From: Bacteroidales bacterium
GTDB taxonomy: Bacteria; Bacteroidota; Bacteroidia; Bacteroidales; UBA932
Reading direction: 5' to 3'
Assembly: GCA_017437125.1 (NCBI GenBank)
Contig: JAFSBV010000025.1
Location: 62,001-126,000 of the forward strand
Length of the DNA: 64,000 bases
Below, piece after piece: positions 1 through 64,000 of this stretch. The position numbers and the translations under genes were made by a program. The first letter of the stretch is position 1, and every line of letters begins with the position of its first letter. A model generated the notes under the pieces. It did not search any database. It was not told the DNA's origin and saw nothing but the letters and a program-made list of their open reading frames with translations.

Positions 1-2259
1 ATTGCGTGAGAGCTTCCTCGCACGCTTGACCGTACCGTTCATGTATATGATATAAGCCTTGCTCTTCTTGGAATGATAACCATATCCACCGGCCATCTCA
101 ACATAATCCTTTACCAGGAAATTCGGATCATATGTAACAGTATTAGGATACATGACGTTTCCTGAGATCTTTACGGTATTCAGATATTCCGGAACCATGA
201 GATGGTCACCCTCGCGCAATACGAGATCCGCATCACTTCCCGGATTGGCCAGTGCCTTTGCTAGATCTATACCCACATAATACGAATTGGCTGCATTGAT
301 CATATTGATATCGATACTGTCCTTAGCAGAATCGAGGAAGTCAAGGGCGGACTCGACCCTGCGCTTTTCATCCTCATTCATCTGTCTCTGGAGACGCGCT
401 CCCTTGACATATGCCCAGCTGCTCACTCCGCCGGCCTTCTTGACAAGATCGGATACTCGCTCGTTTTTGTGAGTAAGAGCATACGATCCAGGGAACACTA
501 CCTCACCCATGATAGTCACAGGCATCTGCTCGAAATAGCCAGGACTTCTGCGCACAAGGATATGGTCATATGATTGAAGTATGAAATCCTTTTCTTTCTC
601 CACGATATAGCCGTCCTTGAAAGTCAGGGTGAATGTCTCTCCTATCGACTCCGGTTCTTCATGGCTCGTCTGGTTCTTCACTCTTCGGTTCACATCGATC
701 TTGACAGTAGAAGCCGACTCAAGAAGACCTCCGGCCTGAAGAATCGCCTCCTCGATCGTCATGTTCTCGACAAAAGGATATGTGCCAGGCAGGTTCACCT
801 CACCGTCAATCCTGATCGTTCCGATGTCCATGATGTCATGGATGCTGGACACATGCAGACTGTCGTTCTTCTGCAACTTGATTTCCTCAGACGAACCGTC
901 AAGCACAGACTTGAGGTCAATCGAGATAACCTCTCTGGTAAGGTCTTCCCTTTCACGATAAAGAAGGGCGCGGTTGGTGAATGCATCTCCCTTAAGGCCC
1001 TCAGCCTTCCTGACAAGCTGGGCAACAGTTGTAATGTCCCCGCCGAGCTGATATGCGCCAGGATGATATACGGCTCCCTGAATCTCGACCTTGTTCTCAT
1101 AACGGTCAACCATGGTTCCGATAGTCAGCGAGTCGCCGTCCATCACCTGAAAATCCGCAAACTCGTCTGCATCAACTGTATAAAGCTGATACTCAACCCC
1201 GTTCCTGCGTATCAGACGGATATTCGACTTATATGCATCCCCTGTAAAGCCCCCGGCATAATCCAGGGCATTCTTCACATTCTCTCCATCCTTCATCTCA
1301 AAACGCATCGGACGCTTCACCTTTCCTGCCACGTCAACAATGTTCCTGTATGCCGGAACCGTGATGACATCTCCATCCTTCAGCATCACATCGTCTGCTG
1401 TCTTTCCGTTGATGATGAAGTCATACAAGTCAACCACAGCTATCTTCTTGTTGTTTCTGACCAATGTTATCTCACGAAGCGAACCGACCTCGCTCACACC
1501 TCCTGCAAGATAAAGAGCGTTATAGACTGACGAGAGTGATGACACGAAATATGTTCCCGGATTCGCGACTTCACCTACCACATTCACATGTATCGTCCTG
1601 ATGTTCCCGAGAGTAAGCTTTATATCCGAATCAGCACCATCCCCGTCAACAGGATAGCTGCGTCCCATCTTCTTGCGGAGATATGAGTCAGCTTCCTTCA
1701 CGGTCATTCCGTTAAGGCTTACAAGTCCCACATTAGGAATGCTTATGAATCCGTCCGGAGAAATGACCTGACGTATAGTGGCTTCATTGGATCCCCAGAT
1801 GTCGATGATGACTTCATCACCAGGACCGAGCTTGTAGCCGGCAGGGGTCGGCACATTGAGATTAGGCGCGAACGTCAGGTTCTTGTTAGCAAATATGCTC
1901 TGACCAAAAACCTTGTACTTTTCCTTGTCAAGAACCTCCAGTGAATCCACGGCAGCATTGAACTCAAGCTCAAGCAGACGCAGATCCATTTCGCGAGTTC
2001 TGTCAGTCGAAGAGGCCGGACGTGATGCAGGTGTCTTTATCGTACCAGACTCATATTGGGCCTTGAGGACCTTGAACTGCTCCGAAGTAAGTCCCTTGGC
2101 AGCAAGCTCCCTGGCAATCTCACCCTGACTCTTGCCAGAGCCCATTGCCTCTTCCATGTATTTCATCACGTCCTCATCCTTCATCTGAGCTGATGCGGGC
2201 GACGAAAAGGCAAGCACAGCTGCCGTAATCAAAAACAGAATTGAAAACTTTCTTATCAT
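1..2259 (-). CDS. SLBB-domain polysaccharide export protein (Wza-like), C-terminus cut by window edge
   Basis: Outer-membrane polysaccharide export protein expected to form the periplasm-to-surface channel for the capsule. 753 codons are visible and the frame runs off at base 1. Translation from the ATG at 2257-2259 gives a Sec signal peptide (MIRKFSILFLITAAVLAFSS, cleavage after ASA), a poly-export domain near residues 130-210 (YKLGPGDEVIIDIWGSNEAT, then SPDG) and repeated SLBB segments. It is clearly paralogous to the 805-residue exporter at 41065-43482. The last visible residues (KAYIIYMNGTVKRARKL) align near the end of that protein, so only about 50 residues are missing. It lies at the distal end of the locus, about 1.3 kb beyond the guanylyltransferase and across the divergent M14 peptidase gene, and has its own TAnnTTTG element upstream. 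Confidence 0.93.
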   Translation of the reverse strand, partial: MIRKFSILFLITAAVLAFSSPASAQMKDEDVMKYMEEAMGSGKSQGEIARELAAKGLTSEQFKVLKAQYESGTIKTPASRPASSTDRTREMDLRLLELEFNAAVDSLEVLDKEKYKVFGQSIFANKNLTFAPNLNVPTPAGYKLGPGDEVIIDIWGSNEATIRQVISPDGFISIPNVGLVSLNGMTVKEADSYLRKKMGRSYPVDGDGADSDIKLTLGNIRTIHVNVVGEVANPGTYFVSSLSSVYNALYLAGGVSEVGSLREITLVRNNKKIAVVDLYDFIINGKTADDVMLKDGDVITVPAYRNIVDVAGKVKRPMRFEMKDGENVKNALDYAGGFTGDAYKSNIRLIRRNGVEYQLYTVDADEFADFQVMDGDSLTIGTMVDRYENKVEIQGAVYHPGAYQLGGDITTVAQLVRKAEGLKGDAFTNRALLYREREDLTREVISIDLKSVLDGSSEEIKLQKNDSLHVSSIHDIMDIGTIRIDGEVNLPGTYPFVENMTIEEAILQAGGLLESASTVKIDVNRRVKNQTSHEEPESIGETFTLTFKDGYIVEKEKDFILQSYDHILVRRSPGYFEQMPVTIMGEVVFPGSYALTHKNERVSDLVKKAGGVSSWAYVKGARLQRQMNEDEKRRVESALDFLDSAKDSIDINMINAANSYYVGIDLAKALANPGSDADLVLREGDHLMVPEYLNTVKISGNVMYPNTVTYDPNFLVKDYVEMAGGYGYHSKKSKAYIIYMNGTVKRARKLSRN

Positions 2260-2339
2260 ACAATTCACAACTTTCTTATAATCACGCAATTAGAGAGCAA
2301 CAGACACAGCCTGTCCCTCCAACGCATTTATCAAACAAG

Positions 2340-2347
2340 CAAATATA
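2340..2347 (-). promoter_or_regulatory. Bacteroidota -7 element upstream of the SLBB exporter
   Basis: CAAATATA on the plus strand reads TATATTTG on the minus strand, an exact match to TAnnTTTG. It would place a transcript start near 2333, about 75 bases before the exporter ATG. No good TTTG lies 19 bases upstream. It is divergent with the element at 2371-2378. Confidence 0.5.
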
Positions 2348-2370
2348 CGATAATTCTGCGAGAAAAAGAT

Positions 2371-2378
2371 TATATTTG
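2371..2378 (+). promoter_or_regulatory. -7 element abutting the M14 peptidase start codon
   Basis: TATATTTG matches TAnnTTTG exactly and ends only 4 bases before the ATG at 2383. With the usual 4-7 base spacing the transcript would begin at the start codon, suggesting a leaderless mRNA. Confidence 0.5.
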
Positions 2379-2382
2379 TACG

Positions 2383-3537
2383 ATGATCAGACGATTTACA
2401 TATCTGACTATTATTGCGATGGTGCTTTTCCAGACTGTATCATGCAGTTTTCTGGATGAGTTGGCATATCTGACGTTATCACCTTTTGAACAGGATTCAG
2501 AAAAGAACGAAGTATCACCTTACGACAAGAATGTTGACTTCGGATTTGTCCCTTCGACATACTACACAGGACAGCAGGACGACTACAGTTTCGGAAACGC
2601 ATCGACTTCCGTTCAGGAGATATACGGCCATTTCGACCGTCTTGCAGACGGATCATACATGACACGCGAGGGAATCGGCAATGCCAGCGACGGCAGCAGG
2701 ATGTATATGTACCGACTGACATCTCCTACGCCTTCATTCACCGGATCCGCGTCATCACGACGAGACAAGACCAAGCTGAAGATAATCATCATCTGCGGGC
2801 AGCACGGTTTCGAGAAATCAAGCATATACGGAACATACTACTTCGTCCGCGACCTCAAGGAACGATATATGGAACACGAAGTTCTGAAGTATTTCCGCCA
2901 ATACGCTGACTTCATAATCATACCTTGCGCAAACCCATACGGCATCGATAATCAGATATACGTCAATGCCAACGGTGTGAACCTCAACAGAAACTGGCCG
3001 GTCGAGAACTGGACATCTGTGGAAGGTGCCAAGGCAGGACAAAGCGAATTCGGCGGATATTCCGGAGGTGACCAGCCGGAAGTGAAGAACATAACCAGAG
3101 TGCTGGAAGAAAACAAAGATGCCCTTCTCGTGCTCGACTTCCACACAAATGGAAGCGGATGCGTCGAAAAGGGCAGACTTAACTGGATATCAATGACTTT
3201 GCCGGACGATTACTACCGGAATCTTCTTATAGACGTGGGCAATTACCACCTCTGCAACATCTCATCAGCATTCGAGGCCATGTATCCCTCTGAAATCGGT
3301 GACGAAACAACGATCTGCGGCTACATGGACGGTTCCGATCATTTCTCCAGAACCGGCTACCTCTCCACCTACGCCGCCCAGCAGAACTTCCTCAGCCTCA
3401 CCTTCGAAGGCTTCAACGGCTTCCCTAATTCCCCGGCCTATTCAGACAACGTCAAGAAAGCAAATTGCGAGCTACTTGGAAATTATCTGGTAGTGATGTG
3501 CGGGGTGTTGGGAGGGGTTACTTATCAAACTCCTTGA
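2383..3537 (+). CDS. M14-family zinc carboxypeptidase-like lipoprotein
   Basis: Predicted lipoprotein with a peptidase M14 (zinc carboxypeptidase) fold. A short hydrophobic signal ends in a lipobox (QTVSC, Cys21), so the mature protein should be membrane-anchored. The M14 zinc site is visible as His141 and Glu144 (GQHGFE) with His254 (LDFHTNG). The substrate-binding Asn-Arg motif (VNLNRNW, near residue 203) and the general-base glutamate (LTFEG, Glu342) are also present, so the active site looks intact. Length is 384 residues. It is the only large plus-strand gene in the left half, lies between the two distal locus genes, and its 3' end overlaps the convergent guanylyltransferase by 20 bp. 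Substrate is unknown; peptidoglycan peptide or secreted protein trimming are possibilities. Whether it serves the polysaccharide locus is not shown by the sequence. Confidence 0.85.
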   Translation: MIRRFTYLTIIAMVLFQTVSCSFLDELAYLTLSPFEQDSEKNEVSPYDKNVDFGFVPSTYYTGQQDDYSFGNASTSVQEIYGHFDRLADGSYMTREGIGNASDGSRMYMYRLTSPTPSFTGSASSRRDKTKLKIIIICGQHGFEKSSIYGTYYFVRDLKERYMEHEVLKYFRQYADFIIIPCANPYGIDNQIYVNANGVNLNRNWPVENWTSVEGAKAGQSEFGGYSGGDQPEVKNITRVLEENKDALLVLDFHTNGSGCVEKGRLNWISMTLPDDYYRNLLIDVGNYHLCNISSAFEAMYPSEIGDETTICGYMDGSDHFSRTGYLSTYAAQQNFLSLTFEGFNGFPNSPAYSDNVKKANCELLGNYLVVMCGVLGGVTYQTP

Positions 3538-4561
3538 TCCGCTGCTCTTCACTGAGTCTGCAGATCAGAATGCGGCCATCACGCTCCACTACGATGCTAT
3601 CAGACAGGCCTTCCAGAATAAGGCTCTTGGCGTTCGGTGCGTGGACGATGCAGCCCTTGCAACCATAGAGGTGGACGTTATTTCCGACGACGGCATTGCC
3701 GTCCTCATCATGTGGGAGGAGGGTCCAAAGGGAGCCCCAGGTGCCCACGTCGCTCCATCCGAAATCTGCAGGGAAGGTATAGATATAATCCGCTTTCTCC
3801 ATGACAGCATAGTCGATGGAAATCTTCTCACATGTCGGGAATATATCTGCCACCACTTCTGATTCGCGATCTGTATAGAAGGCTTCCGACATCTCATCCA
3901 TCTTCGAAGCCAGATCAGGCGTAAACCTGCGGAGCGAATCAACTATCGTATCCACATTCCACACGAAGATACCGGCATTCCAATAATAATTGCCAGCAGC
4001 AAGATACTGTAGTGCCACATCAAGCGACGGTTTCTCTCGGAAAGACTCTACAGAACAAATCTCCGAATCCGGAAGTGCCTCAAGCGCAGCGATATAGCCA
4101 TATCCAGTTTCAGGTCTTGTCGGCTTGATTCCGAGCGTCACGATACGTCTGTCCTCTGCTGTAAAGTCCAGAGCACCATTTATGACACGACGGAACTCCT
4201 CCACATCAGTAACAAGAGCATCGGACGGAGTCACCACAATGTTGGCTGACGGATGCTTCGCCATTATCTTCCAGCATGCATATGCGATACACGGAGCCGT
4301 ATTACGAGCACATGGCTCAGCAAGGATATTCTCCGACGGAATCTCCGGCAGCTGCTCCCTAACGATATCGACATACGCCGCACTCGTCACGACCCAGAAA
4401 TTCGACATCGGACAAACTGCGGAAAACCTCTCCACCGTCATCTGAATCATCGTCCTGCCACATCCCATCACATCAACGAACTGCTTCGGGAACTCCGGCG
4501 TACTCATCGGCCAGAACCGGCTACCGATTCCTCCGGCCATAATTACTACGTGGGTATTCAT
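3518..4561 (-). CDS. manC: Mannose-1-phosphate guanylyltransferase, single-domain
   Basis: Makes GDP-mannose from mannose-1-phosphate and GTP, the donor for mannose and the precursor of GDP-fucose and other deoxyhexoses. The nucleotidyltransferase signature MAGGIGSRFWP lies at residues 8-18 with the lysine of FPKQF near 26, followed by the pyrophosphorylase core (VVTPSDALVTD, FREKPSLDVA, WNAGIFVW, DFGWSDVGTWGS). At 347 residues it lacks the C-terminal cupin (phosphomannose isomerase) domain found in the 449-residue enzyme at 34497-35846, so the locus carries two different guanylyltransferases. It follows the accessory cargo block and converges on the M14 gene with a 20-bp overlap. Confidence 0.92.
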   Translation of the reverse strand: MNTHVVIMAGGIGSRFWPMSTPEFPKQFVDVMGCGRTMIQMTVERFSAVCPMSNFWVVTSAAYVDIVREQLPEIPSENILAEPCARNTAPCIAYACWKIMAKHPSANIVVTPSDALVTDVEEFRRVINGALDFTAEDRRIVTLGIKPTRPETGYGYIAALEALPDSEICSVESFREKPSLDVALQYLAAGNYYWNAGIFVWNVDTIVDSLRRFTPDLASKMDEMSEAFYTDRESEVVADIFPTCEKISIDYAVMEKADYIYTFPADFGWSDVGTWGSLWTLLPHDEDGNAVVGNNVHLYGCKGCIVHAPNAKSLILEGLSDSIVVERDGRILICRLSEEQRIKEFDK

Positions 4562-4599
4562 ATCCTTATTTATCAGAAGATTACAGCCTGAAAAGCTCT

Positions 4600-4869
4600 T
4601 TAATTCGCTTTGTAAGCTTCCCCTTTGTGCTGCAATCCTGTGTCACCTTTCAGAACGGAATCCAAAGACACCTTATGCCTTCTAGAGTAAAAGATATATC
4701 CAAGATTCTTTTCATCCATTACAAAAAGGTCATATTCCTCTTGGGTCATTCCCAGATATTCATTAAGCGGGACGTCAATATCTGCAGATTCATGCCATTG
4801 TTCGATATAGTCATGAATCTCAGAGAACAGGACACCGCCCTCAAGGCATTTCTCTATAAAACTTTTCAT
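4600..4869 (-). CDS. Small acidic hypothetical protein
   Basis: 89-residue protein with no function I can assign. A longer reading to 5025 exists, but the ATG at 4867-4869 (MKSFIEKCLEGG) follows a GAGGTG 5-6 bases upstream, and the extra N-terminal part is cysteine-rich and unlike a normal domain, so the short start is preferred. The body contains FSEIHDYIEQWHESADIDVP and EYLGMTQEEYDLFVMDEKNL. From memory this resembles small Firmicutes/Bacteroidota proteins seen with toxin-antitoxin-like cassettes; I treat that as weak. The C-terminal codons (KGEAYKAN) contain an 18-bp sequence repeated at 5992-6009. It sits at the edge of the accessory cargo, just upstream of manC. Confidence 0.55.
   Translation of the reverse strand: MKSFIEKCLEGGVLFSEIHDYIEQWHESADIDVPLNEYLGMTQEEYDLFVMDEKNLGYIFYSRRHKVSLDSVLKGDTGLQHKGEAYKAN
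4609..4626. repeat. 18-bp direct repeat, copy 1
   Basis: TTTGTAAGCTTCCCCTTT, identical to 5992-6009. It encodes the tail of the 89-residue small protein. The two copies bracket the small gene, the ParE/ParD pair and remnant sequence. Confidence 0.7.
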
Positions 4870-5068
4870 ATCACACCTCAATTTTCCATCCTTTGACTTC
4901 CATCTCTTCGCGCCATTTACAGCTCCACAAGAAACACATCCATCCCCAAAACATGGCTTAGGTCTCGGTATCCCTCCCACGATTAAACATTTTATGATTG
5001 CACAACTATGCAACTTATTTGGCAAAGGAAAGAAGAATCAGCAAATTATACAACAGCCCATCCTAAAG

Positions 5069-5105
5069 TTTTTCTCTTTCTTTAAAGTTTTGTCGTTTTT
5101 TATAT
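5069..5105. repeat. T-rich imperfect repeat, copy 1
   Basis: A 36-37 base T-rich sequence (core AAAGTTTTGTC) matched with a few differences at 8464-8500. Each copy lies 100-200 bp upstream of a minus-strand gene (starts 4869 and 8362). This could be a shared upstream regulatory region or a boundary relic. Confidence 0.45.
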
Positions 5106-5120
5106 ATCATCTGCCCTTAA

Positions 5121-5270
5121 TTGCACCTTACCGGAGTTGAGACTCCATCTGAGGCTACCATCGTATGCAATGCCGACACATTCACTTTTGCTCTCGAGCA
5201 GCCTATTGAGGACAATGGAGGTATCTACCTCATTATCCAGGCATCTGAGGGTCAGAGCAACGGCGAATAG
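5121..5270 (+). pseudogene. Possible 3' remnant of a lost plus-strand gene
   Basis: An open stretch of about 49 codons begins straight after a TAA at 5118 and ends at a TAG at 5268-5270. It has no ATG, but the composition is protein-like (TGVETPSEATIVCNADTF, then IEDNGGIYLIIQASEGQ). A strong hairpin follows at 5318-5350, as at a gene end. I read it as the tail of a gene whose body was deleted. The parent family is not recognised, and chance coding is possible. Confidence 0.3.
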
Positions 5271-5317
5271 TCATACCGGCCGGGGATCCGGTCAATCCAT
5301 CCCTAATTCGTTCCAAA

Positions 5318-5350
5318 AACCCTCCACCGTTGTGATAACGCTGGAGGGTT
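5318..5350. terminator. Hairpin terminator between the remnant and parE
   Basis: Perfect 9-bp arms AACCCTCCA (5318-5326) and TGGAGGGTT (5342-5350) with a 15-base loop. It could end transcription of the plus-strand remnant and of parE (stop at 5362) from the other side. A T-rich stretch follows on the plus strand. Confidence 0.6.
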
Positions 5351-5361
5351 ATTTGTTACTA

Positions 5362-5658
5362 TTATTTCAGGTGCTTGGAAAAATCCATTCTTTCATGCAG
5401 AATTCTGACAACACGAACTTTGGATCGTGACAAGACACGATATAACACAACATGCTTTCCACACGAATATCCCCTCAACCCAACTCGATAATTATCATAA
5501 GAGCGACCCACCAAAGGCTTATCTGCCAAACTCGCAAATTCTCCGAAAAGCATACGCACATAACGTTCCGCCTGCTCATCTGACCAGCGCCTTTGAGTGT
5601 AGTCAGCTATTTCGCGCAGATCAGTCTTCGCACGTTCAGAAAATACATACTTAGCCAT
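5362..5658 (-). CDS. parE: ParE/RelE-superfamily toxin
   Basis: Toxin half of a type II toxin-antitoxin pair. The 98-residue protein has the ParE-family layout: an N-terminal helical hairpin (SERAKTDLREIADYTQRRW), a middle segment on the pattern of FASLADKPLVGRSYDN, and a C-terminal beta region (GKHVVLYRV, VRVVRILHERMDF). In this family such proteins typically poison DNA gyrase, and the partner antitoxin neutralises them by direct binding. It overlaps the upstream antitoxin gene by 8 bp, so the two are translationally coupled. It lies within the accessory cargo of the polysaccharide locus, where it could stabilise the region. Confidence 0.88.
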   Translation of the reverse strand: MAKYVFSERAKTDLREIADYTQRRWSDEQAERYVRMLFGEFASLADKPLVGRSYDNYRVGLRGYSCGKHVVLYRVLSRSKVRVVRILHERMDFSKHLK

Positions 5659-5902
5659 TATTCCTCCACCCCTCTTTTAATTCTTGAATAAATGCCTCCT
5701 CATCAAAGTCCAAAACATCAGGACTAACATCCCCCTCATCAACAGCTGCGCAAAAAGCAGCAATTCTTGCTTCATCTTCTTCAAGTCTTCGAAGGGCGGC
5801 ACGAACAACTTCACTGGCATTATTATACCGACCTCCAGCTATATTAGCTTGGATAAACTCTTCATAATGTTGTCCTAGTGCAACTGTAACTGTTCTAGCC
5901 AT
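5651..5902 (-). CDS. parD: ParD-like antitoxin
   Basis: Antitoxin partner of the ParE-like toxin, 83 residues. The N-terminus (MARTVTVALGQHYEEFI) fits a ribbon-helix-helix DNA-binding domain, followed by the ParD signature GRYNNASEVVRAALRRLEED. The acidic C-terminal tail (FDEEAFIQELKEGW) is the part expected to wrap the toxin. The antitoxin-first order and 8-bp overlap are typical. By family habit the pair probably autoregulates its own promoter, but no operator could be identified upstream of 5902. Confidence 0.88.
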   Translation of the reverse strand: MARTVTVALGQHYEEFIQANIAGGRYNNASEVVRAALRRLEEDEARIAAFCAAVDEGDVSPDVLDFDEEAFIQELKEGWRNNG

Positions 5903-6329
5903 ATCAAAATTTCATTTACGCAAATTTAAGAATATTTCTTACAATTGCAAAAATTAAGCCTTCTTCCCTTTCTTAATGTAAGCTTCACCATTTTGTAAGC
6001 TTCCCCTTTTCGATTACTTTTCGAAAGTCTCTTTGATGCAATCAACAGCTCCGGTCACAATCACCAGAAAAGTCTGGAAGATAAACGGTATCGGCTCCCC
6101 ATTCCTGCGGCATCACAATTCCAGCTTCCTATTTCCTAAGGAACTGAAAGCGAAAACATTCCAGATCATCCGAGGATAACTCTCATCCGCAAGGCTCCTA
6201 TATTGCCACATTCTATAGAATCTTCGGAGTATACGACAAGTCTTTCTGAAGATATTCTTATCATATATTTCCGGCTGATCCCCCATAATATCATCCAGGA
6301 AACGACCTCGCAATGATCCGAAAATAACA
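5903..6329 (-). other. Degenerate stretch with unassigned remnant reading frames
   Basis: No gene can be defended here. On the minus strand there are short protein-like runs in shifting frames: a 66-residue reading at 6113-6313 (FLDDIMGDQPEIYDKNIF, then WQYRSLADESYPRMIW), a run reading IVMPQEWGADTVYLPDF near 6060-6115, and a tail near 5955-6010 (NGEAYIKKGKKA). The last includes the 18-bp repeat shared with 4609-4626. The pattern fits decayed genes left by recombination. None of the parents is recognised. Confidence 0.35.
5992..6009. repeat. 18-bp direct repeat, copy 2
   Basis: Identical to 4609-4626. A diverged half copy (TGTAAGCTTCACC) lies just before it at about 5977-5989. Confidence 0.7.
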
Positions 6330-6602
6330 CTATCCTACAATCGCCTCCTTGATACAGCCAACGATATATCGAACATCATCATCAGTCACATATGGACCGG
6401 CAGGGAGACAGAAGCCAACCTTGAAAATTTCCTCAGACACGCCATTCACATAAGCGACGGAATCGGCATATACCGGCTGCTTGTGCATCGGCTTCCATAC
6501 CGGACGGGCCTCGACATTCTCGTTCGGCTGGCAATCGGTAACCGCACTGTCGACCGCATGAATCACGCCCGCGGCACCGCCGACTGCCGTCTTGATGACC
6601 AT
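6330..6602 (-). pseudogene. C-terminal remnant of a DegT/DnrJ/EryC1 sugar aminotransferase
   Basis: The 90-residue frame contains a recognisable C-terminal end of a PLP-dependent nucleotide-sugar aminotransferase: NVEARPVWKPMHKQPVY, then GFCLPAGPYVTDDDVRYIV. These family members are normally 370-400 residues. The catalytic lysine region and about three quarters of the protein are missing, and the first 25 or so residues do not fit the family. It cannot be active. It differs from the intact aminotransferases at 11501 and 18313, so it is a relic of an earlier version of the locus rather than a duplication. Confidence 0.75.
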
Positions 6603-6688
6603 TAATGAAATTCTCTGTTACTCGCCCCGATATTCTACAAACATAACACTTGTCTTGATGAGATTTTATGTTAGAACAATATTGTCTA

Positions 6689-7135
6689 TCAAGTACTATA
6701 TGTATGGATAGTTTTAGATAAGAGTTCCTTAATTTTTAAGAAATAATAAGTCATTTTAGAATTAGGTGTGTTCCCAATTATAGGATGTCCCTCAATTTGG
6801 AATTGAATCTCAGCATGAGCTGGTATTAATGATTCAGTCATTACGACATCTATATAATCATTGGCTTTAGCTAAATCTCGAATATCACCAACTTTAGCTA
6901 TTGCATATCCGTAATTCTTGTTCTTTTTAGCATATTCAGACGAAACCTCATAAATCTTTATCTCCTCAATGCGTTCATATATCTGACCAGAGATACCAGT
7001 TTCATCAGGTCGTAAACTTATGAAATTATCTCTGATTTCACCATTAGATATATGTCTCGGCTGAAAGATCCAGCGCAAATAATGTTCTTCTCCTCTTACC
7101 AAACTATCATCCATACTATCAAAATTATCGAACAC
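6689..7135 (-). CDS. Unrecognised protein, third gene of the 8362-6689 module
   Basis: 148-residue soluble protein I do not recognise. Visible features are YLRWIFQPRHISNGEIRDNF, FISLRPDETGISGQIYERI, a middle segment YGYAIAKVGDIRDLAKANDY, and a conserved-looking PAHAEIQFQIEGHPIIGN followed by a basic C-terminal helix (FLKIKELLSK). There is no signal peptide or membrane segment. Its start overlaps the end of the 7125-7634 gene by 11 bp, so it is almost certainly co-expressed with the two upstream genes. The PAHAEI histidine could be catalytic, but that is only a guess. Low-GC composition suggests it was acquired. Confidence 0.7.
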   Translation of the reverse strand: MFDNFDSMDDSLVRGEEHYLRWIFQPRHISNGEIRDNFISLRPDETGISGQIYERIEEIKIYEVSSEYAKKNKNYGYAIAKVGDIRDLAKANDYIDVVMTESLIPAHAEIQFQIEGHPIIGNTPNSKMTYYFLKIKELLSKTIHTYST

Positions 7136-7634
7136 TGATCAGAGACTCAACGAAGTTATCTATATTTTCCTTGTTATATGATATAAATGAAAACCATTCT
7201 ATTTTTCCATTTGTTTGTTCGACAAAGTAAGACATAGATTCATCTCCGTAGTCACAACACACAAGACCGTTCATTGTCTTATATTGAAGCTGAACTCCAC
7301 CCCACTCATTTGGTGACAATTTAATCCTGGGAAATAACTCTGGCTTGATGCAGTTCAAGACAGAACGGCAATTTTGAATAGCTATTGAACTCACTGCAGG
7401 AGATCCATACCCATCCCAGTCTTCATGCAATGTTTCCAAAACAGTCAATTGTTTTAGAAGATGATCCATCGCAGCATCTAAAATACCCGAAATCGAAGCA
7501 TTTCGTCTTTGACTTGTGTACAAAGTTCGTATTTCAGACAATGCATCATCTATTCTTGATAGTTGAAATCTACTGTTTCTTATTGGCATAGGAGAAGAAT
7601 TGCTTTCCCATGTCAAGCCATATGCAATCGTCAT
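7125..7634 (-). CDS. Unrecognised protein with a DWDGYGSP motif, second gene of the module
   Basis: 169-residue soluble protein of unknown role. An N-terminal helical region (residues about 24-65) leads to HEDWDGYGSPAVSS. This resembles the WDGYGA-type motif of many uncharacterised bacterial proteins. It is followed by a beta-rich half (IKLSPNEWGGVQLQY, GLVCCDYGDESMSYFVE, IEWFSFISYN). The start ATG shares an ATGA overlap with the stop of the upstream TIGR04255-like gene (4 bp), and the stop overlaps the next start by 11 bp, so translation of all three is coupled. Such tight coupling suggests a stoichiometric complex. Function is not assigned. Confidence 0.72.
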   Translation of the reverse strand: MTIAYGLTWESNSSPMPIRNSRFQLSRIDDALSEIRTLYTSQRRNASISGILDAAMDHLLKQLTVLETLHEDWDGYGSPAVSSIAIQNCRSVLNCIKPELFPRIKLSPNEWGGVQLQYKTMNGLVCCDYGDESMSYFVEQTNGKIEWFSFISYNKENIDNFVESLISVR

Positions 7635-8362
7635 TTTTGCTCCTCCTTATTCATGATTGCAATTATATTTGCCCCCACACTCCAATGAAAAGCATCGTAT
7701 AGAATAAGATTCATTACTTCCAATGTTTCCTCCAATGTCTGTCCTACTTCTTTCTTGCTTAGTATGGTCTCTAAGAATAAAGAATAGTCTCCGTTCTCAC
7801 GTTTAATTATATATGTCCTAAACAACACCTCATCAACAGACCTATTCTGAACCATGATTGAGTTACCATCAATTTCCCAGGTTGTCGCCTTAGAAGCGAG
7901 TTGAAGAAATTCTGACGAAAACACAGTTTCATATAAGAGAGAATGGAAATCATCTTCAGCCAGATTAATGTTGTTATCCATTGTAAACACATTAACCTTT
8001 CGTATTGCTGCCGTTACTTCCTGTTGTTTCCAAAGATTAAACACAAAATCCTTGATATGATATACATTGGGAAGAACGCTATCGTAGAAACTTCTATAAT
8101 TAAGGTGGCCAACGCTAAGCATTGCAGCATCTGATGAAAACAAGAATGCCAATTGCTTTTGGTTGTCCTTAAGAAAGACTCCATCTTCTAAGAGAGTGGA
8201 AATGTTTGCTTCTATCTGAAAATGGTTGTTGAAAAAGGATATGACATCTTCCTCTGGTATCCTCTCTCTTTGCAAAGAATTATATTCTAACCTGACATCT
8301 ACCTGCTGTAAAAATGTCTGGGCATAAATCTTTCGTTCTATATGCTTAAATACAGTATTCAT
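7631..8362 (-). CDS. TIGR04255-like protein, first gene of the module
   Basis: 243-residue protein whose layout resembles the sporadically distributed TIGR04255 family (about 260 residues, unknown function). There is an N-terminal beta strand region (FLQQVDVRLEYN), a middle LAFLFSSDAAMLSVGHLNYR followed by FYDSVLP, then IRKVNVFTMDNNIN, and an acidic C-terminal half ending in a helix (LILYDAFHWSVGANI). The family call is from pattern memory and moderate only. A longer reading to 8443 exists, but a TAnnTTTG element at 8408-8415 lies inside that extension, so the ATG at 8360-8362 is chosen (about 40-base leader). It heads the three-gene overlapping operon. Confidence 0.68.
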   Translation of the reverse strand: MNTVFKHIERKIYAQTFLQQVDVRLEYNSLQRERIPEEDVISFFNNHFQIEANISTLLEDGVFLKDNQKQLAFLFSSDAAMLSVGHLNYRSFYDSVLPNVYHIKDFVFNLWKQQEVTAAIRKVNVFTMDNNINLAEDDFHSLLYETVFSSEFLQLASKATTWEIDGNSIMVQNRSVDEVLFRTYIIKRENGDYSLFLETILSKKEVGQTLEETLEVMNLILYDAFHWSVGANIIAIMNKEEQK

Positions 8363-8407
8363 ATTTTTCGTCCGAGCAAAGATAATGCAATGCGGTATAA
8401 AGCTCCA

Positions 8408-8415
8408 CAAATATA
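8408..8415 (-). promoter_or_regulatory. -7 element of the three-gene module
   Basis: CAAATATA on the plus strand, TATATTTG on the minus strand. It predicts a transcript start near 8402 and a leader of about 40 bases before the ATG at 8362. TTG triplets at 8438-8443 are slightly too far for an exact 19-base spacer. Confidence 0.55.
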
Positions 8416-8463
8416 GTAAAATAACTCTCACTACAGCCAACAATCCTCAATCTCAACCTCAAC

Positions 8464-8500
8464 TTTTTCTCTTTTTTAAAAGTTTTGTCTTTTTTTTATA
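8464..8500. repeat. T-rich imperfect repeat, copy 2
   Basis: Matches 5069-5105 over 36-37 bases with about three substitutions and one indel. It lies about 100 bp upstream of the TIGR04255-like gene. The rest of 8416-8644 shows no gene; it is the spacer between two cargo operons. Confidence 0.45.
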
Positions 8501-8644
8501 ATTCCTCCCCATTCCTCCCTTCAACGATACGACGAGATTGGCACTTAAACGCTACTGATCCTCATACTCTATCGGCAACAACTGAAATCCGATGCAATTG
8601 TAGCCTCCTATATGTAACATTTTGCGATTAGATACTACCTCTCA

Positions 8645-9421
8645 TTAATGACTAGCTTCCTGTATCTGAGTTTCTTCAGAATAGGGTTCTAAACTATCTC
8701 CCCAAAACTCTTCTGGAGTCAGAGTAATAGTATTCGCTTTATAGTATAGATTGAGTGCAAGCGCAGATGGGGTAAGGTGAGCAACCATTTCTTCATCATC
8801 CACAATGAATCCAGACACATTTATTAATCCATTAGAGAACAATCCGAGAGAAATCATGTGATCTAACTCTCTATCAATTCTTCTCACATCAGTAACCCCA
8901 GTAAGACTTATAATTTCCTCTAGAGATACACGAAAATCATGATTAGTATAAATCAATTTATTGGGATAAATATACTTTTTACAATTGAAACAGCAATAGC
9001 TAAGTACTTTCACTTCAAAGGCAGTCAAATCTTTCAAAAGATTCACAAATATTAGATTCTGGTCGTCTTTGCCATCTTCTGTACAAGAAGATGCGAACAA
9101 ACCTGCCCACCATTCCTGCAATGTATCATCGTCAACTAAAGATGCATTTTCAATAATGGACAATGCAACTTTAGGATTTGCTTTTAACTGAAACTGATTA
9201 TCACAAAACTCTAGTTTACCTTCAGATTTCTCTAGAACTCTTATAATATTATTCAATCGCCATGATCTTATACCATCTTGAAGCATTCTACCTAACTCTT
9301 CACATGCAGGAAGGCATACTGCTGATAAAAATAGGCCAACACCACTTAATGTGCTGTCTACAATAGATTTGGTTGCTTCTCCAAATGGACGAATCCCCAA
9401 AAGGTCTTTTTCTTCTGACAT
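8645..9421 (-). CDS. Abi-alpha (DUF4393)-like protein
   Basis: 258-residue protein resembling the Abi-alpha/DUF4393 family, named for a link to abortive phage infection. The diagnostic part is around residues 80-112: NPKVALSIIENASLVDDD, then LQEWWAGLFASS, matching the family pattern of a helical block followed by D(D/E)xLQxxWAxLLA. A C-terminal region (EEIISLTGVTDVRRIDRELDH) looks like a winged-helix or helical regulatory part. An N-terminal hydrophobic stretch (TLSGVGLFLSAVCLP) may associate with membrane. It follows the channel-like gene after 38 bp on the same strand, so the two probably form one operon. The mechanism of this family is not established. Confidence 0.7.
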   Translation of the reverse strand: MSEEKDLLGIRPFGEATKSIVDSTLSGVGLFLSAVCLPACEELGRMLQDGIRSWRLNNIIRVLEKSEGKLEFCDNQFQLKANPKVALSIIENASLVDDDTLQEWWAGLFASSCTEDGKDDQNLIFVNLLKDLTAFEVKVLSYCCFNCKKYIYPNKLIYTNHDFRVSLEEIISLTGVTDVRRIDRELDHMISLGLFSNGLINVSGFIVDDEEMVAHLTPSALALNLYYKANTITLTPEEFWGDSLEPYSEETQIQEASH

Positions 9422-9459
9422 TTCTATATCAATAGGTGTATGAAAATATAACCAGTTGA

Positions 9460-10368
9460 TTACTTCTTTCTTACTAAATAATCAACAATGAAAGCGACTA
9501 AAACTATACCAACCAGAAGTTGTAATGATACAAAAATTCTTGATAGCGATGAGTTTGGCAAAATGTCTCCAAAACTATTGGAAGTTGCTATCAATAGGCT
9601 GAAATGGATGAAGTCTATAAAACAAAGTTTATCGAGTCGTTGCCTATGAAATTCATCTAACATATTACTGTACGTATTAAACAACTCTCTCTTTATATCC
9701 TCGCAAGCTCGGATATGAGAACATGTTTCTAAATATGCACTAACGGTATTTTGAAGAGAATCGGCAAGCTCACGATTCCCGAAACTTCCAAAGTTATCAA
9801 CTATAGTCGTAGAAACTTGGAGATTCTTTTGAGCTAAACGATAATTCATGTTAGCCAAGCGAACATAACTTCCATTCAATACTAGCTGATCTTCTGTTAT
9901 ACCGAATCGAAGTGATTCCTCAAGCGACTGCTCGTAAGCAGTTATTGAATCTCGAAGTGAACTCAACTGATCATTCCTGTATCTTTCAATATCCTCTGTT
10001 CTACTATCCATCAGGCGCAAGCTTTGCTCTTCTCTTCGACGTTCGAGATCGTCATTATATGTATGTAACGAATCAATTTTTTCGTAAACACGTAAAAGAC
10101 TATCATTAATGAATTTAATTTTTTGATTAAAATCATCTATACTAAACGGGTTAACAGACCTGTCTACAATATCATACAACACTTCAGGTGAGTGATAGAC
10201 ATACCTACCATTTACTTTCTCGTTATATTCTTCTGAAATATAGAAAGATGCCGTATTACTTATAAATAACAAATAATATAATACAGCAAAAGCCAATACG
10301 AAAAATACAAACAAGAAGCAATAGAAGAATAGTTTTCTACGCTTATAGTCCTGTAAATTCTTCTGCAT
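9460..10368 (-). CDS. Potassium-channel-like membrane protein with long coiled-coil insert
   Basis: 302-residue membrane protein. The first membrane helix is at about 13-36. A long charged heptad-rich region (about 77-153, rich in E, R, L and D) follows. The C-terminus has a pore-helix-like stretch (FIDFIHFSLLIATSNSFGDI, 250-269) and a last membrane helix (277-298). This matches the P-loop plus inner helix of two-helix potassium channels (Ion_trans_2 pattern). However, the filter position TVGYGD reads SNSFGD (263-268), with the first glycine replaced by serine. About 200 residues separate the two helices, far more than usual. Two genes downstream-to-upstream order pairs it with the Abi-alpha-like gene. 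I infer a gated pore or membrane-damaging effector. Confidence 0.68.
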   Translation of the reverse strand: MQKNLQDYKRRKLFFYCFLFVFFVLAFAVLYYLLFISNTASFYISEEYNEKVNGRYVYHSPEVLYDIVDRSVNPFSIDDFNQKIKFINDSLLRVYEKIDSLHTYNDDLERRREEQSLRLMDSRTEDIERYRNDQLSSLRDSITAYEQSLEESLRFGITEDQLVLNGSYVRLANMNYRLAQKNLQVSTTIVDNFGSFGNRELADSLQNTVSAYLETCSHIRACEDIKRELFNTYSNMLDEFHRQRLDKLCFIDFIHFSLLIATSNSFGDILPNSSLSRIFVSLQLLVGIVLVAFIVDYLVRKK

Positions 10369-10600
10369 TATTCTTAATACTTATTTCACTCCCTATTCGA
10401 ACAACTTCATAACCCTTAACAGCCTCACGCTGATCCTCAGGCATGGTGCCCGCCTTTATCCGCTCGCTGGTAACGGCACCAATTGTTCCGCTTGGTGTGC
10501 CTCTCAGGGAAGTGCTCCTTCGCTTCAACATGAGCTTTCTGGGCTGCGTAGTTGGATTGCCAATGGTTTTGCGGATAATTAGGTTTATATCTAAATGATC
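10343..10600 (-). pseudogene. Unidentified gene remnant overlapping the channel-like gene start
   Basis: Protein-like segments occur in two frames: a run near 10520-10600 (NHWQSNYAAQKAHVEAKEHF) and, in another frame, an open run to the stop at 10343 (GTIGAVTSERIKAGTMPEDQ then REAVKGYEVVRIGSE). A frameshift joining them would give one longer reading, which suggests a decayed gene. The parent is not recognised. The last 26 bases overlap the start of the channel-like gene, so it may once have been the upstream gene of that operon. Confidence 0.35.
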
Positions 10601-10908
10601 ATATCAAATCATACGAACATAACAAATAATTAGCACTCCTTCAAGGATATGTAAAAATAGTAATAAAAAGTATATTTGCAAAGTTGAAGATGCCATAAAT
10701 ACTGTTTTGCAAAATTCATAAATTATATATCTTTCCTTTTTGAACCTATATACAGGACTTCGGGCCAGTAACCATGTGAAGGTACTGACCCGAAGTCCTT
10801 AAGATATATCATTACGTTTCCCGCCCCATCGGGGCCAGAAGAGATACCGGCAGAATTGCCAGACGGCCCAGAAGAATCCTTTGAATGTCATAACAGATTG
10901 TTCATGGA
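10601..10908. other. Non-coding spacer with a strong hairpin (10754-10799)
   Basis: AT-rich spacer with no credible gene. It holds a long inverted repeat, AGGACTTCGGGCCAGTA (10754-10770) against TACTGACCCGAAGTCCT (10783-10799), one mismatched pair in 17. This would act as a terminator-like hairpin about 110 bases downstream of the sugar transferase stop on the minus strand, ending the main operon. A smaller GC-rich hairpin (CCCCATCGGGG region) lies near 10823-10833. Confidence 0.6.
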
Positions 10909-11499
10909 TTACTTACTCACAATCTCCCAGAAAGTCTGGAATATCAACTTGATATCATACCAGAACGACGCATTCTGAACATATTCCAGATCGATCGCGA
11001 GCTTGTCCTGCATTACGACATCAATATAGAACTGATCCGGATCCTCAGCCTTGTCAAGAAGCTCATTCTCGTTGCGATATCTGATTGATGCCAATGAAGT
11101 TACGCCTGGACGAACATCCAGCACATGCATCTGCTCTGGGGTATACATGTCGACATATTTGCGGACTTCCGGACGTGGACCGACAAGGCTCATATCACCG
11201 ACAAATACATTGATGAGCTGTGGAAATTCATCGAGCTTATATTTGCGGATGAAATAGCCGGAACGTGTGATGCGCGGGTCATGACCTCCGACCGTGATAA
11301 GGCCCTGCTTGTCGGCACCAACCTTCATCGAGCGGAACTTGAAGATCCGGAAATCCTTATTGTAACGTCCTACGCGCACCTGACGATAGAAAATCGGCCC
11401 TGGCGAATCAAGCTTGATCCAGATAGCCAAGACCAAAAATAAAGGGCTCAGGAAAAGTAACCCGAGCCCGCTGGCGAAAATATCAAATAATCGTTTCAT
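10909..11499 (-). CDS. Initiating sugar-phosphate transferase (PglC-type monotopic phosphoglycosyltransferase)
   Basis: Transfers a sugar-1-phosphate from a nucleotide sugar to undecaprenyl phosphate at the inner membrane, starting each repeat unit. The 196-residue length and single N-terminal re-entrant membrane segment ([17 protein letters not shown]) are those of the short PglC/bacterial sugar transferase class rather than the long WbaP/WcaJ class. Visible motifs are [18 protein letters not shown], the catalytic Asp90-Glu91 pair ([10 protein letters not shown]) and [12 protein letters not shown]. It lies one base after the aminotransferase stop, suggesting the amino sugar made by that pathway is what it transfers. 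Confidence 0.93.
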
Positions 11500-11500
11500 C

Positions 11501-12712
11501 TTACTGATTGATTATCTCCACAAAATTAGAAATCACATATTCCACATCCTCATCAGTCAGACGAGTATGCAGAGGCAATGTAACCTCATTCTCATACTGA
11601 GCATATGCATTCGGGTAATTAGCGATATCGAAGCCAAGATTCTTATAAGCAGTCATCATCGGAAGTGGCTTATAATGCACATTACAAGCAATGCCACGCT
11701 CTGCCATCTTGGTGATCACCTCATTTCTTTCCTCGACAGACTTGCCAAGAAGACGCACCAGGTAAAGATGACCGCTCGATGAATGAGTGTCAGAATAATG
11801 GTTCAAGACCTGAACATTACATCCTTTCAATCCGTCATTATACTTCTCGATGATCTGACGACGACGGCACAGCATATCCGGATAACGCTTTAACTGAGCC
11901 AGACCGATTCCGGCCATCACGTCCGTCATATTACACTTGTAATTCGGTGCAACGATATCATATTCCCATGCTCCTAACTTCGTTTTTGCAAGAGCATCCT
12001 TATTCTGCCCATGGAGCGACAGCAACTGGAACTGCTTGTAAAGCCATTCATCCTCAACTCCAGGAATAGGACGCCACGTCAATGCACCGCCCTCAGCTGT
12101 AGTCAGGTTCTTTACTGCATGAAAAGAAAAAGACGTGAAGTCAGCAATCTCACCACACATCTTTCCGTTCTGCTTTGCACCGAAAGCATGAGCCGCATCA
12201 GCCATCACGATGACTCTTCCGAAAGCCTTCTGAATGTCATTTGCCGGCTTGAACAAATGCTTCTTGCTCTCAACAGCTGCATACACTTTTTCATAATCGC
12301 AGATGATTCCTGCCAGATCAACAGGTATGATGACTTTAGTCCTCTCTGTAATCGCATCAGCAAGCTTATCATAATCCATCTCGAACGAGCCCGGTGCCGT
12401 ATCCACCATCACCACCTTGGCCCCGACATGGCAAGTCACGCTGGCAGTTGCGGTATATGTATAAGCTGATGTGATCACTTCATCGCCAGGACCAACTCCC
12501 AACACATGAAGAATCATCTCCATACAAGCCGTAGCTGAATTCAGACACACAGCCTTATCCGTGCCACAATACGCAGCAATCTGCCTCTCAAACTCCTTAG
12601 TCTTAGGACCAGTAGTAATCCAACCCGAACGAAGAGCCTCTGCAACTTCCAAAACCTCAGCCTCAGACATATCTGGGGGGCTGAAGGGTATGTTTCTTAA
12701 CTTTGTATTCAT
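11501..12712 (-). CDS. DegT/DnrJ/EryC1/StrS nucleotide-sugar aminotransferase
   Basis: PLP-dependent aminotransferase that adds an amino group to a keto nucleotide sugar. The 403-residue protein has the family start (SGWITTGPKTKEFE), substrate/cofactor segment CLNSATACMEMIL, DAAHAFGA, and Lys201 in SFHAVKNLTTAEGG as the Schiff-base residue. C-terminal NVHYKPLPMMTAY and LPLHTRLTDEDVEYVI are intact. Together with the membrane 4,6-dehydratase (38000-39940) and the PglC-like transferase it could make and attach a UDP-4-amino-4,6-dideoxy sugar, as in PglF/PglE pathways. That assignment is inferred from context. Confidence 0.9.
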   Translation of the reverse strand: MNTKLRNIPFSPPDMSEAEVLEVAEALRSGWITTGPKTKEFERQIAAYCGTDKAVCLNSATACMEMILHVLGVGPGDEVITSAYTYTATASVTCHVGAKVVMVDTAPGSFEMDYDKLADAITERTKVIIPVDLAGIICDYEKVYAAVESKKHLFKPANDIQKAFGRVIVMADAAHAFGAKQNGKMCGEIADFTSFSFHAVKNLTTAEGGALTWRPIPGVEDEWLYKQFQLLSLHGQNKDALAKTKLGAWEYDIVAPNYKCNMTDVMAGIGLAQLKRYPDMLCRRRQIIEKYNDGLKGCNVQVLNHYSDTHSSSGHLYLVRLLGKSVEERNEVITKMAERGIACNVHYKPLPMMTAYKNLGFDIANYPNAYAQYENEVTLPLHTRLTDEDVEYVISNFVEIINQ

Positions 12713-12858
12713 TTTTTGACCTTTATAAATTTATCTAATCTAAAAATGTATGAATAACTAGAATGAGTAAAAACTTTTAATGCTCAAAGAACTAGTATAC
12801 TAAAGACTAACACATAATAACAATTAAAAATCTCACTCCTATTCTCCCTAATTCTTAT

Positions 12859-13941
12859 CTATACTTTACACCGAAACAAAGCACAAACCTTTTCCAATAA
12901 AAAAATAGTGGTTGAAACTCCTAAAAATTCTTCAATTTTCCATCGCTTCTTATAGAATTCTTTTCCTCGCTTGATTCTATCTTTTAACGAATTAGTAGAG
13001 AATCCCTCATAGTCTTGCATAAAAAGATCCGCCTCAAACCGGTCTATCCACTTTTGATCTATCTCTTTGACGCCGACTAAAAGTTCATTTGGTACATATT
13101 CCTCTTGTAGTCCCAATTTCTCTATACACAGAGCTGTCATAACACTTGCGAAACGCATCAAACCAAATTCCTTAAGTTTATCATCTAAATCTGCTAAAGA
13201 CAGATCTTTTCGTCCCTTCAGCATTAAACTCCAATCAACAAGAAATCTCAATGATAATTTTTCATATATAAAATGAATCAACGCATGATAAACAAAGAAA
13301 ATGAAGGTGAAACATTCATTTGGATAATAAAGGCCACCTACAGATAATGGAGCAAGAGTTATAGAAGCTTCATCATATAAGAATCTCTATAGTTTATGAA
13401 ATCTAGATTGCCCTCTCACATCGGTCAGGAATCTATGATTCTCTATCATAATTCCATCTAACTCACATTCAGAATGACGATAATAATCCATACTGAAACT
13501 AGAAGAAAGAGATCTCAAAATATCGTTTACACGCTGATAGTCCGAAGGTGAATAAATATCTATATCTCCCAAAGTTCTTAAACATGCATCATCATAATAA
13601 GATGCTATTGATAACCCTTTGAGCACCAAGGCACTAATTCCAGCTTTCCGTAAATAATCTGATAACCTATTTTGCAAATTGAGAATCTTATCGTGACGCA
13701 AACTAATTGTGGTAGTTATTCCAAGCCACTTCTTATAAACCGGCAAAGAAGTGCCCAAATCATCTTTTGTCACTCCTTGCTGCTTCATTATCTTACGCAA
13801 TCCTTGAAAAGCAGTACCTGCAACACCTTGATTTATTGACAAAGCATAAAGACCGGAAAAATCTTCATATAATAAATTCTTTAAATCAGAATCGCTTACT
13901 ACCGCTTTTAATATACTGTATAAAGAATCTCTATTTGTCAT
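12859..13941 (-). pseudogene. Nucleotidyltransferase-family gene interrupted by one in-frame amber codon
   Basis: A 361-codon frame (start ATG at 13939-13941) is open except for a single TAG at 13387-13389. The N-terminal 184 residues carry nucleotidyltransferase-fold motifs of the uncharacterised family PF14907: ISALVLKGLSIASYY and RTLGDIDIYSPSDY (the GDID metal-site pattern). After the TAG the same frame continues through LYDEASITLAPLSVGG, VYHALIHFIYEKLSLRFLVD and a C-terminal helical region to 12859. These proteins occur in capsule loci with no proven role. The gene is either a recent nonsense mutant or is read through. GC is low, like its neighbours. Confidence 0.8.
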
Positions 13942-13944
13942 TAT

Positions 13945-14239
13945 TTATAATTTCTTTAACATTCTATACATCTTACGATCAGGATATGCCGTGAACTCAT
14001 ACATCACCTCATAACCGCACCTTTTGTAGAAAGCAAAAAGTTGACTCGTTTTTATAAAAGCCTATGGTCAGCAAGTTTCTCTCAGCATTAAGAGACTTAA
14101 TAACCTCATCGGTCTTTTGAATAAGTTATTTGCCAATACCCACCCCCTGTGCATTAGGTGATACTGCAATGGACATCAACTCTGCATAATCGCCATTATC
14201 CACCACGGATGGATCTCGATGATTCCAATTCTTAGCCAA
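13945..14239 (-). pseudogene. GNAT acetyltransferase pseudogene
   Basis: Broken N-acetyltransferase. Pieces in different frames spell a normal GNAT C-terminal half: NGDYAELMSIAVSPNAQGVG with IGK (the acetyl-CoA loop), a stop, LIQKTDEVIKSLNAERNLLT, a frameshift, FYKNES, then AFYKRCGYEVMYEFTAYPDR and a final KKL stop at 13945. At least one stop and two frameshifts are needed to read it, so it is not functional. The N-terminal half is missing. It sits between the nucleotidyltransferase pseudogene and an intact hexapeptide acyltransferase. Confidence 0.8.
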
Positions 14240-14310
14240 TTAACTAAAGCCTTAGATTTAGTTAGAGCTATCATACACCCTAAAGATAATGCTACAATAG
14301 TACAAATAGG

Positions 14311-15006
14311 CTATACTAATCTATCACCTAGATATGCCTGTATCACATCTTCATCAAAGTAGCTCTCTCTAACTATTGGATTATCAAAATAATCTTTGTC
14401 AACATCAAGGGTCGATTTAATAACACGTGCTGGCGAACCTACAGCAATGGAGAAATCCGGAATATCCTTAGTCACCACAGAGTTCGTACCTATTATACAC
14501 CCCTTGCCAATTTTCACTCCTGCCATCACATAAGTTCCGGAACCAATGAAGGTATATTCACCAATCTCCGTCTCTTTGGTAATATATCCAACTCTTTGCT
14601 CTTTGGGTACTTTCATGTAATTACGCCCCATCAGTCTTATGGCATTGTGGCTACTATGTGAAAAGATCCCTACACTAGAACCGATCTGGCATCCTTCACC
14701 AATCTTTACACCGTTTGAAGCATCAATACGAGTATAGTGATTAATCCAAACATTGTCACCCAAATCAAAATTCTGTTTGTTGATGATTTCCACAGAAGAA
14801 GATATTCTCACATCCCTTAGATACTTTTTCGTCACCTTATTGTAATACCCGTAAACCATAAACGGCTTCTGGAATACCGACAAGCAATGTTGCACAAAAG
14901 AAATGATATATCCTGCAAAAGAGTAATATACCAGTTGCTTTATACCTCTTGACTCCTTACGCCCAGAATCTTTCGAAATAACTTTTTTATATTCAAACAT
15001 TTCCAA
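14311..15006 (-). CDS. Hexapeptide-repeat (left-handed beta-helix) O-acetyltransferase
   Basis: 231-residue acyltransferase expected to add an acetyl or related group to a sugar of the repeat unit. The hexapeptide repeats run from about residue 70 (VEIINKQNFDLGDNVWIN, GVKIGEGCQIG, IGEYTFIGSGTYVMAGV, IGKGCIIGTNSVVT). A histidine-containing loop (GIFSHSSHN) is the likely catalytic site, and IAVGSPARVIK is the usual end of the coil. Short N-terminal extension contains a hydrophobic segment (YYSFAGYIISFVQHCL) that may associate with the membrane. It follows the WcaI-like glycosyltransferase by 17 bp. Confidence 0.88.
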   Translation of the reverse strand: MEMFEYKKVISKDSGRKESRGIKQLVYYSFAGYIISFVQHCLSVFQKPFMVYGYYNKVTKKYLRDVRISSSVEIINKQNFDLGDNVWINHYTRIDASNGVKIGEGCQIGSSVGIFSHSSHNAIRLMGRNYMKVPKEQRVGYITKETEIGEYTFIGSGTYVMAGVKIGKGCIIGTNSVVTKDIPDFSIAVGSPARVIKSTLDVDKDYFDNPIVRESYFDEDVIQAYLGDRLV

Positions 15007-15023
15007 ACTTTAAACTCAAAAAT

Positions 15024-16259
15024 TTAAAAAATCTCTATCATCTTTGATGTAAGATACTCATAATCATATAGCTTTGCAGCTTCCTTTGCTCTTAAGCACA
15101 TGGCATCGTATTCTGCCTTTGGCATATCTACCAAGGAAAGAATGGCAGCTGCATACTCTTCTGCAGTTTGGTATTCTTTAGCCACACCAATATTGAATTT
15201 CGTAATTGGACAATAGGCCATGCTTATATTACAGCATATAGGTTTTCCACTGGCCATATACTGAAAAGATTTACTCTGGCTACCACCATAATGCCCAAAG
15301 CCACCAGGCATATAATTGAGTACATGTACATCAGCCTGCGACACAATGTAAGGGACATATTTAGGCTCAACCCACTTGTCTTTGAACAACACATTTTTCA
15401 AGTTGTGTTCCTTGCAATAAGATTCTAGAACATGACGCTCGTCTCCATTGCCATATATAAGAAACTTAATATCCTCTCTCTCCTTCAATACTTCTGCTGC
15501 CTTAATAAGTTGCATCACATTATTAGCAAGACGAATAGAGCCCAAGTACATTACCTTCTTTACAGAAGTATCAAGCAAATCTGCGTCATCAATGGTATAA
15601 TGTTCTTTGTTATACTCAAAGTCCTTCAAGTCCACACCATTATTAATATAATGCACAGTACTCAAGTCAAGGGGACCTCCATTTTCCTTGTCCCATCCTT
15701 GCCCAATGATATAGTCACGTCCACCCTCTTGAGAGAATACATGTTCATCAGCCTTGATATACATCTGTTTCTCATACCATCTGAGAGCCTTGATAATAGG
15801 GTTATTTCTACCCAAGACACCCAATTCCACGATAGACTCCGGGTACAAATCAAGCACTTGAGAGATATATTTGGCTTTCAGTTTCTTAGCAAGATTGGCA
15901 ATCTTATATCCTAACAAGAAGCCAGGCACATGAATAATTACATCTGGTTTAGGAAAATTGCAAGAATATTTAGCCACTTTATGCCTGAACTGCAGGGCAC
16001 TGATTATTCTTTTAACCCTGCTTTTACCATACAGGAGCGTATTAATGTGAACAAAATGGACATTCCCATAACTCTTCTCCACATAAGCTGCTCTGTCCTC
16101 AATAAGGTTAATATCCATATTGTGCATCACTGACGATGCAAATATCTTTACATCATACCCCTGCTGACCCAAGTATTGGGCCAGCTTGATTGTTTGCAAT
16201 CTTGGCTCTAAATGTGGTGGCATTGCACTCATATTTATGATCCATACATTTTTTGCCAT
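15024..16259 (-). CDS. Glycosyltransferase, GT4 family (WcaI/WbuB-like)
   Basis: Cytoplasmic retaining glycosyltransferase with the GT-B fold. The N-terminal domain has MSAMPPHLEPRLQTIKLA and a long donor-independent half. The C-terminal GT4 domain shows VMYLGSIRLANNVMQLIKAA, FLIYGNGDERHVLE and the Ex7E-like region GGFGHYGGSQSKSFQYMASG before KPI. An alternative TTG start 15 bases earlier exists, but the ATG at 16257-16259 (MAKNVWIINMSA) fits the family length better. It adds one sugar of the lipid-linked repeat unit. Donor and acceptor cannot be read from sequence. Confidence 0.88.
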   Translation of the reverse strand: MAKNVWIINMSAMPPHLEPRLQTIKLAQYLGQQGYDVKIFASSVMHNMDINLIEDRAAYVEKSYGNVHFVHINTLLYGKSRVKRIISALQFRHKVAKYSCNFPKPDVIIHVPGFLLGYKIANLAKKLKAKYISQVLDLYPESIVELGVLGRNNPIIKALRWYEKQMYIKADEHVFSQEGGRDYIIGQGWDKENGGPLDLSTVHYINNGVDLKDFEYNKEHYTIDDADLLDTSVKKVMYLGSIRLANNVMQLIKAAEVLKEREDIKFLIYGNGDERHVLESYCKEHNLKNVLFKDKWVEPKYVPYIVSQADVHVLNYMPGGFGHYGGSQSKSFQYMASGKPICCNISMAYCPITKFNIGVAKEYQTAEEYAAAILSLVDMPKAEYDAMCLRAKEAAKLYDYEYLTSKMIEIF

Positions 16260-16288
16260 AATCTTTCTTATCAAATTGAATAATCGGA

Positions 16289-17080
16289 TTACAAGCGCAT
16301 ATATAAGCCTTTACAAATGCGAACAATCTCCTCTTTAAGATTAACCCAAACAGGTGAATTCCATTGCCTTGGATGAGTAAGCAACTCAAGAACCTGCTCG
16401 CCTCTCTCCAAAGCCTCAATTACTTTAGCTGTAGTCTTACCTCCTTCTACTTGGTCTGCTATTCTAAATGTTAATGCAGACATGTGCTCTGGATCATATG
16501 CTTCTCTTATAATACCTGCTTCTTGACGAACACGTTCATTCATCAGTTCCTTATTCTGGAATTGGAATTTAGTATTCACATAATCTCCGTGTGAAGCAAC
16601 GGTTAAACAGCTCATACCTGTTTTCTTTCGGAACTTCTCAATATTAGCAATAAACAAGTTCCTAATTTCTTCCATTCTTTCAATTGCAACCTCCTTCTTC
16701 CTTATCCTATGCTGGTAACAGAAACTTGCAATCTCTTCATAATGATAGGAAGATTCCCCCCCCCATTTTTCTATTTCTGCCATCAACTTCTTATTGATAG
16801 TATTCCATCTAAAGTATGAGGTACTACGGGCTCCATATTTCTTTTCAATTTCAAGAAACTTTCTCAGAATCTTAAAATCAGCAGTATCAATATCTCTTCT
16901 TAAAATCAAGTATTTTTTATCCTTATCAACACCCGTTTTTAGAACCTCCTCAAAAGATAGAACCGTATGAAATTCATACCCTTTGTCTTTTGCTATTTTT
17001 ATAATTCTTTCATAATCAGCTTCCTTTGAAGGGCGAAAGAAATCCGCATATAACCTCCTCTTAACACCTTTAATATTCAT
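16289..17080 (-). CDS. Polysaccharide deacetylase-like protein carrying a G9 tract
   Basis: 263-residue protein resembling the NodB-fold polysaccharide deacetylase-like proteins of capsule loci. Motifs include LILRRDIDTADF (the DxD pair), a HGDY segment (TVASHGDYVNTKF) and a C-terminal LTHPRQW histidine. It is cytoplasmic by the absence of a signal peptide, so it may act on a precursor or have another role. A run of nine C on the plus strand (16756-16764) gives WGG in the coding frame. Slippage by one base would truncate the product about 40% of the way in. Spacing to neighbours is 5 bp and 29 bp, within the main operon. Confidence 0.75.
   Translation of the reverse strand: MNIKGVKRRLYADFFRPSKEADYERIIKIAKDKGYEFHTVLSFEEVLKTGVDKDKKYLILRRDIDTADFKILRKFLEIEKKYGARSTSYFRWNTINKKLMAEIEKWGGESSYHYEEIASFCYQHRIRKKEVAIERMEEIRNLFIANIEKFRKKTGMSCLTVASHGDYVNTKFQFQNKELMNERVRQEAGIIREAYDPEHMSALTFRIADQVEGGKTTAKVIEALERGEQVLELLTHPRQWNSPVWVNLKEEIVRICKGLYMRL
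16756..16764. repeat. Homopolymer C9 (G9 in the coding strand)
   Basis: Nine consecutive C inside the deacetylase-like gene, in a low-GC region where such a run is unexpected. In-frame as written. Confidence 0.85.
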
Positions 17081-17085
17081 ATTAT

Positions 17086-18297
17086 CTATGCCTTCATTAT
17101 ATCATCAATATACATCTGTGCAGCATTAGCATCAGTGAGCCATTTCGCAGTTTCTATAGCTTTGTTAGAAATCGCCATTCTTTCTTCACACGACAATGCA
17201 TTAATATGCTTAATGATAGAAGCAAGTTCTTCATAATCTCCAGCCTTACAGAGGAATCCATTTACTCCATCCTTGATTACACCATCCATACCCTCATCGC
17301 GAGATGCAATAGTAATGCAACCACGAGCCATTGCCTCTAAATAAACTAAACCATATGCTTCACCCTTGCTTATCATAATCATGCACTGAGCAGCATCATA
17401 ATTAGCTTTTATCTCATCTCTCGGTATTCTTCCCAACACTGAAACTTGCCTAGGCAATTCAAATTCCCTCATCTTACGTTCAATGACAGAAATTTGTTGG
17501 CCGGATCCAATATAAGTGATATGAAAATCACCTTTAGGGTAAGCAATTTTCAAAGCATCCAAAATTTGTGCAGGGTACTTACGCTCAATCATTTCTCCCA
17601 CATAGATAAACTCCCTTAGATTACCCTCAAAAGTATGAGAGTTCTTCTCTGTGATATAATGCTCTGGTATTCCGGAGTAACAGATGAATGACGGTTTTTC
17701 TATATCATGCACTTTCTTGAAGTCTTTTAAAAGGGGCTCATTGCGGAATCCAAGAACATCGATATCAGCAAGCATTCCCTCATATCTATTACCATACACA
17801 TCTTTAGCCATCTGAATTTCGGCTGGTAAATGGTAAACAAGAGCAGTCTTAACGCCCGAATAATGTCTCTTCAAAGCAGATAACACTTCATACTGTGGAT
17901 TTACAAAGTGACCAACAATTACATCTGGTTTAAAGTTGGCATCTTCATTAATCTTAATAATCTCTGCTATTGACTTCCTTACACCCTTGGAAGAGAACTT
18001 ACCATGAGGGATAGGCTTATAAAGAGGTATTTTTGCAACAGGCACTCCATCCATCTCGTACTGAAGTGTCTTATCATCTCTTTTCGTATAGATTACCGCT
18101 CCGGTCTTAGCTGCAAGGAAATTTCTCATCAACTTTGCTGCCCAATAAAACGGACGAGGATATACAGCCTGATAATGTACTACACGCACATTATGCCCCA
18201 TCTTCATCCATTCCTGTGCAAAGAAATGACAAACCTTTGTTCCGTGATTATCCGGACCGGGAGTAGGATATATCGTTGAGATAAGTAGTATATTCAT
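17086..18297 (-). CDS. Glycosyltransferase, GT4 family
   Basis: 403-residue GT-B glycosyltransferase of the repeat-unit assembly. The N-terminal domain begins with STIYPTPGPDNHGTKVCHFF and the linker has PDVIVGHFVNPQYEV. The C-terminal nucleotide-sugar domain shows EFIYVGEMIERKYPAQILDA, VSVLGRIPRDEI, and the GT4 Ex7E motif in MISKGEAYGLVYLEAMARG. All core motifs are present, so it looks functional. It is spaced 15 bp from fdtB and 5 bp from the deacetylase-like gene. The specific sugar is not predictable, though proximity to fdtB allows the acetamido-dideoxyhexose. Confidence 0.9.
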   Translation of the reverse strand: MNILLISTIYPTPGPDNHGTKVCHFFAQEWMKMGHNVRVVHYQAVYPRPFYWAAKLMRNFLAAKTGAVIYTKRDDKTLQYEMDGVPVAKIPLYKPIPHGKFSSKGVRKSIAEIIKINEDANFKPDVIVGHFVNPQYEVLSALKRHYSGVKTALVYHLPAEIQMAKDVYGNRYEGMLADIDVLGFRNEPLLKDFKKVHDIEKPSFICYSGIPEHYITEKNSHTFEGNLREFIYVGEMIERKYPAQILDALKIAYPKGDFHITYIGSGQQISVIERKMREFELPRQVSVLGRIPRDEIKANYDAAQCMIMISKGEAYGLVYLEAMARGCITIASRDEGMDGVIKDGVNGFLCKAGDYEELASIIKHINALSCEERMAISNKAIETAKWLTDANAAQMYIDDIMKA

Positions 18298-18312
18298 TGG
18301 TAAATATATGTC

Positions 18313-19443
18313 TTATTCAAACAAATTAACCAATCTCACAACCTCTGCCACTTCCTCCAAAGTGATAGCTGGACCAATAGGCAAACTCAACTCCTCATCA
18401 GCCAATCTTTCAGTGATAGGAAGGCTCAACTGAGGGGTATTCCAAACTTCCTTAGCATAACACTCCTGCTTGTGTGGAGCAATCGGATAGTGGCATACAG
18501 TACCCACACCATTCTGCTCAAGATAATCATGCAAACGATCACGATTCTCCTTACCCTTCACAATAATCGGGAAAAGATGATATGCATTCTGTTCATCTGG
18601 AAGAAGGTCAGGAAGAGTAATCACAGGATTGTTGATATGCTCATAATAGTAATGAGCAACTTCTTTTCTATGCTGATTGTCTTCTGTCAAGTACTTCAGC
18701 TTTACATCAAGGACAACTGCTTGAATCTCGTCCAAACGAGAGTTACGGCCAGCATACTTGAACACATACTTCTTCTGGCTACCATAGTTGGCAAGAGCAC
18801 GTACACAAGCTGCAAGCTCAGGATCATTGGTAGTTACAGCACCACCATCACCAAGTGCACCAAGATTTTTACCAGGATAGAAAGAGTGTCCTGCTGCATC
18901 TCCAATATTACCGGTCACACGACTATCCGTATGCTTACAACCATGGCTCTGAGCACAGTCCTCAACAAGCTTCAAGTTGTACTTCTTGCATATCTCGCCA
19001 ATTTTATCAGTATAAGCCAAACGTCCATAGAGATGTACCAATGCAATAGCCTTTGTCTTAGGAGTTATAGCAGCCTCAATTAGGTCATCATCAATCTGAA
19101 GCGTATTCGGCTTAGGCTCTACTAGTACTGGAACGAGATTATTCTCTGTAATTGCAAGGATAGTAGCAATATATGTATTTGCAGGCACAATCACCTCATC
19201 ACCCGGCTGCATAATGCCCATCTCAATATATGCACGGAAGATCCAAATAAGGGCATCCAATCCGTTTGCACAACCAATGGTGTATTTGCTACCAATAAAC
19301 TTAGAATAGTTCTCTTCAAAACGCTCGTTCTCCTTACCCTGGAGATACCAACCATTATTTACTACACGAGTTACTGCCTCGTTAATCTCTGCTCCGTGAA
19401 GAGCGGTTACGTCTTTTAAGGACAAGAATGGGATATTTGCCAT
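18313..19443 (-). CDS. fdtB: dTDP-3-amino-3,6-dideoxyhexose transaminase
   Basis: PLP aminotransferase that converts a dTDP-3-keto-6-deoxyhexose to the 3-amino sugar (FdtB/QdtB type). The 376-residue protein opens with [18 protein letters not shown], has [22 protein letters not shown] (Asp162) and the Schiff-base Lys192 in [15 protein letters not shown], and ends with [11 protein letters not shown]. This N-terminus and the [12 protein letters not shown] segment are characteristic of the 3-aminotransferase branch. The order fdtA-fdtA-fdtC-fdtB in direct neighbourhood supports the pathway. The exact sugar epimer (Fuc3N or Qui3N) depends on the isomerase and is not certain. Confidence 0.9.
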
Positions 19444-19453
19444 ATGATGTTAT

Positions 19454-19912
19454 TTATTTTACAATCTTATTAACACAACGAGCCGGATTTCCAATCCAAA
19501 GCTCACCTGCAGGAACGTCTTTAGTAACGACTGATCCTGCACCAATCATAGCCCCTTCGCCAATAGTCAATCCGGGGAGAATGGTAGAGCCAGCTCCAAT
19601 GGTTGCCCCTTTGCAAACCTTGGTCTTAAGAAGCGTCCACTCTTTACAATGTGAATGAGGGTACTTGTCATTGGTAAACGAAACATTCGCTCCCACGAAA
19701 ACTTCGTCCTCCAGTTCTATTCCGTCCCAAATCTGCACACCACTCTTAATGGTGCAACGGTTTCCAATTATTACTTGATTCTCAACCAAACAGTGAGAAC
19801 AGATATTGCATTCTTCACCAATCTGAGCATCAGGCAGTATCACACAGAACTGCCATACTCGTGTGCTTTCAGGGATATTAGGACATTGACAATCAGCTAA
19901 CGGATGTATCAT
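19454..19912 (-). CDS. fdtC: dTDP-3-amino-3,6-dideoxyhexose N-acetyltransferase
   Basis: Hexapeptide-repeat acetyltransferase of 152 residues that acetylates the 3-amino group, giving dTDP-Fuc3NAc or dTDP-Qui3NAc. It starts [20 protein letters not shown], the usual WxcM/FdtC opening. It then has hexapeptide coils ([68 protein letters not shown]) and ends ARCVNKIV. It sits 10 bp before fdtB and 3 bp after fdtA, in pathway order. Confidence 0.9.
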
Positions 19913-19915
19913 CTT

Positions 19916-20362
19916 TTATTCTTCGTTTCTAAACTTTATAAACTCATCATAATCGCGGATATAATCTTCCGCCTGATATACTTCAGATGCCAGCACCATA
20001 CATACTGCACCCGAAGAGAAGTCTTCTAAATCACGCCACATACCCGGTTTAACATAGAGTCCCTGGTATGGACGGTTCAAGAAGAAAGATCGCTTGCACT
20101 TGCCATCATCGAGCGTTACTCGGAAAGATCCTGAAGCAGCAATAATCAACTGACTCAAATCTCTATGCGCATGTGATCCACGGTTCTCACCACCAGGTAC
20201 ATCATAGAGATAGTACACTCTCTTGACATCAAAAGGAAGCGTACCTTGTCCTGAGGCTGTCGAAGAATCACCATTCTCTACCACGGTAAGGTTTCCTTTA
20301 CGGTCACTATGGTGCTTATCCAACTCCACCATAGTACAGTCGAACACATTATATTTTGCCAT
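19916..20362 (-). CDS. fdtA: dTDP-6-deoxyhexose 3,4-ketoisomerase (FdtA, WxcM-like cupin), copy 2
   Basis: Small cupin enzyme (148 residues) that isomerises dTDP-4-keto-6-deoxyglucose to the 3-keto form, the first committed step toward 3-amino sugars. Signature: VYYLYDVPGGENRGSHAHRD, with the HAH pair as catalytic histidines, then FRVTLDDGKCKRSFFLNRPY and GLYVKPGMWRDLEDFSSGAVC. It overlaps the sister gene upstream by 14 bp. Both copies keep the R-G-x-HA segment and look complete. Having two may allow different epimer products, a heteromer, or simple redundancy. Confidence 0.9.
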   Translation of the reverse strand: MAKYNVFDCTMVELDKHHSDRKGNLTVVENGDSSTASGQGTLPFDVKRVYYLYDVPGGENRGSHAHRDLSQLIIAASGSFRVTLDDGKCKRSFFLNRPYQGLYVKPGMWRDLEDFSSGAVCMVLASEVYQAEDYIRDYDEFIKFRNEE

Positions 20363-20759
20363 CTTCCTTCAGTTTTAAGAATTCATTGTAATCACGGATG
20401 TAATCAGCTGGATCATACTTGGTAGATGCAAACTCTAGTGCAAGGGAGTTGGTTGAGAAGTTTTTCATCTCTCTCCACATACCCTTAGGAATATACAAAC
20501 CATAGTATGAGCGATTCAAATGAAAAGTCTTCTTCTCTTTACCGTCATCCACTATCACATCAAAGCTACCCGAAAGAGCAATTACAAACTCTTCAGTTTC
20601 TTTATATGCATGCCCTCCTCTATTCTCACCTCCTGGCACATCATACAACCAGTAGGTTCGCTTGATCTCAAACGGAATATGCGTGTTGTTTTGTGCAAAA
20701 GACAGATTTCCTCTTGCATCAAGGAATTTGGGGAGTTCTATTAGTTTGGAGGTATTCAT
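20349..20759 (-). CDS. fdtA: dTDP-6-deoxyhexose 3,4-ketoisomerase (FdtA, WxcM-like cupin), copy 1
   Basis: 136-residue cupin paralogous to the next gene. Core: TYWLYDVPGGENRGGHAYKE, FDVIVDDGKEKKTFHLNRSY and GLYIPKGMWREMKNFSTNSL. Here the second catalytic position reads HAY rather than HAH, a visible difference between the tandem copies; His/Tyr variation at this point may affect product stereochemistry. The 14-bp overlap with the second copy implies coupled translation. Its substrate is dTDP-4-keto-6-deoxyglucose from RmlA and RmlB. RmlA is in the locus; RmlB is only a fragment there. Confidence 0.88.
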   Translation of the reverse strand: MNTSKLIELPKFLDARGNLSFAQNNTHIPFEIKRTYWLYDVPGGENRGGHAYKETEEFVIALSGSFDVIVDDGKEKKTFHLNRSYYGLYIPKGMWREMKNFSTNSLALEFASTKYDPADYIRDYNEFLKLKEDGKI

Positions 20760-20845
20760 AATTTATTCTACTAATCATTAGTGTCCTGAGAAAAATCCCT
20801 GATAGCATTAAACGATTTAAATTCCCAAAAGCTACAAGGCGAAAA

Positions 20846-21991
20846 TTATTTCAATAAGTTTCGCATTCTTGTTGTTCCTGATTGGTAACCAAAAAATGCG
20901 TAAAACTCTTCGCTAATTTTCTTTCTATTCACCAGATCTAAATCTTCCACATAGCTTATCAAATCTGACAAACCTTTTCTAAATGTTTCTCGATCATTAT
21001 AAACACGAAAATAAGGTTTCCCTATAAACATATCATACCCTCTGGCAGACACCTGATGTACTAAAATGGGCATACCTGATTTTAGACCATCCATAGCTCT
21101 AAGTTTCAAACCTCCCCCTATATCTGTTGGACAAAGATAAATTGAAGCCTTTTGTATTACTGCCAAAATATCCTGAGGACTTGGTACAATGATGATATTA
21201 TCCTTTTTGCTATTTGCAAAATCTATAATTTCCTCAGATGGACTACGACCGGTTAACAACAATCTTAAATCTGGTATTAATTCCATTATTATATCCCAAT
21301 AATTATTTTTAATGTCCATAATACCATGGGTAGTCTGATAGTTTACGAGAGAACCACTTATACCTATATGATAATCATTTGGTTTAGAAAATGGAGATAC
21401 GATTGGGGCAGATTTATAATCATATACACCCAACACAACATTTTCCTTATCATTCTCTCCATAAATTGAATGTAGCAGATTTTTATCTTGCGTTGTTAAG
21501 AAGACATTAATATCAGAATATTTATAGGCAATCCCTTGAGCTCTACGAACCAAGTAGTCATATCTCCCCCAAAACGTATAGACATTTTTATTGTCCATAC
21601 AATATTCAATCTCTTCATTATGGTGAATAGTAACCACATTAATCCCCAACTTTTTGATAAAAGGCACTACAACGCCCATTTTTCCCCCATTAATGATAAC
21701 TAAATCATAGCGATCCTTATTCTTGGACAGATGTTTTTTAATCGGTTTAATCCAACGCTCTAAATTACCCAACATTAAGTCAAAGTAACTGCGAATTTTG
21801 AGTCGTCTTTGTACCAATATAAAATTTAAGTCTTCGTATTCAGGAAGCATTTTAAATTCTGATCCAGTCATCACATCAACTCTTTCTTTTCCAAATATAT
21901 CAAGAACAGAGTCCATATAAGCCCTAACAGCTTGTGCCCCTCCTCCAAATTTATTAAAATCGTATGGTGCCAAGTATAACACTCGTTTCAT
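20846..21991 (-). CDS. Glycosyltransferase (GT4-like)
   Basis: 381-residue GT-B type glycosyltransferase. It begins VLYLAPYDFNKFGGGAQAVR, typical of GT4 proteins, with DLVIINGGKMGVVVPFIKKL in the N-terminal domain and INVVTIHHNEEIEYC. The C-terminal domain has YHIGISGSLVNYQTTHGIMD, RLLLTGRSPSEEI, IIIVPSPQDILAVIQKASIY and LCPTDIGGGLKLRAMDGLKS in place of the classical Ex7E loop. It probably adds one sugar of the repeat unit. An 86-bp spacer with no clear promoter separates it from fdtA. GC content is low, in keeping with the variable block. Confidence 0.82.
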   Translation of the reverse strand: MKRVLYLAPYDFNKFGGGAQAVRAYMDSVLDIFGKERVDVMTGSEFKMLPEYEDLNFILVQRRLKIRSYFDLMLGNLERWIKPIKKHLSKNKDRYDLVIINGGKMGVVVPFIKKLGINVVTIHHNEEIEYCMDNKNVYTFWGRYDYLVRRAQGIAYKYSDINVFLTTQDKNLLHSIYGENDKENVVLGVYDYKSAPIVSPFSKPNDYHIGISGSLVNYQTTHGIMDIKNNYWDIIMELIPDLRLLLTGRSPSEEIIDFANSKKDNIIIVPSPQDILAVIQKASIYLCPTDIGGGLKLRAMDGLKSGMPILVHQVSARGYDMFIGKPYFRVYNDRETFRKGLSDLISYVEDLDLVNRKKISEEFYAFFGYQSGTTRMRNLLK

Positions 21992-22023
21992 ATAATTTTC
22001 TTATCTAGAAAAATAACTATACA

Positions 22024-22572
22024 TTAGTTCTTTGATTTTATAATGCACGGATTTCCATATACAATACTGCCATCAGGAATATCTTGCAATACTACAGCAT
22101 TAGCTCCAATCTTTACATCATTTCCTATATGTATTGGCCCTGCAACAACAGCACCTGCGAAAATCTGTACATTATCCCCTATAGTTGGATTACCGCCTCT
22201 ATTATATCCAACAGTTACATTTTGGAAAAAGACAAAATTTTTCCCAATAGAATCTGCTACTATAATGGACGAGAATCCATGGCAAGCGAATATCCCCCCC
22301 CCCACTTTGCTGCAATTTGTTGATATACAAATGCTTTTAAGCTTAGGCAGAAAAACGTTAAATATATGCCTATATAAGAAAGGCATTCTATAGTAGAAAA
22401 CATATCTATACTCCGGGTAATATTTCATAAAACAACAAAAGGCTTTAAAATCGATTAAGTGTTCTTTTCCATATCTTATTTTCCAATACTTTAGATCTTC
22501 CAATACCATTGACTTATTTCTACCAAGAAAGAACATTGGCCAACACAATACCTTATAAAAGAAATCAATCAT
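22024..22572 (-). CDS. Serine-acetyltransferase-like O-acetyltransferase with a G10 tract
   Basis: 182-residue hexapeptide acyltransferase of the CysE-like group seen in capsule loci. The helical N-terminal half (KYWKIRYGKEHLIDFKAFCC) is followed by the beta-helix: IFACHGFSSIIVADSIG with the active-site His, then NVTVGYNRGGNPTIGDNVQI, AGAVVAGPIHIGNDVKIGAN and IPDGSIVYGNPCIIK. It is expected to modify a glycan sugar, not free serine. Ten consecutive C on the plus strand (22294-22303) encode the VGGG just before the catalytic loop. A one-base slip would remove the catalytic half, so the gene may switch on and off. It overlaps the upstream glycosyltransferase by 8 bp. Confidence 0.85.
   Translation of the reverse strand: MIDFFYKVLCWPMFFLGRNKSMVLEDLKYWKIRYGKEHLIDFKAFCCFMKYYPEYRYVFYYRMPFLYRHIFNVFLPKLKSICISTNCSKVGGGIFACHGFSSIIVADSIGKNFVFFQNVTVGYNRGGNPTIGDNVQIFAGAVVAGPIHIGNDVKIGANAVVLQDIPDGSIVYGNPCIIKSKN
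22294..22303. repeat. Homopolymer C10 (G10 in the coding strand)
   Basis: Ten consecutive C inside the acetyltransferase gene immediately upstream of its catalytic loop; in frame as written. Confidence 0.88.
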
Positions 22573-23728
22573 ACCACATCAAATTTAAAATACTACTTAC
22601 AATCTGATAAGATTCAACCGAATAATCATAGTTATTATTTTTTATACTATAATAAAGGTCTTTATCTTTACACAGCTTTAATATTGCTTGATTAATTTTC
22701 TCTATTGGAGCTACTAGACCATCTGTATTTTCATTTATGAATTCGTACGCTGACCCAAAATCACTAGAAACAATTGGAAGACCAACAATTTTAGCTTCAT
22801 TAAAAATCATAGGGCAAGCTTCCGATTCTGAAAGGCATACTAACAAATCTGCATTTCTAAAATATGTATATGGATTTTCTTTGCCCCCTAAAAAAAACAC
22901 AGAATCTGAAACAGAATATTGATTTATATTCTGTTGAATTAATTGGTACTCATCTTGATCCCAAATCGGACCAATTACAAACCATTTGATGTTAACCCCT
23001 TCATTCAATAATGAATTTATAATACGTGGAATTTCCCTATATCTTTTTACACTTGCAATTCTGCCAACAGATATTATATTAAAATCACCTTTTTTTGATT
23101 GATATAAAGAATCATCTAAAGGAAGTGAAGATAAGTTAGAAATTCTTTCATAGTCTATTATATTATATATTGACTTTACCTTTTCTCTAAACATAGGAAA
23201 CCTTGTCATGAAACAATCTGCGGTATACTTGCTCACACAAATTATATTTTTAAACTTATCATATAAATATACATCAGATTCTCTGTAAGGATGTGCAAGT
23301 ATGTAATTACAATGAATCCATGCAATTTTATTCTTATTAGAGAAATATTGAACAAATTGAGTCGGAACTCCTTCAGCAAAGGCCACTATACAATCGTAGC
23401 CTCTTTTTTCTAATTCTTTGACAACTTTTTTTATTAGGTATTCCTCGAAGTTGATTCTTAGAATTAAGGATAGTCTCTTTATAAGTTTAATAACAAAAGA
23501 AAATATTTTATTTATTCCAGATAGTTGGGAATATTGTGAATAATACGCACATAATAATTTATCAAAAGGCAATAGCTTATCTCTAAAAACAATATCACAA
23601 TCACATTCATCCGTTATTGTAAATACATCAATAGAAATATCCGTTAGCTTCATCTGATTATAAAGGCTATTAAATGATGTGGTAACACCACCTATTTTTA
23701 GATGTGGCAAAACAAATAGACATTTCAT
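22565..23728 (-). CDS. Glycosyltransferase, GT4 family
   Basis: 387-residue GT-B enzyme. It opens LFVLPHLKIGGVTTSFNSLY (a GG pocket typical of GT4), has GYDCIVAFAEGVPTQFVQYF and KIAWIHCNYILAHPYRESDV. The nucleotide-binding half contains FNIISVGRIASVKRYREIPR, WFVIGPIWDQDEYQLIQ, VFFLGGKENPYTYFRNADLL and the Ex7E motif VCLSESEACPMIFNEAKIVG. All core elements are intact. It overlaps Wzy upstream by 4 bp and the acetyltransferase downstream by 8 bp, so it is translated as part of the run. Sugar specificity unknown. Confidence 0.9.
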   Translation of the reverse strand: MKCLFVLPHLKIGGVTTSFNSLYNQMKLTDISIDVFTITDECDCDIVFRDKLLPFDKLLCAYYSQYSQLSGINKIFSFVIKLIKRLSLILRINFEEYLIKKVVKELEKRGYDCIVAFAEGVPTQFVQYFSNKNKIAWIHCNYILAHPYRESDVYLYDKFKNIICVSKYTADCFMTRFPMFREKVKSIYNIIDYERISNLSSLPLDDSLYQSKKGDFNIISVGRIASVKRYREIPRIINSLLNEGVNIKWFVIGPIWDQDEYQLIQQNINQYSVSDSVFFLGGKENPYTYFRNADLLVCLSESEACPMIFNEAKIVGLPIVSSDFGSAYEFINENTDGLVAPIEKINQAILKLCKDKDLYYSIKNNNYDYSVESYQIVSSILNLMWYD

Positions 23729-25158
23729 GAAATTTGTCTTTTTTTACGCAAGAAAATAAATATAAAAATATAAAAAATCAAATATAAGCCAGCATATAAA
23801 CTGCTATAATAATCACGTGGCCAAAATATAATTCTCGGCAAACTGAGGATAACAAATAACGCAAATAAAGAAACTGCATTGTTATTTCTCAGTGATGACA
23901 ATAACTTATCAACATATGCAACAAACTTTCCAACGAAGAATATGAATAAAAAACCAAACCAACCGAAGTTATAATATAATTCACCTAATATAGATCCTCC
24001 ATATTGAATATGTCTATATTCAGGATAAGATCTTAAAAAATCTACATAAAATAGTGAGTTGTGGTATAATTCTATATTATCGAACCACATTCTTACCTTT
24101 GGGACAGCATTAAATGGAGATAAAACATAAGACAAACCCATATTATAATGAAAATCACCTAATCTAGAAAATAAATCCATCACAGAGTATAGCGAGAGTA
24201 CAGATCCACCAAATTCTTTGAAAAAGGAAGAAAATGGTATTTCTAAATCTTCATTTAAATCACCTGCTGCTTTTGCTAATTCCATACTTATACCAGCACC
24301 ATTGTCACCCTGTAAACTTCTCATAGTATTAATAACAGGCAGAATAGTCAGCATCAAAAATGCCAAAGATAAATATATTAAGATTTCCTTTTTACTAATT
24401 GTCTTTACTACAGTGAAGTACATCAAGAATACAGCTAAAAGATTACAGATTGCCACACTTCTTCTTCCCGAAAACATACCAGCAGCAAGCATCAATACAA
24501 CCAATATGAAGCATATAGAAACAAATTGTTTTTTATCTTTACTAAGAACCATCATCAGCAAAAAGGATGGTAAACAAAACTCTTGTATTAAATTTAACAA
24601 CCTAAGAAATGGAGTATTATAAGCTTCGAATACAGCCAAGTATCCATCTGAATAAACAACTTGTATTTCGAATATAATACTACAATATGCCTTTACAGGA
24701 AACGAAATTAAAAATACTAACGTAACGATTCTTGTAATAAGTTTTATATCATAGTTTACAACTCGTTTCTTTAATCTTATCCTTTTGTAATTATTAACAT
24801 AGCCTAATGTAATTGACATCAAGCATAATTGAGTAAAAATTTGAGCCTTGATATACGATGGTATAGATACGCTACTTATCATAGAAAGTGGACGACCCCA
24901 TAATAGGAGATACGTGTATCCTGAATGAAACAAAAAGATCAAGATAATAAAGATGGGGCCTAAAGATATGAGTGTTTTTGTTGATTTATATACTAAATTA
25001 ACACATAAAACAAGCTGAATCACACTTGCTATAGACAACAACGTCAAATTTTCACCTGCTGCAACTGAAAATAATACGATTAGTATATTAACAAAGAAAA
25101 ATTTAGCCAAATTATAACTACCGATTCTTGTATAATTATCTCCCATTTCTAACAACAC
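23725..25158 (-). CDS. wzy: O-antigen/capsule repeat-unit polymerase (Wzy-like)
   Basis: 477-residue integral membrane protein with about eleven to twelve hydrophobic segments and no enzyme motif, the usual picture for a Wzy polymerase. It would polymerise lipid-linked repeat units in the periplasmic leaflet. A large periplasmic-type loop lies between about residues 285 and 395 (MELAKAAGDLNEDLEIPFSS to SYPEYRHIQYGGSILGELYY), and the sequence ends with a basic tail (FLRKKRQ). Identification rests on topology and the neighbours (Wzx, Wzz, glycosyltransferases), since Wzy sequences are poorly conserved. Low GC is normal for this gene type. Confidence 0.8.
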   Translation of the reverse strand: MLLEMGDNYTRIGSYNLAKFFFVNILIVLFSVAAGENLTLLSIASVIQLVLCVNLVYKSTKTLISLGPIFIILIFLFHSGYTYLLLWGRPLSMISSVSIPSYIKAQIFTQLCLMSITLGYVNNYKRIRLKKRVVNYDIKLITRIVTLVFLISFPVKAYCSIIFEIQVVYSDGYLAVFEAYNTPFLRLLNLIQEFCLPSFLLMMVLSKDKKQFVSICFILVVLMLAAGMFSGRRSVAICNLLAVFLMYFTVVKTISKKEILIYLSLAFLMLTILPVINTMRSLQGDNGAGISMELAKAAGDLNEDLEIPFSSFFKEFGGSVLSLYSVMDLFSRLGDFHYNMGLSYVLSPFNAVPKVRMWFDNIELYHNSLFYVDFLRSYPEYRHIQYGGSILGELYYNFGWFGFLFIFFVGKFVAYVDKLLSSLRNNNAVSLFALFVILSLPRIIFWPRDYYSSLYAGLYLIFYIFIFIFLRKKRQIS

Positions 25159-25168
25159 ACTGTTATAA

Positions 25169-26077
25169 TTATTTGTTAAATTTCAATTTAAGGGTGCAAT
25201 AGCACAAAAATGCACTAAATCTATTTATACTAAAAATTTTTGTAGAATAGTGCAGATCCTTATTCGATATATTTTTAAGAAGATCAATAATATCTTTTCT
25301 TTTCACTTCATCACTCTTCATCATTAAAGTAATATGGTAACATATTATCTCATCACATTTTTTTGAAAAATAAGGATATTTTAACGCGTACTTAGATAAG
25401 ATTTGAGAAGAATACAATAAATCTGTATATTTAGGATTATGAAGTGCACTTCCCTGATTTTGGAAATAATTATATAAAACATCTGGTATACACCTATATG
25501 TTGTTGAATTTCTAAGAACATCGTACACAAACAGCTGATCCTCTGCATACTTCATAAGCGGATTAAACCTAATAGTATCTTTACATATCACGCTTCGCTT
25601 AAATATTCCAGACCATACGCTTCCTCTAAAAGAACCACTCTTAATTACGTCCTCTACTACAAGACCATCAATATCACCCACAATTTCCTTATTATGATTA
25701 GCGTAAACCTCCCTATAAGAAAACTGTAAGACATCCAATTCATTATTATCTATTATGCTAAATAGTTTTATATAGCATTCTTTTTCTAGCCAATCATCTG
25801 AATCAACAAATGTTATATAATCTCCTACAGCATTATCCAACCCAAGATTTCGTGCTGAACTTACACCTCCATTTTTTTTATGAAATACACGGACACGTGG
25901 GTCTTTTAATGTATATTCATCACATAGCAATCCACTTCTGTCTGGACTGCCATCATCTATAAGCAAAAGTTCAAAATCACTAAATGTTTGAATTAAAATA
26001 CTATCTACGCATCTACTTAAAAATGATTCTGCTTTATAAATAGGAATAATGACTGATAACCTAGGATGTTTCAACAT
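25169..26077 (-). CDS. Glycosyltransferase, GT2 family
   Basis: 302-residue GT-A glycosyltransferase. The GT2 domain fills the N-terminal 200 residues: LSVIIPIYKAESFLSRCVDS, FELLLIDDGSPDRSGLLCDE, NGGVSSARNLGLDNAVGDYI and the metal-binding FVDSDDWLEKE. A later MKYAEDQLFVYDVLRNSTTY provides the likely general-base (ED) motif. It is an inverting enzyme by family and cytoplasmic. It sits 5 bp after the pyruvyl transferase gene and 10 bp before wzy in one operon. Donor sugar not predictable. Confidence 0.92.
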   Translation of the reverse strand: MLKHPRLSVIIPIYKAESFLSRCVDSILIQTFSDFELLLIDDGSPDRSGLLCDEYTLKDPRVRVFHKKNGGVSSARNLGLDNAVGDYITFVDSDDWLEKECYIKLFSIIDNNELDVLQFSYREVYANHNKEIVGDIDGLVVEDVIKSGSFRGSVWSGIFKRSVICKDTIRFNPLMKYAEDQLFVYDVLRNSTTYRCIPDVLYNYFQNQGSALHNPKYTDLLYSSQILSKYALKYPYFSKKCDEIICYHITLMMKSDEVKRKDIIDLLKNISNKDLHYSTKIFSINRFSAFLCYCTLKLKFNK

Positions 26078-26082
26078 AATTT

Positions 26083-27228
26083 TCAGGACAATTTACTCTT
26101 CAGGAAAGAAATGGAATCACCTTTTAATACACTACGTCTTGTATTAACTTCCTTCCAATCAATTGGTTGGTTGACTATTGACAGGTCAAACGTATCAGTT
26201 AAAAGACGATTTTCAAGATTATACGTTTTTAATAAGGAATAAAAACGAGATAATCCCCTATTTGCATTACCTATAACTATAAAAGGCTTATTGAAGATGA
26301 TACTAAAGACTGCTCCATGAAAGCTATCGCAAACAACAAATTCAGCATCCATAAAACCTCTTAACCATTGCGTTACTGGAGGAAATGTACAAGCATCCCA
26401 ATTATCAGCATTGCCACAAGCATTGGGCATAGAAGTAAATGGAGTCAAGCCCTTGATAGATGCCACTTCATCTATAATTTGTTTTTTACTCATCTCATAA
26501 TCTAATATATAGTAGAAGAGATTACCTTTGCTCTTATGTTCATTTTGCTCTTTAACTACTTTTATATAGTCTTCTTTTTCTAGTAGCATAGTTGGGTCTA
26601 ACAAGTGACATGCCTCTACTCCTAAGTACTCTCGACATAATTCTATTGCGCTTTCTTCTCTGACTGACACAGCATCAAATTGTTGCACTAACTTACGGCA
26701 CACATCAGTCTGCTTAGGTGTATATTCCCAATAATCTACTCCAAAAGATGCGGCATATGCTACACGTTTTATCTTTAATCCCTCAGCAAAATCAAAAAAA
26801 GATCGAGAGATTCTTTCGTTATACAAAGGTCTCCATACTTGATCACTACCAACAACTAATCCTTCATACTTATTTTTTATGACATACATCCTAGTTGCCA
26901 TAACTGATGGCATCTTTGGAGAAACAGTTATATAATTTTCTATAAATTTTCGTGTGTGTCTTGAAATATATTTTTTTTTCTGATTAGCCTTTTTTACAAC
27001 CATTATTTGTGAAAAAGAAACTTTTATATTTTTTCGTTTTCCAAAGAGTTTTAATATAAATGTCTTGACAATTGAAAGAAACATCCCTAAAGGAGTAGTT
27101 TCTTGTTCTTTTTCCTCTAACGTTACCACCTCATGCCCCATTCTCTTCAGAATGGTTTGCAAGGCATAATTCTGTAACAGACCACCATAATTACTGTGTA
27201 ACGGTTGAGTCAATATTCCTATCTTCAT
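26083..27228 (-). CDS. Polysaccharide pyruvyl transferase family protein
   Basis: 381-residue member of the PS_pyruv_trans family (WcaK/CsaB-like), which in characterised cases transfers pyruvate from phosphoenolpyruvate to a glycan as a ketal. It begins IGILTQPLHSNYGGLLQNYA, the family opening. Later come GLVVGSDQVWRPLYNERISR, RVAYAASFGVDYWEY, FDAVSVREESAIELCREYLG, LLDPTMLLEKEDY and CDSFHGAVFSIIFNKPFIVI, where the DSFH(G/A) segment is the catalytic/PEP region. In Bacteroidales capsule loci this family is commonly paired with FrhB-like Fe-S proteins, as here (30551-32362). It overlaps the upstream SGNH-like gene by 4 bp. Confidence 0.9.
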   Translation of the reverse strand: MKIGILTQPLHSNYGGLLQNYALQTILKRMGHEVVTLEEKEQETTPLGMFLSIVKTFILKLFGKRKNIKVSFSQIMVVKKANQKKKYISRHTRKFIENYITVSPKMPSVMATRMYVIKNKYEGLVVGSDQVWRPLYNERISRSFFDFAEGLKIKRVAYAASFGVDYWEYTPKQTDVCRKLVQQFDAVSVREESAIELCREYLGVEACHLLDPTMLLEKEDYIKVVKEQNEHKSKGNLFYYILDYEMSKKQIIDEVASIKGLTPFTSMPNACGNADNWDACTFPPVTQWLRGFMDAEFVVCDSFHGAVFSIIFNKPFIVIGNANRGLSRFYSLLKTYNLENRLLTDTFDLSIVNQPIDWKEVNTRRSVLKGDSISFLKSKLS

Positions 27229-28175
27229 TTACCTGCCTCCTTATTATTCAATTCGTTAACAAAAATCTTAGTAAAATATTTTCGTCCGTTAGCATTCATA
27301 AAGAATGAATTTATATATAGGTCAGGGGTGGTAAACCTTTCATCCTTGAGATAATTCAAGACAGGCACTCCTTGTTTGTTTGACTCATTGATATATCTGA
27401 GTATGTGCTGTTGGATAAATTCTTCTGGAAATTTGGATGAGAGTTCTTTTGTTACAGGCAGTATTGCAAGAACCGGTTGAAGGTCGTTGTCAATACAATA
27501 CTGAATCATCTCTGATAATATACGGATATTCCCGTCTATGGACTGTTGGTTTGCCTTCGATAGGGTAGACATGTTTTCCACATCTATATTGAATTCGGGA
27601 TTCCAACAACCCTCTATCCAAAATGTAGCATCTTTTTCAATCTGCTCTTTATTCATTGGATTCTCTGTAATTGATAACCGATTATCTGCTTTAACATCTC
27701 TTATAATGCGTTTTGCTCTTGCAGGGTGGCGGAAGACTGGCAATGTATATTCTGTTAATTTTTGCTTGATATCGTATTTTGGCATTTCATGCTTAGAAAA
27801 TATACGATAGTATTTCACAAGGTTATTTACATGAGTCTCAAGTAAAAAAAAATTTAATGGGCATACAGGTATTATAACCTTCGCTCCTGGATTGAGATGT
27901 TTCTTGTATTTCTTTAAGATTATAAAATCAAACATAAAAGTCTGTGGGCCTATTGCCCAATTCATACCTTTTATTCCTGATTCTGTGTAATCAAAGGCAA
28001 ACTTTGGATGATTACTACCTAAGTTTACAATATCAAAACGCCCATCATCCTTTAGACGCTGAAATTTTACGATGTCTATAAATTGGTTTTGAAAAGTATT
28101 TGTACGCTTGTATAGAGCGTTAAGTGTTATTGAACCAACAAGTACAATTACTGCTACTATTACTATTAAAGCCAT
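27225..28175 (-). CDS. Membrane-anchored SGNH/DltD-like protein with degenerate catalytic site
   Basis: 316-residue protein (ATG at 28173-28175; a longer start at 28202 would overlap the SDR gene by 23 bp). One N-terminal membrane helix (ALIVIVAVIVLVGSITLNAL) leads to a soluble domain with FDIVNLGSNHPKFAFDY, resembling the GSS nucleophile loop of SGNH/DltD/AlgX-type proteins. It also has MNWAIGPQTFMFDFIILKKY, PVLAILPVTKELSSKFP and a C-terminal INSFFMNANGRKYFTKIF. In active relatives that last motif is D-x-x-H-x-N-x-x-G; here the Asp and His positions are Asn and Phe. It may therefore be a non-catalytic partner of acetylation machinery. Moderate call. Confidence 0.62.
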   Translation of the reverse strand: MALIVIVAVIVLVGSITLNALYKRTNTFQNQFIDIVKFQRLKDDGRFDIVNLGSNHPKFAFDYTESGIKGMNWAIGPQTFMFDFIILKKYKKHLNPGAKVIIPVCPLNFFLLETHVNNLVKYYRIFSKHEMPKYDIKQKLTEYTLPVFRHPARAKRIIRDVKADNRLSITENPMNKEQIEKDATFWIEGCWNPEFNIDVENMSTLSKANQQSIDGNIRILSEMIQYCIDNDLQPVLAILPVTKELSSKFPEEFIQQHILRYINESNKQGVPVLNYLKDERFTTPDLYINSFFMNANGRKYFTKIFVNELNNKEAGK

Positions 28176-28179
28176 ATCA

Positions 28180-29019
28180 TTAATATAATGTCCAACCTCC
28201 ATCTATTGCAATCACCTGCCCTGTCATATTATTCGATGAGTCGCTAGCAAGATAAAGTGCAAGGCTTGCCACCTCTTCAACAAGAGTATAACGTCCAGTA
28301 GGATGTTGACTAGTATAAGCATTATCTTTTACTGACTTTCCTTGAACTCCTTTATGAATATTTGTGACAACATTTCCTGGGGCTATTGCATTAACACAAA
28401 CGCCTTTCTTTACAAGTTCCTTGGCTAATCCTCTCGTTATGCATGCTGCCCCCCACTTAGACACATTGTAAGGATTAAAGCCTGATAGTATGCCTGCGAT
28501 AGATGTGATATTAATTATTTTTCCTTTTCTGTTGTTATTTACAAAATATTTACCCTCCTCTTGGCACATGAAATACAATCCTCGTTGATTCGTATCAATA
28601 ACATAATCATACATTTTAGGAGTAACAGTATCCCATGACGCAGAATCATACACTCCAGCATTATTAATAAAGATATCAATATGTCCTATTGTTGATACCA
28701 ACAAGCTTAATTTTTCGAAGGCTATTTTTTCATCAGAACAATCCCAATTAATTGTATGGAGTCTATTGCTATTTAGAATATTAGAGACTTCTTTTAACTT
28801 AGCTTCGTTTCTGCCACTAATTATAACTATAGCTCCTTCATCTAAAAAGCACTTTGCAATACCCAATCCGATTCCGCTTGTACCACCTGAAATGAATACT
28901 GTTTTACCTTTCAACTGATTACTCGGTGATACTAGCGATACATTAGTATAAACGACCCCTCCTGTCTTTATATATTTCAGAAGGTTAGATAAGTATTTTT
29001 TTATTATACCCAATTTCAC
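28180..29019 (-). CDS. Short-chain dehydrogenase/reductase
   Basis: 279-residue classical SDR. The Rossmann signature GKTVFISGGTSGIGLGIAKC begins near residue 37, followed by IDIFINNAGVYDSASWD (NNAG), IINITSIAGILSGFNPYNVS with the Ser-Tyr-x3-Lys catalytic set (YNVSK), and a C-terminal GQVIAIDGGWTLY. A 35-residue N-terminal extension (LGIIKKYLSNLLKYIKTGGV) precedes the fold. It presumably reduces a keto sugar or a linker precursor needed by this locus; the substrate cannot be told. It overlaps the flippase gene upstream by 4 bp and is in the middle of the operon. Confidence 0.9.
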   Translation of the reverse strand: MKLGIIKKYLSNLLKYIKTGGVVYTNVSLVSPSNQLKGKTVFISGGTSGIGLGIAKCFLDEGAIVIISGRNEAKLKEVSNILNSNRLHTINWDCSDEKIAFEKLSLLVSTIGHIDIFINNAGVYDSASWDTVTPKMYDYVIDTNQRGLYFMCQEEGKYFVNNNRKGKIINITSIAGILSGFNPYNVSKWGAACITRGLAKELVKKGVCVNAIAPGNVVTNIHKGVQGKSVKDNAYTSQHPTGRYTLVEEVASLALYLASDSSNNMTGQVIAIDGGWTLY

Positions 29020-30560
29020 TTTATTTTCAATTTATTCTTAGTTATCGTAATTAGTTGCTGTCTCTCCAAACTATTTAATCCAATATAGAAAGCCGAGAAA
29101 AGAAGAGTGGCTTCTGTTACACATGTGAGTGTAACCAGACGCCAAAAGCCTTCGGCCATTTGCAAATAAACAACCGTAGCTGGGATAATACTAATTATTG
29201 TTACCAATGCAGAAGGGAGAAGTATTTTAGTAAATAGATATCTATAAGGAAAATACTCATATCTATGTATTAACCAATAGATAGCAAATATACTGATTAC
29301 CTCTACTGCCAATATAACTACAAATACGCTATATGCTGGAAGCCCCAATTTGAACAATAGATAACCAATGGGGAGTGTTGCAATCATCAAAGAACCAATC
29401 GTTACATTACCTGTTTTAATTTTACCTATTGCGTGATATGGCATCAAAGCTGCAATGTGGAACGAACGCAACGTATAGGTAGCAAGAACAATGATGGCAA
29501 ATAATGCAGTATTGTCTGGCACAGAATTGCCAAGCCATAGTTTTAGTATAAACCTTATTTCAAAACAGATAGGTAGTACCAATGCCAGCATCAACATATA
29601 TGAAAACTTTGCTGTATAAAATGTCATAGTGTACATTCTATCAATGTTGCCCTCTGCATAATTCTTAATTATTTGAGGGCGAACCGCTGTCATAAAATTG
29701 GTTATAAACTGCGTTACTGCACCCTGTATTTGAAAAGCTATGGCACGGGCAGCATTGACTACAGGACCAAAGAATACATTTAATAGAAGATTAACACCTT
29801 GTCCCTGACACACTAGAGCCATATTACCTAACAAATCCCATCCACTATAACTTAAGAGTTGTTTATAGAGTTTCTTGTCTTTAACCAGAGAAAAACGACA
29901 TTCCTCGTAATGTCTTGCCACATAAAATCTATAAAACAATTGCACGAGCAATGAATTAACCATAAGTAATAAGCCATAGAAAACGAGCTTATCAATTGGC
30001 GATATGGTTATCAAAAATGCGATCAACAACCTTGATAAAGCCTCATATAATCCTACATAAGCATATATTGACATGTTCTCATGTGCAATCAAAGATGCAT
30101 TATAGGGTACCTGGGTAAAACTTACCATTGTAGTTACTATTGAAAACTGATATACCCAGAAAGCTGCTACCATTCGCGATTCAGGGATAATCATCTTTTC
30201 ATAAAAGAACCACAAACCGATTGTTTCACCAACAATAAGTACTAATAAAGCAACACAAATATGCAGGTTGAGTGATGCACCAAAGGTTGCTTTCTGCTTT
30301 TCAAGATTACATTCTCCCAAAGCGAATGTTAGGAAACGGCTAGTACTTGCACCTAATGCACTATTTAAAAAGCTTACAATTGTGACGATTCCTCCAACAA
30401 CATTATAAATACCATAGTCTGTTGCACCAAGGGTATTGAGAATAACCCTTGATGTATATAAAGCCACAACCATCACTACCATCATTCTTACATACAAGAA
30501 CATGGTATTCTTGGCGATTCTCTTATTATTGTTCGGTACTGAGTCTGCCATTAATGCCAC
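29016..30560 (-). CDS. wzx: Lipid-linked repeat-unit flippase (Wzx-like, MOP superfamily)
   Basis: 514-residue membrane protein with about twelve to fourteen hydrophobic helices, of the polysaccharide transporter (MOP/PST) superfamily. It would flip undecaprenyl-diphosphate-linked repeat units to the periplasm. Recognisable pieces are [56 protein letters not shown] and [20 protein letters not shown] followed by a helix with [12 protein letters not shown]. It starts within the last codons of the Fe-S/acyltransferase fusion gene (10-bp overlap) and overlaps the SDR gene by 4 bp. Confidence 0.9.
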
Positions 30561-32362
30561 TTTATATTTTCCTTCAAAACTTTTGCAGGAACACCTCCCA
30601 CAATTGTACGAGCAGGAACATCTTTAGTTACAAGCGCTCCAGCAGCTATTATTGCTCCATCTCCAATAGTTACCCCCTTGAGAATCGTTGCACCTTGCCC
30701 AATCCATACATGTTCACCTATCTTAATCGGAGCTGAAATCTGATAGCCCTCTTCTTCTATTGTATGGCCATCATAAGAGCGGATACAAACATCTCGCCCG
30801 ATAGTTGCATCTTTTCCTATCTCGATAGTCGAACCACAAGAAATCTGAACATTTTCATTTATAAAACCACCATGAAGGATGAGATGACTATTAGGAAAAA
30901 CGCGTATAAACGAATTTGCATAACAGATAAATTCGCCGTTTACTGTCATTTTTGCTTCTTCTTCAAGCAGGATACGTGTTTCTGTTCTTGACTTCTTCAC
31001 CTGCTTCATTCCAGTAATCAGCCTACTTGCCAAGTGAATAGAAGCTCCTTTTTCCAATTGAACGACAGTTCTACTTAGGTTATAAAATGGCACACGTCCT
31101 TTTCTATCAATCTGATTTGATGTGAAGTTCATAGATAGATAAGTACTCCAAGCATTGAAAGAGAATCCGTGCATTTTTGATATACTAAGAATACGTTTTA
31201 CAGCATGAAGCACTCTCCATATTTTTCGTTTTAGTGCTGTCAACTTATTGGGAATAGGAGGGAAAAATTTCTTAGCTACAACCTCGAAAGGTTCTTTATC
31301 CAGAGTCTCAAAAAAGGCTTTTCTATTAGGTTTTGAAGGCTTTAATGAAGAATCCATTGCAGGATTTCCAGCACGTGCATCAGCCATTGTAAACTCCTTC
31401 CATACGATATCCTCTTTTATAGAATCAAATAATGCCATTCCCTTATCAGAATTTATCATAACAAGAGATGTACCCCTATCTTGATCCATTGTCTTGTCGA
31501 GATTTTCTATTCCCCAAAAATCTGCTAATGTTATATCTGCTTTTTGAGGGAAACCCTTAAAATGGCATTCATAGCAAGATGGGCGCGTAAAGTTACCAGC
31601 CTGCAAGTATCCTATAAAGAACAAGTCATGATAGCGGTCTTTACAGTACTCCTTTCCATTAGCAAAATTTACTCTCATAGAGAAGTTATGCCATCCCCAC
31701 TTTTTGTTCTTGAATTTAATTTCAGTTGCCTTTGCACCATATTGGCGCTCAAGCATATCCATGTATTTTAAGAAAACCTTTGGAGAGTTAACTCCTCTAC
31801 AGATAAAATCACAAGTAGTAAGATTATCGTACTCCTTATTACCTAAAAATTTATAAAGTGCCTGTACCTGACAAGGGCATCCACAGAAAAAAACTTCACG
31901 TCCTTCACGAAGTTGTTTCTTTATCTCCTTATAAACCCCTGCTGCATCGCTTTGAAGATACTTACTGCTTCTTATTTCAGGCAATCTCGTAGGATTATCA
32001 TCAATTATCTGTGATACAGTATAATCATCGTTGTATACAGCTCCTCCAACATAAGCTTTTCTTTCATACATAGATAAGGCCAACATCGAATGAATGCCAC
32101 CAGAAGTAGAATCTGTACGTATCTCTTCGTCCCTTGTATAAGCCGCAAAGACTCTGGGTTCTTCGTAACGTACGACTTTATCTGCAGGACTGACAATTGG
32201 ACATACCTTTTCACAAAGGTGACAGTCAATACAAGTATCCTTATCCACCTCCGGATACCAAAATCCCTCTATATCAGTTTTGAATGTAATGCAATTCTTT
32301 GGACAGACATCTGCACATGCATTACATCCACAACAATCTTCTTTTCTTGAAATGTTTATCAT
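30551..32362 (-). CDS. Ferredoxin/FrhB-like domain fused to a hexapeptide acyltransferase
   Basis: 603-residue two-part protein. The N-terminal part has two [4Fe-4S] cysteine motifs (Cys10/11/13/16/20 and Cys44/47/50/54, [12 protein letters not shown]). An F420-hydrogenase beta-subunit-like (FrhB/FdhB) domain follows with [46 protein letters not shown] and [16 protein letters not shown]. From about residue 395 the sequence changes to a complete left-handed beta-helix acetyltransferase ([65 protein letters not shown]). In most capsule loci these are separate genes. The reading frame is continuous. It heads the variable block after a 438-bp gap and overlaps wzx by 10 bp. The reductive role is unknown. 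Confidence 0.88.
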
Positions 32363-32800
32363 TGCTCAAATTTGTTTCACTATTAAATAGCCTCTGCCAC
32401 ATTCAGCGGGTAGAGCGGTTATGGACTCCTTTGCGCTCTTTGTCGGCTATAGGACGATAAAGAGTGCAAATGTGTTAACTTTTACCGTGTAGCCTAATTC
32501 GTTCTTCAGTATACTCACTTAAACGACGACGAACAAAGCCTCAAACATGTATTCTACTCTATACATTGTTCATACCTATATTCGTTTCCTCAGATAGCGA
32601 CAGCAATTATTGAGTTAGGTGTGTTTATACGAGAATTATCCCCTTCAGGCAACACAGCTCATCCCCAGTCATTCTTGAATGCCTTACATCATACAAAGAA
32701 CAGTTTTTTTTATGTATCACCTTTTACTTTGTCAATGAAATTTTGATAATCATTTGTTTATTATGAACGTTACACTTCATCACTCTTTGCAAGAGATTAT
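32363..32800 (-). other. 438-bp non-coding gap with a hairpin, probable internal promoter region
   Basis: No gene is supported on either strand. It holds a hairpin with 15-base arms, TTGCGCTCTTTGTCG (32431-32445) and CGATAAAGAGTGCAA (32455-32469), two mismatches, and a run of eight T at about 32707-32714. No exact TAnnTTTG was found for the gene starting at 32362. It separates the conserved sugar-precursor genes from the variable glycan-assembly genes. A terminator, an attenuator or a recombination boundary are all possible. Confidence 0.5.
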
Positions 32801-33817
32801 CTAATCATACCCCTCCGGATTCTCCCTCTGCCACCTCCAACTATCTCTAACCATTTCTTCTATGCCAAACTTCGCCTCCCAACCAAGCTCATCCTTAGCC
32901 TTAGCAGGATTGCAATAACAAGTTGCAATATCACCAGTTCTACGAGGCTTTATGTTATATGGCACCTCAACGCCATTAACCTTTACAAAGGCATTTACCA
33001 TATCAAGCACACTATAGCCATGACCTGTGCCCATGTTATAGATACCAACTCCACAATTTCTTTCAATCGCCTTAAGAGCTGCTACATGGCCATTAGCAAG
33101 ATCCACGACATGTATATAATCCCTCACCCCTGTACCATCATGAGTAGGATAATCATTACCGAATACTCCCAGCTCAGCTCTCTTACCTACAGCAACCTGG
33201 GTAATATAAGGCATAAGATTATTCGGAACACCATTAGGGTTTTCACCGATTCTACCCGATAAATGTGCTCCTACTGGATTGAAATAACGAAGGATCACAA
33301 CATTCCACTCATTGTCTGCCTTCTGAACATCCATTAATACCTGCTCAAGCATACTCTTTGTCCAGCCATAAGGATTGGTACAAACACCTTTTGGACAATT
33401 CTCAGTAATAGGAATCTCTTCTGGATCGCCATATACTGTAGCACTACTGCTGAAAATAATGTTCTTGCAACCATGATTTCTCATCACCTCAACAAGAACA
33501 AGAGTTCCTGCAATGTTATTATCGTAATACTCAAGAGGTTTTTCAACACTCTCTCCTACAGCTTTGAGACCCGCAAAGTGTATACAAGCATCAAACGTAT
33601 GCTCTGCAAATACAGATTCAAGGCCAGCTTTATCTCTTATATCAACCTGATAAAATGGAATTTCATCAACTCCTATAATCTCTGCTACTCTTCGGAGAGA
33701 CTCAGGATTACTATTGCTCAAGTTGTCCACTACCACAGCGGTATGACCTGCAGCATATAGTTCTATCAATGTATGGGAGCCTATATATCCGGCTCCTCCG
33801 GTTACTAGAATTTTCAT
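32801..33817 (-). CDS. galE: UDP-glucose 4-epimerase
   Basis: Interconverts UDP-glucose and UDP-galactose (and possibly the N-acetyl forms), supplying galactose-type donors. The 338-residue length and the motifs are standard: ILVTGGAGYIGSHTLIELYA, DACIHFAGLKAVGESVEKPL, IIFSSSATVYGDPEEIPITE, the Tyr-x3-Lys in TNPYGWTKSMLEQVL, and HDGTGVRDYIHVVDLANGHV. The C-terminal DELGWEAKFGIEEMVRDSWR is intact. It is the last gene before the 438-bp gap and follows the rmlA-rmlB chimera by 9 bp. Confidence 0.95.
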   Translation of the reverse strand: MKILVTGGAGYIGSHTLIELYAAGHTAVVVDNLSNSNPESLRRVAEIIGVDEIPFYQVDIRDKAGLESVFAEHTFDACIHFAGLKAVGESVEKPLEYYDNNIAGTLVLVEVMRNHGCKNIIFSSSATVYGDPEEIPITENCPKGVCTNPYGWTKSMLEQVLMDVQKADNEWNVVILRYFNPVGAHLSGRIGENPNGVPNNLMPYITQVAVGKRAELGVFGNDYPTHDGTGVRDYIHVVDLANGHVAALKAIERNCGVGIYNMGTGHGYSVLDMVNAFVKVNGVEVPYNIKPRRTGDIATCYCNPAKAKDELGWEAKFGIEEMVRDSWRWQRENPEGYD

Positions 33818-33826
33818 TATAAGCTA

Positions 33827-34441
33827 TTATCGTCCTTTGTACATGTCTTGGTAGTATTTCTCGTACTCGTCCGAAGTGATATTATCCATCCACTCCTGGT
33901 TGTCAAGATACCATCTTACCGTCTTTTCGATACCTTCCTCAAACTGAAGGGATGGTTCCCAACCAAGCTCTTTCTGGAGTTTAGTAGAATCGATAGCATA
34001 ACGGGCATCATGGCCAAGACGGTCTGTTACGTAGGTAATAAGATCCAAACTATATCCTTCAGGATTACCGAGGATCTTATCAACTGTCCTAATCATAACC
34101 TTAATCAAGTCAATGTTCTTCCATTCATTGAAACCTCCGATATTGTAGGTCTCATTGATACGACCTTCGTGAAAAATTGTATCTATTGCACGGGCATGGT
34201 CCTCAACGTATAACCAGTCGCGAACATTTTCGCCTTTTCCATAGACTGGGAGAGGCTTTCTATTACGAATGTCGTGTGGTGTGGATATTATTAAGATATC
34301 TCTTATACCAGCTAACATCAATACCGATATAGGATAATATATCATTGGTTTATCATATATAGGGAGCATTTGTTTGCTTACTCCTTTAGTGATTGGATAG
34401 AGGCGAGTTCCTGATCCACCTGCTAGTACGATTCCTTTCAT
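33827..34441 (-). pseudogene. In-frame rmlA-rmlB chimera (deletion fusion)
   Basis: 204-codon reading frame made of two unrelated enzymes. Residues 1-58 are the start of glucose-1-phosphate thymidylyltransferase ([20 protein letters not shown] to [10 protein letters not shown]), close to the intact RmlA at 36535-37440. Residues from about 59 onward ([55 protein letters not shown], ending in a normal tail) are the last 146 or so residues of dTDP-glucose 4,6-dehydratase, which is normally about 350-380. A deletion removed the rest of both genes and kept the frame. The product lacks the RmlA sugar-binding half and the RmlB Rossmann and active-site half, so it should be inactive. Confidence 0.92.
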
Positions 34442-34496
34442 TATATTATGATATCATTTTTAAATAGGTACTATAAATATTGACTTCAAGCATATA

Positions 34497-35846
34497 TTAG
34501 TTATTTGACCACTCCCACTCAAATCTCTCTATATCTTCCTCTACTAAAGGATTTCCACATTGCACCTCAATAAAGGTAAGTTCAGTAATAGCCTTAATAG
34601 CATGGTAATGCTCTACCGGTATATGAACGGTATCACCGGCTTTTACTCGCTTTTCTACTCCATTGAGCACAAAGATTCCTTCGCCTTGTGTGAATGTCCA
34701 TGTTTCTGCTCTATGGTGATGTATCTGGTAGCTTATATTCTTTCCTTCTTTAAGGGTTATGCTTTTAGTTAGTGCGTGATGACCATCTGGGTATATTGTA
34801 TCGTCAAGAACGCGATATGTTCCCCAACGTCTCTCTTCATACATTGGACGTGGTGTGAGATTCTCTACAGCACTCTTTATTTCTTCCGAGTGGTTCTTGC
34901 TACATACAAGGATTCCATCAGGGCAAGCTGCTACGACTATATCTTTTAAGCCGTCTACATATATAGGATGCTGTAGTTCATTAATGACATGAGTACTCTC
35001 ACAGTGAGGTCCCATTACTGCGTTTCCAAGAACTGGTTTTCTAAGCTCATCTGTAAGAGTGTTCCATGTGCCTAGGTCTTTCCACTGGCCATTGAATGGT
35101 ACTACTGCTACTGACTGCGCTTTTTCTGCTACCTCATAGTCGAAAGAAATCTTAGGAAACTCATTGTACCTTGATCTAGTATCATCAAAGCTACCGGAGA
35201 TAATATATTGGCGAACAATATTCATCATATAGCCTAGGCGAAATGCAAAGACTCCACCATTCCAGAAGGCGTTTTGTTTAAGAAGCTCATCTGCTACAGT
35301 TATCGTAGGCTTTTCTGTAAAACGAGCTACATTCTTGTAGGTCTCTTTTCCTGAATCTGCTACTGGTACAACATATCCATATTTCTCACTCGGATAGGTC
35401 GGAGTAATTCCCATCAATACAAGCTCTGCAACATTATTTTCTACACATTCTACCATTTTACTAATGGTGTGAAAGTATCCACTTTCTGTGTATGGGTCAC
35501 AAGGCATAATTACGACTACTTCATCATCGTTGCATTTTTTTGCTAATGAAAGATAGCTAGCCGCTAATGCTATTGCTGGGAATGTGTCTCTTCTCACAGG
35601 TTCAGTTACTACAGATACTGTGTCACCTAACTGGTTTGTGATTATATCTAATTGGCTTGCGTTTGCTGCAAGGGTAATTTCATTTGTAAGGTTTGCTTCT
35701 CTTACTTGGCGCACTACTCTTTGCACCATTGATTCCATTGTGCCGTCTTCTTTCTCAAGAAGAGGAAGGAACTGCTTACTTCTAGCGTTATTGCTTAGCG
35801 GCCATAGGCGTTTGCCTGAACCTCCGGATAAAAGTATTAATTGCAT
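34497..35846 (-). CDS. manC: Mannose-1-phosphate guanylyltransferase / mannose-6-phosphate isomerase
   Basis: Two-domain enzyme (449 residues) for GDP-mannose supply. The N-terminal guanylyltransferase has LILLSGGSGKRLWPLSNNAR with SKQFLPL, DEVVVIMPCDPYTESGYF, ARFTEKPTITVAD, WNGGVFAFRLG and QWKDLGTWNTL. The C-terminal cupin of the type II phosphomannose isomerase follows (RWGTYRVLD, ISYQIHHHRAETWTFTQGEG, AGDTVHIPVEHYHAIKA). At 449 residues it is slightly shorter than typical AlgA/ManC (about 470-480). It may be redundant with the single-domain enzyme at 3518-4561. Position between the rmlA-rmlB chimera and the TIR remnant marks a rearranged part of the locus. Confidence 0.92.
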   Translation of the reverse strand: MQLILLSGGSGKRLWPLSNNARSKQFLPLLEKEDGTMESMVQRVVRQVREANLTNEITLAANASQLDIITNQLGDTVSVVTEPVRRDTFPAIALAASYLSLAKKCNDDEVVVIMPCDPYTESGYFHTISKMVECVENNVAELVLMGITPTYPSEKYGYVVPVADSGKETYKNVARFTEKPTITVADELLKQNAFWNGGVFAFRLGYMMNIVRQYIISGSFDDTRSRYNEFPKISFDYEVAEKAQSVAVVPFNGQWKDLGTWNTLTDELRKPVLGNAVMGPHCESTHVINELQHPIYVDGLKDIVVAACPDGILVCSKNHSEEIKSAVENLTPRPMYEERRWGTYRVLDDTIYPDGHHALTKSITLKEGKNISYQIHHHRAETWTFTQGEGIFVLNGVEKRVKAGDTVHIPVEHYHAIKAITELTFIEVQCGNPLVEEDIERFEWEWSNN

Positions 35847-35871
35847 TATATGTTGTTATCGTTATATTCTT

Positions 35872-36516
35872 CTATTTAATTTCCTTTCTAATCTCAAATT
35901 CCCCAATGCGCTCTCTTATACAGATTGCGCTATTGATTGCAGCATCCATATCATTGATAAAAGTTTCCCATGAAACGATATGGATATAAGAGTACGGCCA
36001 TTTCTGTATTGTGTCTCGTTGGTTGCAATCGTATTTTTCGGGGCGTTTCCTGTTGAAGGTGTTTTCCCTGATAATCGTGAAAAGGTTTGCTGTATTAAAG
36101 TGTGTGCAACCACTAGGGCAACATGTTCTTTTCGTCAATACATATTCATAAGATCCGTTGATATCGGGAAGAACGACACCAAGAACGGCATTTGTTCTTG
36201 AGGTTTTGTCAGCTCTTTTGACTTCTTTGAGAGAGTATGATATTTCCCATGGTATCCATTGGTCTTTCTCCGGAATGATGTAACTTTTCATGCGTGGAGA
36301 TATGAGAACTATGGTTACAGAGCTATCATATATCTTGTCTCTCAGTTTGGATTCTATGGTTTCGTCCTTAAAGTTGGAGAGGTCTTCTCCGTCTTTTTCG
36401 CCTTTGTTTATGTGGTCTCCTTCCGCAAGGCGTTCTTGTATTTCATCTACATAGTCGCGTACCTTGGTCTGTTCCCAGTTTGGGGTCCGATCCAAGCGCT
36501 GGACTGAGGTGTACAA
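35872..36516 (-). pseudogene. N-terminally truncated TIR-like (ThsB/DUF1863-type) protein
   Basis: The frame of about 214 residues matches a TIR-like family: VRDYVDEIQERLAEGDHINK, DLSNFKDETIESKLRDKIYD, SSVTIVLISPRMKSYIIPEK, DQWIPWEISYSLKEVKR, NAVLGVVLPDINGSYEYVL. Relatives start with a first beta strand such as VF(I/V)SY(K/H)Y about 15-20 residues earlier. Here that part is replaced, only a TTG could serve as a start, and there is no ribosome site, only 18 bp after the rmlA stop. I read it as a decapitated defence gene whose 5' end was lost at a recombination point. The C-terminal part looks intact. Residual expression by read-through from rmlA is conceivable but the strand needed for a TIR fold is missing. 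Confidence 0.7.
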
Positions 36517-36534
36517 AAGGAGGAATCAGTTCAA

Positions 36535-37440
36535 TTAACCGAGATTAGGATTACCGGTCTGCTTTACTTCATCAATCACTCTAAGAAGGTACTGACCGTA
36601 CTGATTCTTGAGCATAGGTTGGGCAAGTTCACGCATACGTTCTTCTGTGATCCAGCCTTGACGATATGCTATGCCTTCAAGACAAGCGACTTTAAGTCCC
36701 TGACGCTTTTCCAGAACCTCGATATATGTCGATGCTTCTGAAAGTGAATCGTGAGTACCTGTATCAAGCCATGCAAAGCCTCTTCCCAGTGTCTGCACCT
36801 TAAGCTCACCGTCAGCAAGGAACTGCTGGTTGACAGTCGTAATCTCGTATTCTCCTCTCGCTGATGGCTTAATATTTCTGGCAACATTTACTACCTTGTT
36901 AGGATAGAAGTATAGACCAACAACTGCATAATTACTCTTAGGCTCCGCTGGTTTCTCCTCAATGCTGAGACAATTACCTTCACCATCAAACTCTGCTACT
37001 CCATATCTTTCCGGATCACTTACCCAATAGCCGAATACTGTTGCCTTACCATCTTCTTCAGCAGAACGGACAGCCTCCTTCAGCATCGGTACAAAACCGC
37101 TTCCATGAAATATATTGTCTCCAAGTACAAGACACGCACTGTCATTTCCTATAAAATCCGCTCCGATAGTAAATGCCTGAGCAAGTCCATCCGGAGAAGG
37201 TTGCTCTGCGTAAGTAAAGTTCACACCATAATCACTGCCATCACCAAGAAGTCTCTTGAATCCAGGAAGATCATATGGAGTAGAGATGATCAAGATATCC
37301 CTGATACCAGCAAGCATCAGTACTGATATCGGATAATATACCATCGGCTTATCATAGATCGGCATCAATTGCTTGGAGATGCCCTTTGTAATTGGATAGA
37401 GGCGGGTTCCTGAGCCTCCGGCGAGTACGATTCCTTTCAT
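36535..37440 (-). CDS. rmlA: Glucose-1-phosphate thymidylyltransferase
   Basis: Makes dTDP-glucose from dTTP and glucose-1-phosphate, the entry step for dTDP-rhamnose and the dTDP-3-acetamido sugar of this locus. Full length (301 residues). Motifs: [20 protein letters not shown] with the catalytic Lys, [65 protein letters not shown] and [11 protein letters not shown], with [15 protein letters not shown] late. It lies 3 bp downstream of rmlC and just upstream of the TIR remnant. The first 58 residues recur in the rmlA-rmlB chimera. Confidence 0.96.
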
Positions 37441-37443
37441 GAT

Positions 37444-38013
37444 TTAGTATAGATTTTCGTTATAATCAAACAACCAGTCTGCATCCTTCAACTGAGAATG
37501 TTTTGTGTCTTTCTCTGATAGGATAATCTTGTCAAACGGAACCTTCCAGTCAATGCCAAGATCCGGATCGTTCCATGCAATCGCTCCTTCACTCTGAGGT
37601 GCATAGAAATTGTCACATTTATATTGGAAGATAACTTCATCTGTCAGGACGACAAATCCGTGGGCGAATCCTCTTGGGATGAAGAACTGACGATGATTAT
37701 CCTCTGAAAGTTCGACTGCCACATGCTGACCGAATGTCGGAGAGCCTTTGCGGATATCAACGGCAACATCAAGAACAGCTCCTTTGACAACCCTCACTAA
37801 CTTGCTCTGAGCATATGGAGGTTTCTGGAAATGAAGTCCCCTAAGGACTCCATAGCAGGATTTGCTTTCGTTGTCCTGGACGAATTTCACGTCTCTGACT
37901 TGCTGATTGAAATCTCGTTCTGAGAATGATTCAAAAAAGTAGCCACGATGATCACCATAGACTTTGGGCTCGATAATTACGACTCCTTCTATTAATGTTT
38001 TAATTACTTCCAT
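37444..38013 (-). CDS. rmlC: dTDP-4-dehydrorhamnose 3,5-epimerase
   Basis: Third enzyme of dTDP-L-rhamnose synthesis. The ATG at 38011-38013 (MEVIKTLIEGVVIIEPKVYG) is preceded by AGAGGATTGTA, a good ribosome site, giving 189 residues; an upstream reading to 38049 is less likely. Motifs: DHRGYFFESFSERDFNQQV, YGVLRGLHFQKPPYAQSKLV (catalytic His), VRVVKGAVLDVAVDIRKGSP, FFIPRGFAHGFVVLTDE. The start overlaps the end of the dehydratase gene by 14 bp. Together with rmlA here and rmlD at 50517, rhamnose synthesis lacks only rmlB. Confidence 0.95.
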   Translation of the reverse strand: MEVIKTLIEGVVIIEPKVYGDHRGYFFESFSERDFNQQVRDVKFVQDNESKSCYGVLRGLHFQKPPYAQSKLVRVVKGAVLDVAVDIRKGSPTFGQHVAVELSEDNHRQFFIPRGFAHGFVVLTDEVIFQYKCDNFYAPQSEGAIAWNDPDLGIDWKVPFDKIILSEKDTKHSQLKDADWLFDYNENLY

Positions 38014-39940
38014 TACAATCCTCTTCAACCTCCTTATCATACACTTCAAACCTCGAATTCTTGCTCTTGAACTCCGGAACGGTCTTCTTCATAAGTCTTA
38101 CCATATCCTGAATTTCGACTGCTCGTGAAAGTCTTTCAAGTTCATTTGCGACTGCACAGGCATCATCGTAGTCATAACTGCGGACCTTCGCGATCATGAT
38201 ACGGTCATGGTCTGTCGGTATTGTATTTTCCTTATTGGAGAGAACTTCCTCGTAGAGCTTTTCACCTGGACGGAGGCCGCTATATTCAACCATGATGTCC
38301 TTATCCGGTGTGAATCCGGCAAGTTTGATCATTCGACGTGCGAGATCATCGATCTTAACAGATTCGCCCATATCAAATACGAAAATCTGATTACCGGATG
38401 ACATCGTTGCTGCTTCCATTACGAGACGGCAGGCCTCAGGGATCGTCATGAAGAAACGAGTAATTTCTGGATGGGTGACAGTTACCGGACCTCCCTTTGC
38501 GATCTGGTCACGGAAACGAGGGATTACGGAGCCGTTGGAACCCAGGACATTACCGAAACGTGTCGTTACGAATTTGGTCTTTCCTCCGATCTTGCCCTGC
38601 TCCATGGCAAGTCCCATAGACTGGACATAAATCTCGGCGAGACGCTTTGTACATCCCATGATGTTTGTCGGATTCACAGCCTTGTCGGTCGATACCATCA
38701 CCATCATCTCTGCACCGTACTCGACGCACTTGTCTGCCACATTCCTTGATCCGGCTACGTTCACGAGCACTGCTTCACAAGGATTCTCCTCCATAAGCGG
38801 AACATGTTTATATGCTGCTGCATGGAACACAACCTGAGGTTTCCATTTCCTGAAGACATAGTCAAGTCGTGCAGGAATACGTACATCACCTATAATAGGG
38901 GTAAAAGTAAGATTCGGAAACTTCTCTTCCAGTTCAAGACGGATGTTATGCATAGGAGTCTCGGAATTATCATAAAGCACAAGCTCCTTTACTCCGAATG
39001 TCGCAAGCTGACGACAGAGCTCAGATCCGATCGATCCAGCCGCACCTGTAACCATCACCACCTTGCCTCTGAAGTTCTCGACAACCTTATCCATTGAAAT
39101 CTTGATCTCCTCACGCATGAGAAGGTCTTCAATATCTATATTTCTGATCGGAAGGGTCGGCAGACCTTCTGCAGATTCCTCGATAGGAGGTGCAAAAAGA
39201 ATCTTGATTTCATTGTCAACAGCCCATTTTACCACACGATCCTTCTCCTTGTTTGCCTCATCCTTTGTGACAAAAAGGATAGCATCAGTGCGGGTTCTCT
39301 TCATCAACTCGAGGAAATCCTCTTCATTGGAGAATGTATTGACCGGAAGTTCCGTAATCACATGTCGCTGAGCCGGAGCCTGCTTCATGAAGCCGATTAC
39401 TTCATAATGTGGAGATGTCTGGAGTCTCGACACACATGCCACAGATTTGTCTGAAGTGCCGTATATCATCACATTCTGGCAATTACGTCTGTAATCAAGG
39501 CGTGCCTTTACCATATCATACACGATGACCATCGCAGCACGAGCAATGACATAAAGCGCAAATGTCAGCAGGAAATCAGCTGTTGCCGCAAGGAGTACAG
39601 TATCCGAATAACCGCATACCAGTACATATACAGCAAGTACAATCACGGCCTGACCGGCAGCGACACAGGCGAATCTTGCCAACTGACGAAGTGTCGTATG
39701 ACGTATGATGATTCTGTATGTCCTGAATATCCATACGAGCAACGCAGAAGCTGCAGCGCTTATGACCATCCAGAAGATCGCACCTGAGAAAAGGAAAACA
39801 CCTCCACCGACAAGAGACTCAGCAAACAAAGCCGAGATAAAGGATGCTACCGTGGAAATCAACACGTCCATCAGAAATACAGTACGCGTGCTGACATAGG
39901 TCTTAAGATATTTTTTAAAGGTTTTCCCTAATTTGTTCAT
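38000..39940 (-). CDS. Membrane nucleotide-sugar 4,6-dehydratase (WbpM/PglF/CapD-like)
   Basis: 646-residue inner-membrane enzyme. Four membrane helices occupy roughly residues 20-145 (SFISALFAESLVGGGVFLF, FWMVISAAASALLVWIFRTY, FACVAAGQAVIVLAVYVLVC, TADFLLTFALYVIARAAMVI). A Rossmann-like middle domain comes next, then the SDR catalytic domain (VVMVTGAAGSIGSELCRQLA, HAAAYKHVPLMEENPCEAVL, VSTDKAVNPTNIMGCTKR, RFGNVLGSNGSVIPRF). This group dehydrates UDP-GlcNAc to a 4-keto-6-deoxy sugar, feeding the aminotransferase and PglC-like transferase of the locus. It follows wzz by 18 bp and overlaps rmlC. Confidence 0.93.
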   Translation of the reverse strand: MNKLGKTFKKYLKTYVSTRTVFLMDVLISTVASFISALFAESLVGGGVFLFSGAIFWMVISAAASALLVWIFRTYRIIIRHTTLRQLARFACVAAGQAVIVLAVYVLVCGYSDTVLLAATADFLLTFALYVIARAAMVIVYDMVKARLDYRRNCQNVMIYGTSDKSVACVSRLQTSPHYEVIGFMKQAPAQRHVITELPVNTFSNEEDFLELMKRTRTDAILFVTKDEANKEKDRVVKWAVDNEIKILFAPPIEESAEGLPTLPIRNIDIEDLLMREEIKISMDKVVENFRGKVVMVTGAAGSIGSELCRQLATFGVKELVLYDNSETPMHNIRLELEEKFPNLTFTPIIGDVRIPARLDYVFRKWKPQVVFHAAAYKHVPLMEENPCEAVLVNVAGSRNVADKCVEYGAEMMVMVSTDKAVNPTNIMGCTKRLAEIYVQSMGLAMEQGKIGGKTKFVTTRFGNVLGSNGSVIPRFRDQIAKGGPVTVTHPEITRFFMTIPEACRLVMEAATMSSGNQIFVFDMGESVKIDDLARRMIKLAGFTPDKDIMVEYSGLRPGEKLYEEVLSNKENTIPTDHDRIMIAKVRSYDYDDACAVANELERLSRAVEIQDMVRLMKKTVPEFKSKNSRFEVYDKEVEEDCNGSN

Positions 39941-39958
39941 AGGTTATCTCCATTTGAT

Positions 39959-41065
39959 TTAAAGAACATCCTTTAATTTCTGCCAATATTCTTCACCGAA
40001 AAGTACCCATGCTGCAGCACAACATCCTGCAAGGAAGGTAAATATTACTAAAAGTTTTGCCTTACTTGGTGCTGTCTTTCTGATTGGTAAAGTAACAGGG
40101 TTAATAATTACAAATACAGGCTTAGCCTGCTGTTCCTGAATACGAGCGCCTTCAAGCTGGGTAGCAACCTGTGAATAAACCTGATAAGCAAGATTCATTT
40201 CCTGCTGAAGGCGATCTCTCTCAGCCTGCGCACTCAAAAGGATGACGCTCTTGTTTGCATCCACGAACTTTGCATAAGCCTGCTGGGCCTTATAGTAATC
40301 TGCCCTGCGTTCCTCGCATATTTCAGAGAGATTCTGAACATCCTGACGTGACTTTGAAGTGCGATAATCAGACATGTAAGTCTTGAGGTTCTCAACAACA
40401 GCGTTCATGACTGTAGCAACAACCCGAGGATCCTGCATCTCAAGAGACATTGATGTCTTGCCGGTCTTCTTATCGACATTCACCATGATGTTTTCCGAAA
40501 AGAATTTCACTACGCCTCTCACCTTCTTAGGAAGGTTGAAAGGATCAAGTACTGTCTCTGATGTAACAACCTCTTCCTCCTCTGCAGGTTTTCCGATAGA
40601 CATCACCCAGCCGAGAGCTTTGAAAGGAGCATTTATCACATATGACCACCAAGGAGACTTCTGGTATTCAAGCATATAGTCAAGAAGATCGGTCTGAACT
40701 GTTTCATCTTTCCATGTAAATTCCACAGGAAGAGACAAGAGTTCAGTAATGAACGGTACAGAATGAACAACATCAGGAAACATCTCCACACTGATGGCAT
40801 CAATGCTGTTGTTGAGATTCACACCCATCATGGAAGCGATGCTGCTCACGCTTGAGTTCGTTCTCTGCTGAGTCTCTGGTGCGAGGGTCACAGACGAAGT
40901 ATAAGTCTTAGGAATACTGAATCCGGCCACAAGTCCGATTACAGCACCTACGATGCACCATCTGATGATCATCCACTTCTTCTTCCAGAGCTTGCCTATA
41001 AGCTCCATTATGTCTATCTCCTGTTCTTCTTCGTATTGTGGCTGTATGTAATTATTGTTTTCCAT
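39959..41065 (-). CDS. wzz: Chain-length determinant / co-polymerase (Wzz-like)
   Basis: 368-residue inner-membrane polysaccharide co-polymerase. An N-terminal helix (about residues 30-50, IIRWCIVGAVIGLVAGFSI) and a C-terminal helix (KAKLLVIFTFLAGCCAAAWV) bracket a periplasmic domain that ends in a coiled coil (ICEERRADYYKAQQAYAKFV, LSAQAERDRLQQEMNLAYQV). The Pro-rich segment before the last helix (FVIINPVTLPIRKTAPSKAK) is typical of Wzz proteins. No tyrosine-kinase domain follows. It would set chain length with wzy, and it shares one base with the upstream exporter stop. Confidence 0.93.
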   Translation of the reverse strand: MENNNYIQPQYEEEQEIDIMELIGKLWKKKWMIIRWCIVGAVIGLVAGFSIPKTYTSSVTLAPETQQRTNSSVSSIASMMGVNLNNSIDAISVEMFPDVVHSVPFITELLSLPVEFTWKDETVQTDLLDYMLEYQKSPWWSYVINAPFKALGWVMSIGKPAEEEEVVTSETVLDPFNLPKKVRGVVKFFSENIMVNVDKKTGKTSMSLEMQDPRVVATVMNAVVENLKTYMSDYRTSKSRQDVQNLSEICEERRADYYKAQQAYAKFVDANKSVILLSAQAERDRLQQEMNLAYQVYSQVATQLEGARIQEQQAKPVFVIINPVTLPIRKTAPSKAKLLVIFTFLAGCCAAAWVLFGEEYWQKLKDVL

Positions 41066-43482
41066 TATTTTTTAGTATTCATGATTATATTTCCTACTGT
41101 AGCAAGCATTGTTGCGATAGACGAAGAAGTAGTTGCAACGCTGAGGAACTGCTGGAGACTGTTACCATTCTTCTCACGCTTGTTAGGGATGACGATTTCG
41201 CAGCCTGGCTGGATGACATCATAGCTCAACTTCCTGGCCTTTGAGATCGTACCGTTCATATAAACGACATATGCCTTGCTCTTCTTTGACCTGAATCCGT
41301 ATCCTCCGGCCTGCATGACGTAATCCCTGACTGTCTGGTTAGGAACGAAGGTCACCGTATTAGGCTGCATCACATTACCGGAAATCTTAACCGTATTCGT
41401 ATATTCCGGTATGATCAGTCTGTCACCCTCGCGAAGGACAAGGTCGAAATCACCACCAGGAGCAGCCAGAGCCTTGTCAAGCTCGATTCCGACAGTGTAA
41501 ACACGTTCGAAATCTATGGCACTTACATCCACACTGTCACGTCCGCGTCCCACAGTCTCGATAGTTGCCTGGAATCTGGCATACTCCTCAGCGTTCATCA
41601 GGCGGAGAAGTCTCGCACCCTTGACATATGCCCAGTCGTTGAGACCACCGGCCTTCTGAACAAGGTCTGAAAGGCGCTCTTCCTTCTGAGTCATCACATA
41701 TGTACCAGGGAAGATAGCCTCGCCGGAAATTGTCACTGTAGCCTGCTCCACATAACCAGGACTACGGCGAACATAGATCTGGTCATATGGCTGAAGCTTG
41801 AATCCGGCCTCACTGTCAAGAACATAACCGTCCTTGAATGAGAATGTATAAACCTCTCCGATAGTCGATGACTGGTCAGTGCTCTTAGGATTCCTGATAC
41901 GGCGGCTCACGTCGATCTTCACTGTAGAAGCCGATTCAAGAAGACCTCCGGCCTGCATTATGGCATCCTCAAGAGTGGTATTCTCAGCAAACACAAATCT
42001 TCCAGGACGAGCGACCTCTCCAGCCACGGAAATATATCCGAGATCCTGAAGGTCATGTACGCTTGGAATATAAAGCACATCATTCTTCTGAAGCTTTATG
42101 TCTTCCGCAGTACCGCCAAGCACAGCCTTGATGTCAACAGGAATTACCTCAAGAGTCAGGTCCTCACGCTCCCTGTGAAGAAGAGCACGGTTTGTAAATG
42201 CATCTCCCTTGAGACCGTCGGCCTTGGCAATGAGTTCCGAAACGGTCTCCACACCGTTACCGAGCTGATAGACACCCGGACGATATACGGCACCATTGAT
42301 CTCGATCTTGTTTGTGAATCTGTCAAGCATTGCTCCGACTGTCAGAACATCACCATCCATAAGAGTAAACGCCTCATAATCAGGTTGATCAATAGTATAA
42401 ACCTGATATTCCTTTCCGTTCTGACGGACCATACGGATATTGTCCTTATAGGCATCGCTTGTAAATCCTCCGGCATAGCCGATAAGGTCCTGAACAGTCT
42501 CACCATCCTTGAGTTCATAAGCCATCGGCCTCTTGACATTTCCGTCAAGTTCCACGATCTGGCTGTATGGAGGAACGATGATGATGTCCCCCTCTTCAAG
42601 AATCACATTACCGTCAGCTTTGCCGTTGAGGATAAGGTCATATACGTCAACAGTTGCGATGTTCTTACCGTTCCTTACGAGCTGGATGGCACGAAGAGAA
42701 CCGAGGTCGCTGACTCCACCAGCCCTGTGAAGAGCATGATAAAGATTTGAAAGCGAAGAAAGGTAATATGTTCCAGGATTTGCGACCTCGCCCATGAGGT
42801 TCACCTGGATGGTCCTGATATTGCCGAGGGTGAGCTTGATGTCAGATTTTGCATCATCGCCATCGACAGAATAAATCTGACCAAGCTTGCGGCGCATATA
42901 TGAATCCGCCTCCTTTACGGTCATGCCGTTAAGGTTCACGACTCCGATATCCGGAATATTGATGGTTCCGTCAGGTGATATGGTCTGACGGATGCTTGCC
43001 TGATTCGTTCCCCAGATGTCGATGAAAACCTCGTCTCCAGGACCGAGTACATAATTGGTCGGAGTCGGAAGGTTTGAACTTGGAGCGAATGTAAGGTTCC
43101 TGCTGGTGAAGATATCACGTCCGAACACCCTTCTTCCTGGTTCGGTCACTTCCGCCATGATCACATCCATCTCAGCAGCATTCGAAGGAGAAGCCACGTC
43201 CTCTGTTCTGCGCTGACGCTCCTGCACCCCCGCAACAGTCACTGCTCCGCCCTGTCCGGCACGCTCGTTTTCAAATCTCTCCTTGAGACGTTCAGCCTGA
43301 GCACGTGTAACACCACGAGCTGAAAGCTCTTTCACCATGTCATTCTGGGACTTGCCGCTTGCCATTCCCTCCTTGACATAGGCTACCACTGCATCATCCG
43401 ACATCTGCGCAGAAGCCTCGACCGAAGAAAACAGAAGAGCCAACGCTACAGATACGATTGCAAAAAAGTTGATTCTTGTCAT
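41065..43482 (-). CDS. SLBB-domain polysaccharide export protein (Wza-like)
   Basis: Outer-membrane export channel for the glycan, 805 residues. It has a signal peptide (MTRINFFAIVSVALALLFSS, cleavage after VEASA), a short helical domain with DDAVVAYVKEGMASGKSQND, and the poly-export domain (YVLGPGDEVFIDIWGTNQAS, ISPDGTINIPDIGV). Several SLBB units follow (NGAVYRPGVYQLGNGVETVS, ISVAGEVARPGRFVFAENTT, VTISGEAIFPGTYVMTQKEE). Five or more SLBB repeats make it longer than enterobacterial Wza (about 380). It starts the conserved part of the locus directly after UpxY and shares one base with wzz. Its paralogue lies at the far left end. Confidence 0.95.
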   Translation of the reverse strand: MTRINFFAIVSVALALLFSSVEASAQMSDDAVVAYVKEGMASGKSQNDMVKELSARGVTRAQAERLKERFENERAGQGGAVTVAGVQERQRRTEDVASPSNAAEMDVIMAEVTEPGRRVFGRDIFTSRNLTFAPSSNLPTPTNYVLGPGDEVFIDIWGTNQASIRQTISPDGTINIPDIGVVNLNGMTVKEADSYMRRKLGQIYSVDGDDAKSDIKLTLGNIRTIQVNLMGEVANPGTYYLSSLSNLYHALHRAGGVSDLGSLRAIQLVRNGKNIATVDVYDLILNGKADGNVILEEGDIIIVPPYSQIVELDGNVKRPMAYELKDGETVQDLIGYAGGFTSDAYKDNIRMVRQNGKEYQVYTIDQPDYEAFTLMDGDVLTVGAMLDRFTNKIEINGAVYRPGVYQLGNGVETVSELIAKADGLKGDAFTNRALLHREREDLTLEVIPVDIKAVLGGTAEDIKLQKNDVLYIPSVHDLQDLGYISVAGEVARPGRFVFAENTTLEDAIMQAGGLLESASTVKIDVSRRIRNPKSTDQSSTIGEVYTFSFKDGYVLDSEAGFKLQPYDQIYVRRSPGYVEQATVTISGEAIFPGTYVMTQKEERLSDLVQKAGGLNDWAYVKGARLLRLMNAEEYARFQATIETVGRGRDSVDVSAIDFERVYTVGIELDKALAAPGGDFDLVLREGDRLIIPEYTNTVKISGNVMQPNTVTFVPNQTVRDYVMQAGGYGFRSKKSKAYVVYMNGTISKARKLSYDVIQPGCEIVIPNKREKNGNSLQQFLSVATTSSSIATMLATVGNIIMNTKK

Positions 43483-43752
43483 TATTTATCCTTGATTTTT
43501 AAATTATTAGCACTAAGAAAGGACACCCGAAACCATGAGTTTCCGAGAGTCACCTGCAAATTTAACACCGCCTTGCATAAGGCCGAATCGATACGCGCTA
43601 TCCAGCAACATGATACAATTCAGCAATATAACCATCACTATATGTTGCAAATTTAACAAAATTAGTGACAAAATAAAAGGAAAAGCAGGTATAATTTACC
43701 CCCCCCCATGAATTTTTCTAAAACAGAGAGAAAACAGTTCGAAATCAGAAGA
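43483..43752 (-). promoter_or_regulatory. Leader between UpxY and the exporter with tandem -7 elements
   Basis: 270 bp without a gene. Two matching sequences, GTTAAATTTGCA on the minus strand, occur at about 43555-43566 and 43646-43657. Each contains TAAATTTG (plus-strand CAAATTTA at 43557-43564 and 43648-43655), an exact -7 element. They would start transcripts about 70 and 160 bases before the exporter ATG. A C9 homopolymer at 43699-43707 lies about 45-50 bp upstream of the second element. UpxY proteins are known to act on the 5' leader of their own locus, so this stretch is the likely target. Confidence 0.5.
43699..43707. repeat. Homopolymer C9 in the exporter leader
   Basis: Nine consecutive C in an AT-rich non-coding region upstream of two -7 elements; the third such tract in the locus. 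Confidence 0.85.
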
Positions 43753-44268
43753 TTACATCAGTTCCAGATCCTGAGGTTGGACATAGGTGGTTGCAATCGC
43801 GAGCATACCTGGCAATTCGACTACAACACGACGGGAACGCTTGATTCTGACAACAGTTCCCTCAACGCCCTTGAAAGGTCCTTTCACAACACGGACTTTC
43901 TGCCCCTGACGGAGCTTGGAGGTGATTTCCTTGAGGTATAGTACATCATCCGACATGACGCGACTGATCTGGATGAAGTCATCCATAGCCTTGTCCGGCA
44001 CAACTATCGGCTTGCGGGTGGCCTTGTCCCAGATATACCTCCCCCAGCATGAGTCTCCGAACGAACGCATGAATTCGTCGAGCAAGGATTTTTCCGAATT
44101 GACAAAACAGAGATTTGCGACGGCAGGAACAGTCAGAATCACTTTCCGCCCGTCCTTTTCAACAGTTTTTTTGCGCATGGGTACGAAACATTCGAATCCT
44201 GCATCATTGAGAAGCTGCTTGAATTTCAGTTCCCTTCCATATGTTACCCTGATTGCAAACCAGCTCAT
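43753..44268 (-). CDS. upxY: UpxY-family transcription antiterminator (NusG paralogue)
   Basis: 171-residue NusG-like factor that prevents premature termination in a cognate capsule operon. The N-terminal NusG (NGN) domain starts MSWFAIRVTYGRELKFKQLL with the typical Trp, then FVPMRKKTVEKDGRKVILTV and VANLCFVNSEKSLLDEFMRS. The C-terminal KOW domain has QGQKVRVVKGPFKGVEGTVV. The ATG at 44266-44268 is chosen because a longer reading would run into the tmRNA. It is the first gene of the locus and begins 20 bases after the tmRNA 3' end with no space for a promoter, so it is either co-transcribed with ssrA or has a promoter inside it. Confidence 0.93.
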   Translation of the reverse strand: MSWFAIRVTYGRELKFKQLLNDAGFECFVPMRKKTVEKDGRKVILTVPAVANLCFVNSEKSLLDEFMRSFGDSCWGRYIWDKATRKPIVVPDKAMDDFIQISRVMSDDVLYLKEITSKLRQGQKVRVVKGPFKGVEGTVVRIKRSRRVVVELPGMLAIATTYVQPQDLELM

Positions 44269-44288
44269 CGTACCCGTAATGAATTTTG

Positions 44289-44684
44289 TGGAGATGGGCG
44301 GACTCGAACCGCCGTCCAAACACCGCACCAAACAGCTTTCTACACGCTTAGTCTTCCTTTGGTTTTCGACGCACGGCTGCCGGAAGACAGGCCATCGTAC
44401 GCTTATCCTTTAAGGCTTGGCGGAGTTTAAAGGAGTCACTCCGGGCATCCGGTTTGAATGATACCCCGGATTCCAGCCATAACCGGCTTAAAGGCTGGAG
44501 GGATACTCGTCGGCGACGCAGCCTTGGCGTCGCGGATTAAGGTAGTGTGCTTAGCAGACTACGCAGCGAGTGCATAAGAGTTGTTGCCAACTAAAAATTC
44601 GAAGGCCGAGATTAACGGGCAAACCTACAACGCCCGACGTGCTTACCATCCGATGTCTGATGCTGTCAAAACCAAAACATCCCC
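44289..44684 (-). ncRNA. ssrA: Transfer-messenger RNA (tmRNA)
   Basis: Rescues stalled ribosomes. The 5' end GGGGAUG (44678-44684) pairs with CAUCUCC (plus-strand 44290-44296) as the 7-bp acceptor stem. The T-arm (GGUUCGAGUCC) sits at 44299-44313. The tag is encoded at 44562-44588 as GNNSYALAA followed by TAG (44559-44561), preceded by the usual UUAGUU. The CCA is not encoded. Length is about 396 nt. Its 3' end abuts upxY, so the polysaccharide locus lies at the kind of site often used by integrating elements. Confidence 0.95.
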
Positions 44685-44697
44685 ATTAGACTTCCTG

Positions 44698-44728
44698 CAA
44701 AGATAGTAATTCAATCTGAATTAACAAA
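44698..44728 (-). promoter_or_regulatory. tmRNA promoter (TTTG-N19-TAnnTTTG)
   Basis: On the minus strand TTTG (44725-44728), exactly 19 bases, then TATCTTTG (44698-44705). The -7 element lies 14 bases before the mature 5' end at 44684. Confidence 0.8.
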
Positions 44729-44782
44729 AGGCGCACCAGCGCCGTGCCACTCGCGTCAGTGAAATGCAGGAACAACAAGACT

Positions 44783-44834
44783 TGCTCCCACAAAAAAAAG
44801 AGAGACGGAAGTCTCTCTTTTTTTTGTGGGAGCA
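44783..44834 (-). terminator. Terminator hairpin whose arm includes the tRNA-Val 3' end
   Basis: Perfect 24-bp inverted repeat, arms 44783-44806 and 44811-44834, loop GGAA. The core is AGAGAGAC...GTCTCTCT followed by eight T on the minus strand, a classical terminator. The upstream arm includes the last seven bases of tRNA-Val (TGCTCCC), so the stem extends into the acceptor strand. Confidence 0.85.
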
Positions 44835-44901
44835 GAGGGAGTCGAACCCCCGACCCTCTGCTTGTAAGGCAGATGCTCTAAACCAACTGAGCTATGCTCC
44901 C
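44828..44901 (-). tRNA. tRNA-Val (anticodon TAC)
   Basis: 74-base cloverleaf: acceptor GGGAGCA/TGCTCCC, D-arm (AGCTCAGTTGGTTTAGAGC), anticodon stem TCTGC/GCAGA with loop CTTACAA giving anticodon UAC, and T-arm GGTTCGACTCC. The discriminator is A at 44827 and CCA is not encoded. Confidence 0.96.
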
Positions 44902-44914
44902 TCAAACAGGACTG

Positions 44915-44945
44915 CAAATATACGGAGTTTTTTCAAATCTCCAAA
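44915..44945 (-). promoter_or_regulatory. tRNA-Val promoter (TTTG-N19-TAnnTTTG)
   Basis: Minus strand TTTG (44942-44945), 19 bases, TATATTTG (44915-44922), ending 14 bases before the mature tRNA 5' end. Exact match to the Bacteroidota consensus. Confidence 0.8.
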
Positions 44946-45007
44946 AATTATTCGCAAAATCCTTTGATATTTCGTGCGGGAGATTTCTCGGCAAGCTCGA
45001 AATGACA

Positions 45008-45829
45008 TTAATACTGCGATGCCAGCTTCTTGGCCTCCGGCATACGAGACTTGATCTGAGCTATTCTCTTGGTATCGCTTGGATGAGTGCTGAGGAAATC
45101 GCTGGCATTACCGCCGCCTGCAGACATCTTGGTCCAGAAATCCAGTGCACTCTGAGAATCATAACCAGCTATCTCCATGAATACGATACCCATGTAGTCT
45201 GCCTCATATTCATGCTTGCGTGAATATGGAAGCATCATTCCCACCTTCGCACCAAGACCAAACACGTTCACTGCTACACCCTGCACTGCAGCAGACTTCT
45301 GAGACAACGCCTGAGAGAGGATTGCAGCACCGTACTGGGTAAGTATCTGCTGGCTCATACGCTCGTTGCTGTGCTTTGCCACGGCATGTCCGATCTCATG
45401 TCCAAGAACAACAGCGAGCTCCGCCTCATTCTGAGCGATGGCAAAAAGTCCCTCATATACGACAATTTTTCCTCCTGGCAGACAGAAGGCATTCACCTCA
45501 TTGTTCTTCACGAGATTGAACTCCCATTTCAGATTCTCGATGTCAGATTCGAAACCGTTGGCTCTCAGATATTTCTCCGTAGCTTCCGCAAGCTTCTGAC
45601 CGACAGACTTTACCATCGCCGTAGTCTTTGCATCGGTTGACAGCTCAGACTGGGCCATATACTCCTTGTACTGTGTAAGTCCAGCCTCATAAACCTCCTG
45701 ATCCGAGACCAGAAGCATCTGCTTTCTGCCCGTAAGCGGAACAGATCCGCAACCTGTAAGGAAAAGACCGACGCAGACAACCGCCACACATGACATGAGG
45801 GCGGTCTTTATTGAACCAAACCTTTTCAT
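45008..45829 (-). CDS. M48-family metallopeptidase lipoprotein (LoiP/BepA-like)
   Basis: Periplasmic zinc endopeptidase likely involved in envelope protein quality control. The 273-residue protein has a lipobox (GLFLTGC, Cys27), and the M48 site His144-Glu-x-x-His148 (VVLGHEIGHAVAKHSNE) with a downstream glutamate ligand in KHEYEADYMGIVFM. FLSTHPSDTKRI near the C-terminus is the family's usual closing motif. No transmembrane helices other than the signal are visible, which separates it from HtpX. It ends the secA-bactofilin-M48 run, 12 bp after the bactofilin stop. Confidence 0.93.
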   Translation of the reverse strand: MKRFGSIKTALMSCVAVVCVGLFLTGCGSVPLTGRKQMLLVSDQEVYEAGLTQYKEYMAQSELSTDAKTTAMVKSVGQKLAEATEKYLRANGFESDIENLKWEFNLVKNNEVNAFCLPGGKIVVYEGLFAIAQNEAELAVVLGHEIGHAVAKHSNERMSQQILTQYGAAILSQALSQKSAAVQGVAVNVFGLGAKVGMMLPYSRKHEYEADYMGIVFMEIAGYDSQSALDFWTKMSAGGGNASDFLSTHPSDTKRIAQIKSRMPEAKKLASQY

Positions 45830-45841
45830 GACTCCGGAGTC

Positions 45842-46276
45842 TTAATTTACGGGAGTCTGATGAGCCTGATGCTGGTGCTGCTGAACCGGCTTCACAGCAT
45901 TCTGCACTCCTGCAAGCCTGTCGAACTCAGCCTCGCTGATGGTCTTGCAGTTTCCGTTGAAGGTAGCGCCAAGTTCCACAGAAAGCTTCCTTACATGAAG
46001 GTTTCCGTTCACCACGCATCCTTCCTTAAGTGCGAGAGTATCCTTCACGAAGATATTGCCCTCTACCTTACCCCAGAGATCCACATCGGTACATACGATA
46101 TCGCCGCTGATAACGGCAGTCTCACCGATGACCACGCGTCCCTTGGACTGGATCTTGCCTTCGAAAGTACCGTCTATGCGGATGTCGCTTGGAGATACGA
46201 TCTCGCCTTTGATCACTGTTCCGGTGGAAATCCTGCTGATGGAATTCACATTCACCGTTGTTTCTGTCTTTGCCAT
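45842..46276 (-). CDS. Bactofilin family cytoskeletal protein
   Basis: 144-residue polymer-forming protein. The central DUF583 beta-helix is recognised by short glycine-rich turns: GTVIKGEIVSPSDIRIDGTF, EGKIQSKGRVVIGETAVISG, DIVCTDVDLWGKVEGNIFVK and GCVVNGNLHVRKLSVELGAT. The N- and C-terminal flanks are disordered (VQQHQHQAHQTPVN is His/Gln-rich). Bactofilins assemble filaments without nucleotide and scaffold envelope or cell-shape functions. It lies 62 bp after secA and 12 bp before the M48 gene, probably in the same transcript. Confidence 0.92.
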   Translation of the reverse strand: MAKTETTVNVNSISRISTGTVIKGEIVSPSDIRIDGTFEGKIQSKGRVVIGETAVISGDIVCTDVDLWGKVEGNIFVKDTLALKEGCVVNGNLHVRKLSVELGATFNGNCKTISEAEFDRLAGVQNAVKPVQQHQHQAHQTPVN

Positions 46277-46338
46277 AGTATAGTCAGTTTTCGTTACTTT
46301 TCAATATAGGGTCCGTAAGCCCTGCCATGGGGTGAGGA

Positions 46339-49300
46339 CTATAATCCCTTTCCGTGGCAGTTCTTGAACTTCTTGCCGCTTCCGCACGGGCATGGGTCAT
46401 TACGTCCCACCTGCTTGTCAACATGGACAGGCATCCTGCTCTTAGGTTCTCCGCCGTTTGTAACAAGATCAGTGCGTGAAGTCTGCATCTGCTCCATCTC
46501 ATTCCTTCTTGGCTGCTGAGGAGCCGGCGCCTTGGCCTCAGATGCATCCCTGAGCGGGATGAATGCCCTGAGAAGGAACGAAAGCACTCCCTTGTTAAGG
46601 TCTTCGAGCATCTGGCTGAAGAGATTGAAGCTCTCGAACTTATAGATAAGGAGAGGGTCCTTCTGCTCGTATGTTGCATTCTGAACGGACTGTTTCAAGT
46701 CATCCATATCACGAAGATGCTCCTTCCACTTCTCGTCGATCTGCCAGAGGGTGATAGACTTGCTGAGTGCTCTTGCAATCTCCTTACCCTCAGACTCATA
46801 AGCCTTCTTGAGATTCACCGAAAGTGTCATCATCTTGCGGCCGTCAGAGATAGGAATAGCAATGTTCTGATATATGGCTCCCTGCTTCTCATACACCTCC
46901 CTGATTATAGGATATGCCCTCTGAAGCATAGTATCCATACGTCTTTCATAGGTCTCGATCATATGGGTATGGAGCTTTTCCATCATATCCTTATGATTCG
47001 CCTTGTTGTAGTATTCCTCATCAAATCCAAGATCGATGGAAAGTGATGTCATCACCAGTTCGGTGAATGACTCATAGTCCATTCCGTCAGCCTTCTCGAC
47101 AAGTATCTGTGCAGTATCCTGCATCATGTTCATGACATCGATCTCCACTCTCTCACCGGAAAGGGCGTTACGTCTCTTCGTATAGATGACCTCACGCTGA
47201 GAGTTCATCACGTCATCATATTCGAGGAGTCTCTTTCGGATACCGAAGTTGTTCTCCTCCACCTTCTTCTGAGCCCTTTCGATAGAGCTGTTGAGCATAG
47301 GAGCCTCAAGTGCCTCGTTCTCCTCCATACCGAGCTTGTCAACTACTCCTGCTATCTTCTCGGAACCGAAAAGACGCATCAGTTTGTCCTCAAGCGACAC
47401 ATAGAAGATTGAAGAACCAGGGTCTCCCTGACGTCCTGAACGTCCTCTGAGCTGACGGTCAACTCGACGGCTGTCATGACGCTCCGTACCGATGATCGCA
47501 AGACCGCCTGCCTCCTTTACTTCGTCAGGAAGCTTGATATCGGTTCCTCGACCGGCCATATTGGTTGCAATGGTTACAGTTCCCGGTTCTCCGGCATGTT
47601 TCACAACCTCAGCCTCTCGTGCATGCTGCTTTGCATTAAGCACCTGATGCTGGATTCCGCGCAGACGGAGCATTCGGCTCAGGAGCTCTGAAGTCTCTAC
47701 ATCCGTAGTACCCACAAGCACCGGACGGCCCTGGCCTGTCAGTTCCACCACCTTGTTGATCACAGCATCGAACTTTGCCTTCTTTGTCTTATATATAAGG
47801 TCATTGTTATCTATACGGGCTATAGGCCTGTTAGTCGGGATAACCACGACATCGAGCTTATAGATAGACCAGAACTCGCCTGCCTCTGTCTCTGCTGTAC
47901 CTGTCATACCGGCAAGCTTGTGATACATACGGAAATAGTTCTGGAGGGTGATGGTAGCGAATGTCTGTGTCGCCGCCTCAACCTTCACATTTTCCTTTGC
48001 CTCGACTGCCTGATGGAGTCCGTCACTCCAGCGACGGCCTTCCATGATACGTCCTGTCTGTTCGTCAACGATCTTGATCTTTCCGTCCTGAATGATATAG
48101 TCGATCTCCTTGTCGAACATAGTGTAGGCCTTGAGGAGCTGGTTCACAGTATGCACGCGCTCAGACTTGAGGGCAAAATCAGCCAGGATCTCATCCTTCT
48201 TCACCTGCTTCTCTTCTGCGGTCAGATCGGATTTCTGAACTTCTGCAACAGCAGCTCCCACATCAGGAAGGACGAAGAAATTCGAATCCTCGAGGTTTCC
48301 TGTGATGAGGTCACGGCCCTTGTCCGTCATGTCAACAGAATGCTGCTTCTCGTTGATCACGAAGAAAAGTTCATCAGTAATGAACGGCATCTCGCGCTCG
48401 TTATCCTGTATATAATAGTTCTCCACTTTCTGGAGAAGCTGCTTCATTCCCGGCTCGCTGAGGAACTTGATGAGCGGCTTGTACTTAGGATATCCCTTGA
48501 ATGCCCTGAAGAGAAGAACGCCACCATCCTTCTCGTTGCCCTCAGCGATAAGTTTCTTCGCTTCATTGAGAATCTGGTTCACGAGGGCCTTCTGGTTGCT
48601 GTAGAGACGCTCCACAAGCGGCTTGTACTCCATGAACTGCTGATCCTCTCCCTTAGGTACAGGTCCCGAAATGATGAGAGGGGTACGTGCGTCGTCGATA
48701 AGCACTGAATCGACCTCATCGACAATAGCGAAATGGTGCTTCTTCTGAACGAGATCCTTCATCGAAGTGGCCATGTTGTCACGAAGATAGTCGAAACCGA
48801 ATTCGTTGTTCGTACCGAATGTGATGTTGCATGAATATGCCTTCTTACGGGCCTCGCTGTTCGGCTGATGCTTGTCGATGCAGTCAACGCTGAGACCGTG
48901 GAACATATAAAGAGGTCCCATCCACTCGGAGTCACGCTTTGAAAGATAGTCATTCACCGTAACCACATGCACACCCTTTCCTGCAAGGGCATTGAGGAAT
49001 ACAGGAAGTGTAGCCACGAGGGTCTTACCCTCTCCTGTGGCCATCTCCGCGATCTTTCCCTGATGAAGGACGATACCACCTATGAGCTGCACATCGTAGT
49101 GCACCATATCCCAGGTCATCTCGTTACCACCGGCAAGCCAATGGTTCTGCCATATCGCATAGTCACCGTCAATGGTCACGAAATCCTTTGTAGTACTGAG
49201 GTCGCGGTCGAACTGTGTAGCCTTCACCCTTATCTCCGGGTTCTCCTTGAATCGGCGTGCAGTTGACTTCATGATAGCGAAGGCATCCGGAAGAATCTCG

Positions 49301-49614
49301 TCCAGAACCTTCTCGATTATCTCGTCAACCTTCTTCACAAGCTTGTCCTGCTCCGTAGCAAGCGCTTCCTTCTGCTTCAGCGGAATCTCCTTCTCCAGCT
49401 CTTCCCTGATTTCTGCAATACGGTTCTCATCTGCGGCAATCGCTTCCTGGATCTTGTCCTTAAGTGCCTGGCATCTCTCTCTGAGTTCGTCGTCAGAAAG
49501 CCTGTCTATTGTCTTATATGCCTCAAGCACCTTGTCCAAGGTAGGCTTGATGGCCTTCATGTCACGGTCCGCCTTGGTACCGAAAATCTTCTTGAAAACG
49601 TCTGTAAATGACAT
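46339..49614 (-). CDS. secA: Preprotein translocase ATPase SecA
   Basis: Motor of the Sec pathway, pushing unfolded preproteins through SecYEG. At 1091 residues it is the long Bacteroidota form. Features: Walker A in [24 protein letters not shown]-type Walker B in [20 protein letters not shown], the motif [40 protein letters not shown], and the C-terminal zinc-binding [14 protein letters not shown] (SecB/ribosome contact). All core motifs are intact. It is preceded by an exact consensus promoter and followed by the bactofilin gene. Confidence 0.98.
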
Positions 49615-49744
49615 ATCTTATACTTTATTTATTATCAAAACAGGTTGCATGTACAACAGTACACACAACCTGCAAATATAGTGACAAATAGTCAATTATC
49701 AAAAACGATGGCTATAATCTGCCATTTTGGCAGAAAAAAGCGGA
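49615..49744 (-). promoter_or_regulatory. secA promoter region
   Basis: Minus strand TTTG (49700-49703), 19 bases, TATATTTG (49673-49680): an exact TTTG-N19-TAnnTTTG promoter, start near 49666, leader about 52 bases. An imperfect inverted repeat (CAGGTTG at 49641-49647 against CAACCTG at 49666-49672) spans the leader start and could form a 5' hairpin. Confidence 0.8.
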
Positions 49745-50506
49745 TCAGAAGCGAAGGCCGACACTTATATAGAACTGCTGGCGACGCATCTTGAGATCAT
49801 CAAGGGTATCGCCTTTGAACTTGTTCACAAGTCCCCAGTCATAGCCGATCTGAGCCTCGAAGATTTCCATGAATCTCACGCCGGCCGATCCTCCGAGCTG
49901 GACATCAGCCCTTCTGTAGCGTGTCTCAGGGAACTGTCCCTCGATGATGTTCTCGATGAAATCAGGCATTCCGTCATTTGTCCTTATCTTTCCATTATAG
50001 AAATTGTATGAGATGGCCGCATTCACGGAATCATTCACTCGCGCCCTGTATTTCATTGAAGACGAAAGACCGGCCACCAAAGTAGGTCCACCCATTACAA
50101 AAACGCTGAGATTCTCCATTACAGGAACCTCGTACTTCACCTTCAAAGGAATGTTGAGAAAATGCTCGTCCCAGTCTCCGATGACCCTGACACCACCCTC
50201 AGACATGTTCCTTGAATCATTCTGATAAGTGTAAAGAAGGCCTGTCTGAAGGAAAAGGGCGCGGTCAACGATGGACATATCCTTGGTGATACCGAGCTCG
50301 AATCCGTCAAGGCCGTCCGAAGTCACCACTTCATCGGTAGCCCAGTCAGAGAGCCTGTAAGCGGAGTGCACATAACCGAATGTGATTCCAAGGCCGTCAG
50401 CCGCAGTATAGACATCGCGGTGTCCGTGACGATAACCCTGTGCAGATGCTCCGGTTGTTCCTGCAAGCACTACCAGAGCGATGATAGCTGTGAAAAATCT
50501 TTTCAT
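49745..50506 (-). CDS. Outer-membrane beta-barrel protein (porin family)
   Basis: 253-residue secreted protein with a signal peptide (MKRFFTAIIALVVLAGTTGA, cleavage after ASA) and an outer-membrane beta-barrel pattern: alternating amphipathic strands (LGITFGYVHSAYRL, LQTGLLYTYQNDS, LNIPLKVKYEVPV, LSVFVMGGPTLVAGL, AQIGYDWGLVNKF, FYISVGLRF) and a C-terminal Phe, as needed for BAM insertion. It fits the small OmpA/PorT-like barrel group common in Bacteroidota. No enzymatic motif is present. It follows rmlD by 10 bp, so it is the last gene of the pdxA-rnhA-rmlD unit. Confidence 0.85.
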   Translation of the reverse strand: MKRFFTAIIALVVLAGTTGASAQGYRHGHRDVYTAADGLGITFGYVHSAYRLSDWATDEVVTSDGLDGFELGITKDMSIVDRALFLQTGLLYTYQNDSRNMSEGGVRVIGDWDEHFLNIPLKVKYEVPVMENLSVFVMGGPTLVAGLSSSMKYRARVNDSVNAAISYNFYNGKIRTNDGMPDFIENIIEGQFPETRYRRADVQLGGSAGVRFMEIFEAQIGYDWGLVNKFKGDTLDDLKMRRQQFYISVGLRF

Positions 50507-50516
50507 TTCTTTAAGT

Positions 50517-51404
50517 TTATTTGTTTGACATCATTTTCATATAGTCAGCGACTGCAATCGCAAGGGAATCCTCCCAATGAGGTATCTCGCAGCCGAACGT
50601 CGTCTTGAAGAGAGACTTGTCAAGCACAGAATATGACGGACGCCGCACCTTTGAAGGGAAATCCTCGGTCCGGCAAGGGCGTACATCACAGAGATACCCG
50701 AATCCCCTGCATATGGCCGCCGCAAAATCATACCATGAGCAGACGCCTTCATCAGTATAATGGTAAATGCCGGTCTTGTCAAGATGATCATTATCAATGA
50801 CATGCAATATGGCTTCTGCCAGATCCTGCGCATATGTCGGTGTGCCGACCTGATCCATGACCACATTCACGCTTGGTCTCTCCGAAGTGAGTGACTCCAT
50901 CGTCTTGAAGAAGTTCTTACCATAGCATGAATACAGCCACGCAGTGCGGATTATGAGATAACGGCATCCCGATTCCATCACGACCTGCTCACCTTCAAGC
51001 TTGGTCCTCGCATATGCTCCCAACGGTGCAGGCTTATCGGTCTCGACATACGGAACGGAAGAATTGCCGTCAAACACATAGTCAGTCGAAATATGTATAA
51101 GGGTGGCATCCGCTTCCTTGGCCGCCGCAGCAAGCACTTCCGGAAGAAAGGCATTGATCCTTCTTGCCATGTCCTCGTCATCTTCCGCCCTGTTGACATC
51201 GGTGTATCCGGCGCAATTGATGATCACATCCACATCATTCACCTCCACGACCTTCCTCACCTCCTCGGCATTCGTCGCATCAAGGGCAACGACATCGCCA
51301 TCACCGGTTATATCGGTGAATATGAAGCGGTTGTCCGACCCGCGGGACAGATCCATGAAGGTGCGGCCAAGCTGACCGCGTGCACCGGTAATCAGTATAT
51401 TCAT
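50517..51404 (-). CDS. rmlD: dTDP-4-dehydrorhamnose reductase
   Basis: Final NADPH-dependent step of dTDP-L-rhamnose synthesis. 295 residues from the ATG at 51402-51404 (a TTG six bases earlier is also possible). Motifs: NILITGARGQLGRTFMDLSR, DVIINCAGYTDVNRAEDDED, LIHISTDYVFDGNSSVPYVE, the Tyr-x3-Lys in LGAYARTKLEGEQVV, and RTAWLYSCYGKNFFKTM. It lies in the core part of the window, not in the polysaccharide locus, between rnhA and the outer-membrane protein gene. It supplies the step missing from the locus rmlA-rmlC pair. Confidence 0.95.
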   Translation of the reverse strand: MNILITGARGQLGRTFMDLSRGSDNRFIFTDITGDGDVVALDATNAEEVRKVVEVNDVDVIINCAGYTDVNRAEDDEDMARRINAFLPEVLAAAAKEADATLIHISTDYVFDGNSSVPYVETDKPAPLGAYARTKLEGEQVVMESGCRYLIIRTAWLYSCYGKNFFKTMESLTSERPSVNVVMDQVGTPTYAQDLAEAILHVIDNDHLDKTGIYHYTDEGVCSWYDFAAAICRGFGYLCDVRPCRTEDFPSKVRRPSYSVLDKSLFKTTFGCEIPHWEDSLAIAVADYMKMMSNK

Positions 51405-51420
51405 TCTCAACAGATATCAG

Positions 51421-51936
51421 TTAAAGGAGAGTTCCGTCTTCATCATCAGGCCTGTATCCGGGATCTGGTGGCAGCTGCACTCCCCTTGAAGCAGCTCCGG
51501 CACCTGCCGCGACAGCCAGCGCATCGCATCTCTCGTTCTCCGGGTGTCCGGCATGGCCCTTGATCCAATGAAACGCCACTCGGTGTCTTGCCATAAGTGG
51601 AACGAATCTCATCCACAGATCAGGATTCTTCACCTTTGCGAATCCCCTGCGCTGCCAGTTTTCCAGCCAGCCCTTGTTTATCGCATTCACCACATACGAG
51701 GAATCACTATATACATGCACCTCGGCATTCTGCCATCTGATGGCCTCCAGACCCTTTATCACAGCCAGAAGCTCCATCCTGTTATTCGTCGTCAGGCTGA
51801 ACCCCTCCGACATCTCCATCTCATGTCCGGCACATTTGAGGACAACTCCATACCCTCCCGGACCGGGGTTGCCGCTGGATGCGCCATCCGTATAAAGGAA
51901 TATCGGCGGCCTCTGCCTTGAAGTCTCATCAGCCAT
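51421..51936 (-). CDS. rnhA: Ribonuclease HI
   Basis: Degrades the RNA strand of RNA:DNA hybrids. 171 residues with a complete catalytic set: Asp17 (IFLYTDGASSGNPGPGG), Glu55 (NRMELLAVIKGLEAIRW), Asp78 (HVYSDSSYVVNAINKGW) and Asp138 (HAGHPENERCDALAV). The short C-terminal tail (LPPDPGYRPDDEDG) is extra to the minimal enzyme. It sits 2 bp after pdxA and 16 bp before rmlD in an apparent operon. Confidence 0.96.
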   Translation of the reverse strand: MADETSRQRPPIFLYTDGASSGNPGPGGYGVVLKCAGHEMEMSEGFSLTTNNRMELLAVIKGLEAIRWQNAEVHVYSDSSYVVNAINKGWLENWQRRGFAKVKNPDLWMRFVPLMARHRVAFHWIKGHAGHPENERCDALAVAAGAGAASRGVQLPPDPGYRPDDEDGTLL

Positions 51937-51938
51937 GA

Positions 51939-53018
51939 CTACTCGATGATCCTTCCGCCCTTAGGCTTGATTTCCGTATCAGGCAGCTTTATCGTCATCC
52001 TGTTCTCGACAAGATCGTCATAATCTGCACGCCTGTTATATATATCAATAGCCGTATAGATTGCAGAAATCATCGAACGCGGATCAGCCATGTCACGTCC
52101 GGCCATCTCATATGCGGTTCCGTGGTCAGGAGAAGTCCTGACTACAGGAAGACCGGCCGTGAAATTCACTCCTTCCTCGAAAGCTATCGCCTTGAAAGGT
52201 GCCAGGCCCTGGTCATGATACATGGCAAGAACTGCATCGAACTTTCCGTATGATGTTCCGAAGAAGCCGTCAGGAGAATACGGGCCGAATGCAAGTATTC
52301 CCTGTTCGTTGGCCTCCTTGACAGCCGGAAGGATTATCTGCTGTTCCTCATCGCCGAGAAGACCTCCGTCACCGCAATGTGGGTTCAGTCCCAGCACCGC
52401 GATCCTTGGAGCATCGACTCCGAAATCCCTCTCAAGTGAGGCTTTCATAAGAGCCAGCTTCTTGATTATCTTTTCCTTGGTGATGCTCTTCACGACATCC
52501 TTGAGGGCGATATGTCCTGTCACCACTCCCACCTTGAGCTTGTCGCAGACCATTATCATGGCTACTTCATCCACACCGAATTCCTTCTCAAGATATTCCG
52601 TATGGCCCGTATAACCGAATCCTTCGCCAGCCATAGCCCTCTTGTTGAAAGGAGCGGTCACCAGCACATCTATATATCCTTCCTTGATGTCCGCCACGGC
52701 CTTTTCCAGCGAAGTCATCGCGGCCTTTGCAGATTCCGGAGTTGACTGTCCCGGCTCGACAAAGACATTCTCAGGCAGGCAGTTCACGATGTTCACCCTT
52801 TTCTGATGGACATCCTTTGCAGAGGTTATGACGTTTGTATTTATCTGGTCAAGATTATGAATCTGCTTCCTGTAGAAGCCGAAGATCTTGGAAGATCCGT
52901 ATATCACGGGAGTGCAGAGATCGAGCATCCTTTCGTCAGCAAGAGCCTTGATTATGACCTCGTATCCGATTCCGTTGCCGTCTCCCTGGGTAATTCCCAC
53001 CACCAGTTTCCTTGCCAT
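51939..53018 (-). CDS. pdxA: 4-hydroxythreonine-4-phosphate dehydrogenase
   Basis: Pyridoxal-phosphate synthesis enzyme (deoxyxylulose-phosphate-independent step of the PdxA/PdxJ route). 359 residues. Motifs include VGITQGDGNGIGYEVIIKAL, VLVTAPFNKRAMAGEGFGYT with the metal-site GHTEYLEKEFGVDE, IAVLGLNPHCGDGGLLGDEE and AVLAMYHDQGLAPFKAIAFE, whose histidines bind the metal. It is the first gene of the unit that continues with rnhA and rmlD. The promoter at 53059-53089 is an exact consensus match. Confidence 0.96.
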   Translation of the reverse strand: MARKLVVGITQGDGNGIGYEVIIKALADERMLDLCTPVIYGSSKIFGFYRKQIHNLDQINTNVITSAKDVHQKRVNIVNCLPENVFVEPGQSTPESAKAAMTSLEKAVADIKEGYIDVLVTAPFNKRAMAGEGFGYTGHTEYLEKEFGVDEVAMIMVCDKLKVGVVTGHIALKDVVKSITKEKIIKKLALMKASLERDFGVDAPRIAVLGLNPHCGDGGLLGDEEQQIILPAVKEANEQGILAFGPYSPDGFFGTSYGKFDAVLAMYHDQGLAPFKAIAFEEGVNFTAGLPVVRTSPDHGTAYEMAGRDMADPRSMISAIYTAIDIYNRRADYDDLVENRMTIKLPDTEIKPKGGRIIE

Positions 53019-53058
53019 ATTCCAGTTTGAAATTTATCAGTTTACACAAATTAACTTA

Positions 53059-53089
53059 CAAATATATGCACTTTGTTTGACTTTTCAAA
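53059..53089 (-). promoter_or_regulatory. pdxA promoter (TTTG-N19-TAnnTTTG)
   Basis: Minus strand TTTG (53086-53089), exactly 19 bases, TATATTTG (53059-53066). Predicted start near 53052 and a 34-base leader to the pdxA ATG. Confidence 0.8.
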
Positions 53090-53160
53090 CACACTCCCCC
53101 TCATTGACTCAGGCTCGTACAGACATGTTTCCTAAATTTCCGAATAAGGATCTTTTTATG

Positions 53161-53168
53161 TACATTTG
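53161..53168 (+). promoter_or_regulatory. -7 element abutting the recG start codon
   Basis: TACATTTG, an exact TAnnTTTG, ends 7 bases before the ATG at 53176, implying a leader of only a few bases. No TTTG sits at the 19-base position. Confidence 0.5.
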
Positions 53169-53175
53169 CCACCAT

Positions 53176-55350
53176 ATGGCACAAAACGGATTGGATATGG
53201 ACATTCAGTTTCTTCCGGGTGTGGGTCCCAAAAGATCCGCCCTGCTGAAGAAGGAGCTTGCCGTCGGAACGATAGGCGAGCTGATAAGGCTGTATCCATT
53301 CCGGTACATAGACAAGAGTTCATATATCAGGATATGCGACATCAGGCCAGACATGGCACATGTGCAGATAAGGGCTCGTGTGACACGCGTGGAACTGTTC
53401 GGCAATCCGGCATCAGACGCAGACAGGAACGATACTCCCCTGAAATTCAACACTATAAAGAGAATGAGCGTATGGATTTCAGACGGGACAGGAGAAATGG
53501 AGACAGTGTTCTTCAAGGGCATAAAATGGATGTACGAGAAGCTGAAACCGGGACTTGACTTCGTATTCTTCGGAAAGCCGGTCTCATTCAACGGCAGGAT
53601 AAACATTGTACATCCAGACGTCGATCCCGCAGCCGAAGCTTCAGTAGCCGGGAATACATACGGCGAAATGTCTTCAGGTACGATGACCGGAGTCTATCCG
53701 AGCACGGAAAAGCTCAAGACAGGAGGGGTCACAGGCAAGGTGATGAACAAGCTCATGGAAGCCGCCCTTTCGAAGGGACTGCCATCCGTCGAGGAAACGA
53801 TGCCTGAATATCTTATGAAGCAATGCGGACTCGTTCCTCTGCATTTCGCTCTGAGGAACATACACTTTCCGAAAGACATGGCTTCGCTTGAAAAGGCTAA
53901 ATACAGGCTCAAGTTCGAGGAACTGTTTTACCTTCAGCTTTCGCTGCTCAAGCAGAGATATGTAAGAAGCCGCGCCGACAACGGCATCCGTATGCCACGT
54001 GTCGGGGAAGCGTTCAACAGATGCTACGACGCGCTCCCTTTCCCGCTTACAGGGGCACAGAAAAGGGTGATTACGGAAATCCGCGATGACATGAAGAGCG
54101 GTCATCAGATGAACCGCCTTCTCCAGGGAGACGTAGGAAGCGGCAAGACAATGGTTGCCGTACTCACAGCCCTTATAGCCATAGGAAACGGTTATCAGGC
54201 ATGTATAATGGCTCCCACGGAAGTACTTGCACAGCAGCATTTCAAGAACATACAGAAGTTCCTGGAGCCCACTGGAGTCAGGACAGCTTTGCTGACAGGA
54301 AGTTCAAAGACCTCTGAAAGACGTGAGGTCCATGCTGGTCTCGAGGACGGAAGCATCGGCATCATCGTCGGAACCCACGCCCTGATAGAAGACAATGTCG
54401 TTTTCCGCAACCTTGGACTTGCCATTATAGACGAACAGCACAGATTCGGAGTCGAGCAGAGATCCAAGCTATGGAGGAAGGCGTCCTGCGGGGCTCCGCC
54501 TCATGTACTCGTGATGACGGCCACACCTATTCCGCGCACCTTGGCAATGACACTTTACGGAGACCTCGACGTTTCAGTCATCGACGAGCTGCCTCCAGGA
54601 AGAAAGCCGATACAGACCATACATGCCACAGAAGGCAAACGACCTGCCCTATACAGGTTCATGCGTGACCAGATAGCCCTGGGACGTCAGATATTCATTG
54701 TATATCCGCTCATCAACGAAACTGAAAAACTTGATTATCAGAGTCTTGAAGCCGGAGCGGAAGAGATCATGAACAAGTTCCCGTTTCCTGAATACAAGAC
54801 GGCAGTCGTTCATGGCAAGCAGCTGAATGATGTGAAGAAATTCAACATGGATGCCTTTGCAGCCGGACGTGCGGACATATTGGTCGCTACTTCCGTGATT
54901 GAGGTGGGAGTGGACGTTCCGAATGCATCCGTCATGGTCATAGAAAGTGCTGAAAGATTCGGCCTGAGCCAGCTCCATCAGCTCCGCGGACGAGTGGGGC
55001 GAGGTAGCGAGAAGTCATTCTGCGTCCTCATGACTGGACATAAGATGAGCAAGGAGTCAAGGCGACGCATAGAGCTCATGTGCGCGACAGAAAACGGATT
55101 CGAGTTGGCTGAAGAAGACATGAAGATGAGAGGCCCGGGAGATCTCGAGGGCACTCAGCAGAGCGGACTCCCGATCAGCCTGAACATAGCCTCCCTGGCC
55201 AAGGACGGACTGATCCTGAATGCCGCAAGAGACTGCGCGGATGCCGTTTTGAGAGAGGATCCGGGACTCACATCCGACCGTAACCAGATCCTGCGCAGGG
55301 AATTGAGAAAAGAGAAATATCAGATAAAGGATTACAGTAAGATAAGTTGA
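53176..55350 (+). CDS. recG: ATP-dependent DNA helicase RecG
   Basis: Reverses and rescues stalled replication forks and processes recombination intermediates. Translation from the ATG at 53176 (MAQNGLDMDIQFLPGVGPKR) gives about 724 residues and aligns with the usual RecG start. The in-frame open sequence upstream to 52888 has no protein character and lies across the pdxA promoter. Wedge/OB domain: YPFRYIDKSSYIR, FKGIKWMYEKLKPG. Helicase motifs: LQGDVGSGKTMVAVL (Walker A), AIIDEQHRFGVEQ (DEQH), VLVMTATPIPRTLAMT, ILVATSVIEVGVDVPNAS, QLRGRVGRGSEKSFC. The WYL regulator starts one base after its stop. Confidence 0.96.
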   Translation: MAQNGLDMDIQFLPGVGPKRSALLKKELAVGTIGELIRLYPFRYIDKSSYIRICDIRPDMAHVQIRARVTRVELFGNPASDADRNDTPLKFNTIKRMSVWISDGTGEMETVFFKGIKWMYEKLKPGLDFVFFGKPVSFNGRINIVHPDVDPAAEASVAGNTYGEMSSGTMTGVYPSTEKLKTGGVTGKVMNKLMEAALSKGLPSVEETMPEYLMKQCGLVPLHFALRNIHFPKDMASLEKAKYRLKFEELFYLQLSLLKQRYVRSRADNGIRMPRVGEAFNRCYDALPFPLTGAQKRVITEIRDDMKSGHQMNRLLQGDVGSGKTMVAVLTALIAIGNGYQACIMAPTEVLAQQHFKNIQKFLEPTGVRTALLTGSSKTSERREVHAGLEDGSIGIIVGTHALIEDNVVFRNLGLAIIDEQHRFGVEQRSKLWRKASCGAPPHVLVMTATPIPRTLAMTLYGDLDVSVIDELPPGRKPIQTIHATEGKRPALYRFMRDQIALGRQIFIVYPLINETEKLDYQSLEAGAEEIMNKFPFPEYKTAVVHGKQLNDVKKFNMDAFAAGRADILVATSVIEVGVDVPNASVMVIESAERFGLSQLHQLRGRVGRGSEKSFCVLMTGHKMSKESRRRIELMCATENGFELAEEDMKMRGPGDLEGTQQSGLPISLNIASLAKDGLILNAARDCADAVLREDPGLTSDRNQILRRELRKEKYQIKDYSKIS

Positions 55351-55351
55351 C

Positions 55352-56260
55352 ATGGTAACCGAACTGCTGAAGAAATATATCTGGCTTGTACAGACATTCA
55401 TCCGCGCCGGAGAGCGTGGCCTCAACCTCGAAGAGATCTCCGGGAGGTGGGAGGAACGCTTCGACTCCCCCTACTCCAGAAGGACATTCAACAATCATCG
55501 CGAAGCTGTCGAGGAGGTGTTCGGGATAAGGATAGAGTGCAACCGCAGCACCAACCGCTATTTTATCGGAGGTTCGGAAGATGTTTCTGACGAATATGCC
55601 GAAAACGCATGGCTGATAAACACTTTCACGGTAAACAACATGCTTTCTCTCGGCAAGGAAAGGCTTTCAGGAAGGATTGCAGTGGAGGATATTCCGTCCG
55701 GACACAGACACCTGACGACCGTACTTGAGGCCATGACCGAGAACCTTGAGATAGTCATCAGCTACTGCAAATACACAAGCTCGGAAGCTTCGGAATACAC
55801 CTTGCGTCCATATGCCGTGAAGGAATTCGCCAAGCGATGGTACATTATCGGACACTGTGTGGAAAGGGACGGACTGAGGGTTTACGGACTGGACAGAATC
55901 CTTTCGATGGAGGTCACATCCAGGAAATTCAGAATGCCCCGCAGGTTCGATGTTGACGAGCTGTTCGCGACAAGCTTCGGTATATATATACCGGAAGGAC
56001 CCGGCCAGACGATAAGATTCCGTACGAGTCCGACCGAAGCACGCTACCTTCGCGACCTGCCTGTCCATTCCAGCCAGAATGAAACAGCCGCTGATGAAGA
56101 ACACGTGACGTTCGAGATATTCGTATGTCCGAACAAGGCCCTCATCATGGAGTTCTGCAAATACGGCAGCCGTCTCGAGGTACTCTCCCCCGCTCCAGTC
56201 CGAGAAGCTGTCGCCGCCGAACTCCGGAAAGCTGCAGGCATTTACACGAGTGCAACATAA
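55352..56260 (+). CDS. WYL-domain transcriptional regulator
   Basis: 302-residue regulator. An N-terminal winged-helix region (IRAGERGLNLEEISGRWEER, SRRTFNNHREAVEEVFGIRI) precedes the WYL ligand-sensing domain (NLEIVISYCKYTSSEASEYT, LRPYAVKEFAKRWYIIGHCV, VYGLDRILSMEVTSRKFRMP) and a C-terminal WCX extension (PNKALIMEFCKYGSRLEVLS). The WYL triad appears as W-Y-I in KRWYIIGH. Proteins of this type often control DNA-damage or phage-defence genes, but the target here is unknown. It starts one base after the recG stop, so it is co-transcribed with recG. Confidence 0.92.
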   Translation: MVTELLKKYIWLVQTFIRAGERGLNLEEISGRWEERFDSPYSRRTFNNHREAVEEVFGIRIECNRSTNRYFIGGSEDVSDEYAENAWLINTFTVNNMLSLGKERLSGRIAVEDIPSGHRHLTTVLEAMTENLEIVISYCKYTSSEASEYTLRPYAVKEFAKRWYIIGHCVERDGLRVYGLDRILSMEVTSRKFRMPRRFDVDELFATSFGIYIPEGPGQTIRFRTSPTEARYLRDLPVHSSQNETAADEEHVTFEIFVCPNKALIMEFCKYGSRLEVLSPAPVREAVAAELRKAAGIYTSAT

Positions 56261-56288
56261 AGCTCTGAAAACCAACAGATTAACGCAC

Positions 56289-56316
56289 AAGCCTGCATGG
56301 CAAGGAAGGCAGGCTT
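56289..56316 (+). terminator. Hairpin after the WYL regulator
   Basis: AAGCCTGC (56289-56296) pairs with GCAGGCTT (56309-56316). It lies between the WYL gene and the S9 peptidase start. No T-tract follows, so it may be only a weak terminator. Confidence 0.4.
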
Positions 56317-56355
56317 ACCAAACAAACGATTGATAATCAAATATTTACATAGCAC

Positions 56356-58632
56356 ATGAAAAGTACAATAAAGACTGCTGTTGCAGCAGGAATCATCGCA
56401 TTAACTTCATGCACCATGACAGAAAACGGAATCAGCAGTGAAGGCTATGTCGGAAAGAGCGATATAGTCATCGAAGACGGAAGGATGACTCCGGAAGCGC
56501 TTCTGGCTTTCGGAAGGCTGTCCGACCCTCAGGTAAGTCCTGACGGAAAACACATCATGTACGGAGTCAGCTACACATCCGTTGCAGAGAACAGAAGTGT
56601 AAGAAACCTCTTCATCTGCAACATTGACGGCTCTGACAACCAGCAGCTTACAGAATCCGGTAAAAGCATATCGAATGCACGCTGGAGTGCAGACGGAAAG
56701 CACATCACATTCCTCATGGGTGGTCAGATATGGGCAGCTGATGCTGTCAGCGATGGCGGCAAATGGTCATTGAAGGATGCAAGGCAGATCAGCAACGTCC
56801 CTGCCGGTGTCGGCGAATTCAAGATTTCACCGGACGAGAGCAAGGTGATGTACATAAGTTATGTCAAGAGCCATGTAAAGGCTCCGGCTGACTGCTATGA
56901 AGATCTTGACAAGTCCAATGCATATATGACGGATGACCTTATGTACAGGCACTGGGATCATACCGTGATGGAAATCCCTCATACTTTCGTGGCGGACTTC
57001 GGCTTTGACGGCATTGGCGAAGGAACCGACATCCTGGCAGGAGAGAAGGAGCTGTACGAGCTTCCTACCGAGCCGTTCGGCGGACTTGAACAGCTTGCAT
57101 GGAGCCCGGACAGCAGGTACATTGCGTACTCTTGCAGGAAACTTGTCGGAAAGAGATATGCATTCTCGACAAATACAGAGATATACATATATAATGTAGA
57201 GACCGGACAGTGCGAGGTAATAGACATGAAGGGTGGTTATGACACTGATCCGATATGGAGTCCGGATGGCTCGAAGCTCGCATGGATAAGCATGGAGAGG
57301 GACGGCTACGAGGCTGACAAGCAGAGGCTCATGGTCGCTCAGGTTGACATGAAGGATGCAGACATGCCGAGAGTCTGGGAAGTAACCGATGTGACAGCAG
57401 ACTTCAAGTACAACGTATCCGGCCCATCATGGTCAGCTGATTCAAAGGATATATATTTTGCAGCCCTCGCAGAAGGCCTTCAGGGAATATTCGTTGCAGA
57501 AGGTCCGGACATGAGCCTGCCAGAAGGAGCGATGGCGAAACCTGCGGCATGGAAGATCGAAAGACTTACAGGCGAGGACATGTGGTACGATTTCGGTTCT
57601 CCTTTCCACGTAGCAGAAGATGGCAAGACCCTTTATACCACATGGTGCAGCATGGACTTCCCGACCGAACTCGTCGCGGTCAAGCTGGGTGAAGACACTG
57701 AATATCAGCAGATCACGAAAGAGAACGAGCATATCCTTTCGCAGCTTGCAGAGCATGAGACTGAAGCAAGATATGTCAAGACTGTTGACGGAAAGGACAT
57801 GCTCACATGGGTACTCTATCCGCCTCAGTTCGATCCTTCGAAGAAGTATCCGGCAATCACCATATGCCTCGGAGGCCCTCAGGGCACTCTCAGCCAGGGA
57901 TGGTCGTACAGATGGAATTACAGGCTCATGTGCTCTCAGGGATATGTGGTCGTACTTCCTAACAGACGTGGAACCACAGCTTTCGGACAGGAATGGACGG
58001 AGCAGATTTCAGGTGACTATCCTGGTCTGAACATGCAGGACTATCTTGCAGCAGCCAGAAATATGAAAGCTGAGCCGTTCGTTGACAAGATGGCCGCATG
58101 CGGTGCAAGCTACGGAGGATATTCGGTTTATTACCTCTGCGGCACACACGGGGATGTATTTGACGCATTCGTGGCCCATGCCGGTATCTTCAATGAAGAG
58201 CATATGTATATGACGACCGAGGAAATGTGGTTTGCCAACTTCGACAACGGCGGTCTTCACGAAGCTGAATTCGATCCGAGAGTCGGAACACCTGAATGTC
58301 CTGTAGGACCTGCAGGAGACGGGGTGACATTCGGAGGTATAAAGCAGGGAGGCTCTCCATGGAGCAATCTTCCTAAGGCGGAACGCCACTACAGGCTCTC
58401 CCCTCACAAGCTTGTGACCAACTGGCACACTCCTCTCATGGTTATTCACGGAGGCATGGACTACCGTGTACCTGTTGATGAGGGAATGGCGGCATATAAC
58501 GCTGCACAGATGATGGGAGTACCGTCAAGGCTCCTGATATTCCCGGACGAGAACCATTGGATACTCAAGCCGCAGAACGCCCTCATGTGGCATAGGGAAT
58601 ATTTCCGCTGGCTGGATCAGTGGTGCAGATAA
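56356..58632 (+). CDS. S9-family peptidase (prolyl oligopeptidase/acylaminoacyl-type) lipoprotein
   Basis: 758-residue secreted serine peptidase, likely lipid-anchored (lipobox LTSC, Cys19). The N-terminal half is a beta-propeller built from WD-like units (SDPQVSPDGKHIMYGVSYTS, NARWSADGKHITFLMGGQIW, LAWSPDSRYIAYSCRKLV, DPIWSPDGSKLAWISMERDG). The C-terminal alpha/beta hydrolase has the nucleophile Ser585 (ACGASYGGYSVYYL), Asp702 (HGGMDYRVPVDEG) and His734 (FPDENHWILK). All three are intact. In Bacteroidota such enzymes degrade peptides in the periplasm or at the surface. It is transcribed alone, and a strong hairpin follows. Confidence 0.93.
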   Translation: MKSTIKTAVAAGIIALTSCTMTENGISSEGYVGKSDIVIEDGRMTPEALLAFGRLSDPQVSPDGKHIMYGVSYTSVAENRSVRNLFICNIDGSDNQQLTESGKSISNARWSADGKHITFLMGGQIWAADAVSDGGKWSLKDARQISNVPAGVGEFKISPDESKVMYISYVKSHVKAPADCYEDLDKSNAYMTDDLMYRHWDHTVMEIPHTFVADFGFDGIGEGTDILAGEKELYELPTEPFGGLEQLAWSPDSRYIAYSCRKLVGKRYAFSTNTEIYIYNVETGQCEVIDMKGGYDTDPIWSPDGSKLAWISMERDGYEADKQRLMVAQVDMKDADMPRVWEVTDVTADFKYNVSGPSWSADSKDIYFAALAEGLQGIFVAEGPDMSLPEGAMAKPAAWKIERLTGEDMWYDFGSPFHVAEDGKTLYTTWCSMDFPTELVAVKLGEDTEYQQITKENEHILSQLAEHETEARYVKTVDGKDMLTWVLYPPQFDPSKKYPAITICLGGPQGTLSQGWSYRWNYRLMCSQGYVVVLPNRRGTTAFGQEWTEQISGDYPGLNMQDYLAAARNMKAEPFVDKMAACGASYGGYSVYYLCGTHGDVFDAFVAHAGIFNEEHMYMTTEEMWFANFDNGGLHEAEFDPRVGTPECPVGPAGDGVTFGGIKQGGSPWSNLPKAERHYRLSPHKLVTNWHTPLMVIHGGMDYRVPVDEGMAAYNAAQMMGVPSRLLIFPDENHWILKPQNALMWHREYFRWLDQWCR

Positions 58633-58646
58633 GACCTTTTATACTC

Positions 58647-58683
58647 AGAACGTCCCTGAAGCAATGATCTTCAGGGACGTTCT
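58647..58683 (+). terminator. Hairpin after the S9 peptidase gene
   Basis: Perfect 15-bp arms AGAACGTCCCTGAAG (58647-58661) and CTTCAGGGACGTTCT (58669-58683) with a 7-base loop. No T-tract on the plus strand. It also serves as the end for the small minus-strand gene at 58701. Confidence 0.7.
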
Positions 58684-58700
58684 GCGTTAAGTACGAGTAG

Positions 58701-58856
58701 TCATTTTGAGTTACCTTTTTCCTCAGAAACCAGGATACCAGTAGCAAAACAAATGCTCATTGTAAAAAAGTGCGGCCATGCTCCATAAAGGGCAATTACA
58801 AGAAAAACTGCTCCTGCGGCATAACAGATTGCAGCCAGAATGTGTTCAAGTTCCAT
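58701..58856 (-). CDS. Small two-helix membrane protein
   Basis: 51-residue open frame from an ATG at 58854-58856 to a TGA at 58701-58703. It is strongly hydrophobic, with two possible membrane helices (ILAAICYAAGAVFLVIALYG and FFTMSICFATGILV), and a charged tail (EEKGNSK). The composition is that of a genuine small membrane protein rather than random translation. No TAnnTTTG was found immediately upstream. Function is unknown and it could be non-coding. Confidence 0.45.
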   Translation of the reverse strand: MELEHILAAICYAAGAVFLVIALYGAWPHFFTMSICFATGILVSEEKGNSK

Positions 58857-59123
58857 GACTACCCCATTTTTATATTATCACTACTAAACTATATATATTG
58901 TCAATATCACAATTTTTGTAATACTTAACACATTTTTCATCATATCCTCATTTCGAAAATATCAGGCAATCCAATATTTTGGTGAATTTTCTGACTATTT
59001 TACAAAATAGTTGTTATATTTGCAGCGTATTACGGAATGAGACACTGCAAAGTTAACACCATATTTGTAATATCCTACACTTTTTGATAAAATTTATAAC
59101 AATTTTTGTAAATTTATACACAA
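58857..59123 (+). promoter_or_regulatory. AT-rich region with promoter of the S24-like regulator
   Basis: No gene. A TATATTTG element at 59015-59022 is an exact -7 match on the plus strand, predicting a start near 59028 and a leader of about 95 bases before the ATG at 59124. A second near match (CATATTTG, about 59061) lacks the leading T. The sequence is very AT-rich with no clear operator palindrome. Confidence 0.5.
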
Positions 59124-59810
59124 ATGCCGTTAAGACGCGAAATAGGTAAGACTATCAAAGAGTATTTCACTGAGATAGGAATGTCGCAGATCGAGGCCGC
59201 AAACGCGCTCGGGGTTCAGCAGGCCGCAGTAAGCAATCAGCTGAACGGCCGCCCATTCGGAAAGAATTCTGCAGCCAAATGGAACAAGGCTTTCGGTTTC
59301 AGGGTGAACTGGCTGCTCACCGGCGAAGGCCCGATGTTCGATGACGAAGGCAGCAGCACATTGAGAGAGTTCCACCCGTTAGAAGATCACCCTGAACTTA
59401 ATCACGAAGACGACATCCCCGTAATACCGGCCCGACTCTTCAGAGCCCCCGAGATCAACATATATGAATATGTCATGAACTCGCCGAATGTCGAAAGGCT
59501 CCCGCCGGTTCCTCATTTCCAGAAGCACGACCTTTTTGCCACATGTCCGGGAGACGCAATGGCTCCACGCATCTGCAGAGGCTATCTACTCGCGCTTCGA
59601 AGAATGCCGATAGATTCGACCATAATCAACGGAGAGATTTATGTGATCGACACTGTGTCACAAGGAATGTTCTTGAGAAGAATCATTGACAACGGAGAAG
59701 GACTTACATTCATATCCGAGAATCATACGGATTTCCCCGACTTCTTACTCCCTTATGACGAAATCATCAACATATTCCGTGTTGTCGGAGTATTGATAAC
59801 AAATCTGTAG
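59124..59810 (+). CDS. HTH/S24-like repressor without the catalytic serine
   Basis: 228-residue regulator with the layout of CI/LexA-type repressors. An N-terminal helix-turn-helix domain (IKEYFTEIGMSQIEAANALG, VQQAAVSNQLNGRPFGKN) is joined by an acidic linker to a C-terminal S24 peptidase-like domain. In self-cleaving family members the nucleophile sits in G-D-S-M-x-P; here it is CPGDAMAPRI, with Ala145 at the serine position (codon GCA). It therefore cannot autocleave by the usual route and is likely a stable DNA-binding regulator, perhaps sensing a ligand. It stands alone between the AT-rich promoter and a hairpin terminator. Confidence 0.85.
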   Translation: MPLRREIGKTIKEYFTEIGMSQIEAANALGVQQAAVSNQLNGRPFGKNSAAKWNKAFGFRVNWLLTGEGPMFDDEGSSTLREFHPLEDHPELNHEDDIPVIPARLFRAPEINIYEYVMNSPNVERLPPVPHFQKHDLFATCPGDAMAPRICRGYLLALRRMPIDSTIINGEIYVIDTVSQGMFLRRIIDNGEGLTFISENHTDFPDFLLPYDEIINIFRVVGVLITNL

Positions 59811-59828
59811 AAATGTAGAAAACAAGAA

Positions 59829-59852
59829 AGAGGGCTTCTGCCCTCTTTTTTC
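59829..59852. terminator. Terminator of the S24-like regulator
   Basis: AGAGGGC (59829-59835) and GCCCTCT (59840-59846) with loop TTCT, followed by a T-run on the plus strand. It lies directly next to the tRNA-Arg 3' end and may also work for that gene from the other side. Confidence 0.8.
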
Positions 59853-59854
59853 TG

Positions 59855-59926
59855 TACCCCCATGCGGAATCGAACCGCAACCGTCAGAACCGGAATCTGA
59901 AATTCTATCCATTAAACTATAGGGGC
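59855..59926 (-). tRNA. tRNA-Arg (anticodon CCG)
   Basis: 72-base cloverleaf: acceptor GCCCCTA/TGGGGGT, D-arm TAGTTTAATGGATAGA, anticodon stem TCAGA/TCTGA with loop TTCCGGT (anticodon CCG), T-arm GGTTCGATTCC. CCA is not encoded. A TATCTTTG element (59936-59943, minus strand) lies 10 bases upstream of the 5' end. Confidence 0.95.
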
Positions 59927-60025
59927 GAAGTATTGCAAAGATAGTCATTTTTGAGGATTTCGCCACAAAATCGGCGGTTATTACGTCATGTGGCGAAAGT
60001 TTGGCACTTGTTTTCATGCTTTTTG

Positions 60026-60033
60026 TAATTTTG
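60026..60033 (+). promoter_or_regulatory. -7 element of fabD
   Basis: TAATTTTG, an exact TAnnTTTG, about 52 bases before the ATG. A TTTG at 60000-60003 is 22 bases upstream, a little farther than consensus. Confidence 0.6.
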
Positions 60034-60085
60034 CAACGGCATCCCGCATCACTCAGGGATGAAACACACCTAAACCATAAAGAAG

Positions 60086-60967
60086 ATGAAGAAAGCATAT
60101 GTATTTCCGGGACAGGGCTCCCAGTTCCCAGGCATGGCAAAAGACCTGTATGAAAGCAATGAGACGGCCAGGGAAATGCTGGAAAAGGCCAATGATATCC
60201 TCGGATTCCGCATTACTGATATAATGTTTGACGGAACGGCTGAAGACCTCAGGCAGACAAAGGTCACCCAGCCGGCAATATTCCTGCATTCAGTTGTCCT
60301 TGCAAGATGCCTTCCCGATTTCACCCCAGACATGGTTGCAGGACATTCTCTCGGAGAATTTTCCGCACTTGTAGCTGCTGGAGCAATGGACTTCGAAGAG
60401 GGGCTGAAACTCGTATCCATACGAGCACAAGCCATGCAGAAAGCCTGCGAGGCAGCCCCTGGATCAATGGCGGCCGTGATAGCGCTTCCGGCAGAAAAGG
60501 TTGAGGAAATATGTGCCTCATGCGCGGGAACAGTCATAGCGGCGAATTATAACTGCGAAGGTCAGATTGTGATTTCAGGAGAGAAGGAAGCTGTCGAAGA
60601 AGCTTGCATAAAGATGAAGGAGGCCGGAGCCAGGAGGGCGCTGCCACTTCCGGTAGGAGGAGCATTCCATTCTCCTCTTATGGAATCCGCACGCGAAGAA
60701 CTTGCACACGGCATTGAAAAAGCCATATTCAAGACCCCGATGTGTCCTGTATATCAGAACGTTACAGCAGAAGCCTCGACAGATCCGGAGACGATCAAGG
60801 CCAACCTTCTGGCACAGCTGACATCTCCGGTAAGATGGACCCAGAGCGTCAGGAACATGATTTCTGACGGAGCAGGACAGTTCATAGAACTTGGTCCGGG
60901 GAAGGTGTTGCAGGGACTGATTGCAAAGATAGCTCCTGAGCAAGTGAAAACCGAAGGACATCAGTAA
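60086..60967 (+). CDS. fabD: Malonyl-CoA:acyl-carrier-protein transacylase
   Basis: Loads malonyl groups onto acyl carrier protein for fatty-acid synthesis. 293 residues, standard length. Motifs: AYVFPGQGSQFPGMAKDLYE, the nucleophile Ser88 in MVAGHSLGEFSALVAAGAM, and the catalytic His195 in PVGGAFHSPLMESAREEL. The Arg of the malonyl-binding segment (VSIRAQAMQKAC) is present. It is preceded by a TAnnTTTG element and followed directly by a strong terminator, so it is transcribed alone. Confidence 0.97.
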   Translation: MKKAYVFPGQGSQFPGMAKDLYESNETAREMLEKANDILGFRITDIMFDGTAEDLRQTKVTQPAIFLHSVVLARCLPDFTPDMVAGHSLGEFSALVAAGAMDFEEGLKLVSIRAQAMQKACEAAPGSMAAVIALPAEKVEEICASCAGTVIAANYNCEGQIVISGEKEAVEEACIKMKEAGARRALPLPVGGAFHSPLMESAREELAHGIEKAIFKTPMCPVYQNVTAEASTDPETIKANLLAQLTSPVRWTQSVRNMISDGAGQFIELGPGKVLQGLIAKIAPEQVKTEGHQ

Positions 60968-60980
60968 GGATTCATGACAC

Positions 60981-61009
60981 GACCGGCAAAAAAAGCCGGT
61001 CTTTTTTTT
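60981..61009 (+). terminator. Rho-independent terminator of fabD
   Basis: GACCGGC (60981-60987) and GCCGGTC (60995-61001) with an A7 loop, then eight T (61002-61009). A textbook intrinsic terminator. Confidence 0.93.
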
Positions 61010-61042
61010 GATGTTTTTCATACATGTTTCCGCATTTTTCAC

Positions 61043-61050
61043 TAAATTTG
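61043..61050 (+). promoter_or_regulatory. -7 element of the pyruvate:ferredoxin oxidoreductase gene
   Basis: TAAATTTG, an exact TAnnTTTG, predicting a start near 61056 and a leader of about 75 bases before the ATG at 61132. Confidence 0.6.
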
Positions 61051-61131
61051 TATGATTATGTGCTCGTGCGCGAACACGGAACGAGATAAAATATTGATAC
61101 ACAAACAAATACTATATTAAAAAGAGAAATT

Positions 61132-64000
61132 ATGGCAAATGAGAAAAAATTCGTCACTTGTGACGGTAACTGGGCAGCTGCGCACATCGCCTACCTTTTC
61201 AGTGAGCATGCAGCGATCTACCCTATCACGCCTTCTTCGACCATGGCGGAATATGTGGACGAGTGGGCAGCTCAGGGAAAGAAGAACCTCTTCGGTGAGG
61301 TTGTGAAGGTAACAGAGATGCAGAGTGAGGGTGGTGCTGCCGGTGCAGTACACGGTTCTCTTCAGGCTGGTGCCCTTACAACCACATTCACAGCATCCCA
61401 GGGTCTTCTCCTCATGATCCCTAACATGTACAAGATCGCAGGAGAAATGCTTCCTACCGTATTCCATGTTTCAGCACGTGCTCTTGCATCGCACGCACTT
61501 TCCATCTTCGGTGACCATCAGGACGTGATGGCATGCCGCCAGACAGGATTTGCAATGCTTGCATCAGCTTCAGTTCAGGAAGCTCTCGACATGGCCGCAG
61601 TGGCACATCTCTCTGCCATCAAGTCAAGCATTCCTTTCCTCCACTTCTTCGACGGTTTCCGTACTTCTCACGAGATCCAGAAGATCGAGCTCATCGATGA
61701 GGCTGCCCTCAAGGATATGGTAAGCACAAAGTCACTCGCAAAGTTCCGCGCAAAGGCTCTTTCACCAGACGCTCCTGTAACACGCGGTACAGCACAGAAC
61801 GGTGACGTTTATTTCCAGGCTCGCGAGGCTTGTAACCAGTATTATGATGCAGTTCCAGACGTAGTGGCACGCTATATGGGCGAGATCAGCGAGCTTACAG
61901 GCCGCGACTACCGTCCGTTCGACTACTACGGAGATCCTGAAGCAGAGAACATCATCGTTGCAATGGGTTCCGTTACCGAGACAATCAAGGAGACCATCGA
62001 CTACCTCGCAGCTCAGGGCAAGAAGGTCGGCGTGATGATCGTACGCCTCTACAGGCCATTCTCTGCAAAGTACTTCATGAAGGCACTTCCTAAGAGCGTG
62101 AAGAGAATCGCCGTTATCGACAGGACCAAGGAGCCAGGTGCCCTCGGAGAACCTCTCTTCCTTGACATCAAGACCCTCTTCCAGGGCGTTGAGAACGCAC
62201 CGCTCGTGATCGGCGGACGCTATGGTCTTTCTTCTAAGGACACTACTCCTGCACAGATCGTTTCAATCTATGAGAACCTCGAGATGGCTGAGCCTAAGGA
62301 CGGTTTCACAATCGGAATCGTTGACGACGTGACATTCAAGTCTCTCCCTCAGAAGGAGGAGTTCTCTATCGTGAAGCCAGGTACAACAGAGTGCAAGTTC
62401 TTCGGTCTCGGTTCTGACGGTACTGTAGGTGCAAACAAGAACACCATCAAGATCATCGGTGACAACACTCCTAAGTACTGCCAGGCATATTTCGACTATG
62501 ACTCGAAGAAGTCAGGCGGATACACATGTTCACACCTCCGTTTCGGTGACCTCCCTATCAAGGCTCCTTACCTCGTAGGTACTCCGGACTTCGTTGCATG
62601 CCACGTTCCTTCATACCTCACAAAGTATGACGTGCTCAAGGGCATCAAGGAGAACGGTACACTCCTCCTCAACAGCCTCTGGGATGAAGAAGAGACACTC
62701 AAGAGGATCCCTGACCATGTAAAGGCTATCATCGGAAAGAAGAACATCACCCTCTATATCATCAACGCTACAAAGATCGCTGCAGAGATCGGACTCGGCG
62801 GACGTACAAACACCATCCTCCAGTCTGCATTCTTCAAGATCACAGGCATCATCCCTTACGAGGAGGCTGTAGGCTACATGAAGAAGGCTATCGTGAAGAG
62901 CTACGGCAAGAAGGGTGAGCACATCGTGAACATGAACTACGCTGCAGTTGACAGAGGTGGCGAATATACAAAGGTCGAGATCCCTGCTGACTGGAAGGAC
63001 ATCACCGCCAAGTTCGAGAATCCTAACAAGGACCGTCTCGCTCCTGCATTCGTGAAGGAGATCGCTGACGTTGTAAACGCTCAGACCGGCGACACCCTCC
63101 CTGTAAGCGCATTCAACGAGTATGTTGACGGTACTATCCCTGCAGGCACGACCGCTTATGAGAAGCGTGGTGTTGCAGTGAAGGTTCCTGAATGGCAGGC
63201 TGACAACTGTATCCAGTGCAACAGCTGTGCATTCGTTTGTCCTCACGCTGCCATCCGTCCGTTCCTCCTCACTGACGAGGAAGCTGCAAACGCACCTGAG
63301 GGTCTCAAGCTTCAGGACGGCAAGGCTACATTCAAGGCATACAAGTTCGCTCTCAGCGTTTCAGTCCTCGACTGTACAGGTTGCGGCAACTGTGCCGACG
63401 TCTGCCCATCGAAGGAGAAGGCTCTCGTAATGAAGCCGCTCGGAACACAGGAGGCAGAGCAGAAGAACTTCGACTATCTGCACTCACACATCGGATACAA
63501 GGACAACGTCCAGCCTAAGACAGGCAACGTGAAGAACGCTCAGTTCGCACAGCCTCTCTTCGAGTTCTCAGGAGCTTGTGCTGGTTGCGGTGAGACACCT
63601 TATATCAAGACTATAACACAGCTCTTCGGTGATCACATGATGATCGCGAACGCTACAGGATGTTCATCTATTTATGGTGCATCATTCCCTGCAGCTCCAT
63701 ACTGCAAGAACAACGAGGGTCACGGTCCGGCTTGGGCCAACTCACTCTTCGAGGACTTCTGCGAGTTCGGTCTCGGTATGAAGCTCGGTTCTGACAGGGC
63801 ACGTATGACTGTTGCGAAGCTCATGGAGCAGGGTCTCAGCTGCACTTGCTGCACTGACGAGATGAAGGCTCTCTTCACTCAGTGGCTCGAGAACAAGGAG
63901 GATGCAAAGGTTACACGCGAGGTTGCCGACAAGCTCATTCCTCTCTGCGAGGGTTGCGGATGCGACGTATGCAAGGGTCTCGTTGAGTACAAGACATTCA
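61132..64000 (+). CDS. nifJ: Pyruvate:ferredoxin (flavodoxin) oxidoreductase, single chain, cut at window end
   Basis: Oxidatively decarboxylates pyruvate to acetyl-CoA and reduces ferredoxin, a central anaerobic energy step. 956 codons are visible and the frame is open to base 64000; full proteins are about 1180 residues. Domains in order: N-terminal pyruvate-binding part (AIYPITPSSTMAEYVDEWAA, TEMQSEGGAAGAVHGSLQAG), domain II (GALGEPLFLDIKTLFQ), the EKR region (GTTAYEKRGVAVKVPEWQ), the two-[4Fe-4S] ferredoxin domain (CIQCNSCAFVCPHAAIRP and LDCTGCGNCADVCPSKEKAL), and the start of the TPP-binding domain (FSGACAGCGETPYIK, NATGCSSIYGASFPAAPY). It is a strict-anaerobe trait. Highly regular codon use suggests strong expression. 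Confidence 0.97.
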   Translation, partial: MANEKKFVTCDGNWAAAHIAYLFSEHAAIYPITPSSTMAEYVDEWAAQGKKNLFGEVVKVTEMQSEGGAAGAVHGSLQAGALTTTFTASQGLLLMIPNMYKIAGEMLPTVFHVSARALASHALSIFGDHQDVMACRQTGFAMLASASVQEALDMAAVAHLSAIKSSIPFLHFFDGFRTSHEIQKIELIDEAALKDMVSTKSLAKFRAKALSPDAPVTRGTAQNGDVYFQAREACNQYYDAVPDVVARYMGEISELTGRDYRPFDYYGDPEAENIIVAMGSVTETIKETIDYLAAQGKKVGVMIVRLYRPFSAKYFMKALPKSVKRIAVIDRTKEPGALGEPLFLDIKTLFQGVENAPLVIGGRYGLSSKDTTPAQIVSIYENLEMAEPKDGFTIGIVDDVTFKSLPQKEEFSIVKPGTTECKFFGLGSDGTVGANKNTIKIIGDNTPKYCQAYFDYDSKKSGGYTCSHLRFGDLPIKAPYLVGTPDFVACHVPSYLTKYDVLKGIKENGTLLLNSLWDEEETLKRIPDHVKAIIGKKNITLYIINATKIAAEIGLGGRTNTILQSAFFKITGIIPYEEAVGYMKKAIVKSYGKKGEHIVNMNYAAVDRGGEYTKVEIPADWKDITAKFENPNKDRLAPAFVKEIADVVNAQTGDTLPVSAFNEYVDGTIPAGTTAYEKRGVAVKVPEWQADNCIQCNSCAFVCPHAAIRPFLLTDEEAANAPEGLKLQDGKATFKAYKFALSVSVLDCTGCGNCADVCPSKEKALVMKPLGTQEAEQKNFDYLHSHIGYKDNVQPKTGNVKNAQFAQPLFEFSGACAGCGETPYIKTITQLFGDHMMIANATGCSSIYGASFPAAPYCKNNEGHGPAWANSLFEDFCEFGLGMKLGSDRARMTVAKLMEQGLSCTCCTDEMKALFTQWLENKEDAKVTREVADKLIPLCEGCGCDVCKGLVEYKTF

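Follow-up and report, generated by a model that had tools for sequence, protein, structure and literature searches.

What does a compact run of three genes do when it adjoins polysaccharide-type genes and itself carries no sugar-chemistry signature? The window, meaning the whole 64,000-nucleotide stretch of Bacteroidales DNA analysed here, raises this question through genes A, B and C (Table 1). The initial annotation had proposed them as a candidate for an undescribed defence or conflict system.

A coupled operon and its neighbours

The three minus-strand genes are present where they had been described, with overlaps of 4 bp (ATGA) between A and B and of 11 bp between B and C. The second figure assumes the GTG start of C; from its next in-frame ATG, at 7114-7112, B and C would be separated by 10 bp. 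The element attributed to gene A alone is likewise an exact promoter match, and the pattern TTTG-N17..25-TAnnTTTG occurs 11 times in the window against 2.33 expected, with at least 11 occurrences in 0 of 100 shuffles. The motifs reported for B and C recur in the translations as DWDGYGS and IPAHAEI, respectively.

Table 1 Features of the three-gene module and its surroundings in the window.
Feature	Positions	Strand	Evidence
Gene A, first gene of the module	7631..8362	-	ORF, ATG start, 243 aa
Gene B, WDGYG-domain protein, presumed antitoxin/adaptor	7125..7634	-	ORF, ATG start, 169 aa
Gene C, presumed effector	6689..7135	-	ORF, GTG start, 148 aa
Bacteroidales-type promoter TTTG-N23-TAnnTTTG, ahead of gene A	8377..8411	-	Exact match, reading TTTG-N23-TATCTTTG (8411-8377)
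ParD-ParE pair	5362-5902	-	Pfam: ParE 1.2e-20, ParD 1.3e-22
Abi_alpha gene	8645-9421	-	Pfam 3.1e-18; weak PADLOC PDC-S47 matches

Pfam also confirms the toxin-antitoxin and Abi-alpha neighbours. The ParD-ParE pair has its own promoter, TTTG-N19-TAnnTTTG at 5951-5921. Abi_alpha lies directly behind a gene for a 302-aa predicted membrane ion-channel protein (Ion_trans_2, 7e-6) on the same strand, and the two (8645-10368, minus strand) possibly form a second, two-gene conflict operon. The 90-aa ORF beside the module (6330-6602, minus strand) is a gene remnant whose sole match is to the tail of a DegT/DnrJ aminotransferase (profile positions 298-359 of 360).

The cassette in other genomes

A search of 101 relatives with B returned one further genome, of the same genus (L002, also listed as L013), in which three genes stand in the window order with overlaps of 4 and 13 bp. 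TIGR04255, the family to which gene A had been likened, is sporadic, occurring in 10 of 298 relatives and in 23 of 395 genomes of the phylum (22 above the cut-off), with controls at 0 of 14 each. These searches yielded 11 and 25 loci, of which 35 of 36 were handled (L043, below the cut-off, was excluded) and 33 were parsed, leaving aside L031 (PemK-type gene) and L039 (interrupted by stops). Two same-strand ORFs, each starting no more than 90 bp past the previous one, come after A in 32 of these 33 loci; L041 has a single such ORF.

A contig scan with an alignment of A sequences recovered 63 loci from more than 15 phyla by record title, one of them labelled Thaumarchaeota. Window-class B and C follow A in 38 loci, a HEAT-like protein and DUF7689 in 18 and SQSCDL proteins in 2, shares that are biased because the query (A4) combined three class-1 sequences and one class-2 sequence. 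The remainder comprise L079 (B with an atypical third gene), L108 (unclassified) and three loci cut by contig ends (L099, L101, L104). The locus sets partly overlap, with L004/L091, L034/L098 and L035/L050 present in both, and L087 and L088 are identical. The window cassette, with a WDGYG-type B directly followed by an R-S-H-type C behind A, falls into class 1, an assignment in which A counts by position and weak alignment only.

Starting from C, a search of 149 genomes of the L051 phylum gave four matches: L051 itself, two full-length C proteins new relative to the earlier loci, each preceded by A and B, and a 34-residue fragment that has neither upstream. Eight genomes reached through earlier loci hold exactly one C match (6 of 8) or none (2 of 8). 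Homologues lying apart from one another, named beforehand as the outcome that would speak against a joint system, are thus the opposite of what is found, since the order A-B-C is kept across genomes, including those reached from C. Because gene order is the same in independent genomes, the coupling of the three genes is not accidental. They are part of a widespread family of three-gene cassettes that has had no name so far.

Class-1 modules also occur on two viral contigs. On one of them (L110, 768-10042), the module lies between a gene matching tail/spike proteins and a gene with short matches to virion structural proteins, with three more ORFs in between. Searches of viral contigs with window A and window B found no relative, nor did searches of phages with L109 C, L124 A and L110 A, or of plasmids with window A, window C, L011 C and L014 A. 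Window B has one plasmid match, in Segatella copri NZ_CP085934.1 (L003:3929-4405; 29% identity over 70%); the stretch shown contains a Panacea-domain gene near the B-like protein and no TIGR04255-annotated gene.

Behind A, the third gene is exchanged. Among the 32 loci with two following ORFs, nine third genes join the window C family by profile, and seven are C-like by eye only (L006, L011, L032, L036, L037, L038, L040), none being recruited by the C profile (best E 0.32). The others are SQSCDL-type (5), PemK-type (4), DUF7689-type (3), members of a 171-aa family (3) and HEPN-like (1). PemK exceeds the Pfam cut-off in both third genes tested (1.6e-14, 4.1e-13) and DUF7689 reaches 4.3e-38 in the one tested; the HEPN match is below the cut-off (0.0043). 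The middle gene tracks the third: WDGYG proteins accompany C, HEAT-like proteins DUF7689, and short proteins PemK or SQSCDL. A Crinalium plasmid has two genes after A. On a Vibrio plasmid (CP063527.1, L124:158-2105), the TIGR04255 gene is followed first by a hypothetical gene and then by one annotated as 'zeta toxin family protein'. This zeta label is left to the deposited annotation and a P-loop-like stretch recognised by eye, as a PDB sequence search of the protein gave weak kinase rows only. On a Thermus plasmid, A, VapC, a DNA methylase and cas6 share one 6.7-kb stretch, with a hypothetical gene close behind A.

In an 11-sequence DUF7689 alignment (A11; L084:6172-6618 and relatives), C33, H102, D121 and H124 are invariant, and by sequence they could form a cysteine-hydrolase active site. 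A literature search, with bioRxiv preprints outside its scope, did not find DUF7689 or PF24738 named.

This distribution bears on a mundane alternative, in which the module is a housekeeping or surface-polysaccharide regulatory operon that sits in a capsule locus by chance. Its position next to polysaccharide-type genes fits such a role. Against it, A, B and C have no glycan family among their Pfam matches, relatives are spread over many phyla and also found on three plasmids, and TIGR04255 is as sporadic as the counts above indicate; we consider this alternative highly improbable. The earlier observation that the trio lacks a sugar-chemistry signature holds, with neither a glycan nor a housekeeping match for the three genes.

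Identity of the three proteins

The three window proteins are poorly covered by existing families. None has an NCBIfam match at E<=1; A has no Pfam or PADLOC match and B no Pfam match at that threshold, and C has only a sub-threshold Pfam match (DUF2794, 0.039). PDB sequence searches with the A, B, C and DUF7689 alignments returned nothing useful.

Gene A had been called TIGR04255-like. It does not reach the 30-bit cut-off of the NCBIfam TIGR04255 model (0 families at E<=1), while the homologues of L002, L011 and L012 pass it with 54.1, 81.2 and 79.5 bits, and we therefore name it a remote relative rather than a member. What stands of the claim is gene order, with window A in the position of the L002 TIGR04255 gene (E 1.9e-14), and weak alignment: its local alignments with the TIGR04255 proteins of L012 and L014 score above 300 of 300 shuffles. 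In global alignment, it outscores every shuffle with just 2 of the 92 A proteins compared; an HMM built from these 92 does not recover it, and with two of three profiles hhalign places it inside the shuffle range. When 247 genomes of the order were searched with a profile of window A and the A proteins of L014 and L012, no bridging copy emerged, the three matches being its own query rows. By position, length and gene order, window A resembles TIGR04255 (NCBIfam sporadTIGR04255, function unknown), from which it differs in missing the cut-off that its same-genus homologue clears. A literature search that included the aliases CHP04255, IPR026349 and sporadTIGR04255, with bioRxiv preprints outside its scope, did not find the family named.

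Such divergence could mean that what the window holds is the remnant of a cassette that has decayed or been repurposed. Three open frames, intact overlaps, the promoter and the retained R, S and H of C argue otherwise, and we regard decay or repurposing as improbable.

B is recovered by its family profile (9.8e-9/1.3e-11) and weakly matches the C-terminal end of PADLOC PDC-M32A (1.1e-4, profile positions 263-370 of 375). C ranks first of 603 in the C profile search and keeps R21, S49 and H107 of an R-S-H ADP-ribosyltransferase (ART)-like family, in whose alignment R and S are invariant and the third invariant residue is His. At the alignment position closest to this His (column 103, with N 22, D 8, E 4, others 13), the catalytic Glu known from R-S-E ARTs lacks conservation, and C may therefore act by binding instead of transfer. 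With Foldseek alone, C had no significant match (best E 0.43); an ART fold is predicted for a C relative, and on this model the third gene looks like a small ADP-ribosyltransferase-like protein.

For an A relative, the predicted model has a guanidino-kinase/TBP-like fold. A SecB-like chaperone was considered for A and rejected for want of a Pfam SecB match, which is absent for window A (E<=1) and for the L014 and L004 A proteins (E<=10); SecB is also missing among the rows listed in the A fold searches, which by itself excludes nothing. The fold resemblance to guanidino kinases and TBP would suit a defence system other than a toxin-antitoxin, in which A senses something and modifies or binds it, with B as an adaptor and with an ADP-ribose/NAD-binding effector C that only infection activates, without addiction. 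Middling Z scores and unrelated rows among the fold matches weaken this argument, and third genes of PemK type or with a zeta annotation are characteristic of toxin-antitoxin pairs; we hold such a system to be rather unlikely.

Proposed action and relation to known systems

A coupled operon, the order A-B-C across many phyla, and an effector and partner replaced behind one A family are observed. As the unit is conserved, has no glycan or housekeeping match and includes known toxin families among the third genes of sister cassettes, a conflict module is the best reading. More specifically, we favour, with somewhat better than even confidence, a tripartite toxin-antitoxin-like cassette with C as effector, B as neutraliser and A as common controller. 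C would be a compact ART-fold effector that modifies a cell component, or binds or consumes NAD, and thereby stops growth. B, made just before C, would be its class-specific partner and neutralise it. A would be the common component that silences the complex of B and C and, probably, detects a trigger, for example phage infection, much like the SecB-like CmdC in CmdTAC. The toxin-antitoxin reading draws, at the level of sequence, on sister cassettes with PemK or zeta-annotated third genes. We infer that C is toxic and that B neutralises it, that A acts as a sensor and that the cassette defends against phage, and presume that the divergent window copy works like its sisters. Phage defence is plausible in view of the similarity to PDC-M32, the viral contig L110 and the Abi_alpha and ParD-ParE neighbours. 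Defence genes are few among the flanks and their enrichment is weak: in a scan of 104 of the 175 flanking ORFs listed, the leading PADLOC families (among the best 25 of 243) match 2 of 104 proteins each, an uncontrolled count.

More broadly, we consider the chances evenly balanced that TIGR04255 is the shared core of a large unrecognised tripartite toxin-antitoxin/defence family of bacteria and perhaps archaea. Its cassettes would be built around a guanidino-kinase/TBP-like hub, to which are added a partner specific to the class and an effector that can be swapped (R-S-H ADP-ribosyltransferase, PemK, HEPN, zeta, DUF7689 with its invariant C-H-H, or SQSCDL proteins), the R-S-H effectors forming a new ART clade. 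There is a reasonable chance that this TIGR04255-led family is broader than anything described. If the proposed action is right, the curated and unexplained TIGR04255, DUF7689 and the WDG proteins would gain a function at once, and the cassette would be a second solution, with no detected SecB relation, to the TAC problem of controlling many different toxins with one shared component. The effector swap makes the prediction directly testable.

One of the closest known systems is PDC-M32, a PADLOC phage-defence candidate composed of M32A and M32B and already named in the literature. The end of M32A is a WDG-type domain, as in B, and M32B is similar to C (L011 C matches PDC-M32B at 1.6e-4); the two genes overlap by 4 bp. 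PDC-M32 has two genes where the window module has three, and M32A fuses an N-terminal domain of its own to the WDG domain, a fusion that the 169-aa window B lacks. M32A as a TIGR04255-B fusion was rejected, since both members tested had no TIGR04255 match in their N-terminal part. PDC-M32A/B pairs with 4-bp overlaps are present in six genomes from a single genus of the phylum (L015-L020); by eye, R, S and H of family C are retained in the L019 M32B. Since a B-C-like pair is already listed as PDC-M32, the proposal of an undescribed system survives as a conflict module, in keeping with the PemK and zeta-annotated third genes, and not as a wholly undescribed one.

CmdTAC, the most comparable of the systems already worked out, differs from A-B-C in gene order. 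In CmdTAC, a SecB-like chaperone stabilises the antitoxin that holds an mRNA ADP-ribosyltransferase, which a phage capsid protein releases (PMC11618068). It shares with the proposed window cassette a make-up of three genes, in which an ART effector and its antitoxin are joined by a third component (PMC11618068). The CmdT triad is given there as HY-[E,D,Q], in place of the invariant R-S-H of C (PMC11618068), and CmdC as SecB-like, whereas here an A relative is modelled as guanidino-kinase/TBP-like with no SecB match by sequence. Given that the searches detected no SecB homology and that the ART triad is different, we do not file the cassette as a TAC system. From type II toxin-antitoxin pairs (PemK/MazF, HEPN, zeta, DarT and RES toxins), these cassettes are set apart by their extra TIGR04255-family first gene.
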